This document shows, in pieces, positions 1 through 64,000 of a DNA stretch of 64,000 nt (its first letter is position 1; every line of letters begins with the position of its first letter). The notes below the pieces were generated by a model. The model made no database searches, had not been told where the DNA came from, and saw only the letters and a list, made by a program, of their open reading frames with translations. A program made the position numbers and the translations under genes. Source of the stretch: Sorangium aterium. Lineage in GTDB: Bacteria > Myxococcota_A > Polyangia > Polyangiales > Polyangiaceae. The stretch is from NCBI RefSeq assembly GCF_028368935.1, contig NZ_JAQNDK010000003.1:1488001-1552000 (forward strand), in the 5' to 3' direction.

Positions 1-568
1 GATCGCCGATGATCTCGGCCTTCAGCTGCCCCTCCATGTGCGTCGCGTCGAGGCGATCCTTCACACGGCGATAGAGATCGCTGTAGCCGAGCACCTCGGG
101 CAGCCGGCGCTGATCGAGCAGATCGACCAGCTTCGCGTACATGCACCCCTCCGAGAGCGAGAAGAGCGTGTTCAGGAAGACGTAGCGCCCGTCCGCGAGG
201 TCGACGATCGTCCGCGCGTAGGTCGCGCGCTGTGTCTCGAAGTCGATCGGCTTCGTGCCGTGGTAGGCCCGCTTCACGTAGCCGAACCGATTCACCTTGA
301 GCAGATTGCCGAGCTCGGTGTCCAGGATGAGCCCTCGGATCACGAGGTCCGGCTCGAACGTCAGGTCGCCGACCGGCCAGCCCTCGCTCTCCAGAAGGTG
401 CCGGAGGTGCTCATAGGCCCGACGCTCCCACGCCTCCACCCGGTAGTGGATCAGCGTGTAATCCATGTCGTATCCGATCGCCTTGATCGAACGGAGATTC
501 AGCGTCCGGTTGCAGAAGATCCCCCGCTGCTTGGGCGGCGGGGCGGCGAGGCAATCCAGCTTGTCCAT
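1..568 (-). CDS. HAD-family 5'-nucleotidase (partial, C-terminus missing)
   Basis: The 189 visible N-terminal codons run off the left edge of the window. The HAD nucleophile motif DMDYTL lies at residues 34-39. It is followed by the long cap-type region typical of the HAD-IG / cytosolic purine 5'-nucleotidase family (segments such as LDTELGNLLKVNRFGYVKRA). Members hydrolyse nucleoside 5'-monophosphates. The start is the ATG complementary to 566-568, directly before the conserved N-terminus; no strong ribosome binding site is visible. It follows the rsbS-like gene on the same strand after about 140 bp, so it may be independent. The family call is solid; the substrate is inferred. Confidence 0.85.
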   Translation of the reverse strand, partial: MDKLDCLAAPPPKQRGIFCNRTLNLRSIKAIGYDMDYTLIHYRVEAWERRAYEHLRHLLESEGWPVGDLTFEPDLVIRGLILDTELGNLLKVNRFGYVKRAYHGTKPIDFETQRATYARTIVDLADGRYVFLNTLFSLSEGCMYAKLVDLLDQRRLPEVLGYSDLYRRVKDRLDATHMEGQLKAEIIGD

Positions 569-706
569 GGTGATCGCCCGGAGAGCGGTCGTGAGGCATA
601 CCAGGGACCCACGGCGTTGCCCACCCGGAATCACCGTCACCCCGCCGTCAGGCGGCCGCGTTCGGCGTGTCGATGTCGTCGTAGACGTAGACGCGCACGC
701 TCGGCC

Positions 707-1276
707 TCAGCGGCGCCTGAGCCGGCTCTTCCCGCTCTGCCGCCGATCGAGGCTCGTCGTGGGCCGAGGTGATCGCCCGTTCGTCGGCGATCGGCGGGCG
801 TCGCCGCGGTCGTCCGCCTCCCACCCGTCGTCGTCCTCGTCGTCCTCGTCCTCGTCGTCGAACAGGTCGTCGTCGTCCTCGTCGTCGTCCTCGTCGCGCG
901 CCTCGGCCCTGCGCACCTCGAGCCCGAGCATCGTGAGCGCCTGCTCGAGCGTCAGCGCCGTCTTCACGGCCTCGAGCTCGACCCCCATGGCCTGGAGCGT
1001 CATCGCTATCTCGGGGCTCAGCCCGGACAGGATGGTCGGTGTGCCCATGAGCCGCGCGGCGGAGGCAAGGTTCGAGAGCACCGCGCACAGGTGGCTATCC
1101 ATGATCCAGACGGCCGTGAGATCGATGACCAGCCCCTTCGCGCCGCTCTCGTGGATGGCCCGCAGCACCTCGGTGTTCAGCTGCTCCGCGAGGTCATCGG
1201 TCACGTCCCCCTGGATGGGCACCAGGATCCGGTCCCACAGGTTGATGATCGGAAGGCGCTTGAGCTCCATGGTCAT
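707..1276 (-). CDS. RsbS-like STAS-domain antagonist with acidic tail
   Basis: Residues 1-120 form a STAS domain of RsbS type. The motif MDSH at 59-62 places Ser61 where RsbS carries its phosphorylatable serine, and SAARLMGTPTI at 72-82 matches the region after it. In partner-switching systems such a protein sequesters an RsbT-type kinase until phosphorylated. Residues 128-156 are almost entirely Asp/Glu, followed by a basic tail, a feature absent from classical RsbS (about 120 residues). It is the last gene of a tight unit with RsbT-like and RsbX-like genes; one base separates it from the rsbX-like stop codon. The role is inferred from family and neighbours; no RsbR is visible here. Confidence 0.8.
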   Translation of the reverse strand: MTMELKRLPIINLWDRILVPIQGDVTDDLAEQLNTEVLRAIHESGAKGLVIDLTAVWIMDSHLCAVLSNLASAARLMGTPTILSGLSPEIAMTLQAMGVELEAVKTALTLEQALTMLGLEVRRAEARDEDDDEDDDDLFDDEDEDDEDDDGWEADDRGDARRSPTNGRSPRPTTSLDRRQSGKSRLRRR

Positions 1277-1277
1277 C

Positions 1278-1844
1278 CTAAGGTTCGATGTCGGCGATCA
1301 AGACCGTTGAGTCATCGTGCGAGCGCCGGTGTCGGCTCATGAGGGCGCGGCAGGCATCCGCGGCCTTCATTCCACGAAACAGCGATAGATCGAAGCGAGG
1401 GGAGACCCCGTCGGTGAACACGACGAGACGGTCGCCCCGCGCGAGCTGCGCATCGAAGATCCGGACCTTGCTGAGCGATGCGCCGAGGATGCCCGGGCTC
1501 TGGAGCCACTGGACGCGCGTGCCGTGCGACATCAGCTCGACGTTGCCGATGCCGCAGCCCTGGAGCCGCCCCTCCCGGAAGCGACAGATCATGCCGGCGG
1601 CGCCGCGGGTGCCGCGGAGCCGCACGTGGAGGCGATCGATGAGGGCGCGGACGTCCTCGCCGCTCGGCGCGTCCGCGAGCGCCTTGAGCGCGACGTTCGC
1701 CGCGGCCGCTGCGTGCTCGCCGTGGCCGAGGGCGTCGATGACCGCGAAGAGGACGCCGTCCTCCCCGGCCCGCACGAACGCGGCGTCGCCGCTCACGAGC
1801 TCTCCGTCCTTGGGGAGGATCGCGTACTCCACGGAGAGCTTCAC
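1278..1844 (-). CDS. RsbX-like PP2C/SpoIIE-type phosphatase
   Basis: A compact 188-residue PP2C-like phosphatase. Metal-binding motifs are visible: an Asp in SGDAAF, the DALGHGEHA motif near residue 38, FTDGV in the middle and DDSTVLIADI at the C-terminus. RsbX-type phosphatases dephosphorylate RsbS and RsbR and so reset the stressosome switch. The start codon overlaps the end of the RsbT-like gene by 4 bp, and the stop lies one base before the RsbS-like start, so the three are very likely one transcript and translationally coupled. The protein is short, lacks sensor domains, and matches RsbX rather than RsbU. Confidence 0.82.
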   Translation of the reverse strand: MKLSVEYAILPKDGELVSGDAAFVRAGEDGVLFAVIDALGHGEHAAAAANVALKALADAPSGEDVRALIDRLHVRLRGTRGAAGMICRFREGRLQGCGIGNVELMSHGTRVQWLQSPGILGASLSKVRIFDAQLARGDRLVVFTDGVSPRFDLSLFRGMKAADACRALMSRHRRSHDDSTVLIADIEP

Positions 1845-2470
1845 AGGTGGACCTCGATCTCCACCCGCGTGCCCTTCGGCCCCGAGTCGATATGAAAGCG
1901 ATCGGCCAGCCGCTTGACCCCGATGATGCCGCGCCCCATACCGGTCTTGCTCTTGTAGCGCCCGGCGAGGATCTCCTGCAGGTTCTGGATGCCTGCGCCC
2001 TCATCCACGGCGACGATGAGGAAGCGGACCGGGCTGTCGCGCTGCACCGCGAGCTCGATCGTCCCGCCAGGGGTATAGTGGACGATATTTCGCGCGAGCT
2101 CGCTGACGATGGTCGCGACCTTGTGCGACGTGAAGCTCTTTGCGCCGGCCGCATCGCAAACGGCCTTCGCGCTCAGGCGGGCCTCGCTGATGTCGGCCTC
2201 GACGTTGATGACCATGACCTTCGAGCGCCGCGAAGGCCGATCGCCGCCAATCGCCGAAATTTCCGACCTGAGCCGACCGAGCCGCGTTGGATCGACATAG
2301 AGACGGGCTCGGCGCTCGATGCTCGGAAGGATGTCGGGGAGGTCCTCGAGCGAGAACTCCTCGGGCTGGATCTCCGCCTCCCGCATGGCCCGGAGCAGGA
2401 CTCCCTCTGCGTTCATCGCCGAGAGATAGCCGAGCAGGACGTTGAGAATCTGTTCGTGCGCGGGAGTCAT
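1841..2470 (-). CDS. RsbT-like anti-sigma/switch kinase (HATPase_c) with N-terminal extension
   Basis: The C-terminal 125 residues form a GHKL ATPase of the RsbT/RsbW group: N box SELARNIV at 123-130, G1 motif DEGAGI at 156-161, G2 motif GMGRGI at 177-182. RsbT phosphorylates its STAS partner and, when free, activates a downstream phosphatase. B. subtilis RsbT is about 133 residues; here a further predicted-helical region of about 75 residues precedes the kinase, and its function is not recognisable. It is the first gene of the T-X-S unit. Downstream targets (an RsbU-like phosphatase, RsbV/W or a sigma factor) are not in the window. Confidence 0.82.
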   Translation of the reverse strand: MTPAHEQILNVLLGYLSAMNAEGVLLRAMREAEIQPEEFSLEDLPDILPSIERRARLYVDPTRLGRLRSEISAIGGDRPSRRSKVMVINVEADISEARLSAKAVCDAAGAKSFTSHKVATIVSELARNIVHYTPGGTIELAVQRDSPVRFLIVAVDEGAGIQNLQEILAGRYKSKTGMGRGIIGVKRLADRFHIDSGPKGTRVEIEVHL

Positions 2471-2754
2471 CCGGAAAGCGCCTGGACCGGCAGGGTACCG
2501 GGGCCCTGGGTCCGCGTCGAGTACGCGGCGATGGCATCGCCGGGTTCGCCAGCTGTGACGCGGAAACCGCCGGGCTCCGGCCGGTCAGCGCCAGCAGGGC
2601 TCGGTCGGCCCGTCGTCTGCATCGCGCAGGGCGTCGCCTGGCCCGTGCCCGCGCCGACCAGACGGTCTACGGCCGGCTTGAACCCATGCGCGGCCGGCTC
2701 CAGGCAACGTGCGGCCGGATCCAAGCAACGCTCGTGCCTGGCTGGCCGTTCCAC
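2467..2754 (-). CDS. Possible small ORF upstream of the rsbT-like gene (doubtful)
   Basis: An open frame of 95 codons whose TGA overlaps the ATG of the rsbT-like gene (ATGA). The product resembles no family I know and contains a three-fold 7-residue repeat encoded by the 21-bp repeats at 2668-2730. In DNA of this GC content such frames often arise by chance, so this may be only leader sequence. The overlapping stop/start is the only argument for it. Confidence 0.15.
   Translation of the reverse strand: MERPARHERCLDPAARCLEPAAHGFKPAVDRLVGAGTGQATPCAMQTTGRPSPAGADRPEPGGFRVTAGEPGDAIAAYSTRTQGPGTLPVQALSG
2668..2730. repeat. Three tandem 21-bp units
   Basis: Three consecutive 21-bp units (2668-2688, 2689-2709, 2710-2730), each carrying the core GCCGG. 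The second and third differ at only a few positions; the first is more diverged. They lie in the 293-bp gap upstream of the RsbT-like gene. The length is a multiple of three, so the doubtful ORF stays open across them. Confidence 0.65.
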
Positions 2755-2763
2755 CGATGTCGC

Positions 2764-3384
2764 TCAGGCCGGGTAGTACGACGTCTGGCCTTGACGCAGC
2801 TCCTCGGTGATCTTGTTCTCCGCGAGGAGTTTCTTGAGCGGCTCCTGGAGCTCCGCTGCGGGGGTCCCCATCGCCAGCGCAAGGTCGTCGATCCCTTGCC
2901 CAGGCTCGATCTCCACATGGGCGAGCAGCGCCTCGGCGATCTCGTCCCCGGAGCTCCCGGACGGCAGGCTCACCGGGCTCGCCGGAGCGGCCTGTTCGGC
3001 GGCTTTCAGGGGGGCCACGGCGGCGGGCGCCGGGGTACGCGCGGCGCGTGCCTTCGGCGGAGCGACGGCCGGCCGCGCACCACCTCCGGTCGTCCGCGGC
3101 GCGGCCGCCTTCTTGCGCGGCGCAGCGCGCGTTGGCGTCTTGGGCGACGGGGCGCTGCGCGGAGGTGCGGCCGGGCGGCTCGGCGCCGGAGCGCGCTCGG
3201 CCTTGCGGACCGGCTTGGCGGGAGTCGCGGCCGGCCCGGTCGATATCCCTGCGGCGCTGATGTCGACTTGCAGGTACTGCGCAGCGGCCCGGAGAACGTC
3301 CTTACGGACCAGCGCTCTCATGCCCTCCAGGAACTCGGCCACGGAAGCACGAATCTCATTCTCGATCTCGACATCGGATATCAC
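2764..3384 (-). CDS. Histone-H1-like Ala/Pro/Lys-rich protein with C-terminal winged-helix-like domain
   Basis: Residues 1-45 are a helical, mildly acidic segment. Residues 45-135 are low complexity, rich in Ala, Pro, Lys and Arg (repeated APRKKAAAP-type runs), like linker-histone tails. The last 60 residues look like a small winged helix (DDLALAMGTPAAELQEPLKKLLAENKI, ending in a Tyr-rich wing). This layout suggests a nucleoid-associated or regulatory DNA-binding protein, but I do not recognise a named family. It stands alone, about 290 bp upstream of the RsbT/X/S unit on the same strand. The function is inference from composition and the C-terminal pattern only. Confidence 0.65.
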   Translation of the reverse strand: MISDVEIENEIRASVAEFLEGMRALVRKDVLRAAAQYLQVDISAAGISTGPAATPAKPVRKAERAPAPSRPAAPPRSAPSPKTPTRAAPRKKAAAPRTTGGGARPAVAPPKARAARTPAPAAVAPLKAAEQAAPASPVSLPSGSSGDEIAEALLAHVEIEPGQGIDDLALAMGTPAAELQEPLKKLLAENKITEELRQGQTSYYPA

Positions 3385-3686
3385 GCAGCCGCCGTCTCAT
3401 GAATCCCCCGGAATGTCAACGTCTTCCACGCACAGTGGCCCGCACAGGCCGGAGAAACAAGGCGTTCCTGCGCCGGTCGGCGCTCGGGACCGGGCGCCGG
3501 ATCCCTCGCTGGGGCCGCGCGCGTCCGCTGTGAATTTGCCGTTTTATCAAATGAATTGCTGGCAAGATCTGAAACGCATCGACAGATCATGTCGGGACCC
3601 TCCGTCCGCACGCATGAGCCTCGCGTCCGGGCAGAGGTCGACTCGCCGCTCGCGGCTGCGCCAGGGGGGCGGACCTACGGGTGTGC
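3385..3686. other. Intergenic region, no gene recognised
   Basis: About 300 bp upstream of the histone-like gene and downstream of the small winged-helix gene. The patch at about 3531-3600 is clearly richer in A/T than the surroundings, which fits a promoter region for the minus-strand gene, but I could not assign -35/-10 hexamers convincingly. The short open frames here have no coding character. Confidence 0.5.
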
Positions 3687-3959
3687 TCAAGCAGCCTTGA
3701 CAGCGCGGAGCGACGCGCGGCGCAACGGGCGGAGCTGCGACGCCGCAAAAGCCGCGCCGAGGGCGAGCCCGCGGAGCGTCAGCCGCATGTGGAGGACGTC
3801 GAGATACCCCTCGCGGTGCAGGGCGGTGATCGCCCGGCGGACGTCGGTCCGGCGCACCTGAAGGGCCGTGGTCAATGTGTCGAGGGTCACCGTCTTGCCC
3901 TCGCTCTGGAGGGCAACCAGCGTCCGGAGAAGATGCGGAGCGAGGTCCTTGTTGGTCAT
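3687..3959 (-). CDS. Small winged-helix (MarR-like) DNA-binding protein
   Basis: A 90-residue protein from the ATG at 3959 (MTNKDLAPH). The frame is open upstream to 4100, but those residues have no coherent pattern. Residues 1-65 read as a winged helix: helix LLRTLVALQSEG, then TLDTLTTALQ and a recognition helix RRTDVRRAITALHREGYL, then a short wing. The tail is Ala/Arg-rich. Such single-domain proteins usually act as local repressors, but no target is evident. It is divergent from the heptose genes, with about 120 bp between the starts, so regulation of that operon is possible but not shown. Confidence 0.65.
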   Translation of the reverse strand: MTNKDLAPHLLRTLVALQSEGKTVTLDTLTTALQVRRTDVRRAITALHREGYLDVLHMRLTLRGLALGAAFAASQLRPLRRASLRAVKAA

Positions 3960-4081
3960 GGTGCACACCGTAACCGCCGCCTGAACGGCCGTACAGTTTG
4001 TGACGACGTTTTCTCCGAGCCGGCTGCGGGGAGCGCTGGAGACGCCCCGAAGACAGCCGTCGTCTGTGGTAGGTCCTTCCC

Positions 4082-4828
4082 GTGCGCGCCGACGACTCAC
4101 CTCCTCAAGCCGTGATCCTCGCCGGCGGGCTCGGCACCCGGATGCGCCCCCGGACGGAGCGCACCCCGAAATTCCTGCTGCCCGTGGCCGGGCGGCCGTT
4201 CGGGGCGTGGCTCCTCGAGCGTCTCGCCGCAGCGGGCTTCGCCGAGGTGGTCCTCTGCGTGGGTCACCTCGGCGACGCCATCCGACAGGCGATGGGCGAC
4301 CGGTTCGCGGGCCTGCCGCTCCATTATGCCGACGACGGCCCCGATCTCCTGGGCACGGCCGGCGCGCTGCGCCGCGCGCTGCCCCAGCTGGCCCCTGTGT
4401 TCCTCATGACGTACGGCGACTCCTACCTCCCTTTCGACTACCTGGCCCCGCTCCGGGACCTCTGCACACACCCCGGCGCGCTCGGCACGATGGCCGTGTA
4501 CCGGAACGAGGGTCGGTTCGACGCGTCGAACGCCGCGATATCGGGCGACCTGGTGGTGCGTTACGAGAAGCGGCGCGCGGGCGCGCGGCCCGACCCTGCG
4601 CTCGACCACATCGATTACGGCGCGACCGCGCTCCGCCGCGAGGTCATCGAGGCGCTGCCGGCCGACGCGCCGCTCGGCTTCGAGGTGGTGCATCGCGACC
4701 TCGCGGCGCGCGGCCGCCTCCGGGCGCTCGCGGTCGCGGCGCGCTTCTACGAGATCGGCTCGGAGCAGGGCCTCCGCGATCTCGAGGCCGCGCTCGCGAC
4801 CGCGGCCGCGACGGAGGCGCGGGGATGA
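4082..4828 (+). CDS. hddC: Heptose-1-phosphate guanylyltransferase-like nucleotidyltransferase (HddC type)
   Basis: A sugar-nucleotidyltransferase of 248 residues. The signature LAGGLGTRMRP lies at residues 13-23 with the catalytic-region Pro-Lys at 29-30, then a GDSYLPFD metal-binding segment. The family transfers NMP to sugar 1-phosphates. The immediate neighbours are a heptose-7-phosphate-type GHMP kinase (4-bp overlap), a sedoheptulose-7-phosphate isomerase and a heptose bisphosphatase, so the likely reaction is GTP plus D-glycero-alpha-D-manno-heptose 1-phosphate to GDP-heptose in the cytoplasm. Nucleotide choice cannot be read from the motif; GTP is inferred from pairing with a GHMP kinase rather than HldE. 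The upstream 120 bp is shared with a divergent winged-helix gene. Confidence 0.85.
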   Translation: MRADDSPPQAVILAGGLGTRMRPRTERTPKFLLPVAGRPFGAWLLERLAAAGFAEVVLCVGHLGDAIRQAMGDRFAGLPLHYADDGPDLLGTAGALRRALPQLAPVFLMTYGDSYLPFDYLAPLRDLCTHPGALGTMAVYRNEGRFDASNAAISGDLVVRYEKRRAGARPDPALDHIDYGATALRREVIEALPADAPLGFEVVHRDLAARGRLRALAVAARFYEIGSEQGLRDLEAALATAAATEARG

Positions 4829-5820
4829 TCGTCTCTCGCGCCCCGGTCCGCTTCTCCCTCGGCGGCGGTGGGACCGATCTGCCCGCGTACTCCGGCCGCT
4901 TCGGCGGCTACCTCGTGTCGGCCGCCATCGACAAGTACATCTACGTGACGGCCAACAAGCGCTTCCACCGGGACATCCGCCTCGCGTACTCCAAGACCGA
5001 GATCGTCCCCTCGGTCGACGCGATCGAGCACCCGATCTTCCGGGAAGCGCTCCGGATGCTGGGAATCGAGCACTCGATCGAGCTCACGAGCGTCGCGGAT
5101 CTCCCCGCGAACTCGGGCCTCGGCTCGTCGAGCTCGTTCACGGTCGCCCTCCTCAACGCCCTGCACGCGTACAAGCGCGACTTCGTGTCGTCCGAGCAGC
5201 TCGCCCGTGAGGCCTGCTCCATCGAGATCGAGCGCCTCGGAGAGCCGATCGGCAAGCAGGACCAGTACATCGCCGCTTACGGCAACGTCACGGCGTTCAC
5301 GTTCTCTCCGGACGGCTCGGTGCACGTCGAGCCCGTCCCAGTCCGCGACGAGGTGCTGGACGAGCTCGAGAGCAACCTGCTCATCGTGTGGAGCGGCGTC
5401 GAAAGGCCGGCCAGGATCGTGCTCTCGGAGCAGGGCCGGCGGCTGCAAGACCTGGAGCCCGAGGTGGTCGAGCGGATGCACCGCATCAAGGAGATCGGCC
5501 GCGACGTGCATCGCATCCTCGTCACGGGCAGGCTCGACGACTACGGCGAGCTCCTGCACGCCCACTGGACCCAGAAGCGTAAGCTCGCGTCCAAGATGAC
5601 CGACGAGGTCCTCGACGAGATCTACGAGATCGCTCGAGGCGCGGGGGCGCTCGGCGGCAAGCTGATGGGGGCCGGCGGCGGCGGCTTCTTCATGTTCTAC
5701 GTCCGGCCGGCGGAGCGGCGCCGGGTGCTGGAGGCGCTCGCCGCGAAGGGCCTGCGCGTCCTGCGCTTCCGCTTCGATCTCGACGGCGCGCGCATCGTCG
5801 CGAACCTGCACCGATCGTGA
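4825..5820 (+). CDS. hddA: D-glycero-alpha-D-manno-heptose 7-phosphate kinase (GHMP family)
   Basis: 331 residues from an ATG overlapping the stop of the preceding gene (ATGA), implying translational coupling. GHMP kinase motifs are present: N-terminal RAPVRFSLGGGGTDLPAY at 5-22, ATP-binding PANSGLGSSSS at 94-104, and the C-terminal GGKLMGAGGGGFFMF. The GGGTDLP start is typical of the HddA subgroup, which phosphorylates C-1 of D-glycero-D-manno-heptose 7-phosphate to the alpha-1,7-bisphosphate. It is followed by a GC-rich palindrome and then gmhA. The same frame stays open upstream to about 4000, but that part is only a shadow of hddC. Confidence 0.9.
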   Translation: MIVSRAPVRFSLGGGGTDLPAYSGRFGGYLVSAAIDKYIYVTANKRFHRDIRLAYSKTEIVPSVDAIEHPIFREALRMLGIEHSIELTSVADLPANSGLGSSSSFTVALLNALHAYKRDFVSSEQLAREACSIEIERLGEPIGKQDQYIAAYGNVTAFTFSPDGSVHVEPVPVRDEVLDELESNLLIVWSGVERPARIVLSEQGRRLQDLEPEVVERMHRIKEIGRDVHRILVTGRLDDYGELLHAHWTQKRKLASKMTDEVLDEIYEIARGAGALGGKLMGAGGGGFFMFYVRPAERRRVLEALAAKGLRVLRFRFDLDGARIVANLHRS

Positions 5821-5822
5821 GC

Positions 5823-5840
5823 GGGCGCGCCGGCGCGCCC
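5823..5840. terminator. Perfect 18-bp palindrome after hddA
   Basis: GGGCGCGC / GCGCGCCC with a central CG, starting two bases after the hddA stop codon. It could be a terminator or processing/attenuation hairpin between hddA and gmhA. There is no T-tract, so the role is uncertain. Confidence 0.35.
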
Positions 5841-5884
5841 CCTCCTGCTGGGCATTTCAGCGGGACTCTGGCTATAGATCGGCC

Positions 5885-6505
5885 ATGCCTCAGAGCACGC
5901 ACGACTTCGTCGAAAAGTACCTCCGCGAGACGTCCGAGATCGCCCTCGCGACGAGCCCCGACGACATGGCTCGCGTCATCGAGATCCTCTTCGATGCGTA
6001 CAGGAGCGATCGCACCATCTACACGTGCGGCAACGGCGGCTCGGCGGCCAACGCGAGCCACCTCGCCTGCGACATCGCCAAGTTCACGTGGGTCGACGGC
6101 AAGCGGCGCTTCAAGTGCACCTCGCTCTGCGACAACGCGGCGCTCCTCAGCGCCCTAACCAACGACGTCGGCTTCAACCGGATCTTCCTCGAGCAGCTCG
6201 ACGGCCGCGTGGTCGCGGGCGACGTGCTCGTGTGCCTGAGCGTGCACGGCGGCTCGGGCGCCGATCGCGCCGGCCCGTGGTCGCAGAACCTCGTCGCCGC
6301 CGCGGATTTCGCGAAGAAGGCGGGGGCCAAGGTGGTCGCGCTCGTCGGCTACGACGGCGGCGCCCTGCGCCAGATGGCCGACGCCAGCGTGATCGTGCCG
6401 AGGACGCGGGCGGGCTACACGTCAACGCCGCACGTGGAGGGCTTCCACGAGGTTTACCACCACCTCATCTGCGAGCGGCTCCTCCAGCTCGTGGCCGAGA
6501 GCTGA
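5885..6505 (+). CDS. gmhA: D-sedoheptulose 7-phosphate isomerase
   Basis: A 206-residue SIS-domain protein. The sugar-phosphate binding loop CGNGGSAANASHLACD begins at residue 49, a second motif CLSVHGGSG lies mid-protein, and the GmhA-type C-terminal HVEGFHEVYHH supplies the conserved Glu and His. It converts sedoheptulose 7-phosphate to D-glycero-D-manno-heptose 7-phosphate, the first committed step of heptose-nucleotide synthesis. Length is close to the family norm (190-200). It sits 64 bp after hddA and 7 bp before gmhB, completing the pathway with its neighbours. Confidence 0.92.
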   Translation: MPQSTHDFVEKYLRETSEIALATSPDDMARVIEILFDAYRSDRTIYTCGNGGSAANASHLACDIAKFTWVDGKRRFKCTSLCDNAALLSALTNDVGFNRIFLEQLDGRVVAGDVLVCLSVHGGSGADRAGPWSQNLVAAADFAKKAGAKVVALVGYDGGALRQMADASVIVPRTRAGYTSTPHVEGFHEVYHHLICERLLQLVAES

Positions 6506-6512
6506 GCGCCGC

Positions 6513-7124
6513 GTGGCGAGGCGCGGGATCCTGCTCGACCGCGACGGCACGCTCATCGACGTGGTGCGCGATCCCGAGCTCGGCGTCGTCGTGACGGCGT
6601 TTCATCCGGATCAGATCCGCGTCCTCCCCGGCGCGATCGAGGGGCTGCGGCGCCTCGCGGGCGCGGGGTTCCTTCTGGCGATCGCGACCAACCAGCCGGG
6701 CGCGGCGAAGGGCCAGGTCCCGTGGGGGGCGATCGAGCGCACGAACCGCGCGCTCGTCGATCGGCTCCGCGAGGCCGGCGTCGCGATCGCGGCGCTCGCG
6801 GTGTGCCCGCACCACCCCGAGGGCGGGCCAGGCGGCGATCCGGCGCTCATCGGCCCGTGCGATTGCAGGAAGCCGAAGCCGGGCATGCTCACGGCGCTCG
6901 CGCGCGATCTCGATCTCGACACCGCGGCGAGCTGGATGATCGGCGACGCGCCGAGCGACGTGGCGGCCGCGCGCGCGGCGGGCATGCGGGCGGGCCTCAT
7001 CATGGATGGACGCCGCTGCGAGCTGTGCCCGCTCCGCGGCGAGGCCGATCTCCCCTGCCCCGATCGCGCGGCGCCGCGCCTCGATCTCCTGGCCGCCGAG
7101 ATCCTCGCCGAGCCGCGCGGCTAG
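6513..7124 (+). CDS. gmhB: D-glycero-D-manno-heptose 1,7-bisphosphate phosphatase
   Basis: A HAD-IIIA phosphatase of 203 residues starting at a GTG. The nucleophile motif LDRDGTL is at residues 8-14, TNQPGAAKG follows, and the zinc-binding pattern CPHHPEG...CDCRKPKPGM is intact. This zinc loop is the hallmark of GmhB and histidinol-phosphatase relatives. It removes the C-7 phosphate before nucleotidylation by HddC. It is the last gene of the hddC-hddA-gmhA-gmhB group. The product may feed LPS core, capsule or glycan synthesis; no glycosyltransferase is nearby. Confidence 0.9.
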   Translation: MARRGILLDRDGTLIDVVRDPELGVVVTAFHPDQIRVLPGAIEGLRRLAGAGFLLAIATNQPGAAKGQVPWGAIERTNRALVDRLREAGVAIAALAVCPHHPEGGPGGDPALIGPCDCRKPKPGMLTALARDLDLDTAASWMIGDAPSDVAAARAAGMRAGLIMDGRRCELCPLRGEADLPCPDRAAPRLDLLAAEILAEPRG

Positions 7125-7192
7125 CGGGCTCTTGCGCGCCACGCCGCGCCGCGCCGCCCGATAGCCCGCGCGCGGCGTGCTACCGTCCCGCC

Positions 7193-8194
7193 GTGACGCC
7201 TCCTCCGGATCACGACGGCGGCGCGCTCGACGATCGGGGCGCCCGCGACGACACCCCGGCCACCGCGGCCGAGCTCGACGCCCGCCTCTCGGCGGCCCGC
7301 TACATCTCCGATCCGGCGACCTCGCTCGCGCTCTGGCTCGCCCTCCGGATGGATCGGCCGCTCCTGCTCGAGGGGCCGGCGGGCGTCGGCAAGACCGATC
7401 TCGCCCGCGCGGCCGCCGAGGCGCTCGGCCGAGGGCTCATCCGGCTCCAGTGCTACGAGGGCCTCGACGAGGCGAAGGCGCTCTACGAGTGGGACTACGC
7501 GAAGCAGATGCTCTACACGCAGCTGCTGCGCGACGCCGTCGCGAAGGAGATCGTCGGCGCCGCGAGCCTCGCCGCGGCCGCGCGCGCGATCGCGGGGAGC
7601 GAGGCCTCGTTCTTCAGCGAGCACTTCCTGATCGCGCGCCCGCTCCTCGCGGCGCTCCGGAGCGCCGCGCCGGTCGTCCTGCTCATCGACGAGGTCGATC
7701 GTGCGGATCCTGAGTTCGAGGCGTTCCTCCTCGAGGTGCTCTCCGACATGCAGGTCACGATCCCCGAGCTCGGCACGATCCGCGCCGCGCGCCCGCCGCT
7801 CGTCCTGCTGACGACGAACGCGACGCGCGAGATGACCGAGGCGCTGCGCCGCCGGTGCCTGCACGCGTTCCTGGACTACCCGCCGCCGTCGCGCGAGGTC
7901 GCCATCCTGAAGGTCGCCCTCCCGGGGATCGAGCCCCGCCTCGCGGCGCAGATCGTGGCGTTCGTCGGCGCCCTGCGGGCCATGGATCTGCGGAAGTCTC
8001 CCGCGATCAGCGAGACGATCGACTGGGCCCGCGCGCTGCTCCTGCTCGGCAAGCGCGCGGTGACGCCGGAGATCGCGCGCGACACGCTCGGCGTCCTGCT
8101 CAAGCACCAGAGCGACCGCGGCGACGCGGAGGCGAAGCTCGGCGCCCTCGTGCGGGCCGCCGAGCACGCGGGCGCGGGCGAGCCGGCTACCTGA
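7193..8194 (+). CDS. CoxD/MoxR-like AAA+ ATPase
   Basis: 333 residues from a GTG start; the frame is open further upstream but lacks homology-like sequence there. Walker A GPAGVGKT is at 61-68 and Walker B VVLLIDEVDR at 161-170, with the characteristic RLQCYEGLDEAKALYEW segment at 84-100 seen in CoxD-type MoxR ATPases. These act as chaperone-like ATPases for metalloenzyme maturation, usually with a VWA-domain partner (CoxE). No VWA gene follows here: dnaE converges and overlaps by 8 bp. So the partner, if any, is elsewhere. The ATPase call is secure; the client is unknown. Confidence 0.85.
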   Translation: MTPPPDHDGGALDDRGARDDTPATAAELDARLSAARYISDPATSLALWLALRMDRPLLLEGPAGVGKTDLARAAAEALGRGLIRLQCYEGLDEAKALYEWDYAKQMLYTQLLRDAVAKEIVGAASLAAAARAIAGSEASFFSEHFLIARPLLAALRSAAPVVLLIDEVDRADPEFEAFLLEVLSDMQVTIPELGTIRAARPPLVLLTTNATREMTEALRRRCLHAFLDYPPPSREVAILKVALPGIEPRLAAQIVAFVGALRAMDLRKSPAISETIDWARALLLLGKRAVTPEIARDTLGVLLKHQSDRGDAEAKLGALVRAAEHAGAGEPAT

Positions 8195-11100
8195 GCTCGG
8201 CCACCTTCTCGCCGAACAGCTTCTCGAGCCGCCCGAGCATGGCGTCGTTGGGCTCGACGCGGAGATCGCGCCCCAGCGCCAGCACCGCCTCTGCCCCGTC
8301 GTCGAGCTGGATCACGAGCTGCACCGGGCACACCCCGGGGCTCGCCCGCAGCAGCGCCCCGAGCCGATCGATGTGCTCGCGCCTGGCGCTGCGCGACTTC
8401 AGCGTGATCGCCACGCTCCGCGTCTGCGCGAGGATGGCGTCGGCGAGCGGCTGCACCTCGTCGAGCAGCAGGGTCGGCTCGCGCGGCGCGGCCTCGGCCT
8501 CCTCGGCCCCCTCCTCCACCATCGGGAAGCTGATCTTCCCCGAGATCAGGACCGGCTCCCCTCGGTTCAAGAGGTCCGCGTAGCTCTCGATCTGCTTCTC
8601 GCGCACCTTGACCTCGACCCGGCCGGTCGTGTCCTCGAGCACGAAGAACGCGATCTTGCCGCCACCTCCCTTGAAGATGCGCTCGCGGTAGCCCTCGACC
8701 ATCCCGCCGACGCGCACCCTGGCCCAGGCATCCATGCCGGCCAGCGCGCTCACCGCGGTCACGTCGAAGCGGTTCATGTCGACGCCGTACCGATCGAGCG
8801 GGTGCCCCGAGACGTAGAACCCGAGCGACTGCTTCTCCCGCGAGAGCGTCTCGCGCAGATCCCAGTCCTCGGCCATCGGGTAATCGTCCAGCCTCACCTC
8901 GCTCTTGGACGCCACCGCCGCGAACAGGCCGATCTGCGCGCTGTTCCGCTCCTTGCTCGCGGAGCGCGAGCGCTCGAGCGCCCTGTCGATGCCGGTGAAC
9001 GCCCGCGCCCGCGAGATGCCCCGCGCGTGGAGGCTCGCGTCGAACGCGCCGCACTGCACGAGCGCCTCGAACACTCCCTTGTTGACCCGCCGCGGATCGA
9101 CCCGCTCGGCGAAGTCGAACAGATCCGCGAACGCGCCGCCCGCGTCCCGCGCCTCGAGGATCGCCTCGAGCGCCGACTCGCCGACGCCGCGGATCGCGCC
9201 CATTCCGAAGCGGATCTTCGGGTCGTACGGGTCCCTCACCCGCGAGCCTCCGCGCCGGGTGCCGGCCATGCGCTTGCCGTTCGTCGCCGGCTTCGCGCTG
9301 TAGACGACGGTGAAGTCCGTCTTGGACTCGTTGATCTCGGGCGGGAGGATCTCGACCCCCCACGCGCGCCCCTCCGCGATGATCCGCACGACCTTCTCGA
9401 TCTTGTCGCGGTCGGCGGTCATCAACGCGCAGAGGAACTCGACCGGGTAATGCGCCTTGAGGTACGCCGTCTGGTAGGTGAGCAGCGCGTACGCCGCCGA
9501 GTGGCTCTTGTTGAAGCCGTAGCCCGCGAAGTACTCGAGGAGCCCGAAGATGCGTTCGGCGTCCTCGCCCTTCACCCCGTTCTTGAGCGAGCCGTCGACG
9601 AACGTCGCCTTCTGCTTCGCCATCTCCTCGGGCTTCTTCTTGCCCATGGCGCGCCGGAGCAGATCGGCGCCGCCGAGCGTGTAGCCCGCGAGCTTCTGCG
9701 CGATCTGCATGACCTGCTCCTGGTAGACGATGACGCCGTACGTCGGCTGGAGGAGCTCGTCGACGAGCGGGTGCATCTTCTCGATCGGCTTGCGGCCGTG
9801 CTTGCAGTCGACGAAGTCCTTCACCATGCCGGTGCCGAGCGGCCCGGGCCGGTAGAGCGCCACGGCGGCGACGATGTCCTCGAAGGCGTCCGGCTTGAGG
9901 TCCTTGAAGAGCTGCTGCATGCCGCTCGACTCGAGCTGGAACACGCCCGTGGTCTCGCCCGACTGGAGGAGCGCGTAGGTGGCGGTGTCGTCGAGCGGCA
10001 CCGTGTTCACGTCGAAGCGCTTGCCCTCCTTGTCCGCGAGGTCCGGCCGCGCGTTCACGAGCCGCACCGCGATGTCGATGACGGTGAGCGTCTTCAGCCC
10101 GAGGAAGTCGAACTTCACGAGCCCGGCCAGCTCGGCGTCGTCCTTGTAGTACTGCGTGACGAGCTGCTCGCCGTTCTTGAAGCAGGGGACGTGATCCCAG
10201 AGCGGCCCCTCGCTGATCACGACGCCGGCGGCGTGCATGCCCGCGTGCCGCGTCAGCCCCTCGAGCTTCTGCGCCTGCTTCAGGAGCTCCGCGACCGTGG
10301 GATCGCTCTCCTTGAGGGCCTTGAGCTTCGGCTCGATGTCGAGCGCCTCCGGGATCGTGTACATGATCCCCGGGCTCTTCTGCGGGATGAGGCTCGCGAT
10401 CTTCTGCGCCTCGTTCGCGGGGAACGCCATCGCCCGCGCGACGTCCTTGATCACGCTCCGCGCCTTGAGCTCGTGGAACGTCGCGATCTGCCCGACGGAG
10501 GGTTTGTCGGCCTCCTTGCTGTACTTCTTGGTGACGTAGGAGATGACCTCGTCGCGCCGGTCCATGCAGAAATCGACGTCGAAGTCCGGCATGCTCACGC
10601 GCTCCGGGTTCAGGAAGCGCTCGAACAGCAGGTTGTACGGCAGCGGATCGAGATCGGTGATCTCCATGGCATAGGCGACGAGCGAGCCCGCGCCCGAGCC
10701 GCGGCCCGGCCCGACCGGGATGCCGTGGTCCTTGGCGTACTTGATGAAGTCCCAGACGATGAGGAAGTAGCCTGGGAAGTCCATCTGAACGATGACGTTG
10801 AGCTCGACGTCGAGCCGCGCGCGGTAGGTCGCCTCGTCCACTCTCCTGCCCGTCTGCGCGATCTGGGCGAGCCGCTTCGTGAGGCCGTCGTGCGCCACGT
10901 GCCGGAAGTACGCTGCCGAGTCCGCGAACCCGCTCGGCAGCGGGAACGTCGGGAGCATCGGCTTGCCGAGCTTGAGCTTGAGCGTCGAGCACCGCTCGGC
11001 GATCTCGAGCGTCGAGCGCACCGCCTGCGGGTGGTCGCGGAACAGGTGCATCATCTCGTCGGCGGGCTTGAGGAACATCTCGAAGCTGCCGTGGTGCGCG

Positions 11101-11825
11101 GCGCTCGCCTCCGCGAACGTGCGGTTGGCCGCGATGCACGACAGGTAGAGCTGCCCCTCGCCGTCCTCGCGCGCGCCGAAGTGCGCGTCGTTGGTCGCGA
11201 CGAGCGGAAGCCCCAGATCGCCCGCCGCCCGCGCCAGGATGCCGTTGAGCACCGACTGCTCGACCAGCCCGTGGTCCTGCAGCTCGACGTAGAGGCTCCC
11301 CGGCTGGAAGCAGTCCCTGAGCCGGCTGAGCGCCTCGCGCCCCTCCCCCTCGCCCTGCTCGAGGATCCGCTGGGCGACCACGCCGCCCATGCAGCCGGTC
11401 AAGCCGATGAGCCCCGCGCTGTACTGCGCCACCGTGTCGAGCCGCACGCTCGGCGCGAGCCCGCTCGCGGGATCGACGTGCCCCTTGGAGACGATGCGGA
11501 CGAGGTTCTTGTAGCCCTCCTCGGACGCGGCGAGCAGCACGAGGTGATCGACGGGCGTCTCGTCCACGCCCGAGCGCGACACCTGCCCCGCGGACGCGCC
11601 CCAGCTGCGGGCCACGTTGACCTCGCAACCGATGATCGCGCCGATGCCCTGGTCCTTGCAGGCCTTGTAGTGCTGAATCGCCCCGAACATGTTCCCGTGG
11701 TCGGTCAGGGCGACGGCGCGCATTCCCAGCGATTTGGCGCGCGCGGCGAGGTCCTTGACGCGCAGCGAGCCGTCGAGGAGCGAGTACTGCGAATGCACGT
11801 GGAGGTGGATGAACTCAGCGGTCAC
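8187..11825 (-). CDS. dnaE: DNA polymerase III subunit alpha
   Basis: A full-length replicative polymerase of 1212 residues. The N-terminal PHP domain has HLHVHSQYSLLDG (8-20) and LTDHGNMFGA. The polymerase active site is PDFDVDF around residue 413, with the fingers/palm region YRPGPLGTGMVKDFVD after it. The helix-hairpin-helix region (GIGAIRGVGESALEAIL-type) and a C-terminal OB fold around residue 1040 (VRVGGMVEGYRERIFKGGGG) complete the DnaE1 order. It synthesises the chromosome as the catalytic subunit of Pol III. The PHP metal-ligand pattern looks intact, so proofreading activity is conceivable. It stands alone and overlaps the CoxD-like gene tail-to-tail by 8 bp. Confidence 0.97.
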   Translation of the reverse strand: MTAEFIHLHVHSQYSLLDGSLRVKDLAARAKSLGMRAVALTDHGNMFGAIQHYKACKDQGIGAIIGCEVNVARSWGASAGQVSRSGVDETPVDHLVLLAASEEGYKNLVRIVSKGHVDPASGLAPSVRLDTVAQYSAGLIGLTGCMGGVVAQRILEQGEGEGREALSRLRDCFQPGSLYVELQDHGLVEQSVLNGILARAAGDLGLPLVATNDAHFGAREDGEGQLYLSCIAANRTFAEASAAHHGSFEMFLKPADEMMHLFRDHPQAVRSTLEIAERCSTLKLKLGKPMLPTFPLPSGFADSAAYFRHVAHDGLTKRLAQIAQTGRRVDEATYRARLDVELNVIVQMDFPGYFLIVWDFIKYAKDHGIPVGPGRGSGAGSLVAYAMEITDLDPLPYNLLFERFLNPERVSMPDFDVDFCMDRRDEVISYVTKKYSKEADKPSVGQIATFHELKARSVIKDVARAMAFPANEAQKIASLIPQKSPGIMYTIPEALDIEPKLKALKESDPTVAELLKQAQKLEGLTRHAGMHAAGVVISEGPLWDHVPCFKNGEQLVTQYYKDDAELAGLVKFDFLGLKTLTVIDIAVRLVNARPDLADKEGKRFDVNTVPLDDTATYALLQSGETTGVFQLESSGMQQLFKDLKPDAFEDIVAAVALYRPGPLGTGMVKDFVDCKHGRKPIEKMHPLVDELLQPTYGVIVYQEQVMQIAQKLAGYTLGGADLLRRAMGKKKPEEMAKQKATFVDGSLKNGVKGEDAERIFGLLEYFAGYGFNKSHSAAYALLTYQTAYLKAHYPVEFLCALMTADRDKIEKVVRIIAEGRAWGVEILPPEINESKTDFTVVYSAKPATNGKRMAGTRRGGSRVRDPYDPKIRFGMGAIRGVGESALEAILEARDAGGAFADLFDFAERVDPRRVNKGVFEALVQCGAFDASLHARGISRARAFTGIDRALERSRSASKERNSAQIGLFAAVASKSEVRLDDYPMAEDWDLRETLSREKQSLGFYVSGHPLDRYGVDMNRFDVTAVSALAGMDAWARVRVGGMVEGYRERIFKGGGGKIAFFVLEDTTGRVEVKVREKQIESYADLLNRGEPVLISGKISFPMVEEGAEEAEAAPREPTLLLDEVQPLADAILAQTRSVAITLKSRSARREHIDRLGALLRASPGVCPVQLVIQLDDGAEAVLALGRDLRVEPNDAMLGRLEKLFGEKVAELR

Positions 11826-11979
11826 AGCAGGCTTCCAGGTGGCTTCTCATCGTGGTGGTAGTCGGGAAAGACCGGTAATCGGGGAGAGGGCGCGGAGAGC
11901 GAGAGCGGGCGGCGTCCGGACAATCCACCAGCGCTCCAGGCGGGCTCACATATAGCGCATTGCGCAGCGGGGATCGCCC

Positions 11980-12009
11980 TTGATGAGCCGCGCAGGCCGG
12001 CGCTAGCAT
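11980..12009 (+). promoter_or_regulatory. Possible sigma-70-type promoter
   Basis: TTGATG at 11980-11985, an 18-bp spacer, and TAGCAT at 12004-12009, about 60 bp before the start of the downstream lipoprotein gene. Each hexamer matches four of six consensus positions; such matches occur by chance. Confidence 0.25.
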
Positions 12010-12071
12010 GTGCGCCCGTCTGAGAGCACTTGCCTGATCTGGGGTGGGGTTTCCAGAAAGTGAGGTCGATG

Positions 12072-13142
12072 ATGCGTCAATCCCGTATCGCCGTCGCGGT
12101 GTATTTGGCGACCGCGCTCGTTTCCGTTACCGGTTGTGGCTCCGAGGCCGCGGCGCCTGTCGTTCAAGACGTCGACCTCGGTCAGCCGCCCGCGCCGGGC
12201 CCGGAGCAGGCAGGGGATGGCGAGGGCGTCGCGTTCGCGATCGACCGGCTCTTCCTCGGCGATACGGATCGCGACGGGAAGAAGGCGGCCGGCAGCTGGA
12301 AGCAGTACGGATTCAACCTCGACGGCAAGGTGTCCAGCACCGTATCACAAGACCTGTGCAAGCCGGTGGACGACACCGCCCCTTCGGAGGTCTATCCGGA
12401 CGGCGCCGACGGGATCGACAACTCCTTTGGCAGCAAGCTCGTCGGCCTCATTTCCAACCTCCTGACCGACCCGTCGACCCGGGTCAGCGACGCCATCGGT
12501 AAGGGCGATTTCACGGTGATCTTCAAGGTCGACGGGCTCGGCGAGCGGCCTTCCTACAACCCCCTCACCGCGAAGCTCTACGGCGGCGCCACGCTGGGCG
12601 CGGCGCCCACCTGGGATGGCACCGACCGGTGGCCTGTCGTGCCTGAGCTCCTCGACGACGCTCAGGACGTCGAGAGCTCCAAGGTCGTGTTCCCGGCCAG
12701 CTACGTCGTCGACGATACATGGGTGTCGGGCCCGGATTCACAGGTCACGTTCCGGCTGAACCTGACGGTCTCGGACACCATCATCGGTCTCACGATCCGC
12801 AATGTGAGGATCGCGATGGATCTCGCGCCCGATCACAAATCGGTGGTCAAAGGGACCATCGCGGGTGTGCTCGAGACGGCTGTCCTCGTCGAGGAGCTCC
12901 GCGGCGTCATCGGCGCCGTACAGCCGAATTTCTGCGAAGGCGCGGCGCTGGAGACGATCCTCGATCAGGTCCGCCGCGCGTCGGACATCATGAAGGATGG
13001 CGGCCAGGACCCGAGCAAGGAGTGCGACGCCATCTCCATCGGCATCGGGTTCACCGCGAGAGCGGTCCAGCTGGGCGAGATCGCGCCGCCAGCCGTGACG
13101 ACCGGCGTGCCGTGCCAGCCGGCGCCCGCAGACGGAGGCTGA
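12072..13142 (+). CDS. Lipoprotein of unknown function
   Basis: 356 residues with a clear lipoprotein signal: basic start MRQSR, hydrophobic core, and lipobox SVTGC with Cys at about residue 22. Two ATGs lie next to each other (12069 and 12072) behind a GTGAGG ribosome binding site; 12072 gives the better spacing, and a longer frame starting at 12030 is less likely. The mature protein is acidic and has an early segment resembling a calcium-loop-like DTDRDGK, but only once. I do not recognise the family. It is monocistronic and followed after 60 bp by a strong hairpin at 13201-13223. Confidence 0.8.
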   Translation: MRQSRIAVAVYLATALVSVTGCGSEAAAPVVQDVDLGQPPAPGPEQAGDGEGVAFAIDRLFLGDTDRDGKKAAGSWKQYGFNLDGKVSSTVSQDLCKPVDDTAPSEVYPDGADGIDNSFGSKLVGLISNLLTDPSTRVSDAIGKGDFTVIFKVDGLGERPSYNPLTAKLYGGATLGAAPTWDGTDRWPVVPELLDDAQDVESSKVVFPASYVVDDTWVSGPDSQVTFRLNLTVSDTIIGLTIRNVRIAMDLAPDHKSVVKGTIAGVLETAVLVEELRGVIGAVQPNFCEGAALETILDQVRRASDIMKDGGQDPSKECDAISIGIGFTARAVQLGEIAPPAVTTGVPCQPAPADGG

Positions 13143-13608
13143 GCGCCGCGCGACTCCCCTCCACCGACGGCCGCTGCGTCGAGCGCGCCTCCTGGGCTTT
13201 GCGGGCACCTCCCGGGTGCCCGCGCCCGCCGGAATCCACACAGCCTGCGACGTGCAACCTGCTCGGTCGGCTCCGACCCTCCGCGAAGATCGTGCTCGCG
13301 CTTGAGCCGTCGCGCCCCCTGCGAGCGTCTCAAGGAGCGACCCCGCCCGTCCAGGGTACGCGCTCAGGCGAGGGAGGTCTTGCCAGCGCGCTCTCTCGGT
13401 CCGCCCGCTGGTGGGCGGGCCGCGAGGCGCCCTCTTCCTGGTTTCGTTCGTCCTGACTTTTCGCTAGAAGGCGGCATCGCTTCGAGCGTCCACCACGCAA
13501 GTACCCGATGGCGGTGAAGATTCATGGCGAGCTGCCGTCCAAGGGCGTCAGCCCGGCGGGTCGCCGACGCGAGCACTGGCTCGTGCCCCTCAGAGGAGAA
13601 CAAGGTCC
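13143..13608. other. Intergenic region of 466 bp
   Basis: It holds one strong hairpin (13201-13223, listed separately) and, next to the OmpA-like gene, a GAGGAG ribosome binding site. The short open frames on both strands look like chance. No RNA gene is recognised. Confidence 0.5.
13201..13223 (+). terminator. Stem-loop terminator candidate
   Basis: Perfect 9-bp stem GCGGGCACC / GGTGCCCGC with a 5-nt loop, 60 bp after the lipoprotein stop codon. There is no T-run, which is common for terminators in DNA of this GC content. Confidence 0.5.
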
Positions 13609-14232
13609 ATGCGTAGATACGTCGCTTCCGTTCTGTGCGCCGTGATGATGATTGGCGCTGCCGCCGCGACGGCGGGTTGCACGGCCAGCGCCTCGTTCGG
13701 CTCCGGCAAGGAGCCGGCGGCCGCGCCCCCGCCCCCGCCTCCGCCGGAGCCGAAGCCCGAGCCGAAGGAGGAGAAGAAGCCCCGCCCGCGCTTCAAGCTG
13801 ACGTTCAAGCTCAAGGGCAATGAGGTCGCTCTCCCCGGCCCGGTGGTCTTCGAGACGAACAGCGACAAGCTCCTGCCCGAGAGCGACGAGGTCCTCAACC
13901 TCGTCGACGACTTCCTGAAGCAGCGGGAGGACGTCAGCCTGCTCCGCATCGAGGGCCATACCGACTCGGACGGTGAGGACGCCGCGAACCAGACGCTGTC
14001 CGAGAAGCGCGCGATGGCGGTCGCTCGCTGGCTCGTCGCGAAGGGGCACGACTGCAAGCGCTTCATCGCCGTCGGGTTCGGCGAGACCAAGCCGGTCGCC
14101 GACAACGGCACGCCCGAGGGCAAGGCCCAGAACCGCCGCACCGGGTTCTTCATCGCGGCGATCAAGGGCAAGGCGGTCGACAAGCAGCCCGTCGACGGCG
14201 GCGGCAAGGTCGCCGGCGACGCCTGCAAGTGA
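13609..14232 (+). CDS. OmpA-family peptidoglycan-associated lipoprotein
   Basis: 207 residues. A lipoprotein signal ends at TAGC with Cys24. A Pro/Lys/Glu-rich linker spans about 39-60 (seven prolines in a row). An OmpA/Pal C-terminal domain runs from about 70 to 190: FETNSDKLLPES, RIEGHTDSDGE with the peptidoglycan-binding Asp region, and the late GFGETKPVADN...NRRTGF. It probably tethers the outer membrane to the cell wall. The start follows GAGGAG at good spacing. It is followed by two hairpins that separate it from the cytochrome gene. No tol or pal partners are adjacent. Confidence 0.88.
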   Translation: MRRYVASVLCAVMMIGAAAATAGCTASASFGSGKEPAAAPPPPPPPEPKPEPKEEKKPRPRFKLTFKLKGNEVALPGPVVFETNSDKLLPESDEVLNLVDDFLKQREDVSLLRIEGHTDSDGEDAANQTLSEKRAMAVARWLVAKGHDCKRFIAVGFGETKPVADNGTPEGKAQNRRTGFFIAAIKGKAVDKQPVDGGGKVAGDACK

Positions 14233-14347
14233 CGCCGCTGCGCCCGGGCGCGCTTCGGGCCGCGCGCCGCGATCACAGCGGGCACGGGCCGTCGGGGCGT
14301 TCGCCTTGGGCTGACGGCTGACGGCTGCACCCGGTGGCCGGCGCCCA

Positions 14348-14412
14348 GCGCCCTTCGGGGCGCGCCGGCCGCCGGCGCCGCTGCGTTCTCCGCGCTCGCC
14401 GGCGGCCGGCGC
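14348..14412 (+). terminator. Double hairpin terminator after the OmpA-like gene
   Basis: First a UUCG-tetraloop hairpin (GCGCCC-TTCG-GGGCGC, 14348-14363). Then, partly sharing bases, a perfect 16-bp inverted repeat with arms at 14362-14377 and 14397-14412, followed by a pyrimidine/T-rich stretch (ccttcttttc). This is the best intrinsic-type terminator in the window. The two structures are mutually exclusive at their junction. Confidence 0.65.
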
Positions 14413-14475
14413 CGCCCCGCGATCCTTCTTTTCTTGCCTCCCCCACCAGCTTCACTATCGGTACGTCTCCACGAC

Positions 14476-14919
14476 ATGCGGAGACGTCACGACAAGTCCC
14501 TGGGTCGCCTCCTTTCCATAGCCATCCTCTGGGTCGGCCTCTTCGGCTGCAACTCCGGGGCGGGCGACGTCCGCCAGTGGACGCGGGACGACCACGATCC
14601 GCCGAACCCCGGCGAGGGGCAGGGCGGCAAGGTGGCCGCTCGGCCGATCGCGTCGGATGAGACCGATCCGGGGCTGATCGAGCTCGCCTGGCAGCGGAAC
14701 TGCTCCACCTGTCACGGCAGGGCCGGGCGCGGCGACGGCCCGCAAGGTCCGATGGTCCGCGCCCCGGACCTCACCGACGCGGCGTGGCAGGATCGGGTGA
14801 CCGACGCCCAGATGGCCGACACGATCAGGAAGGGCAAGAACAAGATGCCCGCGTTCGACCTGCCGCAGCCGGTGATCGAGGGCCTCGTGAAGCGCGTCCG
14901 CACCAACCGCGCGCGCTGA
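14476..14919 (+). CDS. Cytochrome c-type lipoprotein
   Basis: 147 residues from the ATG at 14476. A signal peptide with lipobox LFGC puts the lipid-modified Cys at 25. One haem-binding motif CSTCH lies at 76-80, followed by GRAGRGDGPQGP, typical of small class I cytochromes c (cytochrome_CBB3 type). A Met within KNKMPAF could be the distal ligand. It would act as a membrane-tethered electron carrier in the periplasm. It ends 6 bp before the next gene, so the pair is co-transcribed. Confidence 0.88.
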   Translation: MRRRHDKSLGRLLSIAILWVGLFGCNSGAGDVRQWTRDDHDPPNPGEGQGGKVAARPIASDETDPGLIELAWQRNCSTCHGRAGRGDGPQGPMVRAPDLTDAAWQDRVTDAQMADTIRKGKNKMPAFDLPQPVIEGLVKRVRTNRAR

Positions 14920-14925
14920 AGCTCG

Positions 14926-15369
14926 ATGAGCTCGACCTCGCAGCACGATCTCGATGAAGCACCCGAGGAGAGGCCGCCGGAGCCGGAGACCCGACCGCCG
15001 TGGCTCCGACGTCTCGCGCCGGCGCTCCTCCTCCTGGGTGCGCTTTATGCGGGGAGCATCCTCTTCAAGCGGCTGCCCGAGGAGCGGGAGGTCGAGCTGC
15101 GGCTCGATGACGCAGCGACGGTCGTGCGGCTCGACGTGACGTGGACGGATTCTTCTTCGGGCGACCGCGCGGACGACGCCGCGCCGGTCATCGACAGCTC
15201 ATGGCGGTTCGCCGAGGGGACGGCCCCACGGGCTGTCTTCACGAAGGTGTCGCTCCCGGACGGCCTCTACCAGGTGGAGATCACGGTCAGCAGGAAGGGC
15301 GAGCACGACGTGACGAGCCGGGCCGTCACGCTCGCGGACGAGTCCCGGATCACGCTGTTCGTACACTGA
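14926..15369 (+). CDS. Single-pass membrane protein of unknown function
   Basis: 147 residues: an acidic, Pro-rich cytoplasmic N-terminus (1-28), one transmembrane helix at about 31-47 (APALLLLGALYAGSILF), and a C-terminal beta-rich domain of about 95 residues with alternating hydrophobic strands (VEITVSRKGEHDVTSRAVTL), like an Ig-type or periplasmic adhesion fold. No family recognised. It lies 6 bp behind the cytochrome gene, hinting at a shared envelope or redox role, and is followed at once by a hairpin. Confidence 0.75.
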   Translation: MSSTSQHDLDEAPEERPPEPETRPPWLRRLAPALLLLGALYAGSILFKRLPEEREVELRLDDAATVVRLDVTWTDSSSGDRADDAAPVIDSSWRFAEGTAPRAVFTKVSLPDGLYQVEITVSRKGEHDVTSRAVTLADESRITLFVH

Positions 15370-15876
15370 ACGGCGCCCCGCGCGCTCCCGCCGGCCTCGC
15401 GGAGCGCGCTTCGACCGGCGCTCCTGGAGCGAGCCCAACAGCGTCCAGATGCGCCGGAGACCTGCTGCCGCTCATTGCGGTCGCCCGGCGCACGAGACCG
15501 TTGACGCCCGGAAACCGACAAGCAAGGCAGCGCCCTGAGTTGGAGGCGTGTCTCTGAGGTACCACCTCGCGTCCAGCAAGCCGCACGCAGTCCTTGATGA
15601 AAAACCTTCGTCCTTAAGCACAAGACTTTGTTATTCTTGATGTTTTACTGCTTCCAGTGACAGCGTTTCGGGTGGGAATGGAATGTGAGAACGAATTCCC
15701 TTGATGCGTTCCCCCCGAAACCGCTACTTCTTGGCCCGCGGAAGCAGAGCGTGGCACCTTATCCTACAACCACTTACACGCTCTGACTGGGACGACCGTG
15801 GTGCATCGTGGTGCCCCCCCGGAGGGAGCGACCATGCGGCCTGTACAGTGCCGCTGGAGGCGGAGAAGGAGAACCG
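15370..15876. other. Intergenic region of 507 bp with AT-rich island
   Basis: After a hairpin at 15380-15409, the segment at about 15590-15700 is markedly A/T-rich (runs such as aaaaacc, ttgttattcttgatgtttta) against a very GC-rich background. This suggests a promoter or regulatory region for the small membrane gene at 15877 and the RelA-like gene after it. I found no hexamer pair good enough to call and no RNA structure that I recognise. Confidence 0.5.
15380..15409 (+). terminator. Stem-loop terminator candidate
   Basis: Perfect 9-bp stem GCGCGCTCC / GGAGCGCGC with a 12-nt loop, beginning 10 bp after the membrane-protein stop codon. Confidence 0.5.
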
Positions 15877-16056
15877 ATGAGGATCACCCCGTGGTATCTG
15901 GCTGCGCTCGCCCCGTTCGCCGCCATTGGTTGCAGTGGCGCCTATCTCGGCCACGCCGCCGTTGTCGCATTGACGATCGGCATCTTCCTCGGGACCCTCT
16001 CGCTCGGCCGCACCCCGAGCTCGAGCCCCGCCCCGCCGAACGCCCCTGTCTCCTGA
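15877..16056 (+). CDS. 59-residue membrane peptide
   Basis: A short ORF behind a purine-rich ribosome binding site (GGAGAAGGAGAACCG-ATG). The peptide has two hydrophobic segments, about 5-19 and 25-43 (ending FLGTLSLG), and a short Ser/Pro tail, so it should insert as a hairpin or be a small lipoprotein-like peptide (a Cys follows the first segment in AAIGC). No family is recognised. It lies 93 bp upstream of the divergent RelA/SpoT-like gene on the same strand and downstream of the AT-rich island, so it may be co-transcribed with it. Confidence 0.55.
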   Translation: MRITPWYLAALAPFAAIGCSGAYLGHAAVVALTIGIFLGTLSLGRTPSSSPAPPNAPVS

Positions 16057-16149
16057 CTTTCTCGCCCAGCTACCGCCTGCTGCACCTCGACGCGAGGGTT
16101 TCCCGAGCGCACGACAGCGCTGGCGCTTACGCTCGGGGAGCGTGAGGTC

Positions 16150-17241
16150 ATGACGCAAGACGCCTCCGTCGGCCGGCTCAAGCGGCTCGAAGAGTTCACG
16201 CTCATGGACCTGGAGTCCGTGCACCTCATCCTGCGCGGCGACTCGGTCATCGACTGGAGGCGGCTCAACCTGCAAGGCGAGCAGGCGGCGCGGGACCTCT
16301 TGCTGGCGCAGGAGTTCCGCCCGGACGAGCCGGGGGATCGCGCCCACCTCGAGAGCGTCAAGAACGAAGCGATCGCGTACCTGCGCCGCCATTTCGAGTT
16401 CCCGATCCCGAGCCCTGTCGCTCGCGCCTCGGTCGAGGAGATCCTGCTGCTCGCCTCGGGCAAGGGCCACCGCCAGCTCTGCGCCTGCACGATCCTCAAG
16501 GCGATGCACATCATCCATCACCTGGCCGGGCGCGAGCTCCTTTTCTCGATCCCCATGTCGGACCAGGACGTCTTCCACCTCGTCGAGGAGAAGGTGTACC
16601 GGGTGATCGGCGGCATGCTCGCGGCGGGCTTCCCGATCACCGAGTTCATCGGCGGGCGCAAGAACAAGGACTCGCTCTACACGAAGCTCTTGTCGAAGAC
16701 CGACACGACGGCGGCGGCCATCTACGACAAGCTCCGCTTCCGCATCGTCTGCCGCACCGTGGACGACCTGCTGCCGGTGCTCCTGTACCTGTCCGAGCGG
16801 CTGTTTCCGTTCAATTACGTCGTGCCTGGCGAGAGCACCAACACGATCCTGCGGTTCCGGAGCTACTGCGAGACGCGGCCCTTCCTTCTGCCGATGCTCG
16901 ACGCGTTGCAGACCGACGTCGACGACGGACTCACGGCAGGCGACAACAGCTTCAGCGATCGGAGCTACCGCGTGATCCACTTCGTCGTCGATCTGCCGGT
17001 GCGACTCCCCGCCGAGATCCTCGACATGGCGCCGCCCGCGGCCTGGGCGCTCGGGCCGATCATCTTCGTGCTGTGCGAGTTCCAGCTGATCGACCGAGAG
17101 ACCGAGGCGGCGAACGAGGTCGGCGAGGCGAGCCACGCCAGGTACAAGGAACGGCAGAAGCAGGCCGTCATGCGCAGGCTCAAGCTGGGGGTCCGCTCCA
17201 CCCGTGACCCGGCGAGCGGCGGACCCAAGCGAGAGCGCTAG
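16150..17241 (+). CDS. Divergent RelA/SpoT-like nucleotidyltransferase-fold protein
   Basis: 363 residues without signal peptide or membrane segment. The middle and C-terminal parts align by eye with a (p)ppGpp synthetase domain: GGRKNKDSLYTKLLSK resembles the R-x-K-S-x-K stretch, IYDKLRFRIVCRTVDDL the DIxGxRI(I/V)xxxxDD strand, SYRVIHFVVDLPV the NGYxSxH motif, and CEFQLID...EASHARYK the VEIQIRT...A...H..YK end. The catalytic Asp, Glu and Gln positions are kept; the Asn-Gly of NGYxSxH and the Arg-Thr of QIRT are lost. No hydrolase, TGS or ACT domain is present. I believe related hypothetical proteins occur in other Deltaproteobacteria. It may be an altered or inactive alarmone-type enzyme; this is inference from motif spacing. 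Confidence 0.6.
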   Translation: MTQDASVGRLKRLEEFTLMDLESVHLILRGDSVIDWRRLNLQGEQAARDLLLAQEFRPDEPGDRAHLESVKNEAIAYLRRHFEFPIPSPVARASVEEILLLASGKGHRQLCACTILKAMHIIHHLAGRELLFSIPMSDQDVFHLVEEKVYRVIGGMLAAGFPITEFIGGRKNKDSLYTKLLSKTDTTAAAIYDKLRFRIVCRTVDDLLPVLLYLSERLFPFNYVVPGESTNTILRFRSYCETRPFLLPMLDALQTDVDDGLTAGDNSFSDRSYRVIHFVVDLPVRLPAEILDMAPPAAWALGPIIFVLCEFQLIDRETEAANEVGEASHARYKERQKQAVMRRLKLGVRSTRDPASGGPKRER

Positions 17242-17625
17242 GCGCCGCGGGACACCGTCGAGACGCCGCGGCGACGAGGCCGCCAGCGCGCAGCGCACTG
17301 GACCGGGCAGCGAGCCTGGACCGCGCGGCGAACCAGGCCACGCAGCACATCCGACCGCGCAGCGCACGGACAGGATGGCCGCGGCGGACGTATTGGAGCA
17401 ACACCGCGGCGAATCGAGCGGGCAGACCGGAGAGATCCGCGGGATATCCAGGGGTGGGTGCCTGGAGCGCGGAACGCGTGGGCAGCGCGGCGAACGCCGC
17501 TGCGACGCCGGGAGCAGTAGGGCTGTCGGAGCAGAGGCCGCCGAGCGAACAGCCTGGACGGTGCCCGACGGCGCTCGATCGAGGAGGCCTTGGGACCCCT
17601 CAACGACACCGACGGACGAGCGGGC
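17242..17625. other. Intergenic region of 384 bp with degenerate short repeats
   Basis: A tail-to-tail gap between the RelA/SpoT-like gene and the Crp/Fnr gene. The first 200 bp contain loosely repeated elements of the type CGCAGCGCAC / GGACCG / GGGCAGCG. No gene is supported here; the open frames are shadows. Confidence 0.45.
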
Positions 17626-18387
17626 TCAGATGCGGCCCTTCAGCGCGTCGCGATCGAGGACGACGATCCGGCGGCGATCGATCTCGATCACCCCCTTGCG
17701 ACGGAGATCGCCCAGGGTGAGCGTGACGGTCTCGCGCGTGGAGCCGATCATGCTCGCCATCTCCTGATGGGTGAACGGCGCGGAGATGAGCACCCCGCGC
17801 GGATCGGGGATGCCCCAGCGCGTCGCGGCCTTGAGCAGGAACTCACAGAGGCGGGCCTCCACGTTGCGGAAGAGCATGGACGCCAGGCGCTCCTCGGTGT
17901 CCGTGTGCCGCTCGACCAGCGTGGTCACGATGGCGGCGGCGAAGTTGGCGTCGCTCGCCATCAGGTTGCGCACCGTCGCGAGCGGGACGAGGAGCGCCTC
18001 GACGTCCTCCGTGGCGATCGCGCTCTCCCGGTGGGCCGTGACGCCCCCGAGCGCAGCCTCGCCCAGCACGTCGCCGGCCCCTCTGTAGCCGAGCGATAGG
18101 CTGCGCCCGTCGCTCATCCCACGTACCAGCCGGACTCGGCCGAGGCTGAGCATGGCGAGCGCGGTCGCGGCGTCGCCCTGCGTCACGAGGTGACGCCCTT
18201 TCGCGACGCGTTGAATCGTCCCTCCGTCCGCCAGCGCCGACTGCGTGGCCGGGGAGGCCGCGTTGCCGATCGCGCCGCGCCGGACAACCCGCCGCTTGCG
18301 GGAGTCCAGGTCGAGTCCACCGTCGTTCCCGAGCGCGCCAGGCTGGACCCTGACGCTCCGTGCCATCGCATCCTTACCCATCATCAT
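17626..18387 (-). CDS. Crp/Fnr-family transcription regulator
   Basis: 253 residues from the first of three consecutive ATGs (18387, 18384, 18381); the frame extends to 18558 but that part looks non-coding. An N-terminal cyclic-nucleotide-binding-type beta roll (VTQGDAATALAMLSLGRVRLVRG, LGYRGAGDVLGEAAL) is followed by a long dimer helix and a C-terminal helix-turn-helix (THQEMASMIGSTRETVTLTLGDLRRKG). The residues after GE in the phosphate-binding cassette are AALGG rather than the RxxS seen in cAMP-binding Crp, and no FNR-type cysteine cluster is visible, so the ligand is unknown. It is divergent from the DUF507 gene. Confidence 0.85.
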   Translation of the reverse strand: MMMGKDAMARSVRVQPGALGNDGGLDLDSRKRRVVRRGAIGNAASPATQSALADGGTIQRVAKGRHLVTQGDAATALAMLSLGRVRLVRGMSDGRSLSLGYRGAGDVLGEAALGGVTAHRESAIATEDVEALLVPLATVRNLMASDANFAAAIVTTLVERHTDTEERLASMLFRNVEARLCEFLLKAATRWGIPDPRGVLISAPFTHQEMASMIGSTRETVTLTLGDLRRKGVIEIDRRRIVVLDRDALKGRI

Positions 18388-18487
18388 CGCGGCTGCTCCT
18401 GCGGTTTGCGGTGTCGCGGTCCTACTGTTCCGGGGGGCCCCCACCGGCCGGGGGGGGCCCGACTTGTGCCGGAACCTCCCACTTGCG

Positions 18488-18517
18488 TTGACATCCTGGA
18501 TACGCGGCCCGTACCTT
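18488..18517 (+). promoter_or_regulatory. Possible sigma-70 promoter for the DUF507-like gene
   Basis: A perfect -35 TTGACA (18488-18493), 18-bp spacer and a weak -10 TACCTT (18512-18517), about 80 bp before the start at 18600. It lies between the divergent Crp/Fnr gene and the DUF507-like gene, where a promoter is expected. Confidence 0.4.
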
Positions 18518-18599
18518 TCGGTTCGAGCCGGGCACGCCCCGTGAATGAACCCCTGCACGGGGGAGCCAGTTCGACCGCTCCTCCAGCTACGGACGTTGG

Positions 18600-19112
18600 A
18601 TGCGCCTCTTTAGCGGCAAAATTACTCCCCTCACAGAAGAACTCGTCCGCGCGCTCGTGGACAACCGCGATATCGAGTGCGAATCGAAGAAAGAGGTCGC
18701 GCTCGACGTCGAGTCGGTCTTCACGAGCTACCTGCACGCAGAGCGGGAAGCGACCGAGCGGGCGAAAGAGATCCTCCAGGCACGCGGACTGCCTCAAGGC
18801 GAGTTCAACCGGGTCAAGCGCCTGGCCGCGGAGCAGAAGGGGATCAAGACCGGCGAGGAAACGATGGATTATCTCCTCGATCAGCTGCTCGAGATGCTGA
18901 TGCACTCGAACAACGTCGAGGAGGTGTTCGTCGAGGACCACGACCTGCGCCGCCGGATAAGGCCCATCCTCCGGAAGTACCTCGAGATGGACGAGGCGCT
19001 CGACACCGAGGTGCGCGGCAAGCTCCGCCACGTGCAGGAAGGGTCCCGCACCTGGGAAATCGAATACCAGCGGGTCATGGGCGAGATCCAGCGACGCAAG
19101 GGCCTGCTGTAA
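18600..19112 (+). CDS. DUF507-family protein
   Basis: A 170-residue highly charged helical protein. The N-terminus MRLFSGKITPLTEELVRAL, the central LDQLLEMLMHSNNVEEVFVED and the C-terminal RTWEIEYQRVMGEIQRRKGLL match my memory of DUF507 (two repeats of a roughly 90-residue unit). The function of the family is not established. No signal or membrane segment. A promoter-like TTGACA element lies upstream. The divergent neighbour is the Crp/Fnr regulator; the downstream zinc-ribbon gene is 200 bp away. Confidence 0.8.
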   Translation: MRLFSGKITPLTEELVRALVDNRDIECESKKEVALDVESVFTSYLHAEREATERAKEILQARGLPQGEFNRVKRLAAEQKGIKTGEETMDYLLDQLLEMLMHSNNVEEVFVEDHDLRRRIRPILRKYLEMDEALDTEVRGKLRHVQEGSRTWEIEYQRVMGEIQRRKGLL

Positions 19113-19314
19113 ACGCCGCCGCCAGGCAGGCCAGCTCTACACCGAGCGAGCGAACCGTCTGTGGCGTTCGCTGGTTCAGCAAGACCCCGCCCGACCCCGC
19201 AGCGCTCGCTCCGCGGGACGCCGTTGTGGGATAGGCACGCACCATCTACGACCGTACCCTCTGCGGAGCGTTCCTTCTGCCAGATCGGGCTTCGTCGTGG
19301 TACCGGAGGACATC

Positions 19315-19632
19315 ATGAGCTGGATTCCGAAGGTCGAGGCGAAGCGCCACTTCTGTCATAAATGCAAGAACGAGCTCATCTTCGAGGTGAAGCTCCAGCG
19401 CGCGGACACCTGTCCCCACTGCGGTGTCGACCTCCACTGCTGCAGGAACTGCGAGAACTGGGACCCGGCCGCGCACAACCAGTGCAAGGAGCACATCGCC
19501 GAGTACATCCCGGATCGGGAGAGAGCGAATTATTGTACTTTCTTCACGTTCAAGAACGGCGTACCGGAAGACAACTCGAAGCGCATCGCGGATTCTCGCT
19601 CCAAGCTCGACAACCTTTTCAAGAAGAAGTAG
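19315..19632 (+). CDS. Small zinc-ribbon protein
   Basis: 105 residues from the ATG at 19315, which has a GGAGGAC ribosome binding site. Cys pairs at 14/17 and 33/36 form a zinc ribbon. Further cysteines at 42, 43, 46 and 57 plus C74 in NYCTFF suggest a second metal site. The C-terminus is charged (DNLFKKK). The RANYCTFFTFK segment is reminiscent of a conserved hypothetical family in Deltaproteobacteria, but I know no function. It precedes the epimerase gene by 23 bp and may be co-transcribed. Confidence 0.8.
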   Translation: MSWIPKVEAKRHFCHKCKNELIFEVKLQRADTCPHCGVDLHCCRNCENWDPAAHNQCKEHIAEYIPDRERANYCTFFTFKNGVPEDNSKRIADSRSKLDNLFKKK

Positions 19633-19655
19633 GCGCCCGCTGGGGGAGCACGCAC

Positions 19656-20702
19656 ATGTCCACGCCTCGCTACTTGGTCACCGGCGGTGCCGGGTTCATC
19701 GGAAGCAACCTCGTCGCGGCGCTGACCGCCGCCGGCGAGCGGGTCCGCGTCCTCGACAACCTCGCGACCGGCCGATGGGAGAACCTCGACGGGCTCCCGC
19801 ACCAGTCGCTGATCGAGCGCATCACGGGGGACATCCGGGACGCGGCGGCCGTCGCGTCGGCGGCGAAGGGGGTCGAGGTCATTCTCCACCAGGCCGCGCT
19901 CGGCTCGGTCCCGCGCAGCGTCGAGTCGCCCGTCGAGTCGAACGCCGTCAACGTCGGCGGCACCGTCACGGTGCTCGACGTGGCGCGCAGGCAGGGCGTG
20001 CGCCGCGTGCTCTTCGCCGCGTCGTCCAGCGCGTACGGCGAGACGCCCGTCCTCCCGAAGCATGAGGGCATGGAGCCAATGCCGCTGTCGCCGTACGCGG
20101 TCACGAAGCTCGCCTGCGAGCACTACATGAAGGTCTTCGCGGGCATCTACGGCATCGAGACCCTGAGCCTGCGTTACTTCAACGTCTTCGGGCCGAACCA
20201 GACGCCGGACGGCGCCTACGCCGCGGCGATCCCGCGGTTCGTCGACGCCGCCCTGCAGAACCGGCCGATCCCGATCTTCGGCGACGGCGAGCAGACGCGC
20301 GACTTCTGCTTCATCGAGAACACCGTCCTCGCGAACCTGCTCGGCGCGACGTCGTCGAAGAAGTTCAAGGGGGAGGTCGTCAACATCGCCGGCGGACGCA
20401 GGATCGGGCTGAATGAGCTCTGCAAGGAGATCTCGCGGGCCCTCGGGCGGGACGTCGCGGTCGAGCACCTCCCCGCCCGCGCCGGGGACATCCGCCACTC
20501 GCTCGCCGACATCTCGCGCGCGGCCGAGCTCATCGGGTACGAGCCCCGCGTGCGCTGGGAGGACGGCATCGTCCCCACGGTCACGTACCTGCGGACGCTC
20601 CGTGAGAAGGGACCCGCGGCCGCGTCGGCCACGGTCACCTGTGGCAAGGTTCCGCTGCCCAAGGCCCAAGAGGCCTCGGACATCGGACAGAAGGCGAGCT
20701 AG
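19656..20702 (+). CDS. NAD-dependent sugar-nucleotide epimerase (UDP-GlcNAc 4-epimerase type)
   Basis: A 348-residue extended SDR protein. The NAD-binding loop TGGAGFIGS lies at 9-17, the Ser-rich catalytic segment is AASSSAYG, and the Tyr-Lys pair is in SPYAVTKLACEHY, followed by LRYFNVFGPNQ typical of UDP-hexose 4-epimerases such as WbpP. It would interconvert UDP-GlcNAc/UDP-GalNAc or UDP-Glc/Gal in the cytoplasm for surface polysaccharide. The exact substrate cannot be read from the motifs. The last 30 residues are an Ala/Lys-rich extension. It lies 17 bp before yicC. Confidence 0.88.
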   Translation: MSTPRYLVTGGAGFIGSNLVAALTAAGERVRVLDNLATGRWENLDGLPHQSLIERITGDIRDAAAVASAAKGVEVILHQAALGSVPRSVESPVESNAVNVGGTVTVLDVARRQGVRRVLFAASSSAYGETPVLPKHEGMEPMPLSPYAVTKLACEHYMKVFAGIYGIETLSLRYFNVFGPNQTPDGAYAAAIPRFVDAALQNRPIPIFGDGEQTRDFCFIENTVLANLLGATSSKKFKGEVVNIAGGRRIGLNELCKEISRALGRDVAVEHLPARAGDIRHSLADISRAAELIGYEPRVRWEDGIVPTVTYLRTLREKGPAAASATVTCGKVPLPKAQEASDIGQKAS

Positions 20703-20719
20703 GTAGAGCGGGGCGGCTC

Positions 20720-21598
20720 GTGCGGAGCATGACCGGCTTCGGGCTCGGTGACGCTTCGCTCACCGATGGGCGTGTCGTCGCCGAGATCCGCTCGGTGAAC
20801 CAGCGCTTCCTCGACGTGCGCGCGCGGCTCCCGCGCGAGCTCGTCGATCTGACGATGTTCGCCGAGCAGGTGGCGCGCGAGCGCCTGCGGCGGGGGCGCA
20901 TCGAGATCATCGTGCGCACCGAGGGCGCGGTGCTGGCCCCGAGCACGCTCGACAAATCGAAGGCGCGCGCGGCGTTCCACGCCCTGGCGGAGCTCCGCGA
21001 CGAGCTCGCGCCGGGCGCCGACGTGCCGCTCTCGCTGCTGTGCGCCGTGCCGGACCTCTTCGCCCCCGCCGGCGGCCACGAGATCGCGGCCGTCCGCGCG
21101 GCGCTCAAGCTGGCCATCGAGCGCGCGATCGACGCGATGGAGGGCATGTGCCTGCGCGAAGGCGAGGCGCTCGCCGGCGACATGCGCGGGCGGGTGGCCA
21201 CGCTGCGCGCGCTCGCGTCCGAGGTCGTGGCGCGCGCGGACGAGGCGCGCGAGGCGCTCAGGCGCCGCCTGCGCGAGCGGGTCGAGCGCCTGCTCCAGGG
21301 GGTCGAGGCGGGCTTCGAGGCGACGCGGATCGAGGCGGAGGTGATGCTGCTCGCCGAGCGCAGCGACATCACCGAGGAGATCACCCGCCTCCGGAGCCAC
21401 CTCGACCAGTTCGGCGGCGCGCTCGCGGCGCCGAGCGGCGACCCTTGTGGAAGGAGGCTCGACTTCCTGCTTCAGGAGATGGTACGCGAGGCGAACACGC
21501 TGGGCTCCAAGGCGCAGGACGCCGCCATCTCCCATCACGTCGTGGCGATGAAGGTGGAGCTCGAACGCCTGCGGGAGCAGGTCCAGAACATCGAGTGA
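20720..21598 (+). CDS. yicC: YicC-family endoribonuclease
   Basis: 292 residues from a GTG start. The N-terminal YicC hallmark is RSMTGFGLGDA, then EIRSVNQRFLDVRARLPREL. The C-terminal DUF1732 part has ITEEITRLRSHLDQF, GRRLDFLLQEMVREANTLGSKA and the final VVAMKVELERLREQVQNIE. E. coli YicC is reported to act in RNA turnover as an endoribonuclease. The gene is 9 bp upstream of gmk, an arrangement common in bacteria, so the pair is an operon. Identification is firm from sequence and context. Confidence 0.93.
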   Translation: MRSMTGFGLGDASLTDGRVVAEIRSVNQRFLDVRARLPRELVDLTMFAEQVARERLRRGRIEIIVRTEGAVLAPSTLDKSKARAAFHALAELRDELAPGADVPLSLLCAVPDLFAPAGGHEIAAVRAALKLAIERAIDAMEGMCLREGEALAGDMRGRVATLRALASEVVARADEAREALRRRLRERVERLLQGVEAGFEATRIEAEVMLLAERSDITEEITRLRSHLDQFGGALAAPSGDPCGRRLDFLLQEMVREANTLGSKAQDAAISHHVVAMKVELERLREQVQNIE

Positions 21599-21607
21599 CA
21601 GGAGAGC

Positions 21608-22246
21608 ATGTCGACCGAAGCACTCAGTGACGACTTCCTCCTCCTCATCGTGTCGTCCCCGTCCGGCGCGGGGAAGACGACGCTCTGCGGGAGGCTGCGC
21701 AGCGAGTTCCCCGATCTGCGCTTCTCGGTCTCCCACACGACCCGGCGCCCGCGCCCGAACGAGGTCGACGGCCGGGAGTACCACTTCGTCGACCCGAACA
21801 CGTTCGAGCAGATGATCCGCATCGGCGCATTCGCCGAGTGGGCCAGGGTGCACGATCACCTCTACGGCACGAGCCTGAAGGAGATCGAGATCGCCCGCGC
21901 CACCGCGCGCGGCGTGCTGTTCGATATCGACCACCAGGGCGCGCGCCAGATCAAGGCGAGCCTGCCCGAGGCGGTCGCCGTGTTCATCCTTCCCCCGTCG
22001 CTCGCCGAGCTCGAGCGGCGCCTGCGCGGGCGCGGGACCGAGGACGAGCCCACGACGCTCCGCCGCCTCCGCAATGCGAAGGGCGAGGTCGAGCATTACG
22101 GCTTCTTCGATTACGTCATCGTGAACGACGAGATCAACCGCGCCTACGAGCAGCTGCGGTCGCTCGTCTTCGCCGAGCGGTGCCGCCGCCAGCGGCGCGC
22201 GGCCCTCTGCGAGCGGCTGCTCTCCGAGCGGAGGTTCGAGCGATGA
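21608..22246 (+). CDS. gmk: Guanylate kinase
   Basis: 212 residues. P-loop SSPSGAGKTT at 16-25, GMP-binding VSHTTRRPRPNEVDGREYHF, and the lid FDIDHQGARQIK; the EHYGFFDYVIVND segment is typical of Gmk. It converts GMP to GDP. It sits directly after yicC and its stop overlaps the mtnP start by 4 bp (ATGA), so nucleotide salvage genes are coupled. Confidence 0.96.
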   Translation: MSTEALSDDFLLLIVSSPSGAGKTTLCGRLRSEFPDLRFSVSHTTRRPRPNEVDGREYHFVDPNTFEQMIRIGAFAEWARVHDHLYGTSLKEIEIARATARGVLFDIDHQGARQIKASLPEAVAVFILPPSLAELERRLRGRGTEDEPTTLRRLRNAKGEVEHYGFFDYVIVNDEINRAYEQLRSLVFAERCRRQRRAALCERLLSERRFER

Positions 22247-23130
22247 GCGCCAGCGGCGCGGGCGACGTGCTCGCCATCATCGGCGGCAGCGGCGTCTACG
22301 AGATGGGGTGGCTGGAGGACGTCGAGGAGGTCTCTGTCTCCACGCCCTTCGGGCTGCCGAGCGACGTGGTGCTCCGCGGGCGGGTCAAGGAGGGCGACGC
22401 GACCGTGCTCTTCCTGCCGCGCCACGGCCGCGGGCACCGCTTCTCGCCGTCGACGATCAACTACCGAGCGAACATCTGCGCGCTGAAGATGCTCGGCGCC
22501 ACCCACGTGCTCAGCGTGAGCGCGGTCGGCTCCCTGCGTGAGGACATCGCGCCTGGCGACCTCGTCGTCGTCGACCAGTTCATCGATTTCACGAAGCGCC
22601 GGATCTCGACGTTCTTCGACGAAGGCGTCGTCGCCCACGTGCCGTTCGCCGATCCGGTGTGCCCGATCCTGGCGAGCGCGGTCCATGACGCGGCGCTCGC
22701 CACCGGCGCGCGCGTCCACCGCGGCGGCACCTATGTCTGCATCGAGGGCCCGCAGTTCTCGACGCGGGCCGAAAGCCGCATGTTCCGGACGTTCGGCGCG
22801 CACGTCATCGGGATGACCAACCTGCCCGAGGCGAAGCTCGCCCGCGAGGCGGAGCTCCCCTACGCCACGCTCGCGCTCACCACCGACTTCGATTGCTGGC
22901 ACGTCGGCGAGGAGGCGGTGAGCGTCGAGGCGGTCATCACCGTGCTCAACCGCAATATCGTGGTTGCGCGGGACGTCGCGAAGTCCCTCGCCCGCAATCT
23001 CCCCGACGTGTCGCAGAGCCCGGCCCGTCACGCGCTGGAGAAGTGCATCATGACCTCGGCCGGCGCGTCATCGCCCGACGCAGAGGCGCGGCTCGAGTGG
23101 CTCATCGGCCCTCGGCGCAAGGCCGGCTGA
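22243..23130 (+). CDS. mtnP: S-methyl-5'-thioadenosine phosphorylase
   Basis: A 295-residue PNP-family enzyme of MTAP type: IIGGSGVYEM at the N-terminus, LPRHGRGHRFSPSTINYRAN for substrate and phosphate binding, CIEGPQFSTRAESRMFR and GMTNLPEAKLAREAELPYA, then TTDFDCWH. It cleaves methylthioadenosine to adenine and methylthioribose 1-phosphate, recycling the by-product of polyamine synthesis. Starts at the ATG overlapping the gmk stop. A PfkB-family kinase follows 170 bp later. Specificity for MTA rather than inosine or adenosine is by family resemblance. Confidence 0.92.
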   Translation: MSASGAGDVLAIIGGSGVYEMGWLEDVEEVSVSTPFGLPSDVVLRGRVKEGDATVLFLPRHGRGHRFSPSTINYRANICALKMLGATHVLSVSAVGSLREDIAPGDLVVVDQFIDFTKRRISTFFDEGVVAHVPFADPVCPILASAVHDAALATGARVHRGGTYVCIEGPQFSTRAESRMFRTFGAHVIGMTNLPEAKLAREAELPYATLALTTDFDCWHVGEEAVSVEAVITVLNRNIVVARDVAKSLARNLPDVSQSPARHALEKCIMTSAGASSPDAEARLEWLIGPRRKAG

Positions 23131-23300
23131 GCCGCCCTCGGGCCCACTCGGCGCTGCGCCCGCTCCTGGAGGGGGCGCAGCGGGCGGGAGGGGCGCGGCG
23201 GGCTCTGCTGGCGTCGGGTGCGGCCGCGGCGCGGCGGCGCCGTCGCAGAAACGAAACGCGCGGCTAGCGGCTACGCACAAACCTGGCTAAGAGGCGTCCT

Positions 23301-24227
23301 GTGACGACCTCATCCGCGATCCTCATCATCGGTTCGATGGCCTTCGACGACCTCGAGCTCCCCTCCGGCAACGAGAGAGACGTCGTCGGTGGCTCCGCCA
23401 CCTACTCGGCGTTCGCTGCCTCGTGCTTTGCTCCGGTGCGCACCGTGGCCGTGGTGGGCGATGATTTCCCTGAAGGGACCCTCGCGGCGATGCGATCCCG
23501 AGGGATCTCGATCGAGGGCGTCGAGCGCGCTCCTGGGAAGACGTTCCGCTGGGCCGGGCGCTACGACGTGGATCTCATCCATCGCACGACGCTGGACACG
23601 CAGCTCAACGTGTTCGCGTCGTTCGCGCCGAAGCTGCCGGAGACCTACCGCGACACGCCCTTCCTCCTGCTCGGCAACATCCATCCCGCGCTCCAGCTCG
23701 ACGTCCTCGAGCAGGTCCGCGCGCCGCGCTTCGTCCTCGCGGACACGATGAATTTCTGGATCGAGGGGGAGCCGAAGGCGGTCGCGGCGATGCTGCGCCG
23801 CATCGACACGCTCGTGGTCAACGACGAGGAGGCGCGCCAGCTGTCGGGCAAGTACAACATCCGCCGCGCGGCGAAGGAGATCCTGTCCCGTGGTCCGCGC
23901 CGGCTGATCATCAAGCGCGGAGAGCACGGCGCGCTGCTCTTCGACGAAGAGGGCGTGTTCGCCGCGCCCGGCTTCCCGCTCGAGGACGTCATCGACCCCA
24001 CGGGGGCCGGCGACGCCTTCGCCGGCGGGCTCATCGGTTACCTGGCGTGCCAGCCGGAGATCACGCCGCTCGCGCTCCGGCGCGGCATGCTCCATGCGAC
24101 GGCGACCGCGTCGTTCTGCGTTGAAGCGGTTGGCACGCGGCGGATCGCGACGGTGACGCGCGCCGAGATCGCGGCGCGACTGACCGAGATCCGGGCGCTG
24201 TACGAGTTCGGCGCGAGCACGATGTGA
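23301..24227 (+). CDS. PfkB-family carbohydrate/nucleoside kinase
   Basis: 308 residues from a GTG. The PfkB fold is clear: IIGSMAFDDLELPSG at the start, VVGGSATYSAFAA, VNDEEARQL, and the C-terminal anion-hole motif DPTGAGDAFAGG near 231-242. Family members phosphorylate sugars or nucleosides such as ribose or adenosine. The proximity to mtnP raises adenosine or a methylthioribose derivative as a possible substrate, but this is only context. It is the last gene of the same-strand run from the epimerase. Alternative: generic ribokinase-like kinase. Confidence 0.85.
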   Translation: MTTSSAILIIGSMAFDDLELPSGNERDVVGGSATYSAFAASCFAPVRTVAVVGDDFPEGTLAAMRSRGISIEGVERAPGKTFRWAGRYDVDLIHRTTLDTQLNVFASFAPKLPETYRDTPFLLLGNIHPALQLDVLEQVRAPRFVLADTMNFWIEGEPKAVAAMLRRIDTLVVNDEEARQLSGKYNIRRAAKEILSRGPRRLIIKRGEHGALLFDEEGVFAAPGFPLEDVIDPTGAGDAFAGGLIGYLACQPEITPLALRRGMLHATATASFCVEAVGTRRIATVTRAEIAARLTEIRALYEFGASTM

Positions 24228-24327
24228 AGCAGCCTGCCTTGGAGCGGCGCTGGCGCGAGAGCCCGCCGTGTGCGGTCGCTGTTCACCTTCCGGCGCATAG
24301 CCGTGCTAGACGACCGTCAAAGTGAAC

Positions 24328-24975
24328 ATGAACCTCACCACCCGTACTTTCGCAGGCATCGCCTTGCTGGCCCCCCTCGTCTTCGGCTGCGCGGCCCGTA
24401 CTGCGCCGTTCGACGAGATGGACAAGGCGCAGATCACGGTCCTCCGCCTCCAGGGGCAGGAGCTGGCTCCGACGCCCGCGGCGACGACCGGGGCCCCCAC
24501 CCTCATCCCGGGCATCCCGCCCGAGCTCCAGCAGATGGGGCAGGCAGCCCTGCAGGGACTGCAGCAGGCGCTGCCCGGGCTCATCCCGCCCAACCTGATC
24601 CCGGGGCAGACCGCCAGCACGCCGGTCCTGCCTGCGCAGCCGCGCTTCAAGAACTTCGTCATCCTCCAGCAGCGTCAGCTCACGACCAGCGACGCCGACG
24701 AGGAGCTCAAGGACCAGATCCTCGACGTCTTCGGCGACGAGGACAGCTTCACCGCGGACCGCGGCAACTGCTTCTATCCCGGCCTGGGCATCTCGCTGGT
24801 GCGGCCGAACAACCCCACGCCGGTCGATCTGCTCATCTCCTTCTCGTGCAACCAGGCCATGGGAGACGGCTTCCGCTGGCCTTACGCGACCAACGGCTTC
24901 TCGGCCGAGACCCACCAGAAGCTCAGCGAGATCTACCAGCAGCTCTGGGGACAGTCGGTCCCGCCCGGCGCGTGA
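24328..24975 (+). CDS. Lipoprotein of unknown function
   Basis: 215 residues from ATG 24328 (an in-frame GTG at 24322 is equally possible). The lipoprotein signal ends at VFGC, Cys at about residue 21. A Pro/Gln-rich linker with GQAALQGLQQALPGLIP follows, then a C-terminal domain of about 110 residues with two cysteines (GNCFYPG and SFSCNQA), probably a disulfide, and a Trp-rich end. Not recognised. It is single and upstream of the receptor-like Ser/Thr kinase. Confidence 0.78.
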   Translation: MNLTTRTFAGIALLAPLVFGCAARTAPFDEMDKAQITVLRLQGQELAPTPAATTGAPTLIPGIPPELQQMGQAALQGLQQALPGLIPPNLIPGQTASTPVLPAQPRFKNFVILQQRQLTTSDADEELKDQILDVFGDEDSFTADRGNCFYPGLGISLVRPNNPTPVDLLISFSCNQAMGDGFRWPYATNGFSAETHQKLSEIYQQLWGQSVPPGA

Positions 24976-25110
24976 TCCCCTGCCGCGGCGAGGAGTTCGT
25001 CGTCTAATTTGTAATCAGCACCACATATCGTGACCGCAGGGTCCGGATGGCTAGACTTGATCGAGCTTCCGAGGTTCCGCGTATCGGTCAGGAGCGCGCC
25101 GCACGACGTC

Positions 25111-26736
25111 ATGATCCCCCAACCCCAGCTGTTGCCGGGAAAGGAGCTCGGGCACTACGAGCTCCTCCTGCCCATCGCGCAGGGGGGAATGGCCACGGTG
25201 TGGGCCGCGCGCCACAAGGGCCGTCGCGGCTTCCAGAAGACGGTCGCCATCAAGACGATGCTTCCGTCGCTCTCGGATGATCCCCAGTTCGAGAAGATGT
25301 TCCTCGAGGAGGCGAGGCTCGCCTCGGGGATCCATCACCCGAACGTCGCCGAGATCCTCGACCTCGGCGAGCAGGACGACGTCCTCTACATCGCGATGGA
25401 GTGGGTCGACGGCGAGGCGCTGTCGGTCATCGCGAAGGCGGCGAGCAAGAGCGGCGTGGCCATCCCGCTGCGCATCGCGCTCCGCATCCTCGGCCGCGCT
25501 TGCCTCGGTTTGCACGCCGCGCACGAGCTCCGGGACCCGCAGAACGATGATCTGCTGCTCGGGCTCGTGCACCGCGATGTGTCACCCCAGAACATCCTCG
25601 TGACGTACGACGGCCACGTGAAGCTCGTGGACTTCGGGGTCGCCAAGGCGACCAACCGCGCGCACAACGATACGACCGCGGGACAGATCAAGGGCAAGGT
25701 GCCGTACATGTCCCCGGAGCAGGCGCGAGGCGATCGGGTCGATCGGCGCACCGACGTGTTCGCGATGGGGATCGTGCTCTACAAGTTGACGACCGGAGAG
25801 CACCCCTTCGCCGCAGAGAACGATCTCCTCACGCTGAAGTACATCACCTCGCGACCGGCGCTCTCACCCCGCCTGAAGAACCCGGATTTCCCGCCCGAGC
25901 TGGACCAGGTCCTGATGACGTGCCTGCAGAAGGAGCCGGAGCGCCGATACCAGACGATGCTCGAGCTGGAGCGCGCGCTGGAGGCCGTGCTGGCCAAGGA
26001 GCCGACGGTGACCGACCACGACGTGGGGGCGTTCGTGCGCGGGCTCCTGGGAGAGCGCAACCAGCGCCGGCGCGCAGCGCTGCGGGACACGGTCCGCGTG
26101 CTCGACGAGCGCGCCTCCAGCCCGCCCGAGGTGATGCTCCTTCGCGACAGCATCAGCGAGCTCTTCTTCACGCAGCTCCCTCCTGGTCAACCGAGCGCCC
26201 AGCTCCCCGCGCCTCGCCGGAGCACCCCCGCGCCCTCGCGGCCGGCGCTGCCATCCGAGTCGCTGATCCCGAGCTGGCCTGGCCATGAAACGCAGCTGGG
26301 CCCGATCGAGGTCCCGGCGGCCCGCCGCCGCTCGGGGACGCGGGTGGCAGCCGCCGCGCTCGCGCTCATCACGCTGCTGGGCGCCGGGGTGATGTGGTTC
26401 GGGCGGCCCACGCCGGAGCAGAGCGCGTCCGAACAGCTCCCGGCGCACGCCCTCGGCGCTGGCTCGACGGCCGCAGCCGCGACGGGCGCACCGCCAGGGC
26501 CGGACGGCGCGCCCACGCTCCTGGCCGACCACGTGGGCGTGGGTGCTCAATCCGCCCCCGAGGCGAGCGACCCGGGGCGCGGAGCGAGCGCTCCGGACCC
26601 GACGGCCAAGGGCGCGACGGCCACCGCAACCCCTAGCGCGACGGCTGCTGGCTCGAGCACCAGCGCGCGCAGAACGAACCCGGGCAAGCGCCCCTCGACG
26701 AAGTGGGTACCGACCGTGACAAATCCCGGGTTCTGA
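25111..26736 (+). CDS. Receptor-like Ser/Thr protein kinase
   Basis: 541 residues from ATG 25111; a GTG at 25030 would add 27 residues. The kinase domain covers about 12-290: glycine loop PIAQGGMATVW, AIKTML lysine, catalytic loop HRDVSPQN (the common myxobacterial variant of HRDLKPxN), DFGVAKA, and YMSPEQARG. A helix at about 416-432 crosses the membrane, followed by an Ala/Pro/Ser-rich outer tail that ends TVTNPGF. This is the Pkn-type architecture of myxobacteria. The frame of the next gene starts 34 bp before this stop, so the two are probably coupled. Confidence 0.92.
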   Translation: MIPQPQLLPGKELGHYELLLPIAQGGMATVWAARHKGRRGFQKTVAIKTMLPSLSDDPQFEKMFLEEARLASGIHHPNVAEILDLGEQDDVLYIAMEWVDGEALSVIAKAASKSGVAIPLRIALRILGRACLGLHAAHELRDPQNDDLLLGLVHRDVSPQNILVTYDGHVKLVDFGVAKATNRAHNDTTAGQIKGKVPYMSPEQARGDRVDRRTDVFAMGIVLYKLTTGEHPFAAENDLLTLKYITSRPALSPRLKNPDFPPELDQVLMTCLQKEPERRYQTMLELERALEAVLAKEPTVTDHDVGAFVRGLLGERNQRRRAALRDTVRVLDERASSPPEVMLLRDSISELFFTQLPPGQPSAQLPAPRRSTPAPSRPALPSESLIPSWPGHETQLGPIEVPAARRRSGTRVAAAALALITLLGAGVMWFGRPTPEQSASEQLPAHALGAGSTAAAATGAPPGPDGAPTLLADHVGVGAQSAPEASDPGRGASAPDPTAKGATATATPSATAAGSSTSARRTNPGKRPSTKWVPTVTNPGF

Positions 26737-27767
26737 GCGGCCGCAGGGCACGGCAGCTCCGCGACGCGCTCCTCCTGGCAGCAAGCCTGGGCGTCGTCGG
26801 CGGCGCCGTGTCGTTGCGGCGGAGCCGAGCGTCCAGCGCCTCGCCGACCCCGGCGCACGCGAGCGCGCCCGCGGAACCGTCGCCCTTGCCCAGGGGCGGT
26901 GAGCCCGAGCGCGCAGCGCTCGACGAGCACGAAACGCAAGCGGGGTGCGGCTTTGCCGACCATGGCTTCGGCGTCTACGAGCGATGGCGCCCGCTCCCGC
27001 TGGGCAGGCTCCTCGTCCCGCCGGCGAACGCGATTCGCTCGGACGGCGGCTACGATCTTCTGGTCCACTTCCACGGCGCCGAGCCTGTCCGGAAGGTGCT
27101 TGCCCCGAGGGGCATGGATCTCGTCATCGCCGGGGTCGACCTGGGGACCCGCTCGAGCGACTACGCGCGTGCCCTCGAGGGCGGCGGCTGGGACGCGCTG
27201 CTCCAGGCGATCGACCGCGAGGTCGAGAGCGCCTCCGGGAGCGCGGGCGCACGCGTCCGCCGCCTTGTGCTGTCCTCCTGGAGCGCTGGATCCGGCGCGA
27301 TCGGCAGGATCATCGAGCGCGGGAGCAGCCACGTGGATGCGTTGATCCTGCTCGACTCCCTCTATGGCTCCTACATGCCGGGGCAGACGTCGCTCGCGCC
27401 GGGGCAGCTCGCACCCTACGTGGCGCTGGCCCACGCCGCCGCGCGCGGCGCGCCGGTCTTCTACCTGACGCACACCGACATCCCGACCAGCGGCTACGCG
27501 TCCACGAAAGAGACGGCCACGTTCCTACTTCGTGAGCTTGGAGCCACCCCCATCGCGGTGACCTCGAGCGGGGACGACGGGCCCTCCGCTGCGCCGGGCG
27601 ATCGCGCCGAGGAGGCAGGAGACGCGCTGCGGCTCACCGGGATGTACGACGGCGGCAGCCTCTACGTGCGCGGCTACGCCGGAACGGGCCCCGGGGAGCA
27701 CTGCGCGCAGCTGCGGCTGCTCCCCGCGATCCTGACGGAGCACGTGCTCCCCGCCCTTCGCCGTTGA
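26703..27767 (+). CDS. Membrane-anchored or secreted alpha/beta-hydrolase-like protein
   Basis: 354 residues from a GTG inside the kinase gene (34-bp overlap). An N-terminal hydrophobic segment (ALLLAASLGVVGGAV) acts as signal or anchor and is followed by a Ser/Pro-rich stretch. The core resembles alpha/beta hydrolases: YDLLVHFHGAEP (oxyanion HG region) and the nucleophile-elbow-like LSSWSAGSGA, with Ser in SAG; candidate Asp in ILLDSLYGSY and a late His is possible. Substrate unknown. Coupling to a receptor-like kinase suggests a joint envelope role; this is inference. Confidence 0.65.
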   Translation: MGTDRDKSRVLSGRRARQLRDALLLAASLGVVGGAVSLRRSRASSASPTPAHASAPAEPSPLPRGGEPERAALDEHETQAGCGFADHGFGVYERWRPLPLGRLLVPPANAIRSDGGYDLLVHFHGAEPVRKVLAPRGMDLVIAGVDLGTRSSDYARALEGGGWDALLQAIDREVESASGSAGARVRRLVLSSWSAGSGAIGRIIERGSSHVDALILLDSLYGSYMPGQTSLAPGQLAPYVALAHAAARGAPVFYLTHTDIPTSGYASTKETATFLLRELGATPIAVTSSGDDGPSAAPGDRAEEAGDALRLTGMYDGGSLYVRGYAGTGPGEHCAQLRLLPAILTEHVLPALRR

Positions 27768-27805
27768 GGCGCCGCTGATGCGAGGAAGCGCGCGGCGTCT
27801 TTTCC

Positions 27806-27823
27806 GCGCCGACGCGTCGGCGC
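27806..27823. terminator. Perfect palindrome between convergent genes
   Basis: GCGCCGACG / CGTCGGCGC, 18 bp without loop, centred in the 78-bp gap between the hydrolase-like gene and proS, which converge. It follows a short T-run (cttttcc). It could terminate both transcripts. Confidence 0.45.
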
Positions 27824-27845
27824 ACGCCCGGCGAACCGCCGCGGC

Positions 27846-29402
27846 TCAGTACGACTTCGCGAACACCACGCGCCGCGGGCTGGGCTTGCCGGTGAAGATG
27901 CACTGCCCTTCACCCGTCAGCGCGTCGGCCCACGGCGCCCCTTCGAACCCCCCGGTCGGGATGCAGCGGATGGTCACCTTGTGCGCATCCTTCACCGCCG
28001 TCTCGATCTCCGGATCGCCGGACCAGTGCGCCAGCGCGAACCCGCCTTGCGCCTCCTTGCCCCCGGTCGACGCGAAGAACGCGTCGAAATCTGCGCGGCT
28101 GTTGATGACGTGCGTGTTGCTGTCGCGCACGGCGAGCGCGCGCGCGTAGAGCGTCGCCTGAATGTCGCCAAGGATCTCCGTGATGCGCCCCACGAGCTCC
28201 CCGCGCGCGATGCTCGACTTGTCTTTCGGCGAGCGGTCCCTGCGCATCACCATGGCCACGCCGGCGTCGACGTCGCGCGGCCCGATCTCGATGCGCAGGG
28301 GGACGCCCTTCTTCACCCACTCCCACTGCTTCTCGCCGCCGCGGATGTCGCGCCGATCGATCTCGACCTCGACGCGGCGCTCGCCGAAGCGCTGCGCCCG
28401 GAGCTCCTTCGCGAGCCCGTCGATGTACTCGTCGATCTTGGCTCGCGTGTCGTCGCCCCGGTAAACGGGGAGGATCACGACGTGCGCGGGCGCGAGGCGC
28501 GGCGGGAGCACCAGGCCGTCGTCGTCGCTGTGGGTCATGATCAGCCCGCCGACGAGGCGCGTCGACACGCCCCAGGACGTCGTCCAGGCGTACTCCTCGG
28601 TCTCCTCCTTGGTCTGGAACTTGATGCCGCTCGCCTTCGCGAAGTTCTGCCCCAGGAAGTGGCTCGTCCCGGCCTGCAAGGCCTTCCGGTCCTGCATCAT
28701 CGCCTCGATCGCATAGGTGTCGACCGCCCCGGGGAAGCGCTCGCTCGCCGTCTTCGGCCCCTCGAGGACGGGCATCGCCATGAAGTCGCGCGCAAACGTC
28801 GCGTAGACCCCGAGCATGCGGAGCGTCTCCTCGCGCGCCTCGGCCGCGCTCGCGTGCGCCGTGTGCCCCTCCTGCCACAGGAACTCCGCCGTCCGCAGGA
28901 ACAGGCGCGTCCGGAGCTCCCAGCGCACGACGTTCGCCCACTGGTTGATCAGCAAGGGGAGATCCCGGTAGCTCTGCACCCAGCTCGCGAACGCCGCGCC
29001 GATGATCGTCTCGGACGTGGGGCGCACGATGAGCGGCTCTTCCAGCCGGGCCTGAGGGTCGGGAATGAGCCCGCCGCCAGGGCCGGGGACGAGCCGGTGG
29101 TGGGTGACCACGGCGCACTCCTTCGCGAACCCCTCGACGTGCTCCGCTTCCTTTTCGAGGAACGACTTCGGGATGAACAGCGGGAAGTAGGCGTTCTTGT
29201 GCCCGGTCGCCTTGAACATGCTGTCGAGCTCGCGCTGGATGTTCTCCCAGATCGCGTAGCCCCACGGCTTGATGACCATGCAGCCGCGGACCGGGGAGCT
29301 CTCCGCGAGGTCGGCCGCGCGCACGACCTGCTGGTACCACTCCGGGTAGTCCTCGTTGCGGGTGGGCGTAATGGCGGTCTTCGGCGCTTCGTTCTTGGCC
29401 AC
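27846..29402 (-). CDS. proS: Prolyl-tRNA synthetase, archaeal/eukaryotic type
   Basis: 518 residues from the GTG at 29402, preceded by GAGGAGAG; the frame is open far upstream to 30086, but that is a shadow of the opposite gene. Class II synthetase motifs: motif 1 region KPWGYAIWENIQRELD, motif 2 LINQWANVVRWELRTRLFLRTAEFLWQEGHTAH, motif 3 TSWGVSTRLVGGLIMTHSDDDGLVLPP. The anticodon-binding domain follows and the protein ends with FAKSY, the C-terminal tyrosine typical of the archaeal-type (ProRS-C_1) enzyme. It lacks the bacterial-type editing insertion. It charges tRNA-Pro. Monocistronic and divergent from the peptidase. Confidence 0.95.
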   Translation of the reverse strand: MAKNEAPKTAITPTRNEDYPEWYQQVVRAADLAESSPVRGCMVIKPWGYAIWENIQRELDSMFKATGHKNAYFPLFIPKSFLEKEAEHVEGFAKECAVVTHHRLVPGPGGGLIPDPQARLEEPLIVRPTSETIIGAAFASWVQSYRDLPLLINQWANVVRWELRTRLFLRTAEFLWQEGHTAHASAAEAREETLRMLGVYATFARDFMAMPVLEGPKTASERFPGAVDTYAIEAMMQDRKALQAGTSHFLGQNFAKASGIKFQTKEETEEYAWTTSWGVSTRLVGGLIMTHSDDDGLVLPPRLAPAHVVILPVYRGDDTRAKIDEYIDGLAKELRAQRFGERRVEVEIDRRDIRGGEKQWEWVKKGVPLRIEIGPRDVDAGVAMVMRRDRSPKDKSSIARGELVGRITEILGDIQATLYARALAVRDSNTHVINSRADFDAFFASTGGKEAQGGFALAHWSGDPEIETAVKDAHKVTIRCIPTGGFEGAPWADALTGEGQCIFTGKPSPRRVVFAKSY

Positions 29403-29672
29403 GGTCTCTGCTCTCCTCGATGGGCGGCTCGGCCGGCGGCCTTCGACCGGGCCGCCTTCGTCCCGCTGCGGACGGTCGGCTGGCGCCGGCCCCCGCTCCG
29501 GGCTGAGCGCGCGACGTATCAGGAGCGCGGCAGGGTGTCGAGCGCAGCGGTCCCAGCGCCGGAGCCTCGCGGCCCTCCCGCTGGCTGGAGCGATGCCGCT
29601 CGCCCCGACGGCCGCCGCGCGCCAGGCTGCCTTCGCGGCGGCGCGCCGTCGTGGTACGCGCAGGAGAACGAC

Positions 29673-30569
29673 GTGAACTACGTCATCCTCACGCACGGCG
29701 GGGTGACCGCGCCGCAGAGCGGCTCGGAGAGCTGCGCCAGGGCCGCCGACGAGGCGCGCCGCGCGCTGGACGCGGGCGGAGAGGCGCTCGCGGCGGCGAT
29801 CGGGGCGACCGCGCGCCTCGAGGACGACCCACGCTTCAACGCCGGGACGGGCTCGAACCTCCGCCTCGACGGGCGGACGGTCGAGATGGATGCGGCCGTG
29901 ATGGCCAGCGATGGACGGTTCGGCGCAGTGGCGTGCATCGAGCGCGTGAAGAACCCCGTCCTTGTCGCCGCGAAGGTGGTGGAGACGCCGCACCTGCTCC
30001 TCGCCGGCGCCGGGGCGACGGCGTTCGCTCGCCGGCTGGGGTTCGCGGACCATGATCCGGTCACCGAGGAGGCGCGCCGGAAGCACGACCGCTCCCTCGC
30101 GGCGCTACGGGGCGAGGGCGGAGACGACGAAACCACGAACGACGCGGCGCGCTTCCATGCGCTCACGGCGACGCGGTTCTGGAACTTCGACGCCGAGCCG
30201 ATCGAGTGCGACACCGTCGGGGCCGTCGTTCGCGACACGCACGGCCGGTTCGCCGCCGCGGCGTCGACGGGCGGGTCGACCTACTCGCTCCGCGGCCGCA
30301 TCGGGGACGTGCCGCTCCTCGGCGCGGGGATCTACGCCGGCCCCCACGGCGCCGTGGCGGCGACGGGCGTCGGCGAGGAGATCGCGCGCCGCTTCCTCGC
30401 GCGGACCGTCTACGACTGGCTCGCCGACGGCGTCGCGCCCGCGCGCGCCGCGCAGCGCGGCGTCGCGATGTTCCCCGACGTTCTCGCGATCGGCGTGCTC
30501 GTCGTGGGGCGGAGCGGCCAGGCGATCGCCTCGAACCGCACCATGCCGAGCGCGCAGCTCGTGGGCTGA
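29673..30569 (+). CDS. Isoaspartyl peptidase / L-asparaginase (Ntn hydrolase)
   Basis: 298 residues from a GTG behind GGAG. The fold is that of plant-type asparaginases: ILTHGGVTAP at the start, FNAGTGSNLRLDGRTVEMDAAVM, and the autocatalytic cleavage site CDTVGAVVRD in which the Thr becomes the N-terminal nucleophile of the beta subunit. STGG and GAGIYAG are conserved downstream. The enzyme removes beta-aspartyl residues from damaged peptides or hydrolyses asparagine. It is 16 bp upstream of the flavoprotein gene, so the two likely share a transcript. Confidence 0.9.
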   Translation: MNYVILTHGGVTAPQSGSESCARAADEARRALDAGGEALAAAIGATARLEDDPRFNAGTGSNLRLDGRTVEMDAAVMASDGRFGAVACIERVKNPVLVAAKVVETPHLLLAGAGATAFARRLGFADHDPVTEEARRKHDRSLAALRGEGGDDETTNDAARFHALTATRFWNFDAEPIECDTVGAVVRDTHGRFAAAASTGGSTYSLRGRIGDVPLLGAGIYAGPHGAVAATGVGEEIARRFLARTVYDWLADGVAPARAAQRGVAMFPDVLAIGVLVVGRSGQAIASNRTMPSAQLVG

Positions 30570-30585
30570 GGAGCCGCAGACGACG

Positions 30586-32100
30586 ATGCAGAGTGGAGAC
30601 CCTGATGCGATCGTGGTGGGCGCGGGACCGAACGGCCTCACAGCGGCGGCGTACCTCGCCCGCGCGGGCTTCTCGGTGCTCGTCCTGGAAGCCGAGCGAG
30701 AGCCGGGCGGCGCGGTCCGCACGCGCGAGGTGACGCTCCCGGGGTTCCGCCACGATCTCGGCGCGGCGTTCTTCCCCTTCGGGCAGACGAGCCCGGCGCT
30801 GGTGCCGCTCGATTTGCCGGGGGCCGGCCTCGTGTGGCGGCACGCGCCGATCGACAGCGCTCACCCGGCGCCCGACGGGACGTGCGCCTCGATCGCGCGG
30901 GACGTCGACGCGACGGCGCGGTCGCTCGGCGAAGACGGCCCCGCATGGCGCCGGATCGCCGGCTGGCACGCGGCCACCCGTGAGCGGATGCTGAACGCGC
31001 TCCTGTCCACGCCGCCCGCCCTCGGGCAGCTGCTCCGGCTCGGACCCCTCAACCTGCTCCGCCTCGCGCAGGTGGCCCTCTCGAGCGGACGTGGCTTCGC
31101 GACGCGCACCTTCCGGACCGAGGCGGCCCGACGCGTCGTCCCCGGGCTCGCCCTCCACACCGACGTGGGCCCGGACGATCCCTGCGGAGCGATCGTCGGC
31201 TTCATGCTGACCGTGCTCGCCTCGAGCGGCGGCTTCGCGGTGCCCGAGGGCGGCGCCGGCTCGATCACGAGCGCGTTGCTCCGGCGCGTCGAGGAGCGCG
31301 GGGGCGCCCTCCGCTGCGGCGCCCGGGTCGACCAGATCATCGCCAGGCAGGGGCGGGCGGCCGCGGTCCGGCTCGACGACGGCCAGGAGATCCGCGCCCG
31401 CCGCGCGATCGTCGCCGATCTGGCCGCGCCGACGCTCTACCTCCGCCTGCTCGCGTCAGAGCTGGTTCCCGAGCGGGTGCAGCGCGCCATGCGCCGGTTC
31501 CGCCAGGGGTTCGGCACCTTCAAGATGGACTGGGCGCTCGACGGCCCGACGCCGTGGTCCCACGAGGACGCCGCGCGCGCGGCGGTCGTGCACGCGGGCG
31601 ACAGCCTCGACGATCTCTCGGCCTTCACGCGGCAGGTGCGCGCCGGGTCGCTCCCCGAGCACCCCTATCTCGTGATCGGGCAGCAGTCGCTGGTCGATCC
31701 GACGCGCGCGCCGGCCGGCCGCCACACCCTGTGGGCCTACTCCCGCGTCCCCTCCTCCATCGAGGGCGGCTGGGCGGGCTCGCGCGAGCGCTTCGCCGAT
31801 CGCATCGAGGCGCGGATCGAGGAGCTCGCCCCCGGCTTCCGGCAGAGGATCATCGCCCGGACGATCTGGGCGCCGGACGATCTCGAGGCGATGGATGCAA
31901 ACCTCATCGGCGGTGATCTTGGCGGAGGCTCGGCCGATATCCGGCACCAGCTCATCTTCCGGCCGGTGTTCCCCTATTTCCGCTACCGGACGCCGCTCCG
32001 CGGCCTGTATCTAGGCTCGTCCTATGCGCATCCCGGCGCCGGGGTCCACGGCGCGTGCGGGCGCAATGCGGCCCTGGCGGTGCTGGAGGACGAGGGCTAG
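30586..32100 (+). CDS. FAD-dependent oxidoreductase, phytoene desaturase-like
   Basis: 504 residues. N-terminal dinucleotide-binding motif VVGAGPNGLTAAAYLARAG followed by LEAEREPGGAVRTRE, as in the phytoene-dehydrogenase/CrtI family. Late motif YLGSSYAHPGAGVHGACGRNAA resembles the conserved C-terminal FAD-contacting segment GASTHPGGGVxGxxG. Members desaturate or oxidise carotenoids and other hydrophobic substrates. No other carotenoid genes are near, so the substrate is unknown. Start ATG has GGAG 10 bp upstream. It probably forms an operon with the peptidase; it converges with the EBP gene, with 14 bp between them. Confidence 0.88.
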   Translation: MQSGDPDAIVVGAGPNGLTAAAYLARAGFSVLVLEAEREPGGAVRTREVTLPGFRHDLGAAFFPFGQTSPALVPLDLPGAGLVWRHAPIDSAHPAPDGTCASIARDVDATARSLGEDGPAWRRIAGWHAATRERMLNALLSTPPALGQLLRLGPLNLLRLAQVALSSGRGFATRTFRTEAARRVVPGLALHTDVGPDDPCGAIVGFMLTVLASSGGFAVPEGGAGSITSALLRRVEERGGALRCGARVDQIIARQGRAAAVRLDDGQEIRARRAIVADLAAPTLYLRLLASELVPERVQRAMRRFRQGFGTFKMDWALDGPTPWSHEDAARAAVVHAGDSLDDLSAFTRQVRAGSLPEHPYLVIGQQSLVDPTRAPAGRHTLWAYSRVPSSIEGGWAGSRERFADRIEARIEELAPGFRQRIIARTIWAPDDLEAMDANLIGGDLGGGSADIRHQLIFRPVFPYFRYRTPLRGLYLGSSYAHPGAGVHGACGRNAALAVLEDEG

Positions 32101-32114
32101 CGCGCCGCGCTTCG

Positions 32115-33815
32115 CTACTTCGACCGCGACGACGGGCCGTCCCGGTAGTCGGAGCGCTTCAGTCCGTGGCTCGCGATCTTCTCCTGGAGCGTGCGCAGCG
32201 GCATCCTGAGCCGCCGGGCGGCCATCGCCAGGTTGCCGTTGGTGCCGCGGAGGGCATCGAGGATGATCTCCGTCTCCAGACGGTCCATCTGTGCCTTGAG
32301 CCCGATGGCCGGCGCGGAGCTGGGCGGCCCTGCGAGCTCGATGGGAGGCCGATCCGGCGGCGGCGTGGTGCGTTTGGGCGCCGAGAGGGAGTGGATGCTC
32401 TCCGGCAGGTCGAGCGGGGTGATGACATGCCCCCGCGCGATGACGACGGCCCGCTCGATGGCGCTGCGCAGCTCGCGCACGTTGCCCGGCCAGGGATACT
32501 GCTCCAGGAGCGCGAGCGTCTCCGGATCGAGCGAGCGCACGTTCCTGCGGTGCACCTCGCTCGCCTGCCGGAGGAAGCGCTGCGCCAGCGGTCCGATGTC
32601 CTCGCGCCGCTCGCAGAGCGGCGGGATGCGCAGCGGCACCGCGTTGAGCCGGTAGAGCAGATCCGAACGGAACGTGCCCGCCTCGCACATCGCCTCGAGA
32701 TCGCGGTAGGTGGTCGCGACGACCCGCACGTCCACCTCGATCTCCTTGGTCGAGCCGACGCGGACCATGCGACCGGTGTCGAGGACGTGCAGCAACGCGG
32801 CCTGGCAGGACGGAGGGAGGTCGCCGACCTCATCGAGCACCACGGTGCCGCCAGCGCACGCCTCGAAGACGCCCTCTTGCGCGTGGGTCGCGCCGGGAAA
32901 GGCGTCGGCCTCGTGGCCGAAGAGCGTGCTCTCGAGGAGCTGGGCAGGCACGCCGCTGCATCCGACGCGGATCATCTGCATCTTGTGGCGGGGGCCAGCC
33001 TCGTGGATCAGCCGCGCGAACACGTCCTTGCCGGTCCCCGTCTCGCCCTGGAGCAGCACAGGCGCGGACGAGCGCGCGAGGCGCATGGCGGTCTCGAGCA
33101 CCGGGCGCATCGCGGGGCTGCGCATCACGAGCCCCTCGTCGCCCGCCGTGCGCAGCGCGCCCACCGGCGTGGGTCCGCCCACCAGGTTCTCGATGCTCGG
33201 CATCTTTCTCCGCTCCGGGGCGCCACGACGCCCGTCCAGCGCGTCGAGGTTCAGCACCGGCAGCTCGGCGCTCGCGATCACGCGCAGCGACGCCGTGATC
33301 TCCCCGAGCACCACCTCGTCGCCGGGCTTCAAGACGCCGTGCTCGACGCGCTGCCCGCTCAGGAAGGTGCCGTTCGTGGAGCCGAGATCCTGGATGAGCA
33401 CGTCGCCGCGCTGGAACGTGAAGCGCGCATGGCGTCGCGACAGGCTGCGCTCGGGGATCGCGACATCGGCGCTCGGATCGCGGCCGATGACGACGCCGAC
33501 CCCCTCGATCAGCCGCACCGTCTCGGCGCCCTGCCGGTGGTAGATGATGAGCAGCACGTGCGGCTGCGTCCCGCGCTCGCGGCTCAGCTGCGTCAACGCA
33601 TCACGGACCTGCGACATGGCGATCGGGTCCGTCACGCCCAGCTGCGACTCGTAGTGGACGTCCTGTGCTCCGAGGTCGTCGTGCGGCATGGATGGCCGTG
33701 CGACCTTGGTATCCACAGGCAAGTCGACGCCAGCGTGGCCTTCCTCGGACGCGCCCGGCTCGCGGACGTCCGGCGAAGATAGACTCGTCGGAGCGGCCGG
33801 ACGCGGGTGATTCAT
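32115..33815 (-). CDS. FHA-domain AAA+ Fis-type regulator (enhancer-binding protein family) with altered GAFTGA loop
   Basis: 566 residues. An N-terminal FHA domain (about 85-180) contains GRDPSADVAIPERSLSRRHA and DLGSTNGTFL, a phosphothreonine reader. The central AAA+ domain has Walker A GETGTGKD and Walker B TVVLDEVGDL with R-finger segment RSDLLYRLN. A C-terminal Fis helix-turn-helix ends NLAMAARRLRMPLRTLQEKIASHGL. The sigma-54 contact loop, normally GAFTGA, reads DAFPGA in this protein. It probably responds to Ser/Thr kinase signals. Whether it still acts through sigma-54 is doubtful from this loop. No obvious target is adjacent. Confidence 0.9.
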   Translation of the reverse strand: MNHPRPAAPTSLSSPDVREPGASEEGHAGVDLPVDTKVARPSMPHDDLGAQDVHYESQLGVTDPIAMSQVRDALTQLSRERGTQPHVLLIIYHRQGAETVRLIEGVGVVIGRDPSADVAIPERSLSRRHARFTFQRGDVLIQDLGSTNGTFLSGQRVEHGVLKPGDEVVLGEITASLRVIASAELPVLNLDALDGRRGAPERRKMPSIENLVGGPTPVGALRTAGDEGLVMRSPAMRPVLETAMRLARSSAPVLLQGETGTGKDVFARLIHEAGPRHKMQMIRVGCSGVPAQLLESTLFGHEADAFPGATHAQEGVFEACAGGTVVLDEVGDLPPSCQAALLHVLDTGRMVRVGSTKEIEVDVRVVATTYRDLEAMCEAGTFRSDLLYRLNAVPLRIPPLCERREDIGPLAQRFLRQASEVHRRNVRSLDPETLALLEQYPWPGNVRELRSAIERAVVIARGHVITPLDLPESIHSLSAPKRTTPPPDRPPIELAGPPSSAPAIGLKAQMDRLETEIILDALRGTNGNLAMAARRLRMPLRTLQEKIASHGLKRSDYRDGPSSRSK

Positions 33816-34207
33816 GCCTTCTCTCTCATGCGTGCCCGAGGAGCCTCCGGCTCGAAATGTTGGCCCGCGAGCCCTGCTCGCGCTCGTCCCGTTATCCTAT
33901 GACCATAAGCTAGAGGTCGCCCAGCGCGCAAGGCGCGAGCAGCACTTCGTCGGCGCTGCGGCGTAGCCGCAGGCGGCACGCGCACGCGCACGCATCAGGC
34001 GCCACGCAGTATGCAGCCCACTGAGCCGCACGGCTCTCCGCCCCTTCTCTCTCTTTTCGGACTTTACCGCTTTGTTTCCTCCCCTTCCTCCTCTCGCTCG
34101 CTGCCCTGTTTCCTTTGCCTCTACTGCCTCTACTTCCTAGTTCTTTCTCTTTCGTTTCTGCAGTGTAGCCCTCGGACGCACACTTGCAGGCGGCCTCGGC
34201 GCTCCGC
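33816..34207. other. Intergenic region of 392 bp with pyrimidine-rich tract
   Basis: No gene. The plus strand from about 34035 to 34160 is almost entirely C/T (ctttgtttcctccccttcc type), with TGCCTCTAC twice in tandem. The tract lies downstream of the amidotransferase gene end and upstream of the FHA regulator start. It is far lower in GC than the surroundings. Confidence 0.6.
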
Positions 34208-35226
34208 TCAGATCTCGCGCACAACGCGTTCGCCAGAGCCGGGCGATCGCGCGGGCGGCGCGGACGCCTCCTCGGCGCGGCAGTGCGCGTTGAAGCGAGA
34301 GCACGGGACGTCCTCGAGCGATGGGAGCTCCGCATAGCCCCGGGGACCGGCGATGTCGTTGAAGCAGCGCCCGAGCCAGCCCGGAATGACGAGCGCGTAG
34401 GTGCGCGCGAGCCGGCGAGGATCGTCGAGCGTGCGCAGCATCGCAAGGTAGGTCACTTCTCCATAGGTCGCCTTGAAGGCAGCCGCCTGCTCAGGGCGCG
34501 CCAACCAGCTCATGACGCCGGCGCGATCCGCTTCTGGGTGGAACTGGACCGCCTCGACGCCGGGCGCGACCTGCAGACCGAGGATCGCCCGCCCCTTCGA
34601 GATGCCGTCACGGCTCTCGCGGGCGAGGAGCTGGCCGCCGAGGGAGCTCAGCCGGCGCTCGTCGAGGTTCACCGCCTCCCAGTTGCGGTGCTCGAACGCG
34701 AAGAGACGGTCCCCGAACGGCGCCAGGAGCGGGTGGTGCTGGCCGACGGGGGTCGTGTAGATCGGCATGACGCCGAACTTGCGATCGGCGCGCGGCACCA
34801 CGTCGGCCAGCTTGTAGTGATGGACGACGAGCTCGAACGAGTAGCAGATCGCGAAGAGAGCACGCCGGTGCGCGCCCCCCTGGCTCGCCGACTCGACCAC
34901 GCCGTCCACGAAGCGCGCAAAATCCTGCGTCCAGGGCTCGCCCTCCCCATCAAAGGGAGAGCCGGGCCCGCCTGACGCGAGGTACAGATCGCAGTCCGTG
35001 GGGATGGGTGCGTTGGTGTCTCTGGAGACACCTCGACGACCTCGCAGGGTAGGCCGGGATTGTGCGCCTGGACGCGTTCGAAGAACCCCGCAGCGAGCCC
35101 GCGTAGACAGCGCATCGCCTGGTTCACGTGGCCATTGTTCATGTCCACGATGCACAACCGCAGCGGCCGGCCGTTCGCGACGGTAGCTTGCCGGCCGGGA
35201 GTAGGTGGAAGTGGATTCGAGCTCAT
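34208..35226 (-). pseudogene. Class I glutamine amidotransferase, frameshifted
   Basis: The N-terminus is in one frame (start 35226; CIVDMNNGHVNQAMRCLRG, then GLPCEVVEVS) and the rest in the frame one base back (DCDLYLASGGPGSPFDGEG onward to the stop at 34208). Together they give a complete GATase: the SGGPGSP loop, a nucleophile Cys in FAICYSFELV and the His-Glu pair in VQFHPEAD. A -1 shift, or one missing base, is needed near 35015-35032, exactly at a perfect 8-bp hairpin. It could be a real mutation, a sequencing or assembly error at the hairpin, or recoding. The family is ammonia-transferring GATase-like; no synthase partner is near, so the acceptor is unknown. Confidence 0.75.
35015..35032. 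repeat. Perfect 8-bp hairpin at the frameshift
   Basis: GGTGTCTC / GAGACACC with a 2-nt spacer. It falls at the point where the amidotransferase coding frame must change. Confidence 0.8.
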
Positions 35227-35588
35227 CGGAAGGTGACTGTTTGCAGACGTAGACCCCCGCCTTTTTTACCCATACCACCCCTCCGACCTCGCGAAAAGAA
35301 TGGTTTTCTCCGTTACGCCGGTTACGCCGGTTATGCCGGTTGCGTCGGTTACGCCGACTGTTCCCGCTACTTCGACTTCATCGGTCGATCCCTTTACGTC
35401 GACCACATCCGTCACATCCGTTCCGCTCGTTATGCCCATCACACCAGTTGCGTATCTTACAATGGTTACATCTGCTTCAGTTACGTCCGCTACGTCCGCT
35501 TCATCGATTACGCAGCGGACGATTCGTCACCTCTGGAGGAGGCCAAAACTCCTTCATGGGCCCCGCCTTCGTGCGAATCCTGTGTGTG
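35227..35588. other. Intergenic region of 362 bp with nonamer repeats
   Basis: Divergent gap between the amidotransferase gene and the phosphoesterase gene. About half is the 9-bp repeat tract (listed next). The 70 bp before the tract hold no clear promoter. The short frames inside the tract (VTP-type repeats) look like repeat artefacts. Confidence 0.55.
35303..35473 (+). repeat. Nonanucleotide tandem repeat tract, locus 1
   Basis: Nineteen 9-bp units in constant phase, starting GTTTTCTCC, GTTACGCCG, GTTACGCCG, GTTATGCCG, GTTGCGTCG, GTTACGCCG and decaying rightwards (GTCACATCC, GTTATGCCC, GTTACATCT). Consensus GTYACGYCS. It shares the GTYAY core and the orientation with the tracts at 41472 and 55372. 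Confidence 0.75.
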
Positions 35589-37103
35589 ATGAACAAACGG
35601 AATGGTTCGACGCGTGATCCTCTGACCCGCCGCCATGTGCTGACCGGGCTCGGCGCTGCGCTCGGCGCCTCGGCCTTCGGATGCAGCACCCCAGAGGGCG
35701 CGATGGTGCTCGACAACGCCCCGCCGAGCATGGGCGGCGCGGGCGAGAGCGACGGAGCGGGTGGCGCGGGTGGCTCAGGAGGAACAGGCAGCTCGGGACA
35801 GCCGGAAGATGGCGAGGCCGGCGGCGCTCTGGATCGCTGCACGGAGACGGGAGGTCTGAGCCCGGCGGAGCTGCTGGCGCCCATCAACACCATCGTCGTT
35901 CTCTGTATGGAGAACCGCTCCTTCGACCACTATCTCGGCTCGCTGCTGCTGAAGGAGGGCCGGCAGATCGACGGTCTGACAGGCACAGAATCGAACCGAG
36001 CGCTCGATGGAACGCTGATCTCGCCCTTCCGGCTCGACAACTTCACGCCCACCGACCCGCCGCACAGCTGGGACGCAGCCCACACGCAGTGGAATCAAGG
36101 GAGGAACGACGGGTTCGTCATCGCGCACGCAGGGCCCGACCAGCGCGACGTCATGGGCTATCACGTGCGGGAGCAGCTGCCGATCCTCTACGCGCTCGCA
36201 GACGCGTCGGCGATCTGCCAGCGCTGGTTCTCCTCGGTGCTCGGCCCGACGTGGCCGAACCGGCTCTTCCTCCACGGCGCCACGTCGAGGGGCGTCTCGA
36301 GGAACGTGCCGGTCACCGGCTTCACGAGCGTGTTCGAGCTGCTGAGCGACGCAGGGATCTCGAGCAGGAACTACTTCCACGACGTCCCGTGGTGCTCGGG
36401 TGCGTACTTCAGATTCAAGGGCGTGTCCGGGATCGAGCGCTTCTTCGAGGACGCGGCCGCGGGGATCCTCCCCTCGTTCTCCGTCATCGATCCCCAGTTC
36501 TTCGGCGCCACCGCGAACGACGACCACCCGGACCACGACGTGCAGCTCGGTCAGGTGCTCATCGCCAGCATCTACAACGCGCTGGCGAAGAGCCCGCAGT
36601 GGGGCCAGTGCCTCCTCGTGATCACCTACGACGAGCACGGCGGCTTCTTCGACCACGTCGCGCCGCCGACGACGACGGACGACGACCCCCTGTTCACCCA
36701 GCTCGGGTTCCGGGTGCCGTCGATCGTCGCGGGCCCGTTCGTCCGGAGGGGCTGCGCGGTGAGCACCGTGCTCGATCACGCGTCGGTGATCCGCACGCTG
36801 GAAGCGCGCTTCGATCTCCCCTCGCTGAACGCGCGCTCCGCCGGCGCGAACGATCTGTCGTGCTGCATCGATCCGGCGCTCCTCCGCGATCCTCAGGAGC
36901 CGATCCTGCTGCCCGCGATGGACATCTCCCTGTCGCGGCTGCGCTCGCGCACCGAGTCCGGGATCTCTCAGCCGGAGCTGTGGGAGGCCGCGGAGCGCGG
37001 GCTCATCCCGCGGCACCTCGACCGCCGGGCCGAGGGTCCGGCCATCGCCCGGCGGGTGCTGGCGCACGCGGAGCGGCTCGGCACGGCGAGGCTCAGGGAC
37101 TGA
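35589..37103 (+). CDS. Tat-exported phosphoesterase (phospholipase C / acid phosphatase family)
   Basis: 504 residues from ATG 35589. The signal TRRHVLTGLGAALGASAFGC has a twin-arginine motif and a lipobox-like Cys, so export by Tat with lipid anchoring is likely. A Gly/Ser-rich linker (about 50-80) follows. The catalytic domain is the PF04185 phosphoesterase family: metal-binding VVLCMENRSFDHYLGS near residue 100, and late ITYDEHGGFFDHVAPP. Related enzymes hydrolyse phospholipids or phosphomonoesters. It ends 60 bp before murJ with a hairpin between. The start is chosen because the signal begins there. Confidence 0.9.
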   Translation: MNKRNGSTRDPLTRRHVLTGLGAALGASAFGCSTPEGAMVLDNAPPSMGGAGESDGAGGAGGSGGTGSSGQPEDGEAGGALDRCTETGGLSPAELLAPINTIVVLCMENRSFDHYLGSLLLKEGRQIDGLTGTESNRALDGTLISPFRLDNFTPTDPPHSWDAAHTQWNQGRNDGFVIAHAGPDQRDVMGYHVREQLPILYALADASAICQRWFSSVLGPTWPNRLFLHGATSRGVSRNVPVTGFTSVFELLSDAGISSRNYFHDVPWCSGAYFRFKGVSGIERFFEDAAAGILPSFSVIDPQFFGATANDDHPDHDVQLGQVLIASIYNALAKSPQWGQCLLVITYDEHGGFFDHVAPPTTTDDDPLFTQLGFRVPSIVAGPFVRRGCAVSTVLDHASVIRTLEARFDLPSLNARSAGANDLSCCIDPALLRDPQEPILLPAMDISLSRLRSRTESGISQPELWEAAERGLIPRHLDRRAEGPAIARRVLAHAERLGTARLRD

Positions 37104-37123
37104 GGCGCCGGCCAGCCGGCGCC
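37104..37123 (+). terminator. Hairpin directly after the phosphoesterase stop
   Basis: Perfect 9-bp stem GGCGCCGGC / GCCGGCGCC with a 2-nt loop, beginning at the base after the stop codon. Confidence 0.5.
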
Positions 37124-37163
37124 GAGGTCGCCCGGGGGCGGGAGGTCTGATAGAAGCGCCGCC

Positions 37164-38825
37164 GTGCCGCCCGATCTCGATCCGCCCGCCGCCATTCAGG
37201 CAGGGACCACGCCGGCGAGCGCAGCCCTGGGCGCGCCCCAGACGACCAGCGCAGGCCCGCCGGCGGCCGGGCAGCAGACGCAGACGGCGACCAGCGCGGC
37301 GCGCTCCTCGGCGATGGTCACCGCAGGGATCATCCTCTCGCGGCTCGTCGGGCTGCTCCGCCAGCGGGTGACGGCGCACTTCTTCGGTACATCCGAGCTC
37401 GCCGACGTGATCGCGGCGGCGTTCCGCGCGGGGAACATCACCCAGAACCTGCTTGGCGAGGGGACGCTCTCCGCGACCTTCATCCCCGTCTACGCGCGCC
37501 TCCGCGCGGCCGGCGACGCACGACGCGCGTCGCACTTCGCGCTCTCCGCCCTCGGACTCCTGCTCGTCGCCGCCGCGGTCGCGTCGATCGCCGGCGTGCT
37601 CGCGGCGCCGTGGCTGTCCTTCGTGGTCGCCGCAGGCTTCGACGCCGACAAGCTCGCCAGCACGACCCGGATCGTCCGGATCATCTTCCCGATGACCGGC
37701 CTGCTCGTGCTGTCGGCGTGGGGGCTCGGCGTGCTGAACGCGCACCGGCGCTTCTTCCTCCCGTACGCCGCGCCCGTCGCGTGGAGCGCCGCCCAGATCG
37801 CGGGGCTGCTCGCGTGCGGCGCGTGGCTCGGCATGCGCGGGGAGCCGCTCGCCGAGGCGCTCGCGTGGAGCGCGCTCGCGGGCGCGGCGCTGCAGCTCTC
37901 GCTGTTGCTCCCGTCGGCGCGCTCGCTGCTCGGCGGGCTCACGCCGCGCCTCGACGCGCGCGACCCGAGCGTCCGCGAGGCCGGCAGCAAGCTGCCCGCC
38001 GCGCTGCTCGGCCGCGGGATCATCCAGGTGTCCGGGCTCGTCGACACGCTCCTCGTGAGCTTCCTCGGCGCCGGCGCGAACGCCGCCTTCAACTACGCGC
38101 AGACGGTCTACCTCCTGCCGATGAGCGTCCTCGGCGTCGGCGAGGCCGCGGTCGCGTTGCCCGAGATGGCGCGCGACACGGCCGAGGCCGACGTCGCGCG
38201 GCGCAACGAGGCGCTGTCGCGCCGGCTCGGGGCGTCGCTCGCGCGGATCACGGTGCTCACCGTGCCGGCCGCGGCCGTGTTCATGGTGCTCGGGCGGGAG
38301 CTCATCACGCTGCTGCTGCAGACCGGGACGTTCGACAAGGCGTCGACGGCCCGGGTCGAGCCGCTCGTGTGCGCCTACGGGCTCGCGCTGCTCGGGAACG
38401 CCGCCGGGCGCGTGCTGATCACCGCCTCGTTCGCGCTGGGGGACACGAGGACCCCGGCCCGCTACGCGCTCTATCGCGTGGTCGTCAGCACCGCCGTCGC
38501 GCTCCTCCTGATGCGGTGGCTCGACGTGCTCGGCGTGGTGCTCGGCGCCGTCATCGCAGGGTGGGTCGAGGCGATCGCCCTCGGGCACCGCGTGCGGCGC
38601 GAGATCGGCGGGCTCGGCCTGGATCAGATCCGGATCGGCCGCGTGGCCTTGCTCGCGGCCATATCGGTCGGCTGCGGCGCCGCGGTGAAGGCGGCGCTGC
38701 CGGAGGCGGCGGCCGCGGCGCCGTGGGGTGCCGCGCTCATCCTCGCTGCGTGCGGCGGCGCCTTCGCCGTCGCGGCGCCCGCGCTCGGGCTCTTCAGCCT
38801 GAAGTCCCTCCTGCGCCGGAGGTGA
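37164..38825 (+). CDS. murJ: Lipid II flippase MurJ (MviN)
   Basis: 553 residues from a GTG. MATE-like MVF fold: ILSRLVGLLRQRVTAHFFGTSE near the start, ITQNLLGEGTLSATFIPVYARL, and many hydrophobic helices to the C-terminus (VAALLAA-type runs up to residue 540). It flips the undecaprenyl-linked peptidoglycan precursor to the periplasm. A 45-residue Ala/Pro/Thr-rich N-terminal extension precedes the first helix, longer than in most MurJ. Its end overlaps the tyrosine-phosphatase gene tail-to-tail by 32 bp. Confidence 0.93.
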   Translation: MPPDLDPPAAIQAGTTPASAALGAPQTTSAGPPAAGQQTQTATSAARSSAMVTAGIILSRLVGLLRQRVTAHFFGTSELADVIAAAFRAGNITQNLLGEGTLSATFIPVYARLRAAGDARRASHFALSALGLLLVAAAVASIAGVLAAPWLSFVVAAGFDADKLASTTRIVRIIFPMTGLLVLSAWGLGVLNAHRRFFLPYAAPVAWSAAQIAGLLACGAWLGMRGEPLAEALAWSALAGAALQLSLLLPSARSLLGGLTPRLDARDPSVREAGSKLPAALLGRGIIQVSGLVDTLLVSFLGAGANAAFNYAQTVYLLPMSVLGVGEAAVALPEMARDTAEADVARRNEALSRRLGASLARITVLTVPAAAVFMVLGRELITLLLQTGTFDKASTARVEPLVCAYGLALLGNAAGRVLITASFALGDTRTPARYALYRVVVSTAVALLLMRWLDVLGVVLGAVIAGWVEAIALGHRVRREIGGLGLDQIRIGRVALLAAISVGCGAAVKAALPEAAAAAPWGAALILAACGGAFAVAAPALGLFSLKSLLRRR

Positions 38826-39414
38826 TCACGGGCGGCGCCGCGCGCGCACGGCCCTCCGCGTGCGCCCGGTGCCACGCGACGTAGCGCTCGACGAACGCGC
38901 GCTGCACGGGGTTCAGCGCGACGCGCGGGCGCCGTCGCTCGATGAGGGCGAGCGCGTCGCCCACCTCGATGCCGCCGCGGGTGGCGAGGTAGCAGAGCGC
39001 GAGCGTGACGCTCCTGCCCACGCCGCTCGCGCAGTGGACGTGGACACGGTGGCCAGCGACGATATGCCGCTCGAGGAACGCCACGCCGCGCGCGGCCTCC
39101 TCGAGCGTGGGAGCGCACATGTCCCAGCAGGGGATGCGCAGGTACTCGACCCCCGCCGCGCGCAGCGCGGGCACCGGGTCGTACAGCTCGCGCGACACGT
39201 TGATCACGGCGCGGACGCCGAGGCGACGGAGCTCGGCGACGTCGCCTGGGAGAAGGAACCCCCCGATCAGGAGGTTCGGGCTCACCCACGTGCGCCACGG
39301 GTGCCGCGGCCGGAGCGACGCGGAGGCGCGGCGCAGCGCCAGGAATGCATAGAAAACGAGGGCGTACGGCGCGAGCAGGAGGAACACCAGCGCAGGGCGA
39401 AGGCGCACGCGCAC
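38794..39414 (-). CDS. Membrane-anchored dual-specificity/tyrosine protein phosphatase
   Basis: 206 residues from GTG 39414 (39408 also possible). One N-terminal transmembrane helix (ALVFLLLAPYALVFYAFLAL) precedes a cytoplasmic catalytic domain. The PTP signature HCASGVGRSVT contains the nucleophilic Cys and Arg, with the general-acid Asp probably in IPCWDM. The ADVAELRRLGVRAVINVSREL segment is that of dual-specificity phosphatases. It would remove phosphate from proteins or possibly phosphoinositides or RNA caps, as for related enzymes. The gene is divergent from the L,D-transpeptidase-like gene and convergent with murJ. Confidence 0.85.
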   Translation of the reverse strand: MRVRLRPALVFLLLAPYALVFYAFLALRRASASLRPRHPWRTWVSPNLLIGGFLLPGDVAELRRLGVRAVINVSRELYDPVPALRAAGVEYLRIPCWDMCAPTLEEAARGVAFLERHIVAGHRVHVHCASGVGRSVTLALCYLATRGGIEVGDALALIERRRPRVALNPVQRAFVERYVAWHRAHAEGRARAAPPVITSGAGGTSG

Positions 39415-39479
39415 CTCATGGCGTCGACGCTGGCGCCGCGCCAGCGGCCGGGCGGCACGCGCGCTGATGACGCGCGTCC

Positions 39480-41264
39480 ATGACACGCGCACCGAGCGCA
39501 CCGACGATGCGCCGGCGACGCCACGGAACTTGGCCCAGCGCGCGCCAGCCGGGCATGCATCGACAGATGCCGCTCGCTTCCATGCCGACGGATCTCTCCC
39601 GCTCGGCCTCGTCTCCGCGCCGCCGGACGCCGCTGCTCTGCGCGCCACGGCGCACCGAGGGCGGCCCCCGCTCGCGACGCGTCGATGGGCGGCTCGCAAG
39701 CGTGCTCGTCGCGCTGACCATGTGCGGATGCAAGCCGGCAGGCGCGGCGGTGGAGCTGTCGAAGGAGGGGGCGAGCGACGACGGTGCGCTCGAGGTCGCC
39801 GCGCTGCCGGCGGACGGCCCCAAGCTGGTCGCGCTTCGCGCAGGGACGCCCGTGCTCGCGCGTCCGCAGGCGGGCGCACGCAAGCTCGGCGAGCTCTATC
39901 CTGGCGCCGCCGTCGTGAGGTCCTCGGAGCCGTACGGACGCGCGGGGTGCAGCGGCGGTTGGTATGCGGTCCGCCCCCGCGGGTTCGTCTGCGCAGGCGA
40001 CGGCGCGACGCTGAACACCGACGTGCTCGCGCTCTTGCCGGCTCCACCCGACACGTCGCGGCCCCTCCCCTACCGCTACGGCCGCGCGCGAACCCAGGGC
40101 ACCCCGGTGTATTTCGGGGTGCCGAGCCGCGAGGAGGTGCAGCGCGCCGAGCCGGATCTCGATCGCCACCTCGAGCGTGTGCAGCGCAGCGACGCGCAGC
40201 TCGGCGCGTCAGCCAACGACGTCCCGCTGGACGCGCGCGGCGTCTCCTCCGGGCCCCCGGTGCTGCTGCCGCGCGGCGACGGCATCGGCGAGGACGGGCG
40301 CAGGACCGAGGCCGGGTACTTCTTCTTCCCGATCGCCGACGCGGTCGCGCCGCTCCCGCCCGTCGCCGCGCTCGGCATCGACATCGGCGGAAAGGACGGC
40401 GCCCACGTCGATCTGCGCGCCGCGCTGAAGACGGTTGCGCTGCGCAAAGGCAGCGGGGTCGCGATCACCCGCGCGTTCACGGCGGGAGCGGCCGACGGGC
40501 GCAGGTTCGGCGTGACGCCCGACGGACGGCTCATCCCGACCGACCGGCTCCAGGCCGCGCTCGGATCACCGTGGCACGGCCTCGATGTCGAGAAGCTCGG
40601 CCTGCCTGTGGCCTTCGTCCATCGCCACGACGTTCACACGTGGTCGCTCGGCCGCGGCAAGGCGAGCGAGAACGACGAGGAGCTCGAGCGCCACACGGGC
40701 GTGCCGCTCACGGGCAGGTTCAGGACGGTGGACGGCGTCCGTTTCGAGGAGGCGCGCGACGGCTTCTGGCTGCGCGCACAGGACCTCGTCGTCGTCGTGC
40801 GTCGCACCAAGCTCCCCGACTTCGCCAAAGGCTCGCAGCGCTGGCTCGACGTCAGCCTGGTGAACCAGACGCTGACGGCCTACGAGGGACAGAAGCCCAT
40901 CTACGCCACGCTGATCTCGTCCGGACGCGACCAGCTGCGCGACCCTGAATCGACGGCGTCCACCGCGCGCGGCACCTTCCGCGTGCGGAGCAAGCACGTC
41001 ACGCGCAACATCGATCCGCGCGAGGTCGCCGACAGCTTCGACGTCACCGACGCCCCGTGGGTGATGGACCTCGCGCCGGGCCAGGCGATCACCGGCATGT
41101 ACTTGGGCGCAGGGGTCGGCGAAGCGCAGGGCTTCCACGACATCGCGCTGACGCCCATCGACGCGCGGCGCATCTTCCTGTGGGCCGAGCCGGAGCTCCC
41201 CGAAGGCTGGCACGCTGTGTACAGCAACGACGAGGAAGGAACCCTCGTCCACGTGCGGCCTTGA
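39480..41264 (+). CDS. L,D-transpeptidase-fold (YkuD) lipoprotein lacking the catalytic cysteine
   Basis: 594 residues from 39480; several later ATGs (39555, 39567, 39582) are possible because the lipoprotein signal, ending LTMCGC, begins well inside. After it lies an SH3-like region (LVALRAGTPVLARPQAGARKLGELYPG). The C-terminal YkuD-like domain is WLDVSLVNQTLTAYEGQKPIYATLISSGRD, ending GFHDIALTPIDARRIFLWAEPELPEGW. In YkuD enzymes this position is SHGCxR; here no Cys remains in the domain (the protein's cysteines are all in the N-terminal third). It is probably a non-catalytic or altered relative. A hairpin follows the stop. Confidence 0.75.
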   Translation: MTRAPSAPTMRRRRHGTWPSARQPGMHRQMPLASMPTDLSRSASSPRRRTPLLCAPRRTEGGPRSRRVDGRLASVLVALTMCGCKPAGAAVELSKEGASDDGALEVAALPADGPKLVALRAGTPVLARPQAGARKLGELYPGAAVVRSSEPYGRAGCSGGWYAVRPRGFVCAGDGATLNTDVLALLPAPPDTSRPLPYRYGRARTQGTPVYFGVPSREEVQRAEPDLDRHLERVQRSDAQLGASANDVPLDARGVSSGPPVLLPRGDGIGEDGRRTEAGYFFFPIADAVAPLPPVAALGIDIGGKDGAHVDLRAALKTVALRKGSGVAITRAFTAGAADGRRFGVTPDGRLIPTDRLQAALGSPWHGLDVEKLGLPVAFVHRHDVHTWSLGRGKASENDEELERHTGVPLTGRFRTVDGVRFEEARDGFWLRAQDLVVVVRRTKLPDFAKGSQRWLDVSLVNQTLTAYEGQKPIYATLISSGRDQLRDPESTASTARGTFRVRSKHVTRNIDPREVADSFDVTDAPWVMDLAPGQAITGMYLGAGVGEAQGFHDIALTPIDARRIFLWAEPELPEGWHAVYSNDEEGTLVHVRP

Positions 41265-41278
41265 TGTTCACTCAGCCA

Positions 41279-41306
41279 CCGCTGGCCCTCCGAGGGAGGC
41301 CAGCGG
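41279..41306. terminator. Hairpin between the YkuD-like gene and tRNA-Met
   Basis: 9-bp stem CCGCTGGCC / GGCCAGCGG, extendable through CTCC/GGAG with a bulge. It is placed to end both the plus-strand gene and the minus-strand tRNA transcript. Confidence 0.55.
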
Positions 41307-41323
41307 TCGACTGTCACCATTGC

Positions 41324-41400
41324 TGGTGCCGAAGGAGGGAATCGAACCCCCGACCCGGCGCGTATGAAACGCCTGCTCTAGCCAGCTGAGCTACTTCGGC
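41324..41400 (-). tRNA. tRNA-Met (CAT), elongator
   Basis: 77 nt including an encoded CCA. Acceptor GCCGAAG / CTTCGGC, D-arm GCTC...GAGC, anticodon stem GGCGT/GCGCC (one G-U pair) with loop TTCATAC giving anticodon CAT, and T-arm with TTCGATT. The first pair is G-C and the anticodon stem lacks the three G-C pairs of initiators, so it is an elongator; the TTCATAC loop matches B. subtilis tRNA-Met. A sigma-70 promoter precedes it. Confidence 0.9.
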
Positions 41401-41415
41401 AAAAGTGAGGGCGGA

Positions 41416-41444
41416 CTAGTACCGCCACGTCTCCACTCTGTCAA
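41416..41444 (-). promoter_or_regulatory. Sigma-70 promoter of tRNA-Met
   Basis: On the minus strand TTGACA (41444-41439), 17-bp spacer, TACTAG (41421-41416), 15 bp before the tRNA 5' end. A perfect -35 with a moderate -10 at ideal spacing and position. Confidence 0.6.
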
Positions 41445-41471
41445 GCGAGGTCGTGCGCGTCGCGACACGCG

Positions 41472-41525
41472 GTCATCTCCGTCATCACGGTCATCTCCGT
41501 CATCACGGTCACCGCAGTCATCCCA
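41472..41525 (+). repeat. Nonanucleotide tandem repeat tract, locus 2
   Basis: Six 9-bp units in phase: GTCATCTCC, GTCATCACG, GTCATCTCC, GTCATCACG, GTCACCGCA, GTCATCCCA. The first four form two perfect 18-bp copies. It lies between the tRNA-Met promoter and the stop codon of the TonB-like gene. Confidence 0.85.
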
Positions 41526-41540
41526 GAAGATTGCTCGGGA

Positions 41541-42929
41541 TCACCGTTCGCGCTCTCGGTGCTTCGGCAGAACCGCCGGGTTTTTCGCGTCGAACGGCAT
41601 CGACCACCGAAAGCTCTCGCCGAGCTCGGGCGGCACCGGAGGGTACGGTGAACCGCGCAGCACCGCGCGCCGGCAGTTCTCATCGAACTCGGGGATGCCG
41701 CTCGGCCGCGTCACCGACGCGCTCCCCACGGTCCCATCCGCGCGGATCACGAAGGTCACGATCACGGTCCCCTGAAGCCCCTCGCCCGCGGCCCACTTGG
41801 GAAACGCGTCGGCCCACAGCGGGTGCAGCTTGGCCATGACCTGCCTCATGTAGTGGCTGCGCCTGCGATCGAGCGGATCGTTGTCGAGCAGCCGGCCGCG
41901 CCCAGAGCCGAGCGCGCTGGAACGCGCACCGCGGCCCGCCACGCCACCCGCGCCGGTCGCGCCCGGTCCTTCCTGTCCGCCTGGCCCGAACCCACGCACC
42001 CCTCCGGCCGAGCTGGCGTGGACGAGCGACTGGATCGCCGTCGCCACCTCCTGCTCGCTGTCCACCGTGTCGTTCGGGTGCCCCACGGCGTCGGCGGGGA
42101 CGGATGGCGTGCCCACCGCGACCATCGGCCGGGCCAGCGGAACCGCCGCGCTCTCGCGGTGATCCTCGCCGGGCCGCGCGTCGCGAACGCCCAGCCCCGC
42201 GGAGGCGCGCGCGCCTCCCTCGACGGCGCCGCCGACGGCGCGCGGGCCCGCCCCCAGGGAGAGCGTCGCGTCGCGCGCAGCGGGCTCGTCGCTCGCGCCG
42301 TCGATGCCTGCAGGCTGGGCCGCAGCGCCGAGCACGCCGCCTCGACGCTGGGGCGCGCCGCCATCGCGCGCCCCGAGCGACGGATCGCGGTCGGCCGACG
42401 TGCGTCGCTCGGGCCGACGGCCCACCCGCCCCCCCGCGAGGAACGTGAGCTCCATGGGCTCCCGGCTGGCTCGCCAGTCCTCGCGCGACGCGCGCTGGGG
42501 CGACGAGCGGATACGCTGGATCTGGCTCCTGTCGAGGCGCGAGCGGATCTCTGGAGACAGGAAGATCGCGTCGTCCCTGTCGGCGAGGTTCAACGCAGGC
42601 AGCTCCGCCGCGTCGGTGCCGCCGCGCCCGCTCGTCCCCGTGTCCGGCCGCGGTGCGGCCTCCCCTCCGCCCCGCGAAAGGAGGACGGCCAGCTCGGGCG
42701 CGGTCGCCGCCGCGCGGTCGAGCGTGCCGTCCGAGACGACGGGCAGCTCGATCTCGATCGGCGTGCTCACAGCGGCTGGCGACCCGACCGTCCGCGCGCG
42801 CGCGACCTCACGTGCCGAGAACGAGCCTGCGACGGCCAGCGCGCCTGCGCCCACCAGCCCTGCGTGGGCTGCGACGGAGAGCGCCCACGCGGAGGCGATC
42901 CGGCGGCCGTCGCGAGACCTCTGCGCCAT
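41541..42929 (-). CDS. TonB-like energy-transducing protein
   Basis: 462 residues. An N-terminal membrane anchor (IASAWALSVAAHAGLVGAGALAVA) is followed by about 330 residues of Ala/Arg/Gly/Asp-rich, probably disordered spacer. The TonB C-terminal domain is at the end: LQGTVIVTFVIRADGTVGSASVTRPSGIPEFDENCRRAVLRGSPYPPVP. It would connect inner-membrane motor proteins to outer-membrane receptors. No exbB/exbD or receptor gene is adjacent. The spacer is Arg-rich rather than Pro-rich as in classical TonB. Confidence 0.85.
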   Translation of the reverse strand: MAQRSRDGRRIASAWALSVAAHAGLVGAGALAVAGSFSAREVARARTVGSPAAVSTPIEIELPVVSDGTLDRAAATAPELAVLLSRGGGEAAPRPDTGTSGRGGTDAAELPALNLADRDDAIFLSPEIRSRLDRSQIQRIRSSPQRASREDWRASREPMELTFLAGGRVGRRPERRTSADRDPSLGARDGGAPQRRGGVLGAAAQPAGIDGASDEPAARDATLSLGAGPRAVGGAVEGGARASAGLGVRDARPGEDHRESAAVPLARPMVAVGTPSVPADAVGHPNDTVDSEQEVATAIQSLVHASSAGGVRGFGPGGQEGPGATGAGGVAGRGARSSALGSGRGRLLDNDPLDRRRSHYMRQVMAKLHPLWADAFPKWAAGEGLQGTVIVTFVIRADGTVGSASVTRPSGIPEFDENCRRAVLRGSPYPPVPPELGESFRWSMPFDAKNPAVLPKHRERER

Positions 42930-42995
42930 CGTGCTGTCACTATGCCTCGAGGCGCGCCTGGGGCGAGCCCGCAGGCAGGACCGCGCGCGCTCGTC

Positions 42996-43790
42996 TCAGC
43001 CGGTGGGCGCGCCGTCCAGCGGGAGCCGCAGCCGCCTGCGGGTGTTCTCCGCCGTGCGCGCGGCCAGCGCCTCGAAGGGCTCGCCCCGGAGCTCCGCGAC
43101 GAAGCGCGCCGTGTGCAGCACGTGTCCTGGCTCGCACCGTTTTCCCCGGAACGGCACCGGCGCGAGGTAAGGGCTGTCCGTCTCGACCAGGATCCGATCC
43201 GCCGGAGCCCATGCGGCGACCTCCTGGATCGCGCGCGCGGTCTTGAAGGTGACGATGCCCGAGAACGAGAGGTCGAAATCGAGCGCGAGCGCCCGCTCGG
43301 CGAACGCGCGATCCTCGGAGAAGCAGTGAATGATGCCGCCCACGTCGCTCGCCTGGGCGCGCGCCAGGATCGCGAGCGTATCTTCCGGCGCCTCGCGCGT
43401 GTGGATGACGATGGGCTTCTCCACCCTCCGAGCGAGGGCGACGAGGTCGGCGAAGACGCGCTGCTGTGTGTCCTTCGACGAGTGCATGTAGTGGTAGTCG
43501 AGGCCGATCTCGCCGACGGCCACGACCTCGGGCCGGCGCGCGAGGACCTCGAGCTCCGCGAGCATCCGGTCGTCCACGGCGGAGGCGTCGTGCGGATGGA
43601 CGCCGACCGCGGCGTGCACGTCGGCGCGCCGCGCGGCGAGATCCGCGGCGAAGCGCGCCGCGGAGAGATCCGCGTCGACGCCGACGACCACGAACGCGTC
43701 CACGCCGGCGGCCCGCGCGCGGTCCAGGACGGCGTCCGCTCCCTCGCGGAAATGACGCGGATCGACGTGGCAGTGGGAGTCGATGATCAT
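42996..43790 (-). CDS. tatD: TatD-family deoxyribonuclease/hydrolase
   Basis: 264 residues from ATG 43790 (MIIDSHCHVD). The TIM-barrel metal sites are visible: HCH at 6-8, EIGLDYHY, IHTREA, IHCFSE and VETDSPYLAPVPFRGKRCEP, which are diagnostic of TatD. Family members are 3'-5' DNases linked to DNA repair and quality control. It starts 8 bp after the prkA-like gene ends on the same strand, so it is probably co-transcribed with it. Confidence 0.93.
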   Translation of the reverse strand: MIIDSHCHVDPRHFREGADAVLDRARAAGVDAFVVVGVDADLSAARFAADLAARRADVHAAVGVHPHDASAVDDRMLAELEVLARRPEVVAVGEIGLDYHYMHSSKDTQQRVFADLVALARRVEKPIVIHTREAPEDTLAILARAQASDVGGIIHCFSEDRAFAERALALDFDLSFSGIVTFKTARAIQEVAAWAPADRILVETDSPYLAPVPFRGKRCEPGHVLHTARFVAELRGEPFEALAARTAENTRRRLRLPLDGAPTG

Positions 43791-43798
43791 GCTTCGCT

Positions 43799-46201
43799 TC
43801 AGGTGACGAGCTCCGCGAAGCGCGCGCGGAGCAGCGCGCTCGCGGCGTCGAGCGCGCAGCGGTCGCAGTAGCCCATCCCGCGCAGCCGCTCGAGCGCGCG
43901 CGTCGCGTTCCTGCGCTCCTCCTCGCGCAGCTCGCCCCAGCCCTTCTCGGACTTGCCGTCGCTCTGCGCGTCGCGGAGGAGCGCGACGAGGTCGCGAACC
44001 AGGAGCGCCACGCCCTTGCGCCGCTCCGTGAAGACCGCCTCCCGCAGCTTGCGGATCTGCTGCGGGAACACGACCGCGTTGACGATCTTCTGGCCAGGGT
44101 GATCGATGGCCCACGCCGCGATGGCCGAGATCAGGCCGCGCCGGTGATCGTCGTGCTTCGTGCGGACCCCGAGGAGCGCCTCCACCTCGCGCATCATGCG
44201 CTCGTCCGGGTTCTCGAAGTCGCCGGTGTGCGCGTTCCTGATCTTCTCCCCCTTCACCCAGACGCCGACGTGGGAGACGTACCGATCGAACAGCTCGGCG
44301 TAGCGCGTCTCGTCGACGAGGCCGCTGGCCGTCCGCATCTCCTCCTCGGTCGTGTCGAGCAGGCGCGTGCGCACGACCTCGCGGAAGAGCCGGTGATCGT
44401 GGTAGCCGCCCGCGAGCTGCTTCTCCTTGAGCCAGTCGTACTCCGCCTGCCGCTTGCAGAGCGCGTCGAGCTCCGAGAGCACGGCGAACGGGGAGAGGCA
44501 CGCGTGGTCCTCGCTCTGCGCCGCGTCGAGCAGGAGCGTCCGAACCTCCCGCGGCGAGACGCCGAGGCGCCCCTCGAAGTCCACGGACGCGTCGCTCTCG
44601 TGGTAGATCGCCTCGATGCCCGCGCGCAGGACCTTCTGCGCCTCGGCGTCGAACCGCTCCGGCGCCGTGCCCGTCGCGAACAGCTCCATCTTCTCGACGG
44701 CGGTGAGGCTCGAGACGAGCGGCGCGAGCGCGTCGGGGTACCGCTTCGCCTCCGGCTGCCGCATCCGGGTGAGCACGGCGAACTGCGCGGCGACGCGCGT
44801 CGCGTGCGGGGCGACGTGGCGGGTCACGAACGGGACGATCTGCGTGTCGTAGATCGCCTGCTCGTCGGGGTAGCTCCGGAGGTAGGGCGCGCGCAGGAGC
44901 TCGAAGCGCCCGCGGAAGCTCGGGAACTCCGGGTGCTCCCGGAAGGCGTTGAGGTGCACGTCGTTGGCGCTGCCGATCATCACGACGTTCGTCTGCACCG
45001 TCTGCTGCGGCAGGCTGACCTCTCCCGTCTCCAGCGTGAGCTGGAGGTACCGGAAGGCGTCGAGCGGTCGCTTGAGGAGATCGCTGAACTCGAGCACGCC
45101 CCCGGCGGCCTCGATGAGCTCACCGTGCGCCTCGAAGAGCGTCGTCGCCTGGAGCGAGGTCGGGAGCGAGGCGAGCGAGCGATCTGCCGTGATCTGCCGC
45201 TCGCCGGCGTCGACCGAGAGCTCCGGGCCGATCGTGACGGCGCCGACGCGGTAACGGCGGGAGATGAAGTACCGCTCGACCTGGACGTGCCGCAATGTCT
45301 CGACGAGCGAGCCGCCGCTCGCCACGAGGAGCGCCTCGAAGACCTGCTGGTTCTTGTGGGACAGCTTGCCGCTCATCAGCCACTCGGGCGGCGGCTCCGT
45401 CGCGCCGGCGTCCTCGTAGAGCTTCAGGATGAGCGCCCGACGCTCTCGCACCGGGAGCAGGAACAGCGGGTGATCCCTGAGCTCGATCACGAGCCGGGCG
45501 TCGATCTGATCGTCCTCGAGGTGGGCGTAGCTCGTGCCGTCCGCGGCGCTCGCCTTCACGTCGCCGCCGAAGCCGATCGAGCCGCGCATCGTCTTGCGGC
45601 TCGGGAACACCCAGTGGAAGCGGTACACGGCTCCCTCATCGAGGGTCGAGTAGTGCTCCAGGGCGCGCAGGATGCAGGCGGCGAGCGTGCTCTTCGCCGA
45701 GCCGTTCGGCCCGTGCATCAGGACGAGCCTGTTGGCCCTGCCCTCGCGCACGAAGTTGCAGAGCACCCGGTAGACCTCGGCCTGGAGCTCTTCGTGGCCG
45801 ATCAGCGCGAAGTCCCGCCCGTGGTAGGAGGCCGCGGCCGGCGCGCCCTGCTGCGCGGGCTCGGTCGCGGGGAGCTCCCACGGCAGATCGAAGAGCTGGA
45901 ACCGGGTCAGCTCCCCCCAGGGCTTCTTGATCGTCCGCGTGCCGAAATGGTCGAACATGTCGCGGACGTAGCGAGCCGCGTCGCGTCCGAAGCGGACCGG
46001 ATTGGAAGCGAAGAGCTCCAGGTACTGCTGGAACGAGAGGACCCGCTGCTCTTCGTTGAAGCGCCGCGCCATCGAGGAGGCGATGGCATCGAGCTCGGAG
46101 AGGGCCTTTCGAGCCCGCTCAGCCGCACTGCCTTGGACCGTCTGGCTGGGGCCGACCTCGCTGGGCTGGCCCCCCCGGCAACCGGAGGTGTCGTTGTTCA
46201 C
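43799..46201 (-). CDS. prkA: PrkA-family AAA/serine protein kinase
   Basis: 800 residues, longer than typical PrkA (about 630-690). Hallmarks: SFQQYLELFASNPVRFGRDAARYVRDMFDHFG near the N-terminus, a P-loop GPNGSAKSTL, a SIGFGG motif after it, and the C-terminal PrkA part (SGLVDETRYAELFDRYVSHVGVWVKGEKI). PrkA was described as a serine kinase acting in spore development and stationary phase in Bacillus and enterobacteria, though a protease activity has also been reported. The extra length is mostly spread over the middle. It overlaps no neighbour and precedes tatD by 8 bp. Confidence 0.9.
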   Translation of the reverse strand: MNNDTSGCRGGQPSEVGPSQTVQGSAAERARKALSELDAIASSMARRFNEEQRVLSFQQYLELFASNPVRFGRDAARYVRDMFDHFGTRTIKKPWGELTRFQLFDLPWELPATEPAQQGAPAAASYHGRDFALIGHEELQAEVYRVLCNFVREGRANRLVLMHGPNGSAKSTLAACILRALEHYSTLDEGAVYRFHWVFPSRKTMRGSIGFGGDVKASAADGTSYAHLEDDQIDARLVIELRDHPLFLLPVRERRALILKLYEDAGATEPPPEWLMSGKLSHKNQQVFEALLVASGGSLVETLRHVQVERYFISRRYRVGAVTIGPELSVDAGERQITADRSLASLPTSLQATTLFEAHGELIEAAGGVLEFSDLLKRPLDAFRYLQLTLETGEVSLPQQTVQTNVVMIGSANDVHLNAFREHPEFPSFRGRFELLRAPYLRSYPDEQAIYDTQIVPFVTRHVAPHATRVAAQFAVLTRMRQPEAKRYPDALAPLVSSLTAVEKMELFATGTAPERFDAEAQKVLRAGIEAIYHESDASVDFEGRLGVSPREVRTLLLDAAQSEDHACLSPFAVLSELDALCKRQAEYDWLKEKQLAGGYHDHRLFREVVRTRLLDTTEEEMRTASGLVDETRYAELFDRYVSHVGVWVKGEKIRNAHTGDFENPDERMMREVEALLGVRTKHDDHRRGLISAIAAWAIDHPGQKIVNAVVFPQQIRKLREAVFTERRKGVALLVRDLVALLRDAQSDGKSEKGWGELREEERRNATRALERLRGMGYCDRCALDAASALLRARFAELVT

Positions 46202-46225
46202 GTGAGGCTGAGTTTACCGTTCTGC

Positions 46226-46747
46226 CTACTGCACGTCGACGATCGCCTCGAGCTCCTGCTTCTGCATCAAACAATTCGCGGCGCTGCAGATGCTGAAGGA
46301 GAGCACGCCCGCCACCTTGGTCTTGCCCTTCTTGGCCGCCACGAACGGGACCTTGAGGAGGCCCTTGCTCTCCTCGAACATGCCGTCTTCGCGCTTGAGC
46401 AAGGGCTTCGGGTACGAAACGCCCTCGGCGGCCGCCTCGGTGACCTTGAACTTGATGGGGTATTTGTCGTTGATGTGGTAGTCGCCCTTCGACAGGAGCG
46501 ACACCTCCACGAGCCCCTCCTGGCCGGCCTTGTACGTCCCCGTCGGCTTCATTTCGAGGGTGTAGACCGCATCCTCGACCTTCGATTTTCCGCCCTGGGG
46601 TGGGGCCGCAGGTGCTGCCTCGGGGGCGCCGCGAGAGGTCGCCGCTTCGCTCTGGCTACAGCCGAGGACGGGGAGCCCGGAGAGCGCGATCAGGCACATC
46701 GCGGCGGAGAGGGGCTTGCGGGTCCGAGTTGAAGGATGAGTGCTCAT
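46226..46747 (-). CDS. Lipoprotein similar to the DsbD N-terminal domain
   Basis: 173 residues from ATG 46747. Signal with lipobox LPVLGC, then a Ser/Pro-rich linker and an Ig-like domain from about 55. The segment FSICSAANCLMQKQELEAIVDVQ at the end resembles the FSxCxxxxC motif with two cysteines that DsbD-alpha uses to pass electrons to periplasmic partners. It lacks the membrane and thioredoxin parts of DsbD. It is 24 bp upstream of prkA on the same strand. A role in thiol transfer is inferred from this motif. Confidence 0.65.
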   Translation of the reverse strand: MSTHPSTRTRKPLSAAMCLIALSGLPVLGCSQSEAATSRGAPEAAPAAPPQGGKSKVEDAVYTLEMKPTGTYKAGQEGLVEVSLLSKGDYHINDKYPIKFKVTEAAAEGVSYPKPLLKREDGMFEESKGLLKVPFVAAKKGKTKVAGVLSFSICSAANCLMQKQELEAIVDVQ

Positions 46748-46908
46748 GGTCAACACAAATAACACAGCGGCGGCGCCAGCGCGAACGCGGGGCCCCGGCG
46801 CCCAGGACGATGGCGCACTGAACCGGAGCACGCGCGCGCTTTACGCCCCAGCCGCCGCCGCGGCGCGTAAGGCGCAACGTCGCACGAGCGCGCGGCCCGG
46901 CGCCGCCG

Positions 46909-48189
46909 TCAGCGCGAAATCAGCAGCGCGACGAGCGCACAGAGCAGCACCGCCGCGCCAGCCGCTGCGGGGATGACCCAGCGCGGCAAGCGCTGTGGCA
47001 CGCCCATCACGATGTCCTCGGCGAACGCCTCGGCAGCGTCCGGCGAGCGCGCGATGGCCGCGGCGGCGATCGACCCGCCGCTCGCACCGGCGGGGACCGC
47101 GCCGACGCTCGCCGGGGCATGCGGTTGGCGGGCCAGGACCGACGGCGGCGCGGCGCGGATCCGGGCCGCGAGCTCCTTCTGCGGCAGGTACGCCCAGTCG
47201 CGGTGCGACCCCGCGAGGCCGTACGCCTGGCCCACGCGATCGGCGAGCAGGCCGACGGAGGGGAGGCGCGCCTCCGGGCTCTTCATGAAGGCCTCCTCCA
47301 TCACCGGATCGAGCGAGGCCGGCGCCCCGTAAGCCTTGCCCGCAACGCTCGGAGGCAGCGGGTTGCTGCCCATGATGGCCACGAGGATCATCGGACCGGT
47401 CGGCGCGTGGAACGGGACCTTCCCCGTGACGCACTCGAACACGATCGCCGCGACCGACCAGACGTCGGCGCGATGGTCGAGCGCGAGCAGCCCCTGCGCC
47501 TGCTCGGGGGACATGTAGAAGGGAGATCCGATCGTCGTGCCGACGACGGTCAGCTTCTTCGCGCCCTCGCTGTTGTCGCGCACGCTGCCGAAGTCGAGGA
47601 TCTTCACCATGTCGCCGTCGTGCGTGCCGACCAGGAAGATGTTGTCCGGCTTGAGATCGCGGTGCACGACCTTGCGCTTGTGGGCCTCCTCGAGGCCGAG
47701 CGCGATCTGCGACAGCATCCGCACCAGGCGCTCGGGAGGCAGCACCTTGTCGCGCTTGAGGACCGTCCGCAGCTCCTCGCCCTCGAGGTACTCCATGACG
47801 AGCGCGAAGCTGTGGTCCTCGGTCTTCTCGAAGGCGAGCACGTCGACGATCTGCTCGTGGGGCAGCGACGCGCTGACCTCGAACTCGCGGTGAAAGCGCT
47901 CGACGCTCACCTCGTCGAGCGCGACCTCGGGGTGGAGGATCTTCAGGGCGACGCTGCGGCCGGTCCGCAGATCGAGCGCCTGATAGACGCGCCCCATGCC
48001 GCCGTCGGCGACGATCCGCCAGACCTGGTAGCGCCCACCGCAGAGGGTCGCGCCGACGCGCCTGTCCTCCGGGTGGACCGGCGGCGATACCTCAGCGACC
48101 GGGATGAGGCGCTGCCCGTCGACCGGACAGAAGCCGCTGTCGTGCGAGAAGAGCCTGAAGCAGGCGGAACACGTCTTCAAGCCGCGCAC
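46909..48189 (-). CDS. Ser/Thr protein kinase with N-terminal zinc ribbon and C-terminal membrane anchor
   Basis: 426 residues. The N-terminus CSACFRLFSHDSGFCPVDG is a small zinc-ribbon-like module (two Cys pairs). The kinase domain, about 50-310, has VADGGMGRVYQA, ALKIL, HRDLKPDN, DFGSVRD and FYMSPEQAQG, all canonical. A single C-terminal helix (WVIPAAAGAAVLLCALVALLI) anchors it to the membrane with almost nothing outside, so it differs from receptor-type kinases. It is 6 bp behind the coiled-coil zinc-ribbon gene, so they form a unit. Confidence 0.92.
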   Translation of the reverse strand: MRGLKTCSACFRLFSHDSGFCPVDGQRLIPVAEVSPPVHPEDRRVGATLCGGRYQVWRIVADGGMGRVYQALDLRTGRSVALKILHPEVALDEVSVERFHREFEVSASLPHEQIVDVLAFEKTEDHSFALVMEYLEGEELRTVLKRDKVLPPERLVRMLSQIALGLEEAHKRKVVHRDLKPDNIFLVGTHDGDMVKILDFGSVRDNSEGAKKLTVVGTTIGSPFYMSPEQAQGLLALDHRADVWSVAAIVFECVTGKVPFHAPTGPMILVAIMGSNPLPPSVAGKAYGAPASLDPVMEEAFMKSPEARLPSVGLLADRVGQAYGLAGSHRDWAYLPQKELAARIRAAPPSVLARQPHAPASVGAVPAGASGGSIAAAAIARSPDAAEAFAEDIVMGVPQRLPRWVIPAAAGAAVLLCALVALLISR

Positions 48190-48195
48190 CCTGGA

Positions 48196-48951
48196 TCAGG
48201 CGCGGGAGGGGTCCGCGGCCGGCGTGCTGCCCGTCGCGGGCTCCGGCGGCATGTAGTAGAGGATCCGGTTGCAGTTCGGGCACCGCTCGAACTCCTCCTG
48301 GCGGCGCATCTTCTGGAACATCATCGGCGGCACGGACAGGTGGCAGCCGAGGCATGTGCCGTCGTAGGTGCGGGCGATCGCGACGGGCCTGCGCGTCCGG
48401 ATCGACTCGTAGCGGCGGTACAGGACGACCGGCAGCTTACCGACCACCTGCTGGCGCGCCTCGGCGCGCTGGCCGCGCTCGGCCTCGAGGGCCGCCAGCG
48501 ACGCCTGCGTCCCCGGCGCGCTGCCGTCGATCGCCCCCGCCAGGTCGACGCGCTTCGCCTCCGCCACATCGATCGCCGAGCGCGCACCCTCCGAGGCCGA
48601 GCTCAGCCGCTCGATCTCTTCCTCGCGATCGCGGTGCAGCTTGCGCAGCTCCTCGATCTCGCGCTGCGCCGCGTTGGACTCGCGCTCGTTCCGGGAGCGC
48701 TGCAGCTTCTCCCGCGAGCGCTCGATCTGGCTCGACATCTGGCGGAGCTCGACGGCGAGCTCGGAGCGCGTCTTCTCCATCGCCGCCAGGGTCTCCCGAT
48801 CGCCCTTCAGCCGCTCCTCTAGCCGCTTCAGATCGGACCGCATCCCTTCCAGGCTGCCGCGCTGCTTGTCGAGCTGCTCATCGATGCGGCGGATCTCGCT
48901 GTCGATGGCCGACAGCTCTTCGAGGAATGCGATCTGCTCGCGGATGCTCAC
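48196..48951 (-). CDS. Coiled-coil protein with C4 zinc ribbon (CdsZ-like)
   Basis: 251 residues. Residues 1-165 form a long heptad-rich coiled coil (repeated ER/EEL patterns), then a zinc ribbon with CLGCH and CPNCNRILYY. This layout is that of the zf-RING_7/CdsZ family, structurally known from Chlamydia and Helicobacter and possibly nucleic-acid binding. The function in myxobacteria is not known to me. It is the first gene of a pair with the kinase and lies 35 bp downstream of the tRNA gene on the same strand. Confidence 0.88.
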   Translation of the reverse strand: MSIREQIAFLEELSAIDSEIRRIDEQLDKQRGSLEGMRSDLKRLEERLKGDRETLAAMEKTRSELAVELRQMSSQIERSREKLQRSRNERESNAAQREIEELRKLHRDREEEIERLSSASEGARSAIDVAEAKRVDLAGAIDGSAPGTQASLAALEAERGQRAEARQQVVGKLPVVLYRRYESIRTRRPVAIARTYDGTCLGCHLSVPPMMFQKMRRQEEFERCPNCNRILYYMPPEPATGSTPAADPSRA

Positions 48952-48986
48952 GTGCTTCCTTGTCTCCTTCTGTTTCGTGGCTTTCG

Positions 48987-49060
48987 TGGGCCCACCTGGA
49001 CTCGAACCAGGAACAGCCCGGTTATGAGCCGGGGGCTCTGACCGATTGAGCTATAGGCCC
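48987..49060 (-). tRNA. tRNA with CAT anticodon, probably tRNA-Ile2 (or Met)
   Basis: 74 nt; no CCA encoded. Acceptor GGGCCTA / TGGGCCC, anticodon stem CCCGG/CCGGG with loop CTCATAA giving CAT, T-arm with TTCGAGT. The GGGCCTATAGCTC start resembles tRNA-Ile genes, so a lysidine-modified Ile2 is likelier, but elongator Met cannot be excluded. The anticodon-stem composition rules out a typical initiator. Confidence 0.85.
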
Positions 49061-49376
49061 TGGTACAAGGGCGAACCCCCGATCGGGTCCGCCCACTTTC
49101 GCACCGGCGGACAACGTAGTCCAAGCGGCGCGCAGTTGGAAGGGGAGCGGTTCGGCCGGACCGGGTTCTCCGATGGCGCCACGGCGGTCAGGGGTGGCTC
49201 GGCCGTGAAGGAAGCCCGTCCGCCGACGGGGCGCAGCGCGACGAGGGCCCTCGCCGGACATCGCGCACGGACATTGCGCCGGCGTGCGCGGTCAGCCCAC
49301 GCCCGAGGCCACGCCCGAGGCCACGCCCGAGGCCACGCCCGAGGCCGCGCCACAGGCCCGATCGAGCCGCGGCCCC
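49061..49376. other. Intergenic region of 316 bp with 12-bp repeats
   Basis: Upstream of the tRNA and downstream of an FGE-like gene. Besides four perfect 12-bp repeats (next entry) it holds no gene; no clear tRNA promoter hexamers were found. Confidence 0.5.
49297..49344. repeat. Four tandem 12-bp repeats
   Basis: Four perfect copies of CCACGCCCGAGG, plus a degenerate fifth to 49356. They lie 33 bp beyond the end of the FGE-like gene. The size differs from the 9-bp tracts elsewhere. Confidence 0.85.
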
Positions 49377-50366
49377 TCACGGCCCCTGCCGCCCGCCCGG
49401 ATCGACCATCGGGCTGCGGCGCGGGATGCGCGCCGTTTTGGCTGCCGGGGTCACGGCCTTGCCGCCGTCGAGCGCGTCGGAGCAGCACCGGAACCCGACC
49501 TGATAGAAGCGGAACCACCGGTTGTGCGTCGACGTGACCGGGCGGCATCGCGAGCGGATCGGCCCCCAGTACCCCCCTTTCAGCGTCGATCGAAACGGCT
49601 TCTCGTCCAGCATGCCGAGCTCGTTGTTCACCCACTCGTCCACGTTGCCGGTCATGTCGCGCACGCCGAAGGGGCTGACGCACCGGCTCATCTCCCCGGA
49701 CGCAACCCGGCGATCGAGCCGCTCGACCTCCGCCGAGATCTTCCATGGATCAGCGAACGTCTCGAGGACCGGCATCGAGATCTTCCTGTCGATGTTGCAG
49801 GCGTCGGGATCGCGAGCGATCCCATAAGGATAGGGCCACATCTGCGGCCCCTCGCACGCGAACTCCCACTCCTCGCCGGAGCAGAGCCGCTTGCCCTCGA
49901 TCTCGCAGGCGCGCTTCGCCTCCAGCCAGTTGACCATCACCACCGGGCGGACGCCCTCGATGTTCGGGTACTCGAAGACGTCGATGCAGAAGCGCCGGTG
50001 CTGAAGGCGCCCCTCGCAGAGGACCTCCGGCTCGAACCGCGCGCAGATGTCCTTCTCCTCGTCGATGTACGCGGCGCAGTGGTGCCCGACGTACGGGCAG
50101 TAGATGCCGTCGACGAGCACCATCCCGCCGAGGCACGCCGAGCGGCTCTCCGGGTCGACGCGCACGTACGCAGGCAGCGGCGGCGGCGCCGGAGGCGCCA
50201 GCGCGGGCGCCGGCGGGGCCGGCTCCGGCGGGGCGACGCTCGCGACCGGGGCCGCGCTCGCCGCGTCGAGCTGCCCAGGCGGCCTCTGGAAGCGGGGGGC
50301 AAAGAGGAGCGCGCTCACCAGGGCGGCGACGACGAGGGCGGCGATGAAGGCGATGCGCTCGCGCAT
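49377..50366 (-). CDS. Formylglycine-generating-enzyme-like (SUMF1-fold) membrane-anchored protein
   Basis: 329 residues from ATG 50366. An N-terminal helix (IAFIAALVVAALVSALLFA) and a Pro/Ala-rich linker precede a Cys-rich FGE-sulfatase domain: MVLVDGIYCPYVG, FCIDVFEYPNIEGVRPV, NWLEAKRACEIEGKRLC, FACEG, MTGNVDEWVNNE, GGYWGP, and the end GFRCC. In catalytic FGE a Cys pair (C336/C341 in human) acts after GGS; here a single Cys stands in that stretch, so catalytic capacity is doubtful. The gene follows the next FGE-like gene with one base between them. It probably faces the periplasm. Confidence 0.85.
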   Translation of the reverse strand: MRERIAFIAALVVAALVSALLFAPRFQRPPGQLDAASAAPVASVAPPEPAPPAPALAPPAPPPLPAYVRVDPESRSACLGGMVLVDGIYCPYVGHHCAAYIDEEKDICARFEPEVLCEGRLQHRRFCIDVFEYPNIEGVRPVVMVNWLEAKRACEIEGKRLCSGEEWEFACEGPQMWPYPYGIARDPDACNIDRKISMPVLETFADPWKISAEVERLDRRVASGEMSRCVSPFGVRDMTGNVDEWVNNELGMLDEKPFRSTLKGGYWGPIRSRCRPVTSTHNRWFRFYQVGFRCCSDALDGGKAVTPAAKTARIPRRSPMVDPGGRQGP

Positions 50367-50367
50367 G

Positions 50368-51453
50368 TCAGTCGTACACGCCGTCCTTCTCGCGGTCGCG
50401 CTCGATGAACGGCCGCGGCGGCGGCGTGACGACGCCGTCGACCGTGTCCGCGCAGCAGCGGAAGCCGACCTGGTAGAACTTGAACCTCGGCCCGTGCCCT
50501 CCGGTCGTGAGGCGGCAGGTGTTCCGAACAGGACCCCAGTAGCCGCCGTTGAGCGTGGCCGGGCGCGACGTGCCCGGATCGTCGGCGAGGTTGTCGGTCC
50601 ACTCGTCGACGTTGCCGGAGAGGTCGTACGCCCCGTAAGCGCTGATGCAGTTCGGGTGCGATCCGATGGGATCGGCCTGCCACAGCCGGGCGATCTCGCC
50701 CTCGCGTGTCGCCTCGTCCACCATGGCGTCGATGTCGAACTCGATCGCGGCGCGGTCGATGTTGCAAGGGCTGGGCGTGCGCACGAAGCCCCAAGGATAC
50801 GGCAGGCGCTTCGGTCCTTCGCAAGCGAGCATCCACTCGGAGCGCCGGCACAGCCGCCTGCCGATCGAGGCGCAGAGCGACTTCGCCTCGTACCAGTCGA
50901 CGTAGACGCGCGGGAGCTCGCCCACCCGGTTCGGCCACTCGTGGCGGTCGATGCAGAAGCGCCGGTGATCCACCGGAGCCCCGCAGCGGGCGCCGCGCCC
51001 GTACTCTGGGCAGCCATGGCCGGCTCCGTCGCCGCTGCGGGTGCAGACATACGGGAGGGATGGACAGAAATCGCCCTCCACGAAGGTCATGTCGGCGGGA
51101 CACGCAGCGCGCGCCACCGGATCCGCCGCGAAGGGATCGACCAGCGGGGCCGCCGCGGCGGCACGCGGGCTCGCGCTTCGTGAGGCCGGGGCCGCACCGG
51201 GAGGCGAGCCCGGCGCGGGCGCTGCTGGCTCCCCCTGACCGACGGCCGTTGCGGGTGCTGGCGTGAGCGACGCGGGCGCCGCGGGCCCGGCAGAACGCGC
51301 CGCAGCGGGACCGGGCTCGAAGCGCCCGGACGGAGAGGGCGGCGCGAGCAGCAGCGCGTCGAGCTCGGGCGCGTACCGCGCGAGGAGCGCGACCACGCCG
51401 AGCGCAGCGCCGGCGCCGACCGCCATCAGGACACTCCTTGCACGCGCTTCCAC
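50368..51453 (-). CDS. Second formylglycine-generating-enzyme-like (SUMF1-fold) membrane-anchored protein
   Basis: 361 residues from GTG 51453 (an ATG lies at 51426). Same layout as the downstream gene: N-terminal anchor (VLMAVGAGAALGVVALLA), a long Ala/Pro-rich linker, then FCIDRHEWPNRVGELPRV, DWYEAKSLCASIGRRLC, LACEGPKRLPYPWGF, LSGNVDEWTDNL, NGGYWGP and GFRCC. The two are clear paralogues, likely a tandem duplication. The catalytic-Cys region again has one Cys. Function unknown; they may modify or bind a shared envelope target. Confidence 0.85.
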   Translation of the reverse strand: MEARARSVLMAVGAGAALGVVALLARYAPELDALLLAPPSPSGRFEPGPAAARSAGPAAPASLTPAPATAVGQGEPAAPAPGSPPGAAPASRSASPRAAAAAPLVDPFAADPVARAACPADMTFVEGDFCPSLPYVCTRSGDGAGHGCPEYGRGARCGAPVDHRRFCIDRHEWPNRVGELPRVYVDWYEAKSLCASIGRRLCRRSEWMLACEGPKRLPYPWGFVRTPSPCNIDRAAIEFDIDAMVDEATREGEIARLWQADPIGSHPNCISAYGAYDLSGNVDEWTDNLADDPGTSRPATLNGGYWGPVRNTCRLTTGGHGPRFKFYQVGFRCCADTVDGVVTPPPRPFIERDREKDGVYD

Positions 51454-51655
51454 CTGCGCGCCCTCTCATAGTCCAGCTCGCAGCGCAGCGACGTGAGAAG
51501 AATTGCAAGACAACCGGAAGACCGCGCCCGCGCCGTGCGCGGCGCGTCGCGGCGCGCGACGACGAGGCGGGGCAACAGAGCCGACAGAGCAGCGAGCGGC
51601 GAGCAGGAGCGGCGCCACGCCCGCTTCCGTGTGTGATAGCTCTCCGGTTCCCCCT

Positions 51656-54625
51656 ATGGATCGACTGGTCGTTCGAGGCGCCCGGCAGCACAACCTCAAG
51701 AACGTCAGCGTGTCGCTTCCGCGCGACCGCCTGGTGGTGATCACCGGCCCGAGCGGCTCGGGCAAGTCGTCCCTGGCGTTCGACACCATCTACGCGGAAG
51801 GGCAGCGCCGCTACGTCGAGTCGCTCTCCGCCTACGCGCGGCAGTTCCTCGAGCAGCTGTCCAAGCCCGACGTCGAGTCGATCGAGGGCCTCTCGCCCGC
51901 CATCGCGATCGAGCAGCGCGCGCTGGCGAAGAGCCCGCGATCGACCGTCGGTACGGTGACCGAGATCTCGGACTACCTCCGCCTGCTCTTCGCGCGGGTC
52001 GGCACGCCGCACTGTCCCGCGTGCGGCAAGCGGATCGAGGCCCAGACCGTCCAGCAGATCGTCGACCGCATCCTCGATTTCGGCGACAAGACGCGGGTCA
52101 CGATCATGGCGCCCATCGCGCGCGGCCGCCGCGGAGAGCTGAAGCTCGACATCGAGCGGCTGCGCCGGGAGGGCTTCGTGCGAGCGCGCATCGACGGCGA
52201 GATCGTCGATCTCGGCGACGAGATCGTCCTCGACCGGACGCGCGCGCACGACCTCGATGTGGTCGTGGACCGGATCGTGGTCAAGGACGGCATCAAGGGC
52301 CGGCTCACCGACTCCGTCGAGCTCGCGCTCAAGCTGGGCGAGGGCAGGCTGCTCGTCGACATCTCCAGCGACGGCATGAAGATCGAGCCGCTCTGGATGA
52401 GCGAGCGCTTCGCGTGCATCGACTGCGGGATCTCGCTGCCGCCCATCGAGCCGCGGATGTTCTCCTTCAACGGCCCGCACGGCGCGTGCCCCGCCTGCGA
52501 CGGCATCGGCGCGAGGACCCGCATCGATCCGGACCGCGTGGTCCCCGATCCTCGGCGCACGCTCCGCGAGGGCGCGGTGGTGGCCTGGGGGCGGCGCGGC
52601 TCGCTCTCGCTCGCCACGGAGACGGAGCGGGCCGTCAGCGCGCTCGGCTGCGATCCGGACGTCCCGTGGGCGAAGCTGCCGGCGGCGGTGCGGCAGGCGA
52701 TCCTCGAGGGGAGCGACGCCCCGGCCGCCGGCGGTCGGGGGAAGAAGAGGGCCGCCTACGAGGGGATCATCCCGCGGCTCGAGCGCCTGCTGAGCAGCGG
52801 CGAGCCCGCCCTCGCCGACGAGGAGGAGGCCGATCCCGACGAGGACAGCGCCGCGCTCTCCGACGAGATCGGCCGCTTTGTCATCACGCGCGTGTGCGAC
52901 GCCTGCGACGGCAGGCGCCTGCGCCCGGAGGCGCTCGCCGTGCGCCTCGGGGATCGCAACATCGCGGACGTCGGCACCCTGCCGCTGCGCACGCTGCGCG
53001 TCTTCCTTGAGGGCCTCATGCCGCCCAAGGAAGGGGCGCCGCGGGCACCGGCCGATGGGCAGGCCGCGGGCGAGGCCCACGTCGACGGGGCGCTCGCGCC
53101 GCGCGAGCGCGCGATCGCCGAGCCGCTGCTCCGGGCGGTGATCGCCCGCCTCGGGTTCCTCATCGACGTCGGGCTCGACTACCTCACGCTCGACCGCTCC
53201 GCGCAGACCCTCTCCGGCGGCGAGGGCCAGCGCATCCGCCTCGCGACGCAGATCGGGGCCGCGCTCGTCGGCGTGCTCTACGTGCTCGACGAGCCCTCGG
53301 TGGGCCTGCACGCGCGCGACAACACGCGCCTGCTCGAGGCGCTCAGGCGGCTCGTGGACCTCGGCAACACCGTGGTCGTCGTCGAGCACGACCGCGACGC
53401 CATCCTCGCGGCCGACCACATCGTGGACATGGGCCCGGGCGCGGGCGTGCACGGCGGCAACGTGGTGGCGCAGGGCACGCCGGAGGAGCTGAGCGCCGAT
53501 CCGGCGTCGATCACGGGCCCCTACCTCAGCGGCAAGAAGCAGCTGGCGATCCCCACGAAGCGCCGGCGCCCCGACGGGCGCTTCATCCGCGTGAGCGGCG
53601 CGCGGGCCCACAACCTCCTCAACGTCACGGCCGAGATCCCCGTCGGCCTCTTCTGCACGGTCACCGGCGTCTCCGGCTCGGGCAAGTCGAGCCTCATCGT
53701 CGACACGCTGCTGCCGGCCGCGAAGAACGAGCTGTACAGGAGCTCCGCCCCGATCGGCGCCTGCGACGGCATCGAGGGCCTCTCGCACATCGACAAGGTC
53801 ATCTCGATCGATCAGGCCCCGATCGGCCGCACGCCGCGGTCCAACCCTGCGACGTACACGGGGGTCTTCGGGCTCCTCCGCGAGCTCTACGCGGGCCTGC
53901 CGGAGGCGAGGACGCGCGGGTACAAGGCGGGCCGCTTCTCGTTCAACGTGAAGGGCGGCCGCTGTGAGGCCTGCCAGGGCGACGGCGTGCTCCGGATCGA
54001 GATGCACTTCCTGCCCGACATCTTCGTGACGTGCGAGACGTGCGGCGGCCGCCGGTACAACCGCGAGACGCTCGAGGTGCTCTACCGCGGGATGTCGATC
54101 GCCGACGCCCTCGACCTGACGGTCGAGCAGGCGATCGACCAGTTCGAGGCGCTCCCCCGCGTCCGGGAGCGGCTCGCCGCGCTCGCGCGGGTCGGCCTCG
54201 GCTACATCACGCTCGGGCAGCCGGCTACGACGCTCTCGGGCGGCGAGGCGCAGCGCGTGAAGCTCGCTCGTGAGCTCGCGCGCAAGGCCACCGGCCGCAC
54301 GCTCTACGTGCTCGACGAGCCGACGACGGGCCTGCACTTCTCCGACATCGAGGTGCTCACCGCGAGCCTGATGAGCCTGCGCGACGCGGGGAACACGGTC
54401 CTCGTGATCGAGCACAACCTCGACGTGATCGCCTGCAGCGACTGGGTGATCGACCTCGGCCCCGAGGGCGGCGAGCGCGGCGGGACGATCGTCGCCGCCG
54501 GCACCCCGGAGGACATCGCGCAGGAGGAGGCGTCGTTCACCGGCGCGTACCTGCGTGAAACGCTCACGGCGGCGAAGCGTCGCACCCCGCAGCCGCCGCG
54601 CGCCCGCGCGGCCGCCCGCAAATAG
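51656..54625 (+). CDS. uvrA: Excinuclease ABC subunit A
   Basis: 989 residues from ATG 51656; the frame is open upstream, but that part is Ala/Arg-rich and non-coding. Two ABC modules: Walker [11 protein letters not shown] at 31-40 and [10 protein letters not shown] at about 672-681, signature motifs LSGGEGQRI and [11 protein letters not shown], and zinc modules with CPACGKR and CEACQGDG. It recognises DNA lesions in nucleotide excision repair. An insertion of about 35 Ala/Gly/Pro-rich residues ([18 protein letters not shown]) interrupts the first module compared with typical UvrA (about 940). Monocistronic here. Confidence 0.97.
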
Positions 54626-54751
54626 CAGAACGGGCGTGGCCCCGTCCCGTCCGCGCGACGCGGACCGGGAGCGGGAGCGCACGCCCGACGGCGCGGAGGC
54701 ACCATCGCGCGTGGAGGCCACCGACGGGCGGCCTCCGCGCGCGGCGCAGCG

Positions 54752-55114
54752 TCAGCCGTAGTCCTTCTCGACCCTCTCCTGATCCTCTTTGCAGCGGATG
54801 CACAGGGTCGTCTCGGGGCGCGCCTCGAGGCGCTTCGCCGAGATCTCCTCCTCGCACTCCTCGCACTTGCCGAACGAGCCGTCCTCGATCTTCACGAGGG
54901 CCTTCTGGATCTTGTCGAGGAACGACTTCTCGCGGCCACGGAGCCGAAAGGTGAACGACTGCAGGTACTCGCTCGACGCGAGGTCCATCTCGTCAGGGAG
55001 ATCGTTCGCGTCGAGCATCATGTCCTCGGTCAGCGTTTGCTTGGCCTTCTTGACGATCTCGTCGCGCTTCGTCTCAAGCAGGGTCTTGAACTTTTTCAGC
55101 TGGGCCTTGTTCAT
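54752..55114 (-). CDS. dksA: DksA/TraR-family transcription factor
   Basis: 120 residues. An N-terminal coiled-coil (KTLLETKRDEIVKKAKQ) precedes the acidic tip region (DLPDEMDLASSE) and the C4 zinc finger CEECEEE...CIRCKEDQE at the C-terminus. DksA proteins bind the RNA polymerase secondary channel and modulate initiation with ppGpp. The zinc finger has all four cysteines. It is shorter than E. coli DksA (151). The presence of a RelA/SpoT-like protein in the window is not genetically linked. The start has an AGGACC-like site upstream. Confidence 0.9.
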   Translation of the reverse strand: MNKAQLKKFKTLLETKRDEIVKKAKQTLTEDMMLDANDLPDEMDLASSEYLQSFTFRLRGREKSFLDKIQKALVKIEDGSFGKCEECEEEISAKRLEARPETTLCIRCKEDQERVEKDYG

Positions 55115-55608
55115 AGGTCCTCTCGCGTCGAATGCGCCGTTCGGCGCTGCCGTCCTGAGCTCCCTGGCGCATGCAAGCCGCGGGGCGCTGACCCCGGCTG
55201 CCGGGACGGGGCTTACGGCTCCGCGACATGTCCGGAGAGGCCAGACACCCCCCCGAAATTGCGAGGCGCGGGATTCTAAGCGTGGGAGCCGAGCCCGTCA
55301 ACGACGCCTCCGTCGCAGGCAGAGATCGCCCGTTGTCACTGCGGCCGACGCCTCTCGATTCGCCATCAGTCGTCACGCGCGTCACGCGCGTCACGCACGT
55401 CACGCGCGTCGTCACGCGCCATCTCGCCCGCGACCGACCGGACGCTGCGGCATCGGTCGGCATCGGTTGTCGGGACAGCGTGGAAAGCATCTGCGGGAAG
55501 TCCCCGAGCCACCGGAAAAGGCGGCGGACTTGGCCTCGAATCCGCATGCTCACCACAGAGCACGCCGGAAGTGAGACGCAGCGGACGGTTTGACGAAAGG
55601 CAGCTCAC
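55115..55608. other. Intergenic region of 494 bp with nonamer repeats
   Basis: Divergent gap between the dksA-like and Nudix genes. It contains the third 9-bp repeat tract (55372-55419). No coding or RNA gene recognised. Confidence 0.5.
55372..55419 (+). repeat. Nonanucleotide tandem repeat tract, locus 3
   Basis: GTCACGCGC, GTCACGCGC, GTCACGCAC, GTCACGCGC, an extra GTC, then GTCACGCGC. Same 9-bp period, GTYAY core and orientation as the tracts at 35303 and 41472. Confidence 0.85.
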
Positions 55609-56601
55609 GTGGAACAAATTTATCCCATATTGCTGGATTTCGATCAGAACCGAACCCCTGTCCGTCCCCGCGATGCCTCGACGGTGATCGTCCTCCGTGA
55701 CGGTCACGCGGGGATCGAGGTGTTCTGCGTTCGCCGCCACGCGAGCTCGAGCTTCATGGGAGGCGCCGTGGTGTTCCCCGGTGGGAAGGTGGACGCGCAG
55801 GACGGCGCGGAAGTCTGGAGGGATCGGGCGACCGAGCCGCCAGCGCGCGCCGCTGCGTTCGCGACGGGCGAGACGCCTGCGCGAGCGCTGTGCGTGGCCG
55901 CGTGCCGCGAGACGCTGGAGGAAGGAAGCATCCTGCCGACCGATCCGCCGCTGTCGGGCGACGACGTCGACGAGGTCGGGCGGGAGCTCGCCGCCGGGGC
56001 GCCGCTCGATGCGGTCCTCGCGCGGCGTGGCCTGAAGCTCGCCCTCGCGGCGCTCGTCCCGTGGGCGCGGTGGATCACGCCCGTCGCGGAGGCGCGGCGC
56101 TTCGACGCGCGCTTCTTCCTGCTGCCGCTACCGCCGGGCCAGATCGGGCGACACGACGGACACGAGACGACGATGAGCTTCTGGGCGGCGCCGTCCGAGG
56201 TCCTGGAGCGCGCCGCGCGTGGGGAGATCCTTCTCGCTCCGCCGACTTCACGCACGCTCGAGCTCCTCGCCGCGGCCCTGGACGTGCGCAGCGCCGTGGC
56301 GCTCGCGGAACGCCAGTCGCTCTTGCCGATCTGTCCGCGCTTCGTCCCGGGCGACGGGGCCGAGCCGCCCTACCTGGCGCTGCCAGGCGACCCTTCGCAC
56401 GAGGCGCGCGATCGGCGCGCCGAGGGGCCGACCCGTTATGTCCTGCGCAACGGGCGCTTCGTCGCCGAAGAATGCTGCGCACATGGATCCCTGATCCACA
56501 TCAAACAGGAACGAGAGCCAGATCCACCCGTGCCGACCAGCTTCGACGCCCCCCAGACGAATGCCCCCTCCGTGCCGGCGACGCCTGATCTCGAGGAGTG
56601 A
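55609..56601 (+). CDS. Nudix hydrolase (NUDT19/RP2-like)
   Basis: 330 residues from a GTG. The Nudix motif is split: VVFPGGKVDAQDG at about residue 55 and the helix ACRETLEEGSIL at about 105, with the long insertion between them that characterises the NUDT19-like acyl-CoA/CoA diphosphatase group. The box reads RETLEEGSI where REUxEExGU is expected, so the glycine is shifted, a small deviation. The C-terminal half contains a family-typical region (WARWITPVAEARRFDARFFL). The start lies behind a weak ribosome binding site. It ends 3 bp before the HTH-REC gene. Confidence 0.85.
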   Translation: MEQIYPILLDFDQNRTPVRPRDASTVIVLRDGHAGIEVFCVRRHASSSFMGGAVVFPGGKVDAQDGAEVWRDRATEPPARAAAFATGETPARALCVAACRETLEEGSILPTDPPLSGDDVDEVGRELAAGAPLDAVLARRGLKLALAALVPWARWITPVAEARRFDARFFLLPLPPGQIGRHDGHETTMSFWAAPSEVLERAARGEILLAPPTSRTLELLAAALDVRSAVALAERQSLLPICPRFVPGDGAEPPYLALPGDPSHEARDRRAEGPTRYVLRNGRFVAEECCAHGSLIHIKQEREPDPPVPTSFDAPQTNAPSVPATPDLEE

Positions 56602-56604
56602 GCC

Positions 56605-57192
56605 ATGGAAACGAACCCGAAAGAGAACACGACGCAGCCCGAGCTGTTCACCGCGAGCGACGTCGCGCGCTTCTGTCAGGTGGACCTCAAGACCATCCAC
56701 AATTGGGCGGACAAGGGGGAGATCCGCCACTTCCGCACGCCCGGACGGCACCTCCGCTTCCGGCGGCTGGACGTGCTCGATTTCCTCCGAAAGTACGGCT
56801 ACCCGATCCCGGAGATCCTCCGGATGGGCAAGCCGAAGGTCGTCGTGGTCGACGACGACCCCTCCGTCCTCGCCGCGCTCCGCAAGACGCTCTCGCGGCG
56901 GTTCGACCTGACCACGTTCCAGGATCCGTTCGACGCGCTCGTCGCGGTGGGCAACCTCCAGCCCGACGCGCTCATCCTGGACATCATGATGCCGGGCCTC
57001 GACGGCGTGCGCTGCCTGGAGCGGCTCCGCTCCATCGACGCGACCTCGCACATCCGCTGCATCGTGTACTCGAACCACGAGGACATGAAGAAGAACGCGA
57101 CCGAGGCCGGCGCCTACGACTTCATCAAGAAGGGCGAGGCCGGCGAGCTGCGCGACTCGCTCGAGCGGCTCATGGGCCTCGAGCGAGGGTGA
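56605..57192 (+). CDS. Response regulator with N-terminal MerR-like HTH and C-terminal receiver
   Basis: 195 residues. Residues 10-65 form a helix-turn-helix of excisionase/MerR type (LFTASDVARFCQVDLKTIHNWADKGEI, HFRTPGRHLRF). Residues 73-190 are a complete receiver domain: acidic pair VVVDDDPSVL, phospho-acceptor Asp in LILDIMMPGLDG, and Lys in DFIKKGEAG. The order is reversed relative to usual REC-HTH regulators. It is an orphan without an adjacent kinase, though the terminal histidine kinase is 6 kb away. Operon with the Nudix gene is likely. Target unknown. Confidence 0.9.
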   Translation: METNPKENTTQPELFTASDVARFCQVDLKTIHNWADKGEIRHFRTPGRHLRFRRLDVLDFLRKYGYPIPEILRMGKPKVVVVDDDPSVLAALRKTLSRRFDLTTFQDPFDALVAVGNLQPDALILDIMMPGLDGVRCLERLRSIDATSHIRCIVYSNHEDMKKNATEAGAYDFIKKGEAGELRDSLERLMGLERG

Positions 57193-57241
57193 CGCCTGCG
57201 CGGGCGACGCCTGCGCGGCCCGCGCGCGCCGGCGGCGCCCC

Positions 57242-59182
57242 TCACTTGCCCTCGCGGTAGGCGCGGATCGCGTTCACGATGGCGTCCGCCATCTTCTGCC
57301 GGAAGTCGGCGGTCGCGAGGCGAGCCTCGTCCTCGGGGTTCGAGATGAACGACGTCTCGAACAGCGCGGCCGGCATGTCGGCGCCCGCGAGGACGAAGAA
57401 GCCCGCGCCCCTGACGCCCTGATCCTTCGTGTCGGGGTAGCGGGGCGAGAGCGACGCGAGCGACGACCGCTGGAGGAGCTCGGCGAAGTGGCGCGAGCGG
57501 GCCGCCATGTCGCCGACATTGAGGTTCGACAGGATCGCCGCCACCTCGAGGCGGGCGCCGGGATCACCCAGATCCACGCCCTGCCCTCCCCGCTCGGCGC
57601 GGGCGGCGTTCTCGCGCGCCGCGAGCTGCGCCGACGTCGCCTCGCCGTCGTGAGGGGCCGCGAGCGAGAACGTCTGGACCCCACGAGCGCGGCCGTTCTC
57701 GCTCGCGTTGCAGTGGATCGAGACGAACAGGTCGGCGTGGAACGCGTTCGCGCGCGCGGTGCGGAGCTCCAGCGGCACGTAGGTGTCGCTGTCCCGCGTG
57801 AGGAGCGTCTCGATCTTGAGCTCGCGCGCGAGGAGCGGGGCGACGCGGTGGGCGACGTCGAGCGTCACGTCCTTCTCCCTCAACCCCGTGGGGCCGACGG
57901 CGCCGGTGTCGTTCCCGCCGTGCCCCGGGTCGATCGCGACGCGCCGGACCTCCCGCGCGCCGCCGGGGTTGTCCTTGTCGTCGCGCAGCGGAGCGCGGGT
58001 GCTCACGTCGACGACGATCCTGAACGGATCGGGGAGGTAGAAGATCCGGCGGTGCAGGTTGGCGGCGAGATCGAGGACGACCCGCGTTCCGTTCGGCTGG
58101 ACGCCGACGCGCACCCGCCGCAGGACGCCGCCGACCTCGATCTCCCGCGCGACGCCGCGCGACGTCGCCCTGGCGATGTCGACGAACACGCGCGCGTCCT
58201 TGCCGGCGCTCTCGTCCGCCGCGAGCGTGCCGACGTCGAACGTCGTCGGCGCGGAGAGCTCGACCACGACGCGCGCCCCTTTGTCCGAGCCGTGCCGCTC
58301 GATCGAGGTGATCTTCACCGGGCCGGTGGGCGCGGCCGGCGCCCGGGGGGCGACGACGACATCGCCGGTGGCTTCGGCGGTCGTCACCTGCACCGGCGCC
58401 GCGCTCGCGGAGCTCGCGGGCGCGGCGGAGGAGCCCGGCGCGGGCCCCGATGCGAGCGCGAGCGCGACGCCCTCGACGCGGTGCCCCTCCTGCTCCAGCG
58501 CGCGGAGCGCGTCCCCGCTCGGCCGGTAGGCGGCGGCTTGCGCGAGCGCGAGCGCGAGCGCGCCCAGGCACTGCGAGCGCGGCGCGCCGCCGGACGGCGC
58601 GGGCGGGGCGAGGGCCGCGTAGCGCCGCGAGACCAGGTAGAGCTCGCGGTACGCGACGGCCGCGTCGTGAGCGAGCTCGCCGGCGAGCAGCGCGCGGCGG
58701 CGCTCGGCCTGGCACGCGCGCTCGACGTGGGCCGGATCGGCCGAGGCGCGGAAGGCCGTCGCCGCCGCGCCGTAGAGCTCCATCGCCTCGCGCGCGTCGG
58801 TGACCGCCTGATCGAGGCGAAAGAGCCGCATGCGAAGATCGCCGGCCAGCTCCGCGAGCGAGGCCGCCTGCGCCGGCGCCCCGGCGCGCGATGACGCGAT
58901 GGCGACGGCATCGGCGATGGCGACCGTCTCGGCGCGGGGGGGGAGGAGCGCCGCCGGATCGAGCAGCGCGGCGGCGCGCTCCTCGTCGGAGATGCCGGCG
59001 GGCGCGGCCGGCGCGCTGCCCTCCGCGCTGCACCCGAAGGTGGCGTGCGCCACCACTGCAAAAAGCGAGATCGCCGCGAACGCCGGGGCGCTACGATGCA
59101 ACCACGCCGAGCTGATGAGCTGTCGGCTCGCCAGTTCAGCCCCGCGCGCCGAGCGACTGGCGATGCGTCCAGGAGGTTTCAC
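57242..59182 (-). CDS. N-acetylmuramoyl-L-alanine amidase with AMIN domain
   Basis: 646 residues if the GTG at 59182 is used; this start abuts the divergent gene's GTG with no gap, so a TTG at 59101 (before the lipoprotein signal ending TFGC) may be the real start. An N-terminal helical region is followed by an AMIN-type domain (VKITSIERHGSDKGARVVVELSAP) and the amidase_3 catalytic domain: zinc ligands in IDPGHGGND, LREKDVTLDVA and FVSIHCNA, with late AALFETSFISNPEDE. It cleaves septal or lateral peptidoglycan. It is convergent with the HTH-REC gene. Confidence 0.88.
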   Translation of the reverse strand: MKPPGRIASRSARGAELASRQLISSAWLHRSAPAFAAISLFAVVAHATFGCSAEGSAPAAPAGISDEERAAALLDPAALLPPRAETVAIADAVAIASSRAGAPAQAASLAELAGDLRMRLFRLDQAVTDAREAMELYGAAATAFRASADPAHVERACQAERRRALLAGELAHDAAVAYRELYLVSRRYAALAPPAPSGGAPRSQCLGALALALAQAAAYRPSGDALRALEQEGHRVEGVALALASGPAPGSSAAPASSASAAPVQVTTAEATGDVVVAPRAPAAPTGPVKITSIERHGSDKGARVVVELSAPTTFDVGTLAADESAGKDARVFVDIARATSRGVAREIEVGGVLRRVRVGVQPNGTRVVLDLAANLHRRIFYLPDPFRIVVDVSTRAPLRDDKDNPGGAREVRRVAIDPGHGGNDTGAVGPTGLREKDVTLDVAHRVAPLLARELKIETLLTRDSDTYVPLELRTARANAFHADLFVSIHCNASENGRARGVQTFSLAAPHDGEATSAQLAARENAARAERGGQGVDLGDPGARLEVAAILSNLNVGDMAARSRHFAELLQRSSLASLSPRYPDTKDQGVRGAGFFVLAGADMPAALFETSFISNPEDEARLATADFRQKMADAIVNAIRAYREGK

Positions 59183-59683
59183 GTGCCCGACCTCACGCCC
59201 ACTTCATCCACATTACCCCTCTACGCGGACCGCGCGTCGGGGGAGAGGTTTGCCGACGCGACGAGCATGGTCAACGCGTATCTCGCCCGGTACAACGCGA
59301 GCTCTCAGGGCGGGGCCAGACCTCCGAGCGGCGCTTGCGCCAGCACGCTCGACGAGACGGGATACGCGCAGCTTCAGCACGGGAGCGCGACGATCGGCGT
59401 CAACGTGCTGGAGGCTCAGGGCGTCCTGATGGTCTTCTCGCCCATCATGGCCGTCCCGCTGAGCGGGCGCGAGGCCTTCTACCGGCGTCTCCTGGAGCTC
59501 AGCTTCATCGCCACCTCCGACGCGGCCTTCGCGATCGACAAGTCGCGCAACGAGGTGGTGGTGCGCTGCCTGCGGCGCCTCAGCGCCCTCGAGTACGAAG
59601 AGTTCGAGGATATCGTCACGACGGTGAGCCAGGTCGCCGACACCTGGGATGACGCGTTGCTGCGCGAGGTGCGCGGCGGGTGA
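59183..59683 (+). CDS. Conserved hypothetical, type III secretion chaperone-like fold possible
   Basis: 166 residues from GTG 59183 behind a perfect AGGAGG site at 59171-59176, which lies inside the divergent amidase gene if that starts at 59182. A Ser/Thr-rich start leads to an alpha/beta core: YAQLQHGSATIGVNVLEAQGVLMVFSPI, REAFYRRLLELSFIATSDAAFAIDKSRNEVVVRCLR and a final helix DIVTTVSQVADTWDDALL. This order loosely resembles YbjN or CesT-type chaperone folds; I could not decide. Function unknown. It is monocistronic. Confidence 0.7.
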   Translation: MPDLTPTSSTLPLYADRASGERFADATSMVNAYLARYNASSQGGARPPSGACASTLDETGYAQLQHGSATIGVNVLEAQGVLMVFSPIMAVPLSGREAFYRRLLELSFIATSDAAFAIDKSRNEVVVRCLRRLSALEYEEFEDIVTTVSQVADTWDDALLREVRGG

Positions 59684-59809
59684 GCCGTTCGCGGTGGTTT
59701 CCGGGGGCGCCGGGGGGCGCGCGCCCCCGCCGTGCGCGGCAGCCGGTGATGCGCCGATCCGTCGCGAGATTGCGGTGCAGCAGACGCGGGTGGTAAGTTC
59801 CTCACCGCG

Positions 59810-61144
59810 ATGACTGCGGGGGAGCAATCGACAACCGCGGAACCTGGTGAGCGCTCCCTCTCTGCGGAGGAGGCGGAGCGGATCGCTTCGTCGATCCGGC
59901 CATCCTGGGAGGGGTTCGACGAGCTGTCGGGCGCACGAGGCGACGCGCGCGGCGGCGCCGTCGCTCAGGAGCCCGGCGCACCCGCTGCGAAATCGTCGGG
60001 AGCTCAGACGGCCTCCCCCGCCGAAGCGCCTGCGGCGAAGCCTGGACCCGCGGCGGCGCCTTCTCCTGCTGCACCTGCGGCGCCCACGACGCGCGTGCTC
60101 GAAGCCCCCCCGGCCGGCGCGGTCAGCGTGCCCGACACCGTGATCGAGGGGGTCCCGACCATCGCCATCGGCGACGACCCGCCGGGGCCGCCCGCGGCGG
60201 GGGCCACGTCCCGCGACGCGGGAGCGGCGGGGGCCAGTGAGCAGGCCGGCCCCGCGCCTCAGACGCTCATCGACGCCCGGACGGCCGGCGGCGCCGCGGA
60301 CGCGGGCTCCCCGATCGCCAAGGAGAGCGGCGCGGTGACGCGGGACCAGCACCCCGCGCCTGCCGGGAAGACACAGATGGGCGTGGGTGAGCCGGCGTCT
60401 GAGGCTGGCGCGCCAACCGCCGAGCCGGTGGCCGCGGGCGGCGCGCACGCCGCAGAGCCGCAGCCGCGGGTGAAGCAGTCCCCCTCCCCGCCCCCGGAGA
60501 ATGAACCGCCGTCGGCCCGGCCGGCGCGCAGGGGCTCCCGCGCGGCGCAGCCGGCCAGGGAAAGCGCTGATTCCGTGGCCGCGTCCGGCGTCCGCACGGA
60601 AGACCACGATCCGATCGAGATCCCCGTGTCCACGCCGAACAAGACGGCGCTGCGGGTCGTGCTCGCCCTCGCGGGCGTGGCCTTGCTGCTCGTCGTCGTT
60701 CGCACCTTGCGTCAAGACGACGCCGGAGAGGATCCCGGGCCCCCGGCGGCATCGTCGGTGGCGGAGACACCCGCCACAGCGACAACGCCCCCCGCCGCCT
60801 CGCAGGCGCCCCACGGTGCATCGACCGCCGCCGCGGCTGCGGACGACGGCGCCTCGCCGGCGCCGAGCGCCTCAGCGCCGTCGCCTCCTCCGGCTCCCGC
60901 GGCGACGACGTCTGCCGGCGCGACGCCGTCTGCCTCTGTCGCGACGCCTCCCGCGGCCACGGCGCCTGCTTCTGCCACGGCGCCCGCTTCCACCGGGAGC
61001 GCAGCGGCGCCCGCGGTGCCAGCGACCAGGCCGACGGCGGCCCCCCCTGCACAGAGGCCCGCGCCTCCAGCGCCGGCGCAGCGTGGCACGAGCTCGACCG
61101 GAGGCAGCAAGGGCGGCGGCATCATCCGCGATGCGCCGTTCTGA
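59810..61144 (+). CDS. Low-complexity single-pass membrane protein
   Basis: 444 residues. The first 275 are Ala/Pro/Gly-rich with scattered IDARTAGGAADAG-like segments; one transmembrane helix at about 280-300 (ALRVVLALAGVALLLVVVRTL); then a 140-residue Ala/Pro/Ser/Thr tail ending GGIIRDAPF. The end motif recalls tails of other myxobacterial Ala/Pro-rich proteins. No enzymatic domain is visible. It is followed by the TPR-type gene after 94 bp. Role unknown. Confidence 0.65.
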   Translation: MTAGEQSTTAEPGERSLSAEEAERIASSIRPSWEGFDELSGARGDARGGAVAQEPGAPAAKSSGAQTASPAEAPAAKPGPAAAPSPAAPAAPTTRVLEAPPAGAVSVPDTVIEGVPTIAIGDDPPGPPAAGATSRDAGAAGASEQAGPAPQTLIDARTAGGAADAGSPIAKESGAVTRDQHPAPAGKTQMGVGEPASEAGAPTAEPVAAGGAHAAEPQPRVKQSPSPPPENEPPSARPARRGSRAAQPARESADSVAASGVRTEDHDPIEIPVSTPNKTALRVVLALAGVALLLVVVRTLRQDDAGEDPGPPAASSVAETPATATTPPAASQAPHGASTAAAAADDGASPAPSASAPSPPPAPAATTSAGATPSASVATPPAATAPASATAPASTGSAAAPAVPATRPTAAPPAQRPAPPAPAQRGTSSTGGSKGGGIIRDAPF

Positions 61145-61238
61145 AGCGCACCTCTTTCTCGCCTCGGCAGCGAGGCCTGCTGCAATCGTTCGTACCCTTT
61201 TGCGGACGCCGACGAGGCGAAGCCCGATCTGAGGAGCC

Positions 61239-62597
61239 ATGAAAACACGCGCCTGCGCCCCAGTCCTCCTGCTCTCGCTGATCGCTCCCGCCGTGCTCAC
61301 GGAGGCCGGGCTCCCCCCTTCTCTCCTCAGCGAGCCGCTGAGCTTCGCGCAACCGTCCGATCCCGTGACCGAGGTCGCGCGCCAGCGCTACGAGGAAGGG
61401 GTCAAGGCGTACGACGGCGGTCGCTTCGAGGAGGCGCGCACCGCCTTCCTCCAGGTCTACGCGCTCAAGCGACACCCGGCCGTGCTGCTCAACCTCGGAC
61501 AGAGCGAGCTTCGCTCCAACCACCTCGAAGACTCCGGCAAGCACCTGCAGCAGTTCCTGCGCGAGCACGCCGCGGCGACCCCGGAGCAGCGCGCCGCAGC
61601 GGAGAAGGCGATCGCCGATGTGAAACGGAAGACCGGCTTCCTCATCGTGAGCGCCGACGCGAATGGCGCGGACATCAGCGTGGACGGCGTCCTCATCGGC
61701 AAGGCGCCGCTGCTCGATCCGGTGTTCGTGAAGCCCGGCAAGCACACCTTGTTCGCGACCTACCAGGACCGATCAGCGACCACCCAGGTGGACGCGAAGG
61801 TCGGCACAGCCACGCCCGCGACGCTCACCCTGGGGACGACCGGCGCGACGCCCGCGACGCCGCCAGTCGGCGCGCCAACCCCGGCGACGCCGGCCGGTGC
61901 GCCCACCTCAACCGCGGCGCCGCCGGCGCCAGCACCGCCTCCAGCGACGAACATCGCGCAGCCGGCGCCGGGCGCGCCCGCTCCCGGCGCGACGCCTCCT
62001 GGCGCAGCCGCGCCGAGCCCCTCACCATCACCCGCAGCGCCGGCGGGCTCCGGCGGCTTCAGCGTCTCGACGAGCAGCACGATGGGCTCGATGGGCCCGG
62101 CGCAGGCCTCCGGCGGACGCGAGCCGTTCTTCCACTGGTACGCGCGCAAGCCGCTCGCCTGGGCGGGGACCGGCGTCGCCGGGGTCGGCCTGGTCATGGG
62201 GATCGTCGGCTCGGCCATCACTGTCGACGCGCGCAGCAGCGCCGACGACATCGGGGGGCAGATCGAGGCGTACGTCGCGGGTCACCAGAGCGCGATCCCC
62301 GCGAACCGCAGGTCTCAGCCCTGTGGCGCGCGCGAAGATCCGTCGGGCGACCTGCCCGACTTCAGGAACGCGTGCGGAAAGCTCCGCGAGAAGCTCGACC
62401 GCTTTGACGGCGCGGTCCCTTGGGCGATCACCGGGTGGGTCCTCTTCGGCGTCGGGGTCGTCGGCACCGCGACCTACGCCATGATCGATTGGTACCCGCA
62501 GAAGCAGCAGACCGCGGCCGACGGGCCGCGAATCACCGCGATCGCGCCGTTCGTGGCGCCAGGTCAGGCCACCCTCAGCGTCGCGGGCGCCTTCTGA
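61239..62597 (+). CDS. Secreted or membrane protein with TPR-like and PEGA domains
   Basis: 452 residues. A signal-like N-terminus (ACAPVLLLSLIAPAVL) is followed by a TPR-like region (RQRYEEGVKAYDGGRFEEARTAF; LNLGQSELRSNHLEDSGKHLQQFL, about 48-110) and a PEGA domain (GADISVDGVLIGKAPLLDPVFVKPGKHTLFATY). A Pro/Ala-rich linker leads to two hydrophobic segments with GWVLFGVGVVGTATY near the end. Such TPR-PEGA proteins are common in myxobacteria; a function in envelope assembly is assumed, not shown. A hairpin follows the stop. Confidence 0.8.
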   Translation: MKTRACAPVLLLSLIAPAVLTEAGLPPSLLSEPLSFAQPSDPVTEVARQRYEEGVKAYDGGRFEEARTAFLQVYALKRHPAVLLNLGQSELRSNHLEDSGKHLQQFLREHAAATPEQRAAAEKAIADVKRKTGFLIVSADANGADISVDGVLIGKAPLLDPVFVKPGKHTLFATYQDRSATTQVDAKVGTATPATLTLGTTGATPATPPVGAPTPATPAGAPTSTAAPPAPAPPPATNIAQPAPGAPAPGATPPGAAAPSPSPSPAAPAGSGGFSVSTSSTMGSMGPAQASGGREPFFHWYARKPLAWAGTGVAGVGLVMGIVGSAITVDARSSADDIGGQIEAYVAGHQSAIPANRRSQPCGAREDPSGDLPDFRNACGKLREKLDRFDGAVPWAITGWVLFGVGVVGTATYAMIDWYPQKQQTAADGPRITAIAPFVAPGQATLSVAGAF

Positions 62598-62609
62598 CTC
62601 CACCTCCCA

Positions 62610-62628
62610 GGAGCCCGGCCTGGGCTCC
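62610..62628. terminator. Hairpin between convergent genes
   Basis: 7-bp stem GGAGCCC / GGGCTCC with a 5-nt loop, in the 48-bp gap between the TPR/PEGA and histidine kinase genes. It could terminate both. Confidence 0.5.
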
Positions 62629-62645
62629 GAAGAGAGAATCGCGAG

Positions 62646-64000
62646 CTACGCCGCCTTCGCGGGTTGAGCCGCCGGAAACCACAGCCGGAAGGTCGAGCCC
62701 TGGCCCGGCGTGCTCTCCACGGCGATGCTGCCGCCGTGCGCCTCCATCAGCCCCTTGACGATGTAGAGGCCCAGGCCGAGCCCCGTGTTCTTTTCGCGCG
62801 CCCGCGGGGCCTGAAAGAAGCGATCGAAGAGCCTGCCCAGATCGGCCGCCGAGATACCCGGGCCGCGATCCTCGACCGTCAGCGCCGCGCCTCCCGCCTC
62901 CGGACGGAGGGTCACGCGGATCGGCGAGCCGGCGCCGGAGTATTTGGCGGCGTTGTCGAGCAGGTTCGCAAGGATCTGCGACAGCCGGGCCGGATCGACG
63001 AAGACCTCGGGCACACGCCCCTCCACGTCGAGGGTCACCGGGTGCTGCCCGAGGGTCGGCTCGATCTCCGTGAGCAGCGCGCGCGTCGCCTCCTCCAGCG
63101 ACACGGGCTGGCGCTCGAGCGAGAGCCGCCCGAGCTCGATGCGAGAGACGTCGCGCAGGTCCTGCGTCATGCGCGAGATCCGGCTGCTTATCCGGCGCAA
63201 ACATTGGAGGTGCTGAACCGACACGACGACCGAGCTGTCCTCGCGTTTTGCGAGCAGCGCGTCCAGGAGCAGCGCCATGGCCGCGACGGGGTTGCGGAGA
63301 TCGTGAGCGATGACGGCTGCGAACTCGTTTCGCAGGCGGTCCATCTCGCGATGGGCTTCCTGCGTGCGCTCGACCTGCTGGGCGTAGGCGATGGCCAGCG
63401 CCGACTGCGCGGCGAAGAGCCGGACCATACGCTCGTCCTCCTCCGCGAACTCGGCGCCACCATCCTTGTCGCAAAGGTAAAAATTCCCGAACACCTTCTG
63501 CCCGATGAGCACCGGGACGCCGAGGAAGGACGTCATCGCGGGGTGATGCGCCGGGAAGCCGACCGACCGCGGATCGGCGTGGATATTCGCCACCCGGCTG
63601 GGCCGCGGGTCGCGGATGAGCGCGCCCAGGAGCCCGCGGCCCTGGGGGAAGCTGCCGATGTCGCAGGCGACCTTCTCGTCGACGCCCACGTAGATGAAGT
63701 CGGAGAGCCCGGTGCCCTCGGCGTCGAGCACCCCCAGGGCGCCGTAACGAGCGCGGGTCAGCTCGCAGGCCTGCTCCACCAGGCGGTGCAGCAACGCGCG
63801 CAGGGGCATGGCGGCCTCGATGTCCATGGCCACGTCGCGGAGCAAGCGCAGCCGGTGGGCCTCGCGGCGCTCGGCGTCGCGCAGCCGCGCCTGCCGCAGC
63901 CCGAGCGCACAGGCGCCCGCCACGCCCCGGAGCAAGCGGCGCTCGATCCGGCTGAGCTTCCCCGGCTTCCGCCGCGCGAGCCCCAGCACCCCGACACGCT
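62646..64000 (-). CDS. GAF-domain sensor histidine kinase (partial, 5' end beyond the window)
   Basis: 451 residues visible; the frame continues through the right edge, and the first residues (RVGVLGLARRKPGKLSRIERRLL) look like the end of another GAF domain. A complete GAF domain follows (DEKVACDIGSFPQGRG, FGNFYLCDKDGGAEF). The kinase core has the H-box VIAHDLRNPVAAM, N-box NLLDNAAKYS, DRGPGIS and GLGLGLYIVKG, so it is catalytically intact. Cytoplasmic, no transmembrane segment in the visible part. No response regulator is adjacent in the window; the orphan HTH-REC at 56605 is a candidate partner only by distance. Confidence 0.9.
   Translation of the reverse strand, partial: RVGVLGLARRKPGKLSRIERRLLRGVAGACALGLRQARLRDAERREAHRLRLLRDVAMDIEAAMPLRALLHRLVEQACELTRARYGALGVLDAEGTGLSDFIYVGVDEKVACDIGSFPQGRGLLGALIRDPRPSRVANIHADPRSVGFPAHHPAMTSFLGVPVLIGQKVFGNFYLCDKDGGAEFAEEDERMVRLFAAQSALAIAYAQQVERTQEAHREMDRLRNEFAAVIAHDLRNPVAAMALLLDALLAKREDSSVVVSVQHLQCLRRISSRISRMTQDLRDVSRIELGRLSLERQPVSLEEATRALLTEIEPTLGQHPVTLDVEGRVPEVFVDPARLSQILANLLDNAAKYSGAGSPIRVTLRPEAGGAALTVEDRGPGISAADLGRLFDRFFQAPRAREKNTGLGLGLYIVKGLMEAHGGSIAVESTPGQGSTFRLWFPAAQPAKAA

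Follow-up and report, generated by a model that had tools for sequence, protein, structure and literature searches.

Is the protein encoded at positions 16150–17241 of this stretch of Sorangium aterium DNA a working enzyme of the RelA/SpoT type, or is it a relative of the (p)ppGpp synthetases that has kept their fold and lost their chemistry? Starvation starts multicellular development in myxobacteria, and (p)ppGpp is a known trigger. An initial annotation described the product as a divergent RelA/SpoT-like protein with a partly lost active site, and suggested that it is either an alarmone-binding pseudoenzyme or a synthetase with another product. Here we examine the gene, its family and its surroundings. 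Nucleotide positions are those of the window, the whole 64,000-nucleotide stretch that was analysed, and residue numbers are those of the encoded 363-residue protein.

The gene is an ATG-start open reading frame on the forward strand, and a GAGG can be seen by eye just 5' of the ATG. Measured against nine relatives, its dN/dS is 0.05–0.20, which marks a genuine gene whose protein is maintained by purifying selection. NCBIfam places the protein in TIGR04552 as a full-length member (358.1 bits against a cut-off of 125, spanning 2–350 of the 352 profile positions). The sister model TIGR04562 matches almost equally well (349 bits, cut-off 140). Both models bear just the name 'TIGR04552 family protein', which assigns no function, and both are matched by all of the 77 members that we aligned. 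The best-matching named relatives are from Sorangium cellulosum and Sorangium sp., with 94–97% protein identity. The family is known by name already, and going by sequence and fold the protein works like a RelA/SpoT synthetase, as a variant of this established enzyme type. In the open-licence literature no experimental study of TIGR04552 or TIGR04562 was found, and the main text of the 2011 RSH classification names neither Myxococcus nor Sorangium (PMC3153485).

Within its 13.5 Mb host genome the TIGR04552 gene is single-copy. It is not the genome's only synthetase gene, since a full Rel with HD, synthetase, TGS, RIS and ACT domains is encoded about 110 kb away (L187:5274-7448). The family was found in 168 of the 282 phylum genomes examined and was missing from the other 114. 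By hand count it occurs in all 22 genomes of the same family (own genome included), all 21 of the rest of the order, 13 of 15 of the class and 112 of 224 beyond. Of 77 genomes examined, 74 had a RelA_SpoT match above the cut-off, and none of 14 named control genomes carries TIGR04552. The phylum search that was seeded by a Bdellovibrio-labelled genome gave matches in 117 of 146 genomes, with strong matches in many large genomes, and carries no inference on Bdellovibrionota. L078, a contig whose title names a Klebsiella pneumoniae MAG, also holds a TIGR04552 gene; this is probably a mislabelled or mixed bin. Three loci (L183, L184 and L185) encode another divergent RelA/SpoT-like protein of 458, 450 and 429 residues, with the segment RTFEVQVQPLSNFLH and weak PF04607 matches.

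The assignment to the RelA/SpoT fold was first suggested by four ordered segments, GGRKNKDSLYTKLL, IYDKLRFRIVCRTVDD, SYRVIH and CEFQLID...SHARYK. All four are present, and they exceed chance because PF04607 (RelA_SpoT) matches residues 171–336 in order with an E-value of 1.7e-5 (25.5 bits; gathering score 27). In a search of the genome the same frame scored 23.4 bits, or 28.5 bits with in-frame neighbours, against that cut-off of 27. Across the family, 73 of the 77 members match PF04607 at E ≤ 0.1. When the single protein was searched against PDB sequences with phmmer there was no match at E ≤ 10; the family profile found RelSeq (1vj7) as its best match, with an E-value of 0.002. Profile-profile alignment of TIGR04552 with the synthetase domains of 15 myxobacterial Rel proteins gave a probability of 93.5 over 129 columns, at 29% identity.

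The predicted structure agrees. The AlphaFold2 model of the 363-residue protein has a pLDDT of 93 and a pTM of 0.90, and its top Foldseek matches in the PDB are RelP and RelQ (E 4e-6). VIA-align superposes residues 134–335 on RelQ with bound pppGpp at Z 11.6 (rmsd 3.5, 148 aligned). Most other Rel and small-synthetase structures score a Z of about 10, CapRel 6.3, Tas1 6.0 and DNA polymerases at most 6.0. In a library of viral structures the matches were phage RelA/SpoT-type proteins (best E 9.6e-4), none of them a closer match. Comparison of the prediction with RelP and RelQ thus returned no different fold, and on the evidence of the model a RelA/SpoT synthetase domain at residues 134–339 (16549–17166, forward strand) is confirmed.

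This domain is preceded by another. Residues 10–133 (16177–16548, forward strand) form a helical N-terminal domain in the AlphaFold2 model. The initial annotation had seen no hydrolase or regulatory domain, which holds at the level of Pfam, where the 363-residue protein matches PF04607 alone and no HD, TGS or ACT domain; the helical domain of about 130 residues had been missed. Residues 10–137 predicted alone reach a pLDDT of 84, and G30, S32, D35 and C113 are invariant in the family alignment. Foldseek found no match to the domain in the PDB at E ≤ 0.001, and the best VIA-align Z was 3.5 among 110 chains aligned of only the 112 chains ranked top by Foldseek. A decayed HD hydrolase was considered for the domain and was not adopted, as these comparisons matched no known fold; HD is still a possible origin. 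In the distant members L088, L091, L092 and L096 the residues W36, R128, E129 and R196 change jointly, and from these joint changes in a few sequences the domain may face the donor pocket, beside R198. Profile-profile alignment also places an insertion of some 35 residues before the G-loop, at about residues 230–265.

How much of the active site is left? The register between the family and RelSeq was fixed in profile alignments by the pairs K171/K243, S175/S247, D193/D264 and E310/E323, and residues were counted in the alignment of 77 members. The donor-phosphate residues (16660–16698; roles after the accessible text of PMC5794853) are K171 in 75 members, S175 in 74, K179 in all 77 and K183 in 72, with Arg in the other five. 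D193, the Mg ligand corresponding to RelSeq D264, and R198, the second adenine-stacking arginine corresponding to R269, are each kept in 75 (16726–16743; roles of the equivalents after the accessible text of PMC7983052). The acceptor-base stacking position, Y273 (16966–16968; RelSeq Y308), is Tyr in 70 members and Phe in seven. At 17077–17094 lie E310, a Mg ligand equivalent to RelSeq E323 (76/77), Q312 (75/77) and D315 (77/77). The motif H329..Y332-K333 (17134–17148), which is the canonical H..YK, has its His in 75, its Tyr in 75 and its Lys in 76. All of these positions are read on the forward strand.

The Asp, Glu and Gln that had been listed as retained are indeed kept throughout most of the family, and the active site is less damaged than had been supposed. 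The complete catalytic set (K, S, K, D, R, Tyr/Phe, E and H..YK) is present in 74 of the 77 members, and core-complete members reach down to 25% identity to the window protein, with four distant ones at 25–28%. The exceptions are L060, which has Ala for S175, and two Bdellovibrio-type members (L080:4395-5435 and L081:4776-5816) with the changes K171E, S175D, D193E, R198N, H329Q and Y332Q. From their substitutions, these two are likely pseudoenzymes. Since they are still recognisable as members without the core, the family has, or once had, some role that needs no catalysis.

The informative change is, by alignment, the absence of the arginine that helps to sandwich the adenine of the donor. 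In this register G169 (16654–16656, forward strand) stands in place of RelSeq R241, RelP R78 and FaRel2 R64. The segment that the initial annotation had read as R-K-x-S-x-K exists, but its arginine (R170) is one residue off the Arg of the canonical R-x-K-x-x-x-S, whose place is taken by G169. The position is Gly in 56 members, Ser in 11, Asn in four, another residue in six and Arg in none. In comparison it is Arg in 15 of 15 Rel sequences and in nine of nine short or CapRel-like synthetases from the same phylum; these 24 proteins were picked with motif filters, so the contrast, strong as it is, comes from a sample that is not blind. A sandwich of the adenine by two arginines is thus not seen in the sequence register, where R198 is kept in 75 of 77 members and its partner in none.

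Two further motifs have changed as well. Asp315 stands in for the Thr of IRT in all 77 members, and none has Arg at the Arg position of that motif. Gly occupies the glycine position of NGY in only three, and the guanine loop has kept neither its N and G nor, further on in NGYxSxH, the S. The replacement of NG and RT, which had been noticed at the outset, is therefore correct as an observation. The loss of NG is weak evidence on activity because the genome's own Rel reads PKPNMYQSLH, with Met at the Gly position of NGY, and we rejected it as a sign of inactivity. Eight of the nine short or CapRel-like phylum synthetases are without the N of NG, and all nine keep the G. NMY for NGY was also seen in the canonical Rel of L002, L143, L147, L148 and L154.

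From the fold, the conserved core, the lost arginine and the purifying selection we infer an activity, its substrates, a product and a role. The TIGR04552 protein, in the reading that we favour and to which we would give about an even chance, is an active, Mg-dependent pyrophosphotransferase of RelA/SpoT fold with a remodelled donor pocket. K171, S175, K179 and K183 would hold the triphosphate of the donor and D193 together with E310 the Mg ion. Y273 would stack against the acceptor base, and the pyrophosphate would be transferred to the 3'-OH of that acceptor. The donor-base pocket would have been rebuilt on one side, where the first adenine arginine has given way to Gly, Ser or Asn in almost every member; the second, R198, stays. 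The helical N-terminal domain and the family-specific residues N266, R285 and D315 probably complete or regulate this pocket. The pyrophosphate most likely goes to a purine nucleotide, which would yield a regulatory nucleotide beside that of the canonical Rel. That the chemistry is retained is argued from the Mg ligands, phosphate lysines and base-stacking Tyr, which are kept at 25% identity. With a rebuilt donor-base pocket the substrate specificity is probably altered; judged by the alignment, the loss of the arginine could also mean that the use of ATP has been lost. Weighing against this reading are further the replaced N, G and S of the guanine-loop motif, the Bdellovibrio-type members that are recognisable without the core, and the 114 phylum genomes that do without the gene. 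A synthetase with another product, the second suggestion of the initial annotation, is accordingly a live option. It is possible, if rather doubtful, that pyrophosphate is placed on an acceptor other than GDP or GTP, or is taken from a donor other than ATP, to give a signal nucleotide or a mark on RNA ends that runs parallel to ppGpp; the Bdellovibrio members would then be an offshoot of pseudoenzymes.

Do the neighbouring genes point to a substrate? Immediately upstream is a gene for a 59-residue hydrophobic peptide (15877–16056, forward strand). Relatives of the peptide occur at 53 of 78 loci, and it has no Pfam or NCBIfam match. The membrane peptide first described here is thus real as a hydrophobic peptide. 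The AT-rich leader is real as well (15600–15660, forward strand; 36% GC against 70.8% for the window), but it lies 5' of the peptide gene, about 490 bases before the TIGR04552 gene, and is perhaps a promoter region. Rfam gave no match at E ≤ 1 over 15300–16200. Among 98 loci the same-strand neighbours, in conserved order, include DUF507 (at least 55), guanylate kinase (at least 53), a small hydrophobic peptide (51) and YicC (42); the first two counts are lower bounds because some loci end short of 6 kb downstream. An Ffh-like gene, named by eye, is nearby on the opposite strand in 14 of 33 loci compared. The neighbours with known domains are of housekeeping or regulatory types, and no recognised antitoxin is among them. 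The TIGR04552 gene points the other way in L041 and L046, where its neighbours are otherwise conserved, and in other lineages (L066-L081 and L121-L134) the guanylate kinase neighbourhood is not shared. In the window the guanylate kinase gene is at 21608–22246. Next downstream of TIGR04552 comes a gene for a Crp-family regulator in the opposite orientation (17626–18558), and with this gene intervening co-transcription with guanylate kinase is unlikely there. A guanylate kinase operon was for these reasons (the inversions, the Crp-family gene and the lineages with no guanylate kinase gene nearby) not accepted as proof of a link to GDP.

An ordinary small (p)ppGpp synthetase, which would join ATP with GDP or GTP and depart from the type in superficial changes plus an extra N-terminal domain, seems unlikely to us. 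RelQ and RelP are the closest structures, the Mg ligands, phosphate lysines, second adenine arginine and base-stacking Tyr/Phe are all kept, and guanylate kinase is nearby in at least 53 of the 98 loci. Yet the first adenine arginine is present in 0 of 77 members against 24 of the 24 comparison synthetases, which argues against an unchanged ATP/GTP enzyme. In addition, the N and G of the G-loop are altered, a canonical Rel is already in the genome, and the guanylate kinase neighbourhood is restricted to part of the phylum, with the gene inverted in two loci. As the pocket-defining arginine was tested and is missing, we do not file the protein as a (p)ppGpp synthetase.

The same loss in 77 of 77 members would suit a non-catalytic sensor of nucleotides or alarmones, the first option of the initial annotation, and the two Bdellovibrio-type members, which have lost K171, S175, D193, R198, H329 and Y332, indicate that the scaffold survives without the core. 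For the window protein, however, we now regard a pseudoenzyme as distinctly unlikely. In 74 of 77 members, including the four at 25–28% identity, neither a Mg ligand nor a phosphate-binding residue is missing, and sensing has no need of both carboxylates; the idea fits the Bdellovibrio members instead. A pyrophosphokinase that modifies RNA, as the toxSAS do with tRNA, but in a housekeeping role, might be proposed from the YicC-type endoribonuclease gene that is a frequent neighbour (42/98 loci) and from the extra helical domain before the core, which recalls FaRel2, whose additional N-terminal helices anchor tRNA near the G-loop (accessible text of PMC11782079), but it is improbable for a single-copy gene that, unlike a toxin, is conserved through whole lineages with no recognised antitoxin neighbour, and whose product scores a VIA-align Z of 6.3 with CapRel and 6.0 with Tas1, well under the 11.6 with RelQ.

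If the protein is an active pyrophosphotransferase, myxobacteria would have a conserved second enzyme of synthetase type whose donor pocket differs, and with it a candidate source of one more signal for starvation or growth; the family would also offer a testable prediction on how the RelA/SpoT fold holds ATP. Six Bdellovibrio lines were evolved in one study, and in one of them a small indel in a TIGR04552 gene reached high frequency; since better survival of starvation was seen in all six, a causal link to the indel is not established (PMC9888234).

Among known systems, RelP (SAS2) and RelQ (SAS1) share the most with TIGR04552: the synthetase fold (Z about 10–11.6), the phosphate lysines, the Ser, the Mg ligands, the second adenine arginine and the base-stacking Tyr. 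They differ in that TIGR04552 has replaced the first adenine arginine, the G of the G-loop and the RT of IRT, and has added the helical N-terminal domain of about 130 residues and the insertion before the G-loop. Set against the small alarmone synthetases as a class, which have a lone synthetase domain and no HD, the sequence points both ways: the window protein gave no HD match, but it has this extra domain, for which no known fold was matched. The synthetase domain is homologous to that of the long Rel, RelA and SpoT proteins, whereas the HD, TGS, RIS and ACT domains that the same Pfam search finds in the genome's own Rel are absent. With the toxSAS (CapRel, FaRel2 and Tas1) TIGR04552 shares a divergent synthetase fold and, going by the accessible description of FaRel2, extra N-terminal helices. 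It differs from them in lower structural similarity, in having no recognised antitoxin neighbour, and in the loss of the donor arginine that the CapRel-like proteins compared here keep.
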